Source: Anas platyrhynchos (taxonomy: Eukaryota > Chordata > Aves > Anseriformes > Anatidae). From it: a stretch of DNA of 64,000 bases. The stretch's first letter is position 1. The number at the start of each line of letters is the position of its first letter. The stretch covers positions 1,707,501 through 1,771,500 of the forward strand of contig NC_092612.1 of assembly GCF_047663525.1 (NCBI RefSeq), given 5' to 3'. The notes beneath the pieces were generated by a model. That model saw only the letters and a list, made by a program, of their open reading frames with translations. It was not told the origin of the DNA and did no database searches. Below are positions 1 to 64,000 of this stretch, one piece after another. The position numbers and the translations under genes are program-made.

Positions 1-905
1 GACCCCAAGGAGGGGCCCCATGATCTTAATGAAGGAACCCTGGGGACCCCAAATAAGGGATCCTGGGGACCCCAGTGACCCTAAGGGAGGGGACTTTGGT
101 GACCCTGAAGAAGGGGAACCCGGTGACCCTAAGAAGGGACCGTGGTGACCCCGAGGAAGGGAACCTTGGTGACCCTAAGAGGGATCACAGTGACCCTAAA
201 GAAGGGGACCCCAGTGACCCTAAGGAGGGGGACCCTGGTGACCCCAATGAGGGATCCCAGAGACCCCAAGTAATAGGACCCCAGTGACCCTAAAGGGAGC
301 CCTGGGTGGCCCCAAAGAGATCCTAGTGACCCCGAGGGGACCCTGGTGGCCCCAAGAGGTTGCAGTGACCCCAATAAGGGACACCGTGACCCCGAGGAAA
401 GAGGACCCCGATAGACCCTAAAGGGACACGATGACCCCAGTGAAGAGGATCCTCAGGACCCAGTGACCCTAAGGGGGACCCCGCTGACTCTAAGGAAGGG
501 GACCCCAGTGACCCTAAGGGGGGACTTTGGTGACCCTAAAGAGGACCCCGGTGACCCTGAGGTAGGGGGACCTTGGTGACCCCAAGAGAGGGATCCCAGT
601 GACCCCAAATAAGGGATCCCAGTAACCCTAAGAAGGGACCCCAGTGGCTCTAAGGGACCCCGGTGACCCTAAGGAAGAGATCCCAATGACCCTAAGGAAG
701 GGACACGTATGACCCCAAGGAAGGGAGTCCCACTGACCCTAAGGAAAGAGACCCAGTGACCCCTGAATAAGGGGGTCCAATGACCCAAGAGGACCCCGGT
801 GACCCCGAGGAAGGAACCTTGGTGACCCCAAATAAGGTGACCCGGTGACCCCAAGGAGGCCCCGGTGACCCCAAAGGAACCCGGTGACCCCATGGGAGGG
901 GCCCC
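1..905. repeat. GC-rich minisatellite, ~15-25 bp units
   Basis: Direct repeats of variants of GTGACCCTAAGGAAGGGGAC run through the first 0.9 kb. Units vary in length and mix CCCTAAG, CCCCAAG and CCCCGAG cores. Long open frames on both strands here are by-products of a stop-poor repeat. No gene is seen. Confidence 0.85.
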
Positions 906-2400
906 ACCCGGGAGGTGCCCCCGCGGGGCAGGGCCGTGCTGTGCCGGGCGCTGACTAGATGGGCACAGCCCCGAGTACACCCCCCCCAGCACACCCCAAA
1001 AATCCCCTGCGTGGGGGGGGGCGGTGGCGCGGAGCTTCCGCGGCAAACCCGGGGACCCCGATTTTTTTTTTGGGGGGGGCGTTCCCCTTAGCTGCTCCGC
1101 CCCCAGCCGAGGATGCTCTGGGTGGGGGTTGGAGGGAGGGTTGGGGCTGGACTGCCCCTCCTCTCCCCATAGATCTTGCCCCCCACCCCCCCCCAAAAAA
1201 AGAACTTTAAAGCCCCTGCACCCCAAGCCACAGCTCACAAAGCCCCCCATTTCCAGGCCCACGAGAGAGGACACAAAACCCAGACCCCAGAAATGGCTCG
1301 ACCCCTGCCCCCAGGAATGGAAGGTGGGCACCCCAGCTCCATGGGACCCCCCCGCCCCCGCCCCCAGAGCTACGAGCCCCCCCCAAACCAGCGCACATCC
1401 TTCCCTCGACCCCCCAGCCCCCCAGAGATTCAGCCCCCCAACCCCCCCAAACCCAGACTCACTCCCCCAAGCCACCCCCACTACAGGAGGCTGGCAGGAG
1501 GCGACCCGCATCCAGGCAGCCGTAGAGAGAGATGGGAAAGAGGATCCCGGTTTATAGAGCGGAGGCGGTGGTTTTCATTCAGCTACTGCACAAGAAGTCT
1601 GTAGACAAACAAATAAGTTAAAAAAGAAAAATAGTATTATTTTTTTTTTTTTTAAGAGCCCCGCCTGGCCGCTGCCACCTGGTCCCGGATGTTGGGGGGG
1701 TCTCTGAGGGGGCTGAGGACGCCTTCCAGGGCTGGATTTTGAGCCTGCCCCCCACCCTCCTCTCCCCCCCCAGCCTCCCCCTCCTCTTCCTCACCCCGTG
1801 AGTCAGGCCCCCTTTTTTTGTCACCCCAAAGGCAGCCCCATCTCGCCCCAGAAAATGGCTGCTCTTTGCCCCGGCGCGGCCCCCTCAGGACAACGTGGCT
1901 GCATCCCAGTCCTATGGGGGGAGAGAGAGCACCCAATTGCCCCCCAAAAATGCCCCCAAGAAGGTCCCCGGCCCAGCCCCATCCCCCCTCCTCGTTTCTC
2001 CCAAAAAGGGTCAGAGAAGCCCTCGCAGCACCCCCTGCACGTCGTCGGGGGTCCGCGAGGCCCTCTGCCCCCCTTGCTGCAGAGCCCCCACAGACTGCCC
2101 ACAGCCCCCCATCACGAGATACCCACCACGCAATTAACCCCCTGCATCATTAGGATCAACGGCCCAGCAGCACCCATGGGTCCCTTCCCCCTGTGGGCAG
2201 GAACCCCCCGATTGGGGTTGAGCCCCCCCGGATTAGGGTCCCACATGGGGACCGGGGTTCCCCCCCCCCGGATTCAGGTCCCCATCCCGTTGCCCACGCG
2301 GCAGCGCCCCCGGCACCGCCCTGGCCCCCGGCCCCTTGCGCAAGGCCATGGGATGGGTGCGGGGGACACGAAAGGAGAGAGAGATACAAAGCAAAGAGGG
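906..2400. other. Intergenic sequence, no gene recognised
   Basis: This stretch is C-rich on the plus strand and contains an A/T-rich patch near 1615-1655. On the minus strand a short frame ends in an RDQVAAARRGS-like tail before an A-run near 1650, which could be the end of an unrecognised gene, but no family could be assigned. In human the next gene beyond CRABP2 is NES; no intermediate-filament rod sequence is visible here. Confidence 0.5.
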
Positions 2401-2413
2401 AGGTGGGGACGGA

Positions 2414-2419
2414 TTTATT
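2414..2419 (-). terminator. Candidate poly(A) signal for CRABP2
   Basis: AATAAA on the minus strand, about 305 bases past the CRABP2 terminal exon. Assigned by position only. Confidence 0.45.
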
Positions 2420-2723
2420 TGAAAAATACAGAGAAAGAGACGAAGAAGGTCCCGGAGTCAGAGAAGAGCACAAGAGAGAGAAGACTCGTTTTCATCACTT
2501 TTTTAGATAAAAATATCACAAATAAATATGGAGGGGCACATGGAGGGGGGCACGCGAAAACTGAAACTGAACCAGAACTAGTAAAAACTACAGTTTGAGC
2601 GCTCTGCATGGCTGCTAATTAACCCCCCCAAAAAAAAAAAGCTGTAAGGAGGAGCACAGGGGATCAAGCGGCCTGGGGGGGGCGGGGCGGGCTGTGGGCA
2701 GGGTTGAGGGGCTTTTTTTGAGG

Positions 2724-5012
2724 TCACTACGGACATCAACTATAGTGCAGACGACGTCGTCAGCGGTCATGGTCTGTAAAAAGAGGAGGGTTCGGTCCCA
2801 AACCCATAGTGCCCCCCACCCCCCAAAGTTTTAAAAGTGCCCCCCCCCCAGCCCCAAAATGCCCCCCCCCCTCACCAGGGTATGAGCTCCCCGTCGTTGG
2901 TGAGCTCCCAGGACCAGGCAGTTTTTGGGGCCGTCGCCCCTTGGCACCCGCTGCTCGCACACCCAGGCTTCGCCTCGCCCTCCCACTTGGCCAGGCTCTG
3001 CAAGGACGGGGGGGTCCAAAAAAATCAGGGGCCCAAAATGATAGGGGGTGCCAAAATAATGAGAGGGGCCCAAAAATTAAGGAGGGGGCCCAAAATTGCA
3101 AGAGGCCACCAAAAATAATAAAAAGGGCACCCGAGCATCTTGCGCATTGGCCACGATCAGGACACAGTGACCAGCAGGATCCCAGGGCTCTTGTTTTCAG
3201 ATTGGCAAGATCAGGTTCAGATGTGCCCAGCACCTTCAGGGGCCAGAGCCGTCCACCATCTGTCTCCTCAGAGTCCTGGCCCACCCTGACTGATCTCAGT
3301 GGTCCACGGAGTGAAGATGCGGTCGAAGCTCTCCCCGTCCTGGCGGATCTCCGCCGCCGCTTCGAGGCCGCCGCCGCCGATCTCGCGGCGTCACATTGAC
3401 CCCCTCTCGGCCCAGAGGGCCTCAAAGAAGGCCCCAAAAAAAGGCGCCGAAAAACAAGAAAACAGACCAAAAAAGACCCCATTCCCCTCGCAGCCCCGGG
3501 CCCCGACCTCTCATCCCCCTCTCCGTGACCGCGCAGGAGGTTCCGTCCCCCCCCCCCCCATAGTACCCCCCCCCACGAGAGCCTCATTTAAAGCCCCCCC
3601 CCTCCATTCCCAGATGGCTCCGGCTCAATTGGTTCCGGATCGAGGGCGCCGAGGTCCGCACAGCCCCCCCCCCGGCGGTCAGGGCTCGGTGCCAGAGCCC
3701 GTCGGGTTTGGAGCACGTGGCAAGAGAGGACGCGTGGCTGTGCCCCCTGCTTGGTGCTGGGCCAACTCAGCAATGTTTTTTTTTTTTTTTTTGTCTGAGA
3801 GAATATAAGCCCCCCGACACGTGTGGCCTCAGTTACCTGCTGAGGAGGCAGGGGGTGCGTGGGGCAGGTGCAGGAGTGACACTAGGGACAGAGCCCCTGC
3901 CCCAGTAGATCCCCCCAAAAAAAAACTTTTTTCAGCTCGAGGGGTCCTGTGCCTTGTGCCGCCCCAGCCCCCAAATAAAAGCCACACTCGGCTTTGTCCT
4001 CGCTCCCCGAGGGGCTCATCCATGCGCTGCCTGGCCCGGGCGCCGAGGGCCCCTTTCCAGCGGCTTGAGGCATTGTTGCTCAGCGGCCCCCAGCAGAAGG
4101 CGCCTGGTCTCAGGACCCCCCAAAAAACCACGACCCCCACCCAAAAGAGGTCACTGTGGATGTGAGGGGCACAGGTGGGTCCACACGAGCGGGGCAAAAC
4201 CTCCCTGGGGGGCTGCTCCTCACTGCCCCCCTCGCAGTGATGCTGAGCTTCACACACAACCAAACCTTGCCCTGAGGCAGAAAGAGGGACAAAAGAGAAA
4301 AATGACCCAAAATTACCCAAAATTAAAAGGGGGGGGGGCTGCATCCCCAAAAAAGAAAGATGGAAGCGGTGGGGGGGGGGGGGGGGAGGGCCCAGACCCC
4401 CCAAAAAAGAAGATAGATGGAAGGGATGGAGTTCAGCTGGCAGTTGGTTCCTGGGTTTGCCCCCGGTCCCAAGAGCCTCACAGGATCAAGAGGAAGAAAG
4501 GAGGGAGTGAAACCCAAGAAAATACTAATTTGGCCCAAGAATTGGTACAGATCCCTGACCTGGAAAATATGGCTGGGGCGGAGGGGGCAGGGGTGGGAGA
4601 GATAAGAAGAGGGAGGGCCGGAGGGGCACGAGAGGGGCGCCGTGAGAGAGAGGGCTGGGACCCCCCTTCCACAAACCTTCGGACCCCTAGGTGCCCAATC
4701 AAGAGCTCCGTGGTCTGGAGGAAGAAGAAAGAAGCTGTAGAGAGGAGAGACAGTGAGAGAGTTGGGGTGTTGGCACTTCCCCCCGTTTTTGGGGTACTTG
4801 TCGTTGCGGGGGGGGGGGGCTGGCAGAGGGGTACCCAGGTGGGGTTTAGAGATCACACTGCGGGGGGGGAATGAGGTAGGAAGGAGCCTTAGGAGGGGGT
4901 AGTGGGCGGGGTTCGATTTTTTTTGGGGGAGATGGCGGGGCGCTCGCCAGCGCTTTCGCACTCCTCGAAGTTTTCGGAGCTTTTCATCTTCCAGTTCCCG
5001 GAGATTCGGCAT
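2724..5012 (-). CDS. CRABP2: Cellular retinoic acid-binding protein 2 (frame broken in this sequence)
   Basis: CRABPs are small cytosolic beta-barrel proteins that carry retinoic acid to nuclear receptors. All four exons are recognisable on the minus strand. Exon 1 starts at the ATG at 5012 and holds GNWKMKSSENFEE in a second frame. Exon 2 (about 3402-3234) holds EIRQDGESF, WTTEIS and VGQDSEETDGG. Exon 3 (2997-2876) holds SLAKWEGEA, WVCEQRVPRGDGPK and WELTNDGELI. Exon 4 (2773-2724) holds TMTADDVVCT. These blocks fall in different frames within exons, with at least five small indels, one at an A-run after GDGPK. CRABP2 rather than CRABP1 is chosen from the neighbours ISG20L2 and METTL25B. Either the consensus is poor here or the gene is dead. 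The family length is about 138 aa. Exon edges are approximate. Confidence 0.8.
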
Positions 5013-5400
5013 CACAGCGAGAGGACACGGGAAGGTGGGGGGGGGGGGCGGCAGTGGCGGCGGGGGGGGGGGGACACAAAAAGAGGGAGAGATGGGAGGG
5101 AGGGACAATGGGAGGGAGGGGACCGGCGCCGGCTGCTCCGCTCCGCGCTCCCGGGGCCGGCCCCGCGCCGCCGTTTTATGGCCGGGAGGAGGGGCCGGGA
5201 AGGGGGGGGGGGGCTGGGAGGGAGGGGGCTGGGAGGGAGGGGGCCTCCCGCTCCCGCCCCCGCCCCCGCTCCCGGCCCCGCTGCCGAAGCCGCTCCGCCT
5301 CGACCCCCCCCCCCCCCCCGGCGCCCGAGGGGGAGACGTTCCCGGAGCCACCGACCCCCCCCCCGGGGGGGCGCCGTCTCCCCGATCCCCCCACCACCCT
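5013..5400. promoter_or_regulatory. CpG-rich 5' flank of CRABP2
   Basis: Very GC- and CpG-rich DNA lies directly upstream of the CRABP2 start codon, with GGGGCCGG and CCCGCCCC boxes and long G/C runs. It is a likely CpG-island promoter, inferred from position and composition only. Confidence 0.45.
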
Positions 5401-5900
5401 GAAGTGCCCCCACCCGAATTGTCCGCCCCCCCGAACTGTCCCCGTCTCCCCAATTTGCCCACAGCCCCCAAACTGTCTGCGCCCCCAAATTGTCCTCGAC
5501 CCCCGAACTGCCCCCATCACCCCAAAGCTCCCCAACCCCCCCAAACTGCCCCATCTCCCCAAATTTCCCAAATCCTCCCAAATTGCCCCCATCCTCCCAA
5601 ACTGCCCCATTTCCCCCAATCTGCGCCCCCCATCACCCCGAAACGGCCCCCACCCCCCCAAATTCTGCCCCAATCCCCCAAATAGCCCCCATGTCCCCCA
5701 AAGCTCCCACCCCCCCTAAACTGCCCCATATTCCCGAATTTCCCAAATCTCCCCCAAACTGCCCCAAGTCCCCCAAACTGCCCCCATCTCCCCCAAAGTT
5801 CCCTTCAGCCCCCAAACTGCCCCAAACCCCCCAAATTTCCCCACCCCCATTAATATGCCGCATCCCCAAAATGCCCCCCCCCACTGCCACACCCCCAAAC
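5395..5900. repeat. C-rich minisatellite
   Basis: Repeats of CCCCCAAACTGCCCC and CCCCCAAATTTCCC, roughly 15-18 bp per unit. The unit lacks stops, so several overlapping open frames appear on both strands; none is treated as a gene. Confidence 0.8.
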
Positions 5901-8900
5901 CTCCAGCGCCCCCCAAAACCTCCGCATCCCCCGAACACCAGGGACACAGATCCTGGCCTGTCCAGGAGCCCCAGCTGTGCCCCCAGGACCCCCGTCCCAC
6001 TCCGGAAATTGGTTTTGGTTTGGGGGCGGAGGAGGACACAGATGACTGTGGACCCGGATTAGGGCCCCGAGGGTCGGGCACAGGGGTGAAGGGGACGGAT
6101 CCTTTTGGAGTGTTTGCGGTGGGATCAGGAATAAGGATCAGATGAGGTAGATTCGGGGTCAGATGGGTGCGTATTAGGGTGAGAATAGGGCTGTTTTGGG
6201 GTAAATACAGGATGTGTAGGGAAATGCGGGCTGGGTTGGGAAATTTCGGCTATTTTAGGGTAGAATGAGGAATATCAGGTAGACAGGGGTGTGTCAGGTG
6301 AATTTCGGCTATTTCAGGTGAATTTGAGTATATCAGGTAAATTCGGGCTGTGTGGGGCAAATAGGGCTGTTTGGGGTGAATTGGGTCTGGGGTGGATGGG
6401 GGTCTGGGGTGGATAGGGGTCTGGGGATCAATTGGGGTCTGGGGTGGATAGGGATGTGTAGGGTGGATGGGGGTCTGGGGTGAATTCGGGTTGTTTGGGG
6501 TGGATTGGGCTGTTTGGGTGAATTTGGGCTGTAGGGGTAGAATGGGCTGTTTGGGTGAATCGGGTGTGTGGGGTGGATGCCGGCCATGACCCCGTCCCCT
6601 GGACGCCACAGCCCGAACCGAGCCCATGAGGCGGCCCCACAATGGAAGGCGCAGAATGGCTGCACCATTTTGGGGTGGAAATGTGAGATTTTGAGAGTTC
6701 AGAGAGGCAAACCTGGCCACGGCCCCACTGCTGCTTCCGAGCCCCCGGCTTGGGAAGTTTGGGGTGTGTGTGTGTGGGGGGGTGACAAAAACCCCTGCCA
6801 GCCCCCCCCCCCCGAGCCGTTTTGGGGTCTCGGGGGGATTTGGGGGTTGGGGGGGGAGCCGGTGGTGGGGAGCCCCCCGCCCCGCAGGCATGGTGAGCAG
6901 CTGAAGTCCCCTGTCTTTGGGGGAAAAGAGAAAATGCCGCATTTCCCAGAGAAACCGGCTGCGGGGCCGTGCAGAGGGGGCCGGCGTGCGTGTGGGGGTC
7001 CTCGGGAGGGAGCAAACCCCGTTTCTTAAACCCAATTCCAGTCCCCGCAGGCCGGGGCCGTGCGGGGCGGAACCCCCCACATCTGGCAGGAATCGACAAA
7101 ATCCCACAAAGAGCAAAAATCCCGAGCGCTGCCCCCCAGGACCCCAGGACCCCCACTCCTGGGGTGAAGAGCCCTGACCCTTTCAGCCCCCGACCCAGCA
7201 CGGCCCCCACAGGGTTGCGCCTGGAGCAATCGGCCTTGTGGGGCCTGTTCCAGCTCAGCACCCATGGGACCGTCCCCGTCCCCCCCCCATGTCCCCCTCT
7301 CCCATGACACAAAAATCTCCCCTGGCCCAGAGCTGCCCCCGTGCCCCCAATCCAGGGTCTCCTGGTCTCATTTCCCGGCCTTTGAGCTGGTTTAGCCCTG
7401 GTGCTTCCAAACCCCAGCCCCACAACCCCCCCACCCATTTCTCCTGCGGCAGAAATCCACCGTTTAACCCCAAAAGAGAAGGGCCTCGTGGTGCCCACCA
7501 GGGGGGGCCCTGAACCCCCCCCCCCCTCGGTGCCTTCGCATTTGGGGTCCTCTGACCGCCCCGAAGCTTTTTAACGAGCTTTGTTCTTAATGACCTTTTT
7601 TTAAAAAATGAGCTTTTTAAAAAATAAGCTTTTTTAAACAAAAATTATTTTTTTAAAAAACAAGCTTTTTGTTTATTTTGTAGTTTTTTCACCAGGCCCA
7701 CCCTCTGCAGGCTCGGAGTGCCTGGGACGACCCCCGCGCCCCCACCCATGGGGTCCAAGCAGGGAGATTAGAAGCCCCCCCCCCAAAAAAAAAAAAGCCA
7801 AAAATGTGAAAATGTGACAAAATTTCCCCCCGCCACATAGCCCCGCAGAGCCGACTGACGGGGCCTGTTGGTTTTGGCTCCCGGCCTCCTCCGAGAGGTC
7901 GGGGCTGGGGGGAGGCAGAAGGGATTCGGGAGGGGGGCGGGGTGCTGCCTGCCAGGCTGGGGGGGGGGTTGAGGCCATGCAGGGAAGGGTTTGGGGGTCC
8001 TGGGGGGGTCGGGGATGGTTTGTGGGTGGCAGAGCCCCCCGTGCCAAAAAATCGGTTTGGCATGGGGTGAAGAAGCACCTATACCACGAGCCCTGCGGGG
8101 GCACGAAATTATGGGTTGGGGGGGGGGTCGGGGAGCGGCCCCGGGGCGCTGGAAGGAGCTTTGAGGTCCTGGGGGAGGGCAGATTCCTCAGGGGGCCCCC
8201 AGCCTGCAGACCCCCTCCGGTCATTTTCAGCAGAAGTGCCCCCCCCCCCCCCCCGCCGCGGCCCCCTTCCCCCCCGGGTCCCGAAGAGCTCGTTGATCGC
8301 CGATTGATCAGGGCTCGTTAAGCAGCTCCTTTAATCAGCATCCGCAGCACAAACCGCCCGCTTTTCAAAGCAGCTCCCCCTGGGGGGCACATTCAGGTGG
8401 GAGTACCCCCCTTGATTAATTTGAGGCATCAGGGACACCACGACCCCATCCTCAGGACGGATGGGGGGGGCGCGCGCCCACAGCGCCTTTTTTTCTTTTT
8501 AATTTTATTTTCTTTTTTAATTTTATTTATTTTTTTTATTTATTTTCTTTTTTTATTAAAAAAATATCTTAATTTATTTTCATTTTTTTCCTTTATTTCT
8601 TAATCCCGCAGCTTTCGGGGCCAGGCTCGAGGTCATTGTCAAAGCCCTGGCGGGGGGGGCCCAGGGGGGAGCTTCATGGGAGCACCTGCAGCCCCACCCT
8701 TTATAGCTGCACAGAGCAAGGCCCTCACCCCCTAAAATTCCCCCCCCCAAAACCAGGCACACCCCACTGTTTTCAGGTCCTGGGGGGGGCTCTGACAGCC
8801 CCGAGCTGCCCCCCCCAAGAAAGCACAGGGCTGGGCACGGCTCTCCCCTCACCGTGGGTCTTAAGGCACCAGGGGGTGGGGCACAGGCTTCATCTTCATC

Positions 8901-8984
8901 ATCTTCATCCTCGGGGTCCTCACGGCCCCCCGGGGGTCTCAGGCCCCCCCCCCCGGGGGTGTCAGGCCCCCCCCCGGGGGCTGC
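5901..8984. other. Low-complexity intergenic region between CRABP2 and ISG20L2
   Basis: Three parts can be seen: a G/T-rich minisatellite at about 6140-6590 (units like GTGAATTCGGGCTGTTTGGG), a less repetitive GC-rich stretch at 6600-7550, and AT-rich simple sequence at about 7560-7690 and 8490-8600. No conserved protein segment was recognised. Confidence 0.55.
8592..8597 (-). terminator. Candidate poly(A) signal for ISG20L2
   Basis: AATAAA on the minus strand about 390 bases beyond the last recognised ISG20L2 segment, in an AT-rich patch that also contains similar strings. Confidence 0.4.
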
Positions 8985-11900
8985 TGCTGCTCCACTCGGC
9001 CTCCACCAGCCTGTGAGGCTGGGTGGGTCCGGGCGTCCTCCACCGAGCAGTGGCCACTGCTCCCACCTGCAGAGAGGGGACACGGGGGTTGGTGGCCCCC
9101 CCCCCCAGGAGCATGGGAGGAGGGATTTGGGGTCCCCAGGTCAGGAATGGCGAGAAATGACAAAAGCTCTGGCCCCGGACCCAAAGAACCTGCCCCTAGA
9201 CCCTAAAGAAGCCCCAGGCTTTGACCCCCAGACCCCAAAGAAGCCCCCAAGCACCCCCCCCCAAAGAAGACAAAGAAACCCCCCAAGCTCCCCAACCGCC
9301 CCAAGAACCCCCCAGGACCCCCGAAGAAGCCCCCCAGGACCCCAAAAAGTCCCACCCAGGAACACCCAAAGAACCCTCCCAGAGCCCTTCTCAGCCCCCA
9401 AAGAACCCTGCAGAGCCCAGCCCCCAAAGAACTGCCCTCAGCCCCCAAAGAACCCCCAGAGACCCCCCAAAACCCAGCCCCCAAAAAAACAGCCCCAACA
9501 AACCCCTCAGAGCCCCCAAAGACCCCCTCAGCCCCCAAAGACCCCCCAAACCCCCCAGCCCCCAACCCCACCCAGGGTCCCCCAACCCCCAAAACCCTCA
9601 GAAGGGGCAGAAGGGGCCAGAGAGGGGCACAGAGAAGGCAGGAGGTGGAGACCTGGATGTCGCGCTGCAGCAGGGCCTTGGCCAGGCGCTTGAGGACAGC
9701 AGGATGGCCCCGGGGGCGCCGGCCGGCGCACGTTGAGGGCCATGCGAGGTGTCGCGGGTCGGCGCCGAGCGTGAGCGCAGCGCCCGCAGGTGGTTGTGCA
9801 GCGCGTGGCCCACCACCACCTTGCCCCGCAGCAGCTTCACGATATGTGGGGGGGGGATGAAAATGAAGAGGTTGTGAGGCAGCCCCACAACGCCTCAGTG
9901 TCATGGGTCGTGCTGAGCCCCCCAGAGCATGGCACAGTCCGAAAATGGCCCCAATCTGCCCCCCCCGGCAGTATGTCACCACGGCTGCCCCCTATAACCC
10001 CCCCCCCCCCAGCTGCCCTACAAGCACCACAAATCCCCCCCAAACCCCCCCAGCATCCCCCCAAACACCCCCAACTCCCCCAGCAGCCTCCTAACCCCCC
10101 TCCAAATCTCCCGAACCACCCCAAAATCCCCTCCAAACACCACAACCCCCCCTAAGACCCCCCCAGCAGCCCTCCAAGCCCCTCAAAGCCTCCCAGGAAC
10201 CGCCCAAACACCCCCCAAACCCCCCAACATCCCTTCTAACACCCCAAACTTCCCCTAAAGCCCCCCAGCATCCCCCAAACACCCCAACTCCCCCAGCAGT
10301 AGCTCTTTAACACCCCAAACTCCCCCTAACACGCCCAACATCCCCCTAAGCCCCCCAAAAACACCGCAACACCCACCCAGAATTCTTCCAAATCCCCCAA
10401 AGACCCCCAGCATCCTCCCAAAAACCTCCAACTCCCAGCATCCTTCTAAACCCCCATTACCCCTATCAAAACCCCCAAATCTCCCCCAAAGCCCCCCAAA
10501 CCTCCCCAAACCTCCGTCAAAACCCCCAAACCTCCCCCAGCATTCCCCCAAACGCCCCCAACTGCCCCAGCAGCCCCCTCCAACCCTCCCAGCATCCCTT
10601 CTACCACCCCAAACCTCCCCCAACCCCCCAAAACACCACCAACCCCCCACCCAAAACCCTCCAAACCCCCCTAGACCACCCCCAGCATCCCCCAAACACC
10701 CCCAACTCCCCCAGCAGCCCCCCAAACCTCCCCTGAGCCCCCCAAACCCCCACAACAGCCACACAAGTTCTTCCAAATCCCCCAAACTCCCCCAGCATCC
10801 TCCCGAACCTCCAACTCCCCCCAGCATCCTTCTAAACCCCCAGCCCCCCTCAAACCTCCCCCAAAATACCCCCAAACCTAATAGAAACCCCCGAACCTCC
10901 CCCAGCATTCCCCCGAACGCCCAGAACTCCCCACCAGCACCCCTCGAACCCCCCAACCTCCCCGAACCCCCAAAATCCCCCCCAACCCCCCCCAGCACCC
11001 CTCAAACCCCCCCAAACCCCCCCAAACACCACCAACCCCCCTCCACATCCCTCCAAACCCCCCAAACCTCCCCAGCATTCCCCCCAAACACCCCTAACTC
11101 CCCCCCAGCACCCCCTCAAACCCCCTAGAACCTTCCAGAAACACCCCAAACCTCTTCTCCCCAAACCCTGCAAAACCCCCCCAACCCCCCCCCAGCAGCT
11201 CACCTTCCTGCCAGGGCCTTATTGAAGGGACCAACATTGACCATAGTACCTCCTGATGCCGCTCCAGCGGGTCGATCCACCACGGGCTGCAGGGCCGCAC
11301 GTAGCGGTCGTCAAGGACGTCGCCCTCGTAGCTCACGATGCTGCAGCGGGCCGAGGAACTGAGCCCGGGCCCCGTGCCCACCCGTCTGCAGTCAATCGCC
11401 ACCAGCTTGGAAGAAGGGCCAGAGCCAAGGGAACGATTTCGAAGAGGGTCCCGAGGGCCTTAGAGAGCGCCCAAGAGATTTAGAGAGCGGCTGAGAGTCT
11501 TTAGAGGGAGGATCCAGAGGGCTTGAGGGCCCCTGAAGATTTGGGGAGGAAGTCCAGGAGTATTTAAAGAGACCCAGAGCCCTGGAGGGGGGCCCTGAGC
11601 TTAGGGAGGGGTCCAGAGTATTTGGAGGGGGGCCCAGAGCCCTTGAGGAGAGCCCCAGAGACCTAAGAGCCAGGAGGGCCTAGAGGGGCCCCCCAGCGCC
11701 TTTGGGGGGGTCCCCGGCATCCTCAGGCCCCCCCCCCAGAGCCTTTAAGCCCTTTCAGCCGGCCCCACTCTGCCTCGCCCCCTCCTGAGGCAGCCACCAC
11801 CATTTTGTGCCTCCCCCTCCCGCCGCCCCCGGCCCTCCCCGGCCGCCCCCCGCCGCCGGCCCCGTTTTTTCTTCTCTTCTTCGGCTTGCGGCGGGCGTTC

Positions 11901-12046
11901 GGGGGCAGCTGCTTCTTCCTCAGCGCCCCGAGCCGCTCCAGGAGCCGCCGGCGCCGGACGAAGCTGGGTGCCGCCGGTTGGCGGCGGGGGAGGACGCAGA
12001 AGCTGGCCGGAGCGAAGAGCTGACGTTGAGGATGAGGCTCCGACAT
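8985..12046 (-). CDS. ISG20L2: ISG20-like 3'-5' exonuclease 2 (frame broken in this sequence)
   Basis: ISG20L2 is a nucleolar DEDDh-type exonuclease involved in 5.8S rRNA maturation. The minus strand shows its parts in order. A basic N-terminal region from the ATG at 12046 includes [16 protein letters not shown]. The start of the nuclease domain at about 11402-11215 includes [36 protein letters not shown] and [12 protein letters not shown] third block at 9850-9650 holds [17 protein letters not shown] and [15 protein letters not shown]. The last, near 9070-8985, holds CSVEDA and RLVEAEW. Several blocks are in different frames. The motif normally DCEM reads DCRR, and the motif normally HNDF reads HNHL, so two acidic metal ligands are absent as written. 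This is poor sequence or a pseudogene; identity is secure, coding state is not. Confidence 0.78.
9180..9605. repeat. C/A-rich minisatellite inside ISG20L2
   Basis: Repeats of CCCCCAAAGAACCCCCAG type in an ISG20L2 intron. They give a long, spurious proline- and lysine-rich open frame on the plus strand. Confidence 0.75.
10000..11200. repeat. C-rich minisatellite in ISG20L2 intron
   Basis: About 1.2 kb of CCCCCAAACCTCCCCCAGCAT-like units, with CCCCCAG recurring. On the minus (sense) strand it reads as G-rich GGGGGAGTTGGGG repeats. Glycine- and tryptophan-rich minus-strand open frames here are repeat artefacts. Confidence 0.85.
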
Positions 12047-12223
12047 GGCAGCCAGAAGCAGAAATGGCCAGAGCAAATGATACAGGGGAGAGAGTTGGCC
12101 TCACAGAGGCTGCGCATGCGCGGCCGGAAGCCGGAAGGGAGTGGAGAGAGGGAGCGCATCGCAGCTAGGCCGCAGAGCAAGCTATGGTACAGGAGGGGAG
12201 AGAGGGAGGTTGGGAGCGGCCGG

Positions 12224-12731
12224 TGACGTCAGGCAGGGCGGTGACGTCATCGTGCTGGTGAGAGAGGTTGGAGCGTGGCGTCACAGAGATAGGCTGGAGA
12301 GCTGCAGCTGGGCAACATCCAGCAGGGCTGTCTGATGTGGTGAGATCACACTGTGGTCTAGTGGCCCAGAGAGTGATGTCACAGCCCAGGAAGTGACGTC
12401 ACATTCCTGGTGTGACGTCATATCCCAGGAGGGTGACGTCACACCCAGAGTGACGTCACAGCCCAGAAAATAATGTCACATCCTGGTGTGACGTCATATC
12501 CCAGGAAGTGACGTCACGCCCCCAGAGGGTGACGTCACAGCCCAGGAAGTGACGTAGTATCCTGGTGTGACGTCACAGCCCAGGAGGTGACGTCACACCC
12601 CCCCCATGATGTCACCCCCCCAGGGTGACGTCAGACCCCAGCAGGCGATGTCGCAGCCAGGAAGTGACGTCACGCCCCCCGGCATGATGTCAGAGGCAGG
12701 AAGTGACGTCACAGCCCCGGAGATGACGTCA
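12224..12731. promoter_or_regulatory. Homotypic array of 15 cAMP-response elements
   Basis: The perfect palindrome TGACGTCA starts at 12224, 12242, 12394, 12413, 12434, 12451, 12489, 12509, 12530, 12568, 12588, 12626, 12665, 12704 and 12724. One-base variants (TGATGTCA at 12374, 12608 and 12685) lie between. Steps are mostly 17-21 or 38-39 bp, so the array is a ~20-bp minisatellite whose unit contains the full CREB/ATF site, with linkers such as CACAGCCCAGGAAG. It sits between the divergent ISG20L2 and METTL25B genes, where a shared promoter is expected. Binding and function are inferred. Confidence 0.85.
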
Positions 12732-12752
12732 CGCCCGCCCCCCGCCCTGCAG

Positions 12753-15500
12753 CGGGAGCAGCGCCGCGCGGCCGACATCGTGCGGCTCCTGGGCATGTAC
12801 CACCCGCTGCTGGACGCCTGCTTCATCGTGAGGAACGGCCCCGAACCCCACCCCGAAACTAGCCCCAAACCTGACCCCGACCCCAACCCTGACCCGACCC
12901 CGGCCCCAGCCCCAATCCCGATCCAGTCCCTAATTATGACCCTAATTAGGACCTCAACCCCAACCCTAACCTGACCCCAAACCTGACCCCGACCCCAACC
13001 TGACCCCGACCCAGACCCACCCCGACCCTGAACCTGACCCTAACCACGGCCCCAGCCCCAATCCCAATCCAGACCCTAATTATAACCCTAATTAGGACCT
13101 CAACCCCAACCCTTGCCTAACCCTACCTCCGATGCCAACCCTAACCCTAAGCTAACTCCAGCCCCAAAAATGACCCTAATTAGGACCCCAACCCTAACGC
13201 TAACCCTAACCCCGACCCTAAATAGGAACCCCAACCCCAGCTGTACCCTAGCCCTACTGATGACGCCAATCCCAACCCTAAATATGACCCTAATTAGGAC
13301 CCCAACCCTAAACCTATCTATGACTCTAACCCTAATTATGACCCTAATTAAGACCGCAACCCCAACCTAACACTACCTGTGACCCCAACCTTCACCCTAA
13401 CCCTAATTAGGACCCTAACTCCAACCCTTATTAGGACCCCAACCCCAACCATAACCTTAATTATGATCCCAATTAGGACCCCAAACCCAACCTCAACCCT
13501 GGTCTTCACCCTGATTCGAGCCCAACCCTAACTGTAACCCCAACCCCAACCCTGATTCGAGCCCTAATTAGGACCCCAACCCTAACTATGACCCTAACCC
13601 CGAGCCTAATTCAGCCCGACCCCCACCGCCCACCCCGACCCCAACCCCAATTAGGACCCCAACCCTAACCCCAACCCCGACCCTAATTCGAGCCCCAACC
13701 CTGACCCCAACCCTGATCTGACCCCAATTTTCAGACCCCAACCCTAATTCCGACCCTAATTAGGACCCCAACACCAACCCCAACCCTAACCCCAACCCCA
13801 ACCATGCCCGCAACCCTAATCATGACCCAAATTAGGACCCCAGCCCTAACCCTTATTCAGACCCCAACCGCAACCCTAATTATCACCCTAATGAGCTCCC
13901 AACCCCGACCCCATCCCAATTACCACCCTAATTAGGACCCCACCCCAATTACCCCGCTAATCCTCCCCCGTTTCCCCCAGGACTTACTCTCCCGGGGCTC
14001 TGCGCTCAGCTCCCGGCCTGGCAGGAGAGGCGCTGACGACGACCCCCCCGGCAGCTGGCGGCCGCCCCCTGCTGGGGGCTGGGGGGGCCGGGAGGGGGTC
14101 CCGGGGGGTCCCGGGCGGGGGCCTGGCCCCTGTCCCTCCTGGCCTTCGTCGCCGCCGCCCGCGCCCTGGCTTTCCCGGGGGTCTCCCGCAGGCCCCGCGC
14201 CCCTGCCGGCCCCGCCTGCACCCGCTGCTGCGCCGCCACGTCAAGGCCAAGAAGCAGCACGACGAGATCCGCGCCTCGGCAAGATGAGGCCCCCCACGGC
14301 ACCCCAAAACGCCCCATAACACCCGTAACGCCCTGTGGCCCATAACACCCCATCACCCCATATCACCCCATGTCCCCCATGTACCCCATAACACCCTGAT
14401 CACCACGTGCCCCCTCATCACCCCATGTCCCTCGTGTCCCCCATAACACCCTGACCACCATAACACCCAAGGTTCACCCCACAAAGCCCAGTGCCCCATG
14501 TCCTCCTGTGAGGCCCCGGTCACCCCATGCCCCCCCACGTCACCCCGTAACACCCTGTGTCACCCCCATGCCCCCCATGTCACCCCACGACACCCCGGGT
14601 CACCCCATGCCACCCCATGACACTCCGTGGCACCTGCCCCATGTCACCCCACGACACCCCATGTCACCCCATGACCCCCACGTCACCCCGTGTCCCCCCA
14701 ACCCCCAGATCCACGCCACCCACGTCATCTTGTCCCCACCCATGTCCCCCCGCCCATATCAACCCGTAACCCCCTTGTCACCCCCCAACCCCCCAATCTG
14801 CCACCAGTCCCGGTGCCGTGCCCCCTGTCCCCCAGGTGCTGGGCCACGAGCTGAGCGAGGCCACCGGCTGCGACCGCGTGGTGGACGTGGGCTCAGGACA
14901 GGTGCAAGAGCTGCGGGCTGGACGGGGGGGCACGGGAACACTTGTGCCCCCCAAACCCCACCGGCCACCTCCCCGTGTCCTTATGTCCCCCCCCCTTGTC
15001 CCCTGTCCCCCAGGGCCACCTCTCGCGCTTCCTGGCCTTCGGCCTCGGCCTCTACGTAGCCGCCGTGGAGGGCGACGGGCGCCTGGCGGCGCTGGCCGAG
15101 CGCTTCGACCGCGAGCTGCTGGAGCTGGCCAAAGCGGGCGCGGGGCGCGGGGGGGGGTCTCTCCCCACCCCCCCCCGGCACCCTAAAAGCGCCCCGAAAT
15201 CCCGGACCCCGGGCTCCCCCCCAAAAAAAAACCCCGCTCCCCTCTGGCCGCGGTGCCCCGCGGCACGTGGCCGGCCGCTTGGATCCGGGGCGCCCGGGGA
15301 GGAATTTTTGTTGCCCCCCACCCCCGGGCAGGGCCCCCCCGTTAGGAATCCGCTGCGGGAGCCCGGGGGGGGGCAGCGGGTGCTGCTGACGGGGCTGCAC
15401 GCCTGCGGGGACCTGAGCGTGGCCCTGCTGCGCCACTTCGCCCGCAGCCCCCACGTGGCCGCCGTCACCTCGGCCGCCTGCTGCTACATGAAGCTGTCCA
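12753..15500 (+). CDS. METTL25B: METTL25B / RRNAD1 methyltransferase-like protein (partial and frame-broken)
   Basis: This is a methyltransferase-fold protein of the METTL25 family. Recognised plus-strand pieces, in order: 12753-12827 (REQRRAADIVRLLGMYHPLL, ending at a GTGAGG donor); about 13982-14286 (WPLSLLAFVAAARALAFPG and RRHVKAKKQHDEIRAS, in different frames); 14836-14901 (TGCDRVVDVGSGQ, the cofactor-binding motif); from 15014 (GHLSRFLAFGLGLYVAAVEG); and about 15370-15495 (VLLTGLHACGDLSVALLRHF, then CCYMKLS). The human protein continues for roughly 170-190 residues after CCYMKLS. Nothing like that is found before MRPL24, where tandem repeats stand instead. The initiator exon is not identified and may lie in the CRE-rich region. 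The 3' end is either missing from the assembly or truly lost. Confidence 0.78.
12840..13975. repeat. Degenerate CCCTAA / CCTAATTAGG array
   Basis: About 1.1 kb of ACCCTAACCC-like repeats, interspersed with many copies of the palindrome CCTAATTAGG and with CCCCAACCC. It fills the METTL25B intron after the first recognised exon. It resembles interstitial telomeric sequence in its CCCTAA steps, but the units are heavily diverged. Confidence 0.8.
14290..14815. repeat. Short tandem repeats in METTL25B intron
   Basis: Units like CCATGTCACCCCACGACACC repeat loosely across about 0.5 kb. No coding sequence is seen until the acceptor before 14836. Confidence 0.7.
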
Positions 15501-16180
15501 CGAGGCCACAGCCCCAAAATCCGGTTCCCAGCCCCAAAATCCCGCTCCCCTGCCCAAAATCCGGTTCCCAGCCCCAAAATCCCGTTCCCAGCCCCAAAAT
15601 CCCGCTCCCCTGCCCCAAAATCTGGGTTCTCAGCCCCAAAATCCTGGTCCCCTGCCAATCGGGCAAAAAACAAAATATAGATACAAAAAATGCAGCGAAA
15701 CCTTAAATAAAGATGCAAAAAATGGCGAAAACCAGAATCTAGATGCAAAAAACATGGTGAAACCCTAAATCTAGATGCAAAAAAGCAGTGAAACCTTGAA
15801 TACAGATGCAAAAACTACAGCAAAACCCTAAATCTAGATGCAAAAAGAGGGTAAAAGGGGGGGGAAATGGGGGCTTGGCTCCCCCAGCGTGGCGGGGAGA
15901 CGCCCAAAAAGCTCCACAGCTGCAAAAAATACGTCGAAAACTAAGATATAGATGCAAAAATACGGCGAAACCCTAAATACAAATGCAAAAAATACAGCAA
16001 AAAACAAAAGATAAACACAAGAAATACGGAGAAATCCTAAATAAAGACGCAAAAAAACGGCAAAACCCTAAATCCAGATGCAAAAAATATGGCGAAACCC
16101 TAAATATAAACACAAAAATACGGCGAAACCCCGAATGTAGATGCAAAAAAATACGGTAAAACCCCAAATATGGATACAAA
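15500..16180. repeat. Two adjoining minisatellites where the METTL25B 3' end should be
   Basis: 15500-15655 is a CCCCAAAATCCCG repeat. 15660-16180 is an A-rich repeat of units like AAACCCTAAATCTAGATGCA spaced roughly 40 bp apart, interrupted near 15850-15925. It ends about 50 bp before the MRPL24 stop codon. Confidence 0.8.
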
Positions 16181-16232
16181 AAGTCCTTTACTTGGAGCTG
16201 CTGCCCCCGGGGGGCCCCCCCGTGCCCCCCGC

Positions 16233-18057
16233 TCAGTACCAGTAGGATTTCCTGGCCCGGCGCGTCTCTACGATGCCCGCGGCGTCCATCACCTCCTCCT
16301 CAAAGGTCTTGAGCGAGGGCAGGAAGGTTTTCTCCAGCACGTCCTCCACCGACGTGTCCTTGGGGCCATCTGCGGACAGAGACGATGCCGCTAAGCCCCC
16401 CCCAGCCCTAAATCCCCCCCCTGGAACCCCAAAACCCCCCCAATTCACCGATCCACTGCTCGGGGACGACCCCATCACGGCGCTGCCGCAGGGGCAGGGG
16501 GAGGATGCGGCCGGTGCGCAGCGACACCCGCACCCGCTCCCCCTCCTCCGTGTAACGCCACTGCACCTCCGTCGGCTTCCTGGGGAGGGAAAAAAGGACC
16601 AAAATCAGCAGGAATTGCCCTAAATCCACCCCCCCGGGGTGTTTTTGGGCCCCCCCCCGGGGTTTTTACCGGTCCTCAGGGTCCACCAAGGCGACCTGGC
16701 TGAGCAGCAGCGGGGCCTCGCTGGCGATGTAGGTGCTGCTGAATTTGGCCATCCTGTTGATGTAGCGGTAGTGCTGCGGGGTGAGGGGGGGGTTAAGGAC
16801 GTGCCGTGCCCCCCCCTTAACACCGTAACCCCCCCACCAACCCCTCCCCGCTCGCTCCTCACCGTGTTCAGCCCCTCCACCACGACCCAGTTGCGGGCTC
16901 GCACCACCTGGGTGACCAGCCCCTGGCGCCCCGCGTCCTTCCCAGCCAGCACCTGGACCTGTGGGGGGGGGGAAAGGGAACAAGGGGGGGGGCTCAATAG
17001 GGCTGGAAAAATGGGGGGGGGCCCTGGGGATCAACAAATAAGAGGGGGGGGATCAGTGGGGTTGAAGGAATGGAGGGGGTCTACAGGGATCAATAAATAG
17101 GGGGAGGTAAAAGGGGGGAGCCCTAAAAGGGGGGGTTCCAGGGGACCCTAAAAGGCGGGGGGGGCCCGGGGGAGCCCTAAAAGGGGTTGAGAATCTCCAG
17201 GTCCCATTAAACAGGGGGGGGCTTCCAGGGGGGTCATTAAGGGGGTTCCATGGGTCCCATCAAAGAGGGGGGTTCCCAAGGGGCCATTAAAGAGGGGGGG
17301 GGTCCCCGGAGGCCCTAAAACAGAAGGGGGGGGGCTCTCCAGGGGGGGGCATTAAAAGGGGGGGCTCCCCGGTACCCAATTAAAGGGGGGGGTCATTAAA
17401 GGAGAGGGTCCCCAGAGGGCCATTAAAGGGGGGGGGGGGCTTCCTGGAGGTCATTAAAGGATGGGGGGGAGTCCCCAGGTCCCAATTAAGGGGGAGGGGG
17501 GGGCCGGGTCCCACTTGGCAGGGGGGTCCCTGGATATCAATTAAAGGGGGGGAGTCTTCCTGGGGGGTCATTAAAGGGTGGGGAGGGTCCCCAGATCCCA
17601 ATTAAGAGGGAGGGGTCCCCAGGTCCCAATTGGGGGGGTTCATTAATGGGGTTGGAGTCCCCGGGTCCCTATTAAGGGGGAGGGGGGGGGCGGGTCCCAC
17701 TTAGGGGGGGGGACTCCCTGGATCTCAATTAAAGGGGGAGGGGGAGTCCCTATTAAGGGGGAGTGGCCTCCAGATCCCAATTAGGGGGGAAGGGTCCCCA
17801 GATCCCAATTGGGGGGCTCCCGGCTCCCAATTAGGGATGGGATTTGGGGGCTGGGGGTGTCCCCTCTCACTCACCGTGTCCCCGCGGAACACCTTCCACT
17901 CGTCCCTGCTCAGGGGCTCCACGAACACTTTGTTGCGGCGCTGCCCGGGGGGGTTCCTGCGCTGCTCGGGGGCGGTTCCGGGGCGCCACGTCCCGTGCCG
18001 GTACCCGGGGGGCAGCCGGGGCCGCGCCGCCAGGCCCAGCAGGGCCGAAACCCGCAT
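16233..18057 (-). CDS. MRPL24: Mitochondrial large-subunit ribosomal protein L24
   Basis: MRPL24 is a uL24-family protein of the mitochondrial ribosome large subunit. Five coding exons on the minus strand join in phase: 18057-17875, 16958-16863, 16773-16670, 16579-16449 and 16369-16233. They total 651 bases, or 216 aa plus stop, the same length as human MRPL24. The N-terminus [15 protein letters not shown] is basic and fits a mitochondrial import signal. A KOW motif lies near residues 62-80 ([17 protein letters not shown]), followed by [30 protein letters not shown] and the C-terminus SYWY. Intron 1 (916 bp) is filled by a G-rich minisatellite. A variant poly(A) signal AGTAAA lies at 16192-16187, about 40 bases past the stop. 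The promoter carries three ZNF143-type sites. Confidence 0.96.
16985..17870. repeat. G-rich minisatellite in MRPL24 intron 1
   Basis: Units like TCCCCAGGTCCCAATTAAGG and GGGTCATTAAAGGGGG fill the intron. On the MRPL24 sense strand it is C-rich. Confidence 0.8.
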
Positions 18058-18270
18058 GGCGGCTACGGGGGGGGGTGGGAACGAGCTGAGAAGGGGCCGG
18101 GGCCGAGCCCCCACACCGGGAACCGGGCCCCGGGACCCCCGGAGCCCCCCCGGGACCGGCCCGGACCCCCCCCAGACCCCCCCGGTTCCCCCCGGCCTCA
18201 CCTCAGCGCCCCTCCGCCTCCCGCTTCCGGAAGTCCCGGAAGTCCCGGAAGTGGCGATGCCGCGGGGCAC

Positions 18271-18444
18271 GCTGGGAGTTGTAGTCCGGCCGCGAGGCAC
18301 GCTGGGAGTTGTAGTCCCTCCCCCCCTCTCCCATTTCCTCCTCCTCCTCGTGGCCCGCCGCTGGCGCGGTGCATCACGGGAGCGCGCCGCCATTGACCCC
18401 TCCCTCTCGCTCCCTGCGCCGCGGGGCACGCTGGGAGTTGTAGT
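18271..18444 (-). promoter_or_regulatory. Three ZNF143/Staf-type motifs at the MRPL24 promoter
   Basis: Plus-strand GCTGGGAGTTGTAGT occurs at 18271-18285, 18301-18315 and 18430-18444; on the minus strand it reads ACTACAACTCCCAGC. This is the extended site bound by ZNF143/Staf at many vertebrate housekeeping promoters. All three lie within 390 bp upstream of the MRPL24 start, each preceded by GGCAC. Confidence 0.85.
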
Positions 18445-19292
18445 CCAAGCGGCCTCCCCCCAGTTCCCCCAGTACCCACCCACTCCAGCATTCCCAGTCC
18501 CACCGAAACGACCCCCGGGGCGTGCAGGGAGCCGGGGCAGGGCGGGTGGGCGGCGTTGAGGCCGCGGGACCGCCCTACCCCAGCTCCCTGCCCCCACGGC
18601 CGCCATTACAGCCCCCCCCAATCTGCCCCCAGTTGCCCCCCACCCCTCCCAGTTGCCCCCAGTTGCCCCCCAGTGCCCCCCCCAGGCCTCCCAGTGCTCC
18701 CCAGGCCCAGCCCTGGGACCCCAAGTGGGGCCGTGGCGGTGGCCGAGGCCTGGGTGCAGAGGGCTGGGAGCTCCCCCCATGGCTGGGGGGGGGGTCCTTG
18801 AGGGGTCCCTGGGGGTCCCCAGTGCCTGGGGGGGTGGGCAGCAGCGGGGCTGGGGGGGGGGGCAGCAGCCTAGCCCCCAGCCACGGCTCCATTTTCTGCT
18901 GCTGCTCCCAGCCCCGCACCCACGGGGCTCTCCCAAGGGCTTTGGGCACCCTCCTGGGGGGCTTTGGGCACCGGGATCCCCCCTGAGCCCCCCCCATCAA
19001 GGAGCCACCGGTGGGGATGAAGCGTTTGTGAGTGGCAATGGCTCCCATCCCACCCCCCCCATGGCATTTTCTTGCAGAATGGTGATTTTCCACATTAATA
19101 AACCCCCTCCTGTACAAATCTTCCTCCTGCCACCCTCCCTCACTGATTTTTCTCCCCCCCCTTCCAGCTCCAGGCCCTTTCTGCCATTTCCTTCGGGCAC
19201 CAAGAAGGTGAAAGGAGCCCAAAGGGGCCCAAAACGGCCCCCACCGGACAAAAACCAGCGGGCAGAAGCGCTTTAAAAAGGCATGAATCGCT
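18445..19292. other. Intergenic region between MRPL24 and HDGF
   Basis: GC-rich sequence with CCCAGTTGCCCCC repeats near 18610-18720 and no recognised coding segment. A plus-strand AATAAA occurs near 19098 with no known plus-strand gene before it, so an antisense or divergent non-coding transcript from the MRPL24 promoter is possible but unsupported otherwise. Confidence 0.45.
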
Positions 19293-19298
19293 TTTATT
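19293..19298 (-). terminator. Poly(A) signal for HDGF
   Basis: AATAAA on the minus strand, 280 bases past the HDGF stop codon, a normal 3' UTR position. Confidence 0.7.
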
Positions 19299-19577
19299 TC
19301 AAATCAACTGATCAGCCCCCTAGAAATCACTAATACAAAGCATGCGCCCTGCGACGGCGGGGCCAGGAGATGCGGGTCGCTTCTGGGGTTATCGTTACCG
19401 GGTTTTCTCTTCATTTCTCGCGTTTATTTTTTTTTTTTTTTCCTTTTTTTTTTTTTTCCCGTTTGTTTCTCGTTTCCGGAGCCTCGGCCGTTGACGAGCC
19501 GACGAGGGCGAGACGGGGGCAGCACCCAGGGGAGCCCAGCGGGGAAGGGGCAGGAGATCAGCTCGCCGGGGAGGCCT

Positions 19578-25266
<5,689 letters not shown>

Positions 25267-25800
25267 GGTGGCTGCCGGGGGGGGGGCACAATTAGGGCTG
25301 GGGGGGCGGGGGGGGGATAAAGGGAAAGGGGAGGGGGGGGGGGAAAGGAAAAAGGGAGGGGAAAAAAAAAAAAAAAAAAGGGCGAAGTTTGGGAGCCCGG
25401 CAAAAAAAAAATAATAAAAAAAAATGATAAAGGGGGGGGGGGGTAAAAAGCGTGGGGGGGGGGGGAAAAAAGGGGGGAGGGGGGAGGAAGGCGGCGGCCC
25501 CCACCGCAGCGCTGGGGGGGGGGGGCGGGGGGGGCGGCGGCCCCGGTGCTAGGAGCGGCGCGGCGCGGCGGGCCCCTGCCCCATGCAGTTGTTTGTGTTT
25601 GAATTCAACTGCGCCCTCCCCCGGCCCCCCCCAAATCCCTTCTTCTTTCCCCCCCCCACCCCCCCCCAAAAAAAAAAAAAAAGAAAAAAAAAAGGAAAAA
25701 AAAAAAAATCCCCTCCCCGCCGCTCGAGGCGCTCCGCGCTCCCTTGGCCGCCCTGGCGCAAGCGCGCTCCCGATTTTGCGCGCCCCCCCCCCCCCCCGTG
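25267..25800 (-). promoter_or_regulatory. HDGF 5' UTR and CpG-rich promoter region
   Basis: Upstream of the HDGF start are GGCGGCGGCCCC- and GCGCGGCGCGGC-rich sequence and long A and G homopolymers. Position and composition suggest a CpG-island promoter. No exact start site is assigned. Confidence 0.5.
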
Positions 25801-25909
25801 TAGGGTCACGTCTGCAAAAATAATTAACACGCCCCTAATTAGCCATGCGTGGGGATAAGGGGGCGGGGGGGAGTTTCTAGGGGGGGTGTTCGGCGCCGTT
25901 TGTGAGCCA

Positions 25910-26635
25910 AGTTTGGGAAGGAAGGGATTTGGGAATGGTATTTGGGGAGAAAATTGGGGATTAATTTGGGGAGAAAATGGGGAATTAATTTAGGAAAGAA
26001 TTTGGGAAGAAATTTGGGGATGAGTTTGGGAAAGAATGTGGGAAGAGATTTAGGGATTTGGGAAATAATTTGGGAAGAAATTTGAGAATGAATTTGGGAA
26101 TTAATTTGGAAAATGATTTGGGAAGGAATTTGGGAATTAATTTGGGAAGAGATTTGGGAATTTGGAAATAATTTGGGAATAAATTTGAGAATTAATCTGG
26201 GAATTAATTTGGAAAATGATTTGGGAAGAAGTTTGAGAATTAATTTGGGAAATAATCTGGGAAGAGATTTGGGAAGTAATTTGGGAAGAAAAATGGGAAT
26301 TAATTTGGGAAGATGTTTGAGAATTAATTTGGGAGTTAATTTGGGAGATGATTTGGGAAGAAATCCGGGAATTAATTTGGGAAATGATTTGGGGAGAAAA
26401 TTGGGAGTTTGGGAAGGAATTTGGGAATTTGGGAAATGATTTGGGGAGAAATTTGGGAACTAATTTGGGAAATGATTTGGGGAGAAGATTGGGAGTTTGG
26501 GAATAAATTTGGAAATTAATTTGGGAAATAATTTGGGGAGAAATTTGGAAATTAATTTGGGAAGAAAATTGGGAATTGTGAATTAATTTGGGAAGAAAAT
26601 TGGGAAATAATTTGGGAAGCAATTTGGGAAATTAA
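25910..26635. repeat. AT-rich minisatellite (TTTGGGAATTAATTTGGGAA type)
   Basis: About 0.7 kb of tandem units mixing AATTTGGGAA, GATTTGGGAAG and GAATTAATTTGGG. It is strikingly AT-rich in a very GC-rich neighbourhood. Open frames on both strands are repeat artefacts. Confidence 0.9.
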
Positions 26636-27329
26636 TTAAAACACACACAGAGTTTTAATTCCTGCTCAGGGAAGGGGCACCAGGCTGCTGGTGCATCTCT
26701 GTAGCCCCGAATCCCAAATTGGGGTGCTTTCATGTTTTTTTTTGCCCAGAAAAGCCCCCAAATCCCAAATATTTTTTTAGGAACTCCCCGGCGCTGTGCG
26801 GGTACCGGGATCACCCCGGGTGCACCAAATGAGGCACGAAGGGGAATCTTTGGGTGCTGGGGGGTCGAATTTTGGGGTGCTGGGCGGGTTCCCTCCTGCG
26901 TTTCCCCCCCAAAGTTCCCCAAATGCTCGCCTTGGGGTTCTGCACCCCCCGCCCTCTTTCCTTGCCCAAATTTCTCCTAATTAGCCCCAAAACAGCTCAG
27001 ACAAGCAGCAGGAGGGGGCACAGGACCCCATTGCTTGGGGGGCGCCGCCAGCCCCAAAAGAATTTGGGGAGGCGAAGGCGATCCTGACAACCCCGGACCC
27101 TCATCCCCCAGGTCCCTGCCATCATGGCCCCATAACACCCGCACCCCTCGTTTGTGGGGTCTCTCCCATTTCCCTTCCCGGGATCGCGTCCCCGTGGCCG
27201 GGGGGAGCACAATGGGGCCGTGTTTTGGGGCCGAGAGCGGGGCTTGCCGTTCGGGCACGGGGGGAGGCCATAATTCTGGGGAAAGGGGTTGGGACCCACA
27301 TGGGGGAAGCCAAACCGGCCCCACTAGGA
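26636..27329. other. Intergenic sequence between HDGF and PRCC
   Basis: Non-repetitive, moderately GC-rich DNA between two minisatellites. No conserved coding segment was recognised on either strand. Confidence 0.45.
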
Positions 27330-28095
27330 CAAGCAAAGGTTATGGGACTGGGACACAGACAGGTATGGGGCTGGAGCGGGGTGTAGGATTGGGGCCAGAG
27401 CAGGTTATGGGGCCAGGACACTAACGGGTATGAGGCAGGCACGGTGCATGGGACAGATTATGGGGTCAGAGCAGTGTGTGGGATCAGGACAGGCAGAGGT
27501 ATGGGACCTGGGCAGGTTACAGGGCCGGTGTAGTGTTTGGGACTGGGATGGGTTATGGGGTCGGAGCAGTGTATGGGACCAGGACAGGTTACAGAGCTGG
27601 TGCAGTGTATGGGACCAGGTTATGGGCTCACAGCAGTGTCGGGACTGGGTTATGGGATCAGAGTAGTATATGGGACTGGGGCACGTTATGGGATCACAGC
27701 AGTGTATGGGACTGGGACAGGTTACAGGGCTGGTGCAGTGTATGGGACTGGGGCACATTATGGGGTCAGATAGTGTATGGGGCCAGGGCAGGTTACAGGG
27801 CTGGTGCAGTGTATGGGACCAGGTTATGGGGTCGCAGCAGTGTATGGGACTGGGTTATGGGATCAGAGCAGTGTATGGGACCAGGACAGGTTATGGAGCT
27901 GGTGCAGTGCATGGGACCGGGTTATGGGGTCACAGCAGTGTACGGGACTGGATTATAGGATCAGAGCAGTGTATGGGACCAGGGCACGTTATGGGGTCGG
28001 AGCCGTGTATGGGACTGGGACATATTATGGGGTCAGAGCACTGTACGGGACTGGGACACGTTATGGGACCAGGACCTGCACAGGTACAGGAGCGG
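27330..28095. repeat. ~35-45 bp minisatellite upstream of PRCC
   Basis: Units such as GTGTATGGGACTGGGTTATG followed by GGGTCAGAGCA or ACAGGGCTGGTGCA repeat for about 0.75 kb. The array ends about 200 bp before the PRCC CpG-rich promoter. Tyr/Met/Gly-rich plus-strand frames here are artefacts. Confidence 0.85.
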
Positions 28096-28300
28096 GGCAG
28101 GTTTTGGGGCCGGTGCCCGTGTCCCCACACCGCCCCGTGCCTCTCGCCCTGCCCAAGGCCCCGGGCGCGGCCCCGCGTCCATTTTCCCCGTGCCCCGCTC
28201 AGCAAATGGCTGCACCGGGGGGGGGGGGGGGGGCACCGGGCCCGGGGCCTCGCCGTGACAACGGCCCCAAGATGGCGGCGGCGGGCGGGCCGCGGGGCAC

Positions 28301-28686
28301 GCTGGGAGTTGTAGTCCCCGCTCGAGCCGCCCTCACTCTGCTGCGCGGCCTGGGGGTATGGGGGCGGCGCGGGGGCTGCTGGGAGTTGTAGTCCGGAGGG
28401 GGGGGGGTGGGCACGAGGCACGGGGAGGGGAGAGCGGAGCCCGCTGGGCCTCGACGGGGAGGCCTCGAGGGGGAGGCCCCGAGGCCTTTTCTCCCCGCTC
28501 GGCCTCACCACGCGGCCTCCAGGCGGCCCCCGGCCTCCCCGCGCAGCCGCCATGTCAGCTCCTTCCCCCCCTCCCATCCCCACCTCCCGCCCTTACTCGC
28601 GGACTCCATCTCCCATGATGCCCCGCGGCGGGGCCCGCTGGGAAGCGGGCGGTGGGCGGCGCGCGGGGCCTGCTGGGAGTTGTAGT
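28301..28686 (+). promoter_or_regulatory. Three ZNF143/Staf-type motifs at the PRCC promoter
   Basis: GCTGGGAGTTGTAGT occurs at 28301-28315, 28378-28392 and 28672-28686, 250-640 bp upstream of the PRCC start codon, in CpG-rich DNA with GATGGCGGCGG nearby. These are the same sites, in the same orientation on the plus strand, as at MRPL24. Confidence 0.85.
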
Positions 28687-28936
28687 TCGGCGGCCGGGCA
28701 ACGGCGGCGGCAGAGGCGGAGGGGAAGAAGGAGGAGGAGGGGGGGGGGGGATCGAGCGCGGCCGGCGGCCATTATCTGCGAGCGCTGAGGCCGCGGAGGC
28801 TGCTGCGGGGCCGGGGGGGGGTCTCCATGGGGGCTTAACCTCGCCCCCCCCTTCCCTCGTTCGTCCCCGGTAGGCCGCGGCCTAGGCGGGCGGGGCGGAT
28901 CCCCGGCCTCGCGTAGCGCCTGGCCGGGGGGGGGCC

Positions 28937-31900
28937 ATGTCCCTGGTGGCCTACGCCAGCAGCGAGGAGGACAGCGACGCGGAGGGGGCCGCGGGGGAGG
29001 AGGAGGAGGAGGAGGAGGAAGGGGATGAAGATGATGATGATGAGGGGGGGGGGGAGGAGGCCGCCGCCCTGCCTCGGCCTCGGGGCCTTTTCGCCGCTTT
29101 GCCCCCCCCCAAAACCTCCCGGCCCCCTCCTGGCGGCTTCCCCCCCCCCTCCTCCTCCTCCCCTTCCCCTCCTCCTCCTCCTCCGCCGCCTCCTCCTCTC
29201 CTCACGGCCCCCCCGGGGCCCCTCAAGGCCTTTGGGACCCCCTCGGCCTCTTCATCTGGGGGGCCCGAGGAGCAGCGACCCAGGCCCGGGGGGCGGCTGC
29301 TGCTGCTGCCCCCCCCCAGGAACACCCCCCACGGGGTTGGGGGGGATCTGAGCCTCCCCAGGGCCAAGAAGAGGACGGAGCCGGTGAGGATCGTGGTGCC
29401 CGAGCTGCAGGAGGGAGATGTGAGTATGGAGCCGGCCCCCCCCCCATTGTGGTGGTGGGGGTGGCAGGGAGCCCTGGGCCAGCTGCCGGCCCTGATCCTA
29501 AAGCTCTTTGGGGAGTTAAACTGGAGCAAAAACCTTATTTACTGCAGCAAAAACCTTATTTACTGGAGCAAAAACCTTATTTACAACCACAATGCCCCCA
29601 AACCCTGATCATTTGCACCCCGCTTTATCCCCCACGCTTTGCAGCCGCGGGGCCGGGCTTGGGGTGTCCCCAAAATCCGCTCCAGGTGTCCTCCAGACCT
29701 CGAGGGAATCGTTTCTCTCTCCCCTTTTCCTTCTTTTTTTTAGGGTTGCCCCGTGTTTTATGGGGTTCCGCAGCACCCACACCCAGTGGAGCCCCCATTT
29801 CCCTTTTCCCCTTTTATTTTTCTGTCTGTGTCCCCGCTGAGCGCCACAACCACGCTGGGACCTGGCAGCGACGCGGCTCTTCCCATCCCACGGCCCACGT
29901 GGGACTTTGTCCGTCTGCCCTGCTGGGGTTGTGGATTTAGGGTCGGCGTTTTGGGGACACGGGGGAGCTGCCCCCATCGCTCGGGGTGGCACCTCTGGCT
30001 TTACAGGGGCAAGAAGGGGTGAGAGGGACTCCCTCCCCCTCTTTTCCCCACCCCTTAGCTCTGACAGAAGCGCTGCAGGTCCTCGTGGTGGCGAAGAGAA
30101 ACACCTTCAAAACCCCAAATTCCCCAAATCCCGCTGCCTTCCTCGCCCCATCCTCCTCCTCCTGCTTTTTAGGTTGCCCCTTCGGGGCGGTTCCTGGGCT
30201 GGCTCCTGTCTCCGAATGGCAGCCACGAGGTTTGCCTGCGGCTCCCGACTCTTTTCTTTACGCGTGGCCTCCTTCCTGGGCCTGTTCTATAATTCAGGCA
30301 GCGAGCTGGCAGAGCTCCTCGGTTCCTGTAATCCCTGCAAAGTGCTCTGCCGAGCCAGAAAATGATCGAGGCTGCTCAGCACTAAAAAAAAACACCTTGA
30401 AAATTCAGGAATTTGGTTTACAAATCCCCTTTTTGCTCCCCAATTTGGATAACCGAGCTCAGGCTGGAGCTCAGCCTTTAATTCTTGCTCCGAGGAGGCT
30501 GCACGAGGTGATGCTGCAAATCTTTTTTCTTTTTTTGCTAAAAAAAAAAAAAAAAAGAAAAGCTTTGCAAAGCTTTTTTCTTTTTTTTCCCCCCCCTTGT
30601 TTTATTTTTTGCCCCTGCCCTGACCACAGCAGACGCAGCTGCCTCTAAATAACACCAGGTCTCGTGGCTGTGTGTGCTGTGGGCAGCACATTTACCTTTT
30701 TTCTCTCTTTTTCTGCCTCCGATGCCTCAGCAGGAGCGTGGTGGCGCCTGACCACAGCCCCGCTGTTGCTTTTTAGCCACGTTCCTCACAGCTCCTGAGC
30801 CCAGAGCCGTGCTGCTGCGACTCTCTGCTCTTCAAAGCAAAAACTGACAAGCTGTTAATGGCTGAAAGTTGTTTTTTTTGACATCTCAGGTTGTGCTAAG
30901 CTCTGTTTCTCTTTCTCAGTCAGATTCGGAGGAAGATGAACCAGCAAGGAAGAAAAATACCCCCCAGGTGAGTGCCGGGGACGCTGGGTTCAGTGAATTT
31001 CTCAGGAAATAAGCACTCGGCTGAGCATCTCGGGCTTCCTCCTTTATAAATTAGTCACTCTGATTAGTGCAGAGCAGTCTGGGGATAAAATTCCTGGGGT
31101 GGCAAGGCCGTTTTGGGGGAAATTTCCTAAATGCAGGTGTCAGATGAAGGATGCCTTCACCTGGGGAGCGGGCAGATAGCGGCAAGCCCTGCTTTTCCTT
31201 TCAAGCCCTGCTGCTGGAAGTTGTGCTGAGCCGTTAACGTCGTTAGGAGCGGGGGGATAATTAGCAGGGAGTCGTTTGAGTGGAACGGTGTCGCTCACCT
31301 CTGATTTCTGTCATCCCTTCGCCCCGTGTGGGGCTCAGCAGGGGCGCGGCGAGGGCTCCGGCTTGTCCGCTCTGCTTCCTCAGCCCAAGAACTTGACGGT
31401 GAAAGAGCCCAACCGGTTACTTGTGCCCCACGCCGTCTCGAGGAAAGCACCCGACAGCGCCAGCGAGGCAAAACCCGCCAAGACCCCCTCCTCCTCCTCC
31501 TCCTCCTCCTCCAAACCCAAACCTCCGTCCAAGCCGGCGGTGCCCACCACTCCCTCCCCCTCTGCCATCAAAGCCGCCGCCAAGAGCGCTGCCCTGCAGG
31601 TAACCAAGCAGATCACGCAGGAGGAGGACGACAGCGACGACGAGCTCGAGCCAGAGAACTACTTCTCCTTGTCTGACAGGAGCCAGCCCGGCCTCGTGGC
31701 CTCCGAGCCCTACTCGTACCCCGGCGCGGCGCTGGCGGAGGAGCCGCCGCCCGGGACGGAGCCCGAGCCTCAATTCCAGGACGCTGCTGCCAACGCCCCG
31801 CTGGAATTCAAGACGGGCGCGGGTTCCAGCGGTGCTCAGCACGGCTGGCTGCCCAAAGCTGGGGAGGAGTACAGCAGCCAGCCCTACGGCCACTTCCCTG

Positions 31901-34378
31901 CTTATGGGGACGCTGGCGTGCCGGGGGCTTATTACCAGGTGGGTTAATTGCCCCTCGGGGGGAGCTGGATGGGGCTTTTGTGGGGTTTTTGGGGTTTTTG
32001 GGGTTCTCCCCCAGCTGAGCTCGCAGGGATGAGGAGCGGGGATCCGCAGCACTTAGAGCAGGGCTCCTCTGGCAGCGCAGCCACGGATGCTCTTTGCTGG
32101 ATAAATGTTTAATGGGCGTGCTGGCGTTAAAATGCCCCCGGCAGAGCTGCCCCTGCTGCTGGCTGGGTGCAGAACCCGGGCCGATGGCTGCAGCCAGCTG
32201 GTTTCGAGCAATTCAGCAGGGCCTTTGCTCTGACAAAATAAAAAAAAAAACAGGAATGAGAAGCAACGACCGCCTCTGCCACGGGAGGAGGCACACGTGT
32301 AACGTGCTGCCCTCCCCAGAGCATGCACAAAATCCTCGCTGAGAAGCCAGCAGCTCATCGGGGAGGGGGAACGAGGCTTGGGGCTGCCTCTCAGAGCCCC
32401 CCGTGGGTGCTGTGCTCCGGGATCAGTCTCGTTTTTGCTGTGGTGACCGACTGCTTTCCCTCTGCCGACAGGATTATTACAGCAGCGGCTACTACCAGGA
32501 GGCAGAAGCAGCCCAGGGCGCGCCGCAGGAGATGAGCACCGACTCCTCCTTCCTCGACGACGAAGCGGTTGGCATTTTGCTCTCTATCCCCCCGAGGAGT
32601 TTGTGTTTAAGCTCTGTTAGGATTGTAGGACCTGAAGGATCCCGGTCCTGAGCTGTGCTCCGTGCCTGGCCGGACCCCATCACTGCTCCGTGGGGTTTAG
32701 GGGTGTGTTGTGGGCACTCTGAGCCCCTCCAGCACTGCGTGGGGCTGCTGCAGGTGGATTTCCTTGCTTTCTAAGCTGGTGACTTTGTTATTTCCACCTA
32801 GCCCAGTGCTCTTCTCACTGGGGATGTGTAGGGCAGCCGAGGTGTGAGGAGCTGCGTTCAGGTACCTTCGTGGTTCCTCTAGCGCAGCCGTGGACTCCCC
32901 ACAGCCTTCAAACCCTCAAGAACTCGAGCTCAGAAACCCATTTAAGAGAAAAAAAAACACAAACAGCACGCCACCTCTCATTGTTGATCTAATCTAGAAG
33001 CTGCCAGCCCCGGTAGCAGAAGCAGTGAGTGCTGCAGAAGACAGCCCGTCTGCTGCTCGCTTCCTCTGAGGGGCCTCTGCGCTTTTGAGGTGGATTTGAG
33101 CGAGGCAGGGTCTGTCTGGCAGCAGCCTGAGGTGCTCCTCTTGCACTAAAACAAGGGGCTTGAGAGGCTGAGGGGCTTCTCCTGAGCACGAGTCAAAGCC
33201 AGGGTCAACGTTTTCCATTCTGCATGGAAAAATGGGGTTATAACCTTGAGGTTGAATAGTTCAGGAGAGTTCTGCTTTGTTACAGATCAGAACATCTTAG
33301 AGAAAAAATCCCTCCTTGGGAAAATGCGTGGTGATGGGACCTGCCCCATGCTCAGGGAGCAGAGGGTTGGGCTCCAGCTACCTCCGCTTGCTTTGGGTTG
33401 TTTTTGGTGGCGGTGACGTGTGTTTAACTTCAATTTTTTCTGTTCTTCTTTCAGTTCAAACGCCTGCAAGGGAAGCGAAATCGGGGGAGAGAAGAGATCA
33501 ACTTTGTGGATATCAAGGGTGACGACCAGCTGAGTGGAGCCCAGCAGTGGTTGACCAAATCCTTAACAGAGGAGAAAACCATGAAATCATTCAGCAAGGT
33601 GCGGGAAGAGAGGCAGAAGTGCTGCCTGGGCTTTTGGGGATCTTTTTTGGTTCCTGTTTTGGCCACAGCCGGAGCTGTATTGGGCTCTGTGCGGTCAGCA
33701 GAGTGGGGAGGGATGGGGGAGCCTCGTCTTGTGAGCTGTGTAAATAATTCAGGGAACTGCAGGGCTTCCCAAAGCCCTGAATGTGAAACCAAAACCTGAA
33801 GTGCCTCCGTGCAGGCTCTCGTCTCGTGTCGGTGCCTCCCCAGGCTCAGGTTCTTTGCTCTTGCTTTCTAGAAAAAAGGAGACCAGCCCACGGGGCAGCA
33901 GAGGAGGAAACACCAGATCACCTACCTGATCCACCAGGTGAGCGGCCTGGGAACCGACGGGGACAGAATTAGGGGGCTGGGGACGTGCTGCGGGTCCGAG
34001 CTGAGCGCCTGCCTGCTTTTTTTTTTGCTTTGCTTCACCTTCCCCCTTCCCCTCCCTGCCTGGGCGCATGCGCGGCCGCGTTCGGTTACGAGACTCCTTC
34101 CTTCCTGCCTTCACTCCGCACGGCAGCCCAGAGCCTCCCTCAAAAGCAGCTGCATTTCAGCACGGCCGGGCTGGATTCGTGCTGCTCAGGATGATTTTTG
34201 CTGGCTCCTGGAAGCAGCAGGGGCAGCGCCGCTGAGTCAGCGCGCGGCGCCTCGCTGCTAACCCGCTGCTAACCCTGCTCCCTTTCTGCAGGCCAAGGAG
34301 AGAGAACTGGAACTGAAAAACACGTGGTCCGAAAACAAGCTCAGCCGACGGCAGACTCAAGCCAAGTACGGATTTTAA
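28937..34378 (+). CDS. PRCC: Proline-rich mitotic checkpoint control factor PRCC
   Basis: PRCC is a nuclear proline-rich protein linked to splicing factors and the mitotic checkpoint, and is the partner of TFE3 in renal carcinoma fusions. Seven coding exons join in phase: 28937-29419, 30920-30967, 31339-31938, 32472-32567, 33455-33598, 33872-33937 and 34292-34378. They give 507 aa (human 491). The start MSLVAYASSEEDSD is the family N-terminus, followed by acidic and proline-rich low-complexity regions. The conserved parts are LSALLPQPKNLTVKEPNRLL, SPSAIKAAAKSAALQVTKQI, DDQLSGAQQW, SLTEEKTMKSFSK and the C-terminus RRQTQAKYGF. Exon 3 encodes a serine run from a TCC repeat. The exon 4 donor is GTTGGC, a weak site but at the expected codon. 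Confidence 0.96.
29522..29588. repeat. Three copies of a 22-bp unit in PRCC intron 1
   Basis: GAGCAAAAACCTTATTTACT and two near-identical copies lie head to tail shortly after exon 1. Confidence 0.85.
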
Positions 34379-34708
34379 CGCCTCCAGCCCCACTTTTTGG
34401 CTGCTGGCCCGGGTGACCCACGGTGCCAGACCTTCGCAGACCGCCCAGGCCGTGCAGGACGCTGTCCGCTGGGGGCAGGAGGAAGAAGGTTGAAGGCAAA
34501 CCATTCCCAAAACTCCACCTGGAACCTTTCCCCTCGTCCTCACAAGCAGCACCGTGGAAGGTTGGCCCCGGCTCTGTTGGGTGCAGCTGGCGGCAGCCCC
34601 GAGGCGGCTGCGGGGACCTGGTGCGAGGCTCGGAGCTCTGGTCCTGGAGGTGCAGGGGCTGCGCCTCCTCCGAAGCAGCCTCGCCGCTGGAACCCGAGGC
34701 AGAGTCTC

Positions 34709-34714
34709 AATAAA
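34709..34714 (+). terminator. Poly(A) signal for PRCC
   Basis: AATAAA 330 bases past the PRCC stop. Further plus-strand AATAAA hexamers at about 35773 and 35852 could give longer 3' UTRs. Confidence 0.7.
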
Positions 34715-34719
34715 CTTCC

Positions 34720-36932
34720 ATTGCCCGCTCTGCTCCTTTTTTTTTGGGCTCGCTGTGCGTTGAGAGTGTAATTTTTCTTCCTGGAGGGCGCCGAGTTTCG
34801 AGAGCAAGCCTGGTTTTTGTGTTTTTTTTGTTTTGTTTTTATTTTTTGTCATTTGATTTGAACCATCCTCGTGGCTGTTTAATTTTGTCTGAGTAAATCC
34901 CATGCTCCTCTCGTGGGTGATTTATTCTCTGTGTGTGTCTGTGTGGCTGAGTTTGTGTTTTTTGGGCTTGGCTGCACCGACCTGGCTGTCCCACCGCGTG
35001 CTGGGAGGAAGCTCACGTTCCTGCTGCAGAGGAGAAGCAGAGACAGCTCGGAGCCCGGACCAGAAGTGAAAAGTGGAAGATGCAGCGAGCAGCGCGGATC
35101 TCCGCCAGCTCCAGACAGCTTTTGGCTGTCCGTGCTTGGTGTGTGTGTGTCATTTTGTCATTTCCTTTTTTTTTCTTTCCCCTTTTTTCTCCTCCCCCTG
35201 ACCCAAGGCCTCCAGTGCTGTACCGAGCCGCTCTCCACGCTTCTTGAACCGACTGGCAGGGAGCTCTGAGCGAGGCAGCGTTTCCTGCAGCAGGCACAGC
35301 CGAAAGCTGCCTCCTGTACATTTATTTTTCAGCTCTTCAGCTCGTTTGTATCAATTCCCTTCCCCCTAAAGGCCTCGTATCTGATTAAGTGTTACCCCGA
35401 CCCCGCTGGCTGGGAAGAGGAGAGCGTGGCCAGCCCGAACTTTTTAAAACAAAATCTTTAATTTAAGGTATTGGAGCTCGGTGGAATGACTGCAAATCGT
35501 GCAGCCGTGCCCAAATCTCTTTGGCCTCTGGTTTTGTTGTGCACCAGAGCGTGCGGGGCGGTTAAATATTTGTTATTCCACTTAGAAGAATTCCAGCAGC
35601 TTGTTTTTTTTTTTTCCCCTCCCACGTTACCTGTTAAAAACAAGCAAACAAAAACCGAACCCCGCTGAGCGAATTCTTTTCTTAGGCTGTTTGCAGATGA
35701 CCCCGATTTCTAGTTTAGCTCCCTGGATGTTTTAGGACTTTGCAGAGCCCCTTTGGAGTATCTGAACGAGCGGAATAAAGTTCCTGTCCGGTAATTTATT
35801 CGTTTCTTCTCTGTACACCGAAAATCCTCTGCAAAGAGATTTGATAAAGGAATAAACTTTGAACTGAACCGACCCCCGCCTGTTTCCAGCACGGGGGGCT
35901 CGAGGCGGTGCTTCCCCAGGTGTTTTGGGGCAGAACTGGTCCAAAACCGCTCATTTTGGTGCCTTTGCCAAACGCGGTGGTCCTGAGCAGCAGCTCCGTG
36001 GCTTTTGCTCTCTGCTCTGTTATTTTTTTTGGTAAAAAATCCAGGTTTCGCCCACCTTGTCCTGGTGGCCTGGGGGCGAGGGCAGCTCGCAGAGACTCGA
36101 ATTTTTCCCGTTTCCTCGTGTAATTGCCCATTTTTAACACCAGAGGGGAGCTGCGCGGAGGGCGATGGCAGCGGCCGCCTCTTGCTCTGCTTTCGGCCGG
36201 GCGACAGCAACCGAGGAAAGGCTCCGGGGGGGGGGAAAACAGCGGCGATTTTCCCAGAGGTAACCCCCGGCCTCCCTTCCCCTCATCACTTTGAGGCTCC
36301 AACACGTCCGAGCTCGGGTTTTTGCCTCCCTTGTGCCCGCACCAGGACCCCGCTGGAGCCCCGCAGCCGCTGGCACCGCGGCCAGGGCGAGGAGCTCGGG
36401 GTTCAGGGGGTGCAGGGAACACCACGGGGCAGCTCTGGGTTTTGTGGCTTTTTTTTTCTGTCTTTTCGTGGCTTTTTTCCTGGCTTTTTGTGGCTTTTTT
36501 TTGTGTCTTTTTGTGGCTGAGCCTGGAGACACCTGCGGGCAGTTTTGGCCTCGCGGCACCTCTCCGGCTCGCGGCCAGCTCGGTGTCAGGCTCCGGAGGC
36601 AGCAGCCCTGCTTGGAAGCCGCCTGTTTTTCCTAGAGCAGCCTCCTCCTCCTCCGCCCTGCTTCTATTCCGAGCCTCCTCCTTCTGCGAAGATGAATTCG
36701 GCGCCTCCTTCCTGCCCCCTCGGAGCCCTCTCGCTCCCGTGGGAAGGGCGCTCGGATCCCGTTGCGGAGCCCTCGGGTGCTGCCCATGGGTTTGGGGCTG
36801 CCGAGGGGCCGGTTTCTGCTTTGGGGGGGCTGCTCCTTCCGTGGGGCTGTGCCCCACAACCAGGGGCTCGTTGGGGTGCAGAGGAGGGGGATGTGTTTTG
36901 GGCAGGCGGTTGAGGTTTTTCCCGTGGACCTT
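34720..36932. other. Convergent intergenic region between PRCC and SH2D2A
   Basis: The 3' ends of PRCC (plus) and SH2D2A (minus) face each other here, so this DNA probably holds both 3' UTRs. It has lower GC content than its surroundings. A TTTTTGTGGCT short repeat lies at about 36440-36515. No coding sequence was recognised. Confidence 0.5.
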
Positions 36933-39197
36933 TCAGGGTCGCTCCTCTCCGGAAAGCTGCTCGTAAATGTTCTCCTGCCCCTCCTGCCCCGGGGGGGCTG
37001 CAGTTCTCGTGGCGCTGCTCTTCCTCTGCCCGTAAATGGGGTCGTCAAACTCCATGGAGGGGTTCCTTGGGGTCTGGGGGTGGGACGGGGAGGGAAAACC
37101 CCCCTGAGATGGTGCCTTAGCCTTAGCCAGAGAGCCCGGCACCGCGCCACCGCACCTGGAGCTTGGCTCCCAGCACCTCGGTGGTGGGACGAGGGGGGGG
37201 ACACGCACCTCCAGGGGTGGGCTGGGGGCTCCTCTCAGCCCCCCACCCACGCTGGGGGCCGCTGGGGGCTGCCTCCTCCTGGAAGCTTGGCTGGAGAAGC
37301 TGCGGAACAGGCGGCGGTGCGCAGGCTTGGTGGGCGCCCTTGCCTTGGGGGGGGGCAGCGTGGAGAGGGGACCCCGCGCCCCCCTGGGGAGCAGGGGGGG
37401 CAGCTCCCTCTGGGCTGGGGCCACCTCGGAGTAGACGTTCTCCTCGGGGGGGGGCTCGCAGCCCCGGCCCATGGCGTAGAAGGGGATGGGCTCCTCCGGC
37501 TCCGTGCGCTCGCGGGGCTCGGCGTAGGTGTGGAAGCGCACGAGCTGCTGGTACTTGGCCTCGGGGGGCTCGGGGGGGACGGCTTCACGCTGGCTGGAGG
37601 GACCCTCGGGGGCTGCCCCTCCGCTCCCAGCCCGGATTAGTAGCCCCTGGGGGGCTGACGAGGAGCCCACCTTGGCCGGGAGCGGCGGAGGGGTGCTGGG
37701 AGCCTGGGGGAGAGGGAAAAAAGGAGCGAAAAGGAAGGCTGGGGGCAGCCCGGGGGGGCTGTGCCGTCCCCACCCCAACACCATCCCCATGGATCGGAGC
37801 CGTCCTCGCCCCAACCACATCCCTGCACCCTGCAGCTGCTCTGGAAGCGCCCCCGTCCCCCCCCCAGCCTTGCCTTTACCTCCCCGGAGCCCCCATCGGT
37901 GCCGTCCGTGGCCACCTGCCTGGCTCCTGGTGGCCCCTTGGCCACGGTGCTGTATGCTGGGGTCGCTGGCGATGGGGAGGTGCTGCTGGGGGGCTGCACC
38001 CCCCCGGGGGGCTTCTCCTGCTGCGGTGAGAGGATTGGGGTGAGCACAGGGCAGGGCGCAGACCGGGGGGCACCAAGCCCAGGTTTGGTTTTACCTGGTT
38101 GCCCCGTGGCCTCGGCACCCCTCGAGAAGCAGGAACGCCTCCGCGGGCGGCGGGGGGCTAACGAAGGGGGTTAATTACAGCAATAAAAGGGAGGGGGGGG
38201 GGAGATCCTCAGATCCTCACCCGTGGGCACGGCACGGTCAGGAGCTCTCGGTAGGGCGCGATGGGGGCGGTGGCATGGTGCCGCAGCAGCGCGCCCAGCT
38301 CGGCGTGGGCGCTGCACTCCCCCAGGATCACGTAGCGCCCGTCGGGCAGCTGGTCCAGCACAAAGTGCCTGCAGCGCTCCCTGCCCCTGCGGGGACGGGG
38401 ACGGGGGGGGGGGTTAACAGCGGCGAAACGAGGGGCCGAGCCCCCCCGGCTGGGGTCCCTCACCTGTAGGACAGGACGAAGCCCACGGTGCTCTCGCTGA
38501 AGCGCACCAAGAAGCAGCCCGGCGGCCGGTCCCGCAGCAGCAGCTCCGTGTCCCTGCGGGGTGGGGTGGGTGAAGGAAGCTCCCCCATCCCCCTGTGCCC
38601 CCCCCTTACGTTGCGGGGTCGCCCCCCTGCTCACCTGCGGCTGAGGAAGCCGTGGAACCAGGCTGGGAGCTCGCCCTCGGCTCCCAACCTCCCCGCCTGC
38701 GTCTGCTCGAACCACAGCCTGGTGCGCGCCCAAAGGGCCACCAGCTCCGGCTGCGCACCCCCCCCGGCCGGGGGCCACCCCGGCAGCGCCTGGGAGGAAG
38801 CAAAAAGGGGCTGGGGCTCGGGGGATGCGGGGCAGAGGGTGCCTGAGGATGCCCTGCTGCCCCCCCCGGGGTGGTGGGTGGCTGGTGCCAGCCCCCCAGT
38901 CCCAGTCCCCAGCCGTGGGGGGAGTGGGATGGGATTGGGGCCGGGTCGCTGCGCGGTGCTGGACGGTCCCTGCGGGGCTTTTGGGGTGGGGGCACGGTAC
39001 CTGCGGGTGGCTGAGAGTGCTGGGGTGGGGAGCTGGGGGGCCGGACCCTTCACTGCCCCTCGTCCTACCCTGCCCTGAGCATCTGGGGGCTGCTCCGGGG
39101 GCTGCTCCGCTCTCGGGGCTGCGCCAGGCCCCGGCTGGGCGCTGGCTGCGTTGTCCTCGGGTCTGAAGGTGACGAAGAGGGGACGCTCGTGGTCCAT
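36933..39197 (-). CDS. SH2D2A: SH2 domain-containing adaptor TSAd
   Basis: TSAd is a cytosolic SH2 adaptor in T cells and endothelium that binds LCK and VEGFR2. Coding exons in phase are 39197-39069, 38789-38635, 38553-38464, 38386-38221, 38157-38095, 38020-37880, 37703-37209 and 37073-36933, giving about 459 aa (human 389). The SH2 domain begins at PAWFHGFLSRR (about residue 86), with the phosphotyrosine-binding Arg112 in FLVRFSES, then CRHFVLDQLPDGRYVILGE. The tail is proline-rich and carries tyrosine motifs NVYSEV, PIYGQR and NIYEQL, plus PIPFYAMGRG, which matches the human PIAFYAMGRG. The start at 39197 follows an acceptor, so an upstream 5' exon is likely, perhaps near the CpG-rich DNA at 40.2-40.4 kb. 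Exons 5 and 6 are less conserved and rest on splice sites and phase. Confidence 0.9.
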
Positions 39198-39212
39198 GGG
39201 GCCGCCGGTCCC

Positions 39213-42200
39213 TGGCACGCGGAGAGGAAGAGGCTGAGGTGAAGCCTTCACGGGGGTCCCACGCTCCCCCCGTGCTGCCCCATAAGCTCCTCGCCTCCCT
39301 CCTCCCCAGGAACCCGCTCGGTGCTGGGGACCAGGAGAAAAACCCCAGGAGGGACCCCAAGAACCTCCAAAACTCGGTGAGGGGAGAGGGAGGGGATGGG
39401 GAAACGCAAAACTGTGCCCGGAGGGGACGGGGACCCCGGGCACGTGCGTGTGAGCTCGGGCTCTGCGTGCGCCCAGCGCCCGGGCTCGGCCGGGTGCCGC
39501 CAACGCTCGGCAAAACAAAATTAATCCCGACCAGATGCTGGAGGGGGTGGAAGCGGCCGGGGCCGTTTGGGTTACGGGAGGCATCTCTGAGTCACGGGGC
39601 TTATCCAGGAGCGGGGTCCCGGTGGGTCCCGGAGCCGTGGGACCGGGAGCTCGGCTCTGCCTCCGCGCAGCACCGAGGGGACCGGCGGCTGCGGCGCGCC
39701 CGGCCCTGAATTGCACCCGAAAACGCACGGAAGGGGGCAGGGAAGAAGCTGACAAAGCAAAAGGGCACGGCCCCAACCTGAGCAAACAGCAGCCGGGCTG
39801 GTGCTGGGCTCCAGGGCAGGGCTGGGGCTGCTCCAGGGCTGGGAAGGGCCCGAAGTGGCCTCGAGAAGAGCCAAAGCTCGGCCTCGCCACGTGCCCCTCT
39901 CCGTGCCGCGCGCGGGCGGCTCCGTGCAGGGCTGGGGGGGTGCCGTGGGGCGCGCAGGAGCTGCGCCGTGCTCCCTTCTCCCCTCACCTCCTTTATCCTC
40001 AGCCCCTCTCCCCCACAGCCCCTTCCCCCGGGGACAAACGGTGACCAGCTCCGTGTCACCGTGCTGCTGCACCTCCCCGTGCTCGGGGCGCGCTTCCCAC
40101 CCTTTCTGCCCCAAACCCCGCCACGAACCTCCCCGGGAAGACCCCAGCCCCTCTCCCCCATCCCTCGCACCTACCTCCGCCGGCCGGGACCCCCAAACCC
40201 GGGGCGGGAGCCGGGGTCCGTGTGGGGTTTGGGGGTGCTGGCGGTGGGGCAATGCTGCCGCCTCGCCCGCGGTTGCGCCGCCGCCGAGGGCAGGAAGCGG
40301 CGAGCGAAGGCGCTGCACCGCGGGGCCAGGAGGGGCCGACGTCACGGAAAGGCGGCGTGGGGCTGCGGGTGGCACCGGCGCCGGCGGGGGCACTTGGGGG
40401 GGGGCGGCTCCTCGCCCCTCTCCCTCTCTGCCCCGAGCACCTTCGGGTGCCGGTTCCCTGCTGCGAAAGCCTTGAGGGGTCCCCAGGGGGGCGCGGGTTG
40501 CGCCCGGTGGTGGCCGTGCCGATGGGGGCAAGCTGCAGCCCCTTGGCCGCCCACCCCGCAGCACGTCTGCACCCCCAAAAAGCTCTTTATTTGTCCCAGC
40601 TCTGCCTTGTTTTCTCCCCGCAGGGCTCTGCCCTGCAGCTGGGCAGGACTTTGGGGCTGGAGCTGGCTTCCAGCCCTCGCACCGGGGCTTTGCGCAGAGC
40701 CCACGGCGCGACCCCAGCCCCACGGCCGCGGTGGGGGGGCGCGATGCCCCCCGGCGCTCTCCACCTTAAGAAAGCCGTCCCTCCTCTCTCTACCTTCACA
40801 CCCTCAGCTCTGTTTCCCCTCCGGGCAGTTGGGTTACAATATTTTTATCGGCCGGGCAGGTTTCCTGTTTGCAATCCTCGCGCTCACGGGTGCGGACGGA
40901 GCGACCGCGGCGCTGGGTGCCCGGCACCGGCCCCGATCCTGCCGGCTCCCGGCCACCCCTCGAGGGGCCGAGGCGCGGAAACGCCGAGCGCTGTGACCCT
41001 ACAAGGCCTCTCCCAGCTCCTCTCCGCAGCTGGCCGGGCGGGGACAGCGTGGGGGGGTTCCTCCAGGGACCGTGGGAGCAGAGGCGCGCGGAGCTTTGCG
41101 CTTCCTGCTGCTTTTCCTCAGCCTCTCCCCAGCGGCAGCCGGATTCCGGGAAAAAAAAGGGGATTTGGGGGAAAAAAAAATCCCCCGCACGGTTGGGTTG
41201 CAGGAGGAAGGCTGGAGCTGCGCAGGGAGGTGGTGAGGAGCACAGCGTGGTCTCGTCCCACGGGGGGACGTCGCCCCCGGAGCTGGGCAGAGGTAAGGGG
41301 TCCCGGTGAGGTGGGGTCCCGGTGAGGTTGGGGTCCCGGTGAGGTTGGGGTCTCGGTGAGTTTGGGTCCCTCTTGCGCATGGGTGGCTCCGTCCAGCCCC
41401 CGTGGTGCAAATCTCAGCTGTGCCCCGCAGAGTGCAGGGGGGTTTTGGGGTCCTGGGGGGCTCTCATTGTCCCTGGGGGGCTTTGGGAGTCCCTTGGGGG
41501 GGGCTTTGTGGCTGGAGTCCTTGCATCCTGACCTATATTTGGAGAGCTTTCTTGGGAACCCCCCCGGGCGGTGCCGCGCAGCCGCCCAGCTCCGCTCGTC
41601 TCCATCAGCTGCGTCTCCCTTTGGAGAGCTGCGCCACCCCGGGATGCACCCAGGGTGCACGCTCTGCCCCCGGGACCCCCCCTTGCCCCCTTCGCAGCCC
41701 CCCACCCGGGGCTGTTCTCACGGCTGGGCTCAGCCTGCGGTGCGCTCGCTGCGGCATCCTCCCGGGGGGCTGGAAGGAAACTGCCAAAGTGCCCCAAATC
41801 CTGGGGACATCTGGGCTGCTGTGACCATGGATGGCAGCCGGACCCCCCCTCGGCCCCCCCCCAGCACTGTCACATGCTGGGGACGGTCACCCGGCTCCAG
41901 CCGCTGCCAGCAGCCGCCCCCACGCGCGTCCCAGCACGTGGGTCAGGGACCGAGCGGCGCCTGGCCGGGTGCCCCCCCCCCCCGGGGAGGGTGGCACCAC
42001 GGGGTTGTCACCGCAGGGTGCCACCGTCCCCCTGTCCCTGCAGCGAGGAAGAGCGCAGTGGGGTGAGGAGGAAGGCTCGGGGGGGTGTGGGTCCCCCCCC
42101 TTGACCCTGCGCCCTGCCTCGGTTTCCCCTCTTGGCTTGGGCGCAGTGAGGAGCGGTGCCAAAAGCCATCGGTGCGAGGAGCTGGGGGGGGCTCTGCCAG

Positions 42201-42251
42201 CTCCGCTGCCCCCCCCCCAGTGCCCCCCTTTCTCTTTTTGTCTTTTCAGTG
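39213..42251. other. Divergent promoter interval between SH2D2A and the DAPK-like gene
   Basis: The two genes are transcribed away from this 3-kb interval. CpG-rich sequence at about 40200-40420 is the best candidate promoter. A splice acceptor directly before the DAPK-like ATG (TTTTCAG|TG, 42241-42251) shows that this gene has a non-coding 5' exon somewhere here. GTGAGGTTGGGGTCCCG repeats lie near 41300-41370. No coding sequence was recognised. Confidence 0.5.
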
Positions 42252-45052
<2,801 letters not shown>

Positions 45053-45308
45053 GCCCCCCCCTTGGGGAGGGGACCCCAAAACGGGGCCACACCACAAGAG
45101 GGGCCTCGGGGGGGCCCCCCCATTCCGGTGGGACCCCCCCATTCCGGTGGCTTCGAGCACCTGGGAGCTGGGGCTGCTGCCCAGCCCCAGTGCTCCCAGT
45201 CCTGCGGTGCTGGAGGGGCGCTGGGGCAGTGCCCCCGGACCGGGCTCTGCTGCTGGACCCCCCCCCCCGGGGGGCTCTGCCCCCCATTTCCCCGGAGCTG
45301 TCTCACGA

Positions 45309-45314
45309 AATAAA
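45309..45314 (+). terminator. Poly(A) signal for the DAPK-like gene
   Basis: AATAAA 257 bases past the stop codon, and before the INSRR start at 45789. Confidence 0.75.
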
Positions 45315-45788
45315 CGTCCCCCCCATCCTCGTGTCCTGCATCCACGCCGGCTTCCTCCTGCTCCTCCTCCTCCTCCTCCCTGCAGCCGGCACCTTGGGGA
45401 CCCCCACGGGGCGCAGACCCCATGCCCAAAGGAGCCCCATGGGGAAACTGAGGCACGGCGCATTTTCCTGTGTCCCCCCCCCCCACCCAGTTTTCCCGGC
45501 CCCCTCCGGGCTGTCCGCGCTCGGGGGCCGCCCTGTTTTCTCCCCTCTTTATTTCCCAAACAAGCCCTGGCCCCGTCCCCGCGCAGTTGTCAGGTTAAAT
45601 ATTTGGTGTGCCGCAGCCGAAAACAAAAGTGAAGGGGCCGCGGGGGCCGGGCCGAGAGGGTTGGCGGGTGCAGGGGGGGCCACCCCTGTCCCCGTGTCCC
45701 TTGGGTGCTGCCCGGGAGTGCGGGTGCCGTGCGGTGCCCGCCTGCAGCAGCGCCCCAGGCCGGAGGGAACCGCGGCCCCCCCCCGGGG
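45315..45788 (+). promoter_or_regulatory. Short interval upstream of INSRR
   Basis: Only about 480 bp separates the DAPK-like poly(A) signal from the INSRR start codon, so the INSRR promoter and 5' UTR must lie here or overlap the upstream gene. The interval includes a CTCCTCCTCCTC run near 45355 and an AAATATTTGG patch near 45597. Confidence 0.45.
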
Positions 45789-55378
<9,590 letters not shown>

Positions 55379-55563
55379 GCAAATGGGGGGGGGCCCGACC
55401 CGCTCTGGACTTTTCCCCCCCCCCCCCCCGGTCCCATCCATGGGGCCCTTTTTCGGGTTATTTATTGCTTTTAAGGGATTTTTTTTTTTTTTTTCTTGGG
55501 GGGGGGGGGGGCCTGGCTGGCTCGCGGATGCGTTCTGGGGGGGTTGGGGGGGGGGGGTTGGGG

Positions 55564-55709
55564 AATAAAAGGCTGCCCCGTGGGGTCGCGTTTCTGGGAA
55601 TAAAGCGGGGTGCCCCCCCCCCCCCTTTTTCAGGTGGGGAAACTGAGGCACGGCGCTGCCTTCCTGCCCCCCCCCCAGCACCAGCATCGGGGGCATGAGG
55701 GCAAATAAA
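55564..55709 (+). terminator. INSRR poly(A) signals
   Basis: AATAAA occurs at 55564-55569, 55599-55604 and 55704-55709, 190-330 bases after the INSRR stop. The first two are the likeliest. Confidence 0.65.
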
Positions 55710-56813
55710 GGGGGATGGGGCTCTCTCCAGGGCTGCCTGCTGTGTGTGTGTGTGTGTGGGGGGGACACAGCTCGGGGATTTTTTTTCCGCTCCCCCCCCC
55801 CGCCCCCCCCATGTCCCATCTGCTTCCCGTGCGCCCCAGCTGTGGCTTTGCCCGACCCGGGGGCGTTTCTGGGGAAAAAAACGTCAAAACCGCGGAATTC
55901 GGGAGGAGGTGGCGCGGCGGGGTGCTGGGGGGGGGATAAACCCGGGAGGGGGGGGGAGATTTTGGAAGGGGGGGGGGTCCTGCAAGGGCTCTGCTCAGCC
56001 CCGGGGCGCCTCAGGTTGGGGGCTGAGCATGGAGGGGGGGGGCTAAAATTGGGCTGAGGACGTGCCAAACTCAGCGCATGTGTGAGCCCTGCTGCCGTGA
56101 TGGGGGGGGGGCAGAATTGGGGTGGTGATGCCGGGGGGGTGCCCCCCCCCCCCCCCCACGAGGAGGGGACCCCGGGGGTGACATTTGGGGACGGGACCGT
56201 GCGCCCCCCCCCTGCCTGCGCCCCGGTGGGGTCTCGGTGCGCCGCGAGGTTTTGGGGGGCACCTGGGGGGGGGTGTTGGGGGGGGTCTTGGTGGCCTTGC
56301 GGGGAGGGGTTGGGGGGGTCTGGGGGCTGTGCTGCCCCCCCCCGGGGCACGGGAAGGGCCGGCCGGCCGGATGGACGGGGGGTGCTTTAGGGGCTGGGGG
56401 CTGCGGGTGCGCTTTGAAAGCGGGGAGGGGGCCAAGGGGGGGGGGGAATTTTGGAGATGAGGGGTCCGGGGGGGGGTACGGGACCCCCGGGGGGCAAGGG
56501 GGGGCAAGACCACGACCCCCCCACACCCACCCAGGGGCTGCGTGGGGAGCGTCGGGGGGTTCCCGGCCACCCCCTGCGCCACTTTGAGGGGGGGGGCTCG
56601 GCGATCCCCGTCCCCCCCCAAATTCCCCCGCGGGGTTGCGGGCAGGGTCGGGGCGGGGGGAGCCGCCGGCCCCTCCCCGGGAGGCCGGGCCACGCGGGGT
56701 GGCTTTAAAGCCGCCGGTCCCACGCCTCGCCGTGCCCGTGGGTTGCAAGGGGGGGGGGGTGGGGGGGCTCGGTTTGCCACCCCTTGGAGCTGCCCCCCCG
56801 GCCCCGGGTCGCG
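55710..56813 (+). promoter_or_regulatory. INSRR-NTRK1 intergenic region and NTRK1 promoter
   Basis: About 1.1 kb of G-rich DNA lies between the last INSRR poly(A) signal and the NTRK1 start. It includes a TG repeat near 55741-55757 and many runs of G that could form quadruplexes. No coding segment was recognised. Confidence 0.45.
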
Positions 56814-63787
<6,974 letters not shown>

Positions 63788-64000
63788 GTGGGCCCGGGGG
63801 GCGCGCGGCCCCCTCCCCGCGCGCGCGCGTGTGCGCTCCATCAGCGGGGCTCAGCCAGCCCGCCCCGCGCTCCCTGCTAATGCAGCCCTCCTTGCAATAT
63901 TGATTAGATTAGCTGTCTGAGAGGCTTAAATAGAGAGAGATTGGCCATCAGCTGGAATAAGCAGAGACTTTTCGATTGGCCCCCCAGGTATTGCTGCTAG
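63788..64000 (+). other. NTRK1 intron 14 (5' part)
   Basis: The window ends inside this intron. A short run of alternating CGCG (about 63816-63830) follows the donor, and no further exon is visible. Confidence 0.7.

Follow-up and report, generated by a model that had tools for sequence, protein, structure and literature searches.

Why does a short interval of the duck genome hold so many copies of the palindrome TGACGTCA (CRE), and were these copies built and kept by selection as a switch, or multiplied by mutation? The window considered here is a stretch of 64,000 bases of Anas platyrhynchos (NC_092612.1, positions 1,707,501 to 1,771,500), and an exact count finds 15 perfect copies in it, every one within 12224-12731. 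The chance expectation for TGACGTCA is 0.18 per window, and 0/100 shuffles got to 15. The original prediction, that 15 perfect CRE palindromes are packed into about 510 bases as a minisatellite of about 20 bp, with variant copies among them, is thus borne out by direct count, and the repeat has a TRF period of 20. The features of the cluster and its surroundings are collected in Table 1.

Table 1. Features of the CRE cluster, its flanks, and the neighbouring genes (positions in the window).
Feature	Position	Strand	Basis or remark
Likely ISG20L2 start codon	12044..12046	-	match of the N-terminal block to human ISG20L2, E 6e-4
NRF1 palindrome GCGCATGCGC	12112..12121	.	one of two in window, other at 34064
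Two adjacent CCGGAAG ETS cores	12124..12137 (12124, 12131)	+
Pair of perfect CREs standing alone outside the array, 18 bp apart	12224..12249 (sites 12224, 12242)	.	exact count
One-mismatch CRE TGGCGTCA, between the stand-alone pair and the array	12276..12283	+
CRE minisatellite of 19 units (mean 19.4 bp; bounds are the first and last cores), 13 of them a perfect TGACGTCA	12374..12731	.	TRF and unit alignment
Higher-order part, 3 blocks of 4 units (77, 79, 77 bp)	12374..12606	.
ETS site overlapping a CRE, AGGAAGTGACGTCA	12388..12401	+
Further copies of AGGAAGTGACG	12503, 12544 (CRE half broken), 12659, 12698	+
Three 39-bp blocks (TGATGTCA-type unit and TGACGTCA unit), with cores largely kept between strongly diverged spacers	12607..12723	.
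Likely METTL25B first coding exon (MTSRPPPALQREQRRAADIVRLLGMYHPLLDACFI), GT donor at 12828	12723..12827	+	alignment to the human N-terminus
MRPL24	start 18057	-	tblastn
HDGF	start 25266	-	PWWP domain
PRCC (presumed)	start 28937	+	recognised by its N-terminus
Tyrosine kinase exon	near 54.3 kb

If a minisatellite is taken as head-to-tail units of roughly 10-100 bp, the array is one: TRF reports it at 12364-12736 (period 20), 12370-12736 (period 38), and 12365-12602 (79-bp period, 3.0 copies). Twelve units are arranged as the 77-, 79-, and 77-bp blocks, six follow as the three 39-bp blocks, and one final unit closes the array, the steps between neighbouring units being 17-21 bp. Thirteen cores are perfect, three read TGATGTCA, and TAATGTCA, TGACGTAG, and CGATGTCG occur once each; 10/152 core letters are off the consensus, five of them by C-to-T change in the CpG, whose G is never altered. 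The 15 perfect sites, the stand-alone pair included, are separated by steps of 18, 152, 19, 21, 17, 38, 20, 21, 38, 20, 38, 39, 39, and 20 bp. The densest clusters of CpG-containing 8-mers (entropy >=1.8 bits) consist of TGACGTCA and the 8-mers overlapping it, and outside the array such 8-mers reach at most 6 per 600 bp. The array is also a homotypic transcription-factor-site cluster, in the sense of putative sites of one factor occurring above chance in one promoter, with the promoter position judged from start codons.

The two divergent genes that had been predicted to flank the array could be named as ISG20L2 on the minus strand and METTL25B (RRNAD1) on the plus strand. One ISG20L2 exon matches the ISG20L2 structure PDB 7yw5 (E 4.8e-10) and so does a second exon (E 1.5e-6); three ISG20L2 pieces were scanned against Pfam and had no match. 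METTL25B, to the right of the array, is recognised by a Methyltransf_32 domain and by tblastn blocks matching the human protein. Its first exon is not among these blocks, and was placed by an alignment to the human N-terminus that scores 45, a value reached by 0/2000 shuffles. The likely METTL25B ATG sits in the final array unit, which makes transcription of at least the array's 3' end probable. The ATG-to-ATG distance is 677 bp; bidirectional promoters are defined by transcription starts <1 kb apart, and here only start codons are placed, in two genes that both carry lesions. Between the ISG20L2 ATG and the CREs lie the NRF1 site and the two ETS cores, and judged by these motifs the flank of the array resembles housekeeping promoters. 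Further ATGs, at 12606, 12609, 12648, 12684, and 12687, are in frame with and open to that at 12723; those at 12606-12723 stem from CpG-to-TpG-type copies in the 39-bp blocks, which themselves encode a 13-residue repeat open into the METTL25B frame. Farther along the window, the gene at 28937 is presumably PRCC by its N-terminus (Pfam gave no match for the PRCC piece), and the gene order is one that we take to agree with a block of human chromosome 1. Together with the base composition, this order suggests that the window belongs to one of the small, GC-rich chromosomes of a bird.

Some array units carry an ETS site that overlaps the CRE. The register GGAAGTGACG is found in 5/19 units, at 12389, 12504, 12545, 12660, and 12699. 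The passages drawn on from PMC3464117 describe it as the register for joint binding of GABPA and CREB, and state that 60% of human occurrences of the canonical 11-mer CGGAAGTGACG, which holds two CpGs, lie within housekeeping DNase sites. All five duck units read AGGAAGTGACG and the first CpG is absent from each, so they are not classed as canonical ETS-CRE elements. In A549 cells, CAGGAAGT is bound by GABPA in vivo, more weakly than the canonical site (8.8-fold versus 96-fold), according to the section of PMC4555227 used here. The overlap register is thus common to the duck units and the composite element of these papers, but there the sites are single ones, at least in the parts cited (PMC3464117; PMC4555227), whereas here the register recurs within an array, as AGGAAGTGACG without the first CpG.

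We put a probability of about 0.5 on the reading that the locus is a homotypic cluster of candidate CREB/ATF sites, produced by repeated tandem duplication in the divergent promoter of ISG20L2 and METTL25B. It looks more like a control site multiplied by mutation than a new kind of switch, and from its motifs the cluster is probably able to bind CREB/ATF. It is proposed that a segment of about 20 bp with a CRE, which in some copies forms an overlapping pair with an ETS site, was duplicated into a four-unit block, that this block then went to three copies, and that a 39-bp dimer was tripled beside the METTL25B start codon. We infer this order of events, as well as germline activity of the promoter and neutrality of the growth. 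Intact TGACGTCA copies would be bindable by CREB/ATF/CREM dimers if unmethylated, and a few of the CREs might be bound jointly with an ETS factor. The driver would be open, factor-bound promoter DNA in the germline, prone to short tandem duplications within a region where minisatellites already abound; such a driver is more likely mutational than adaptive.

Germline tandem duplication is favoured as the mechanism by analogy only. In human, insertions of 5-20 bp at spermatogonial binding sites often arise as tandem duplications and so raise the number of motif copies, the NRF1 family has one of the highest enrichments (7.0-fold), and the authors suggest that site clusters may have a neutral origin, as set out in the sections of that paper drawn on here (PMC8559717). 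The duck array resembles these clusters in that copies of a factor site lie in a promoter beside an NRF1 site, and its unit of 17-21 bp stands at the top of the 5-20 bp insertion class. However, the human evidence described in PMC8559717 comes from population data and concerns single duplications, whereas the duck array has 19 units with higher-order blocks. It also speaks against the germline view that the study is of human and of spermatogonia and leaves the CREB/ATF family unnamed (CREM, CREB, and ATF have 0 occurrences in the main text of PMC8559717), and that the mouse CREM peak reported in the cited part of PMC10454534 is in round spermatids, later than spermatogonia.

Equally, the array could be an ordinary local minisatellite, one of many in a GC-rich region, that chanced to begin on a promoter CRE and grew with no binding-driven process and to no function; we hold this to be rather unlikely, and rank it first among the alternatives. 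It is supported by the abundance of repeats, since the window holds 242 TRF rows (many overlapping) and repeats of period >=9 cover 20% of it and 29% of its first 30 kb. It is also supported by folding, as palindromic units may promote slippage via hairpins. The array folds far more stably than shuffles, both as RNA (z -15.6) and as single-strand DNA (z -12.1), and the native energy of -192.9 kcal/mol compares with means of -177.3 when cores are kept and spacers shuffled and of -132.6 when spacers are kept and cores shuffled. With cores kept and spacers shuffled there is a residual z of -2.5, and 0/60 shuffles are as low as native. In this folding model the structure is largely a consequence of the palindromic cores; the hairpins may help slippage, and a selected RNA role is unnecessary.

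Two observations weigh against a minisatellite of that plain kind. The first is that three types of promoter motif are clustered at promoters within one window. The scan used 20 patterns chosen by the analyst, over the 64-kb window, and its motif names are our own assignments, as is the reading of TGGGARTTGTAGT as ZNF143/THAP11-type. This 13-mer occurs six times, at 18273, 18303, and 18432 upstream of MRPL24 and at 28303, 28380, and 28674 upstream of PRCC; two of the three copies on the MRPL24 side fall inside a 30-bp duplicate. CCGGAAGT is present at 18227-18252 alone in the window, as a 9-bp tandem of three copies. The same interval, about 170-195 bp upstream of the MRPL24 start codon, is a perfect tandem of CCGGAAGTC (2.9 copies) with three ETS cores. 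The HDGF promoter region has three SP1-type sites within 700 bp, a motif common in GC-rich DNA. Three of the four mapped promoter regions hold multiplied CRE, ETS, or ZNF143-type sites, on a motif list of the analyst's choice.

The second observation is CpG retention. The CpG of the CRE is kept in 14/19 units, compared with 69/184 unit-CpGs in other local arrays (Fisher p 0.003, with copies within an array not being independent). The comparison set comprises 19 rows taken from 16 arrays, three of which contribute two CpG columns, and the array 65-270 (1/4). Rows overlapping the same loci were left out (459-805, both at 5420-5510, 20001-20084, 27972-28075, 60408-60468, 60643-60792, and 61128-61341, as well as the 29-bp and three 59-bp rows at 61083). 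The same was done with the 38- and 39-bp rows of the CRE array itself, which include columns with 0.20 and 0.50 of CpG kept. Any one of three causes could suffice to explain the high retention: recent growth, low germline methylation, or selection.

If selection is the cause, the array would have been built and kept as a strong cAMP- or stress-responsive, methylation-sensitive enhancer of ISG20L2 and/or METTL25B. We consider this unlikely, although the CpG retention speaks for it, as does the variation between copies. When both cores of the 39-bp blocks are counted, 2/16 core columns are variable compared with 18/23 spacer columns (p 7e-5), and for the exact core alone the comparison is 0/8 with 20/31 (p 0.001). 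This low variation would also fit selection for CREs, which counts against the duplication reading. Pooling both block types gives 7/48 core and 29/66 spacer columns (p 0.001); however, the 77-79-bp blocks alone give 5/32 and 11/43, which is not significant (p 0.40). Among 50 TRF rows, some of them overlapping, the CRE array has the highest contrast of the best eight columns with the rest (0.23), but the next array reaches 0.20. Because other local arrays come so near to this contrast, core conservation is weak proof of selection, and selection on the CRE core is weakly supported.

The arrangement of sites on the helix also argues against the switch. The original prediction counted double steps of 38-39 bp as roughly four turns and expected the sites to tend to face the same way. 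Neither holds: such steps are 3.6-3.7 turns, and with a turn of 10.5 bp the 15 sites give a vector length of 0.21 (p about 0.50) and the 13 array sites one of 0.18 (p about 0.65). At the pitches tried from 10.0 to 11.0 bp there was no alignment of the CREs (all p >0.2). A pitch of 9.7 bp does align the 13 array sites strongly (vector length 0.88), and the unit lengths themselves also align sites well; the former follows by construction because 9.7 bp is half the unit length, and it is not a usual pitch of B-DNA. Helical phasing of the CREs was rejected on the vector lengths at ordinary pitches.

The condition of both putative target genes weakens the idea of a maintained switch further. The ISG20L2 block 11408-11292 on the minus strand shifts frame within about 20 bases, resuming at 11272, and other blocks of the ISG20L2 region (8974-11408, minus strand) lie in shifted frames, as read by eye. 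The residues aligned to AIDCE and HND of 7yw5 are AIDCR and HNH, and we take the altered residues to be catalytic acids of this exonuclease family. By these blocks ISG20L2 appears to be either a pseudogene or affected by assembly errors. In METTL25B (region 13980-15500, plus strand), an internal stop interrupts exon 2, which also switches frame, and the window gave no convincing match to a C-terminal probe of 184 residues (best E 0.18). Directly after the last recognised METTL25B block, the interval 15509-16182 holds tandem arrays (unit length 20-95 bp) that are A-rich from 15673 on, at the place where the missing exons would be expected; the last coding block of MRPL24 ends at 16236, beyond the METTL25B region. 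MRPL24 gives four clean tblastn blocks to the last residue, one reading through an intron, the HDGF blocks are clean, and both genes look intact in the blocks compared. Either ISG20L2 and METTL25B would both be damaged in this lineage, or the assembly would be faulty just here, and in both cases a maintained switch loses ground.

A further proposal, also doubtful, is that binding begets duplication: CREs occupied in the male germline would break, repair would duplicate them, and more copies would draw more binding and in turn more duplication, until the promoter site had become a minisatellite. Earlier stages of the process on the same chromosome would then be seen in the ETS and ZNF143-type clusters of MRPL24 and PRCC.

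Very unlikely is a role in RNA or protein, in which the array acts in the 5' UTR or N-terminus of METTL25B and the transcript is extremely structured. The CpG-to-TpG copies do give in-frame ATGs, the 39-bp (13-codon) blocks continue into METTL25B, and the RNA fold and its residual z with spacers shuffled point the same way; but 77 and 79 are not multiples of three, so the 77-79-bp part breaks the frame, most of the structure comes from the palindromes, and METTL25B itself looks incomplete here. RNA structure as a selected trait was rejected, as the cores account for most of the stability. Least probable of all is an assembly artefact in the array or its copy number, to which the frame changes and the missing C-terminal part of the flanking genes lend some weight: the copies are diverged and hierarchical and thus not a run of identical assembly copies, the window has no non-ACGT letters, and the nearby MRPL24 and HDGF blocks read cleanly. 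An inserted viral element as the source was rejected, the viral CRE runs being compared by motif count only (24 loci with three CREs in a row among viral contigs, the densest, the IMG/VR contig L006, with nine TGACGTCA in about 520 bp).

The array can be set beside two further known systems. The cytomegalovirus major immediate-early enhancer presumably has fewer CREB/ATF repeats than the duck array has copies, and the glycoprotein hormone alpha promoter has two CRE copies. The 19-bp repeats of the former, nearly equal in length to the duck unit, bind CREB/ATF, but the enhancer is viral and the repeats stand beside 18- and 21-bp repeats for other factors, as described in the part of PMC6116278 consulted. 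The likeness would be in the way of working, and common origin is not claimed. The latter is a natural case of tandem CREs in a cellular promoter, bound there by CREB and regulatory by test, whereas the duck array consists of 15 perfect predicted sites (PMC11049346, in the section cited). A search of titles and abstract openings in the open-licence literature, which omits most subscription papers, found no CRE minisatellite in a cellular promoter. If the array was built by selection, a cell genome would here offer one of the rare natural promoters with many CRE copies. If it grew through germline binding, it would represent, at a natural extreme, a mutational process that in human has so far been seen as rare short insertions; the late stages of that process could then be looked for on chromosomes of this kind. 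Either way, copy number among birds and individuals offers a test that can be counted directly.
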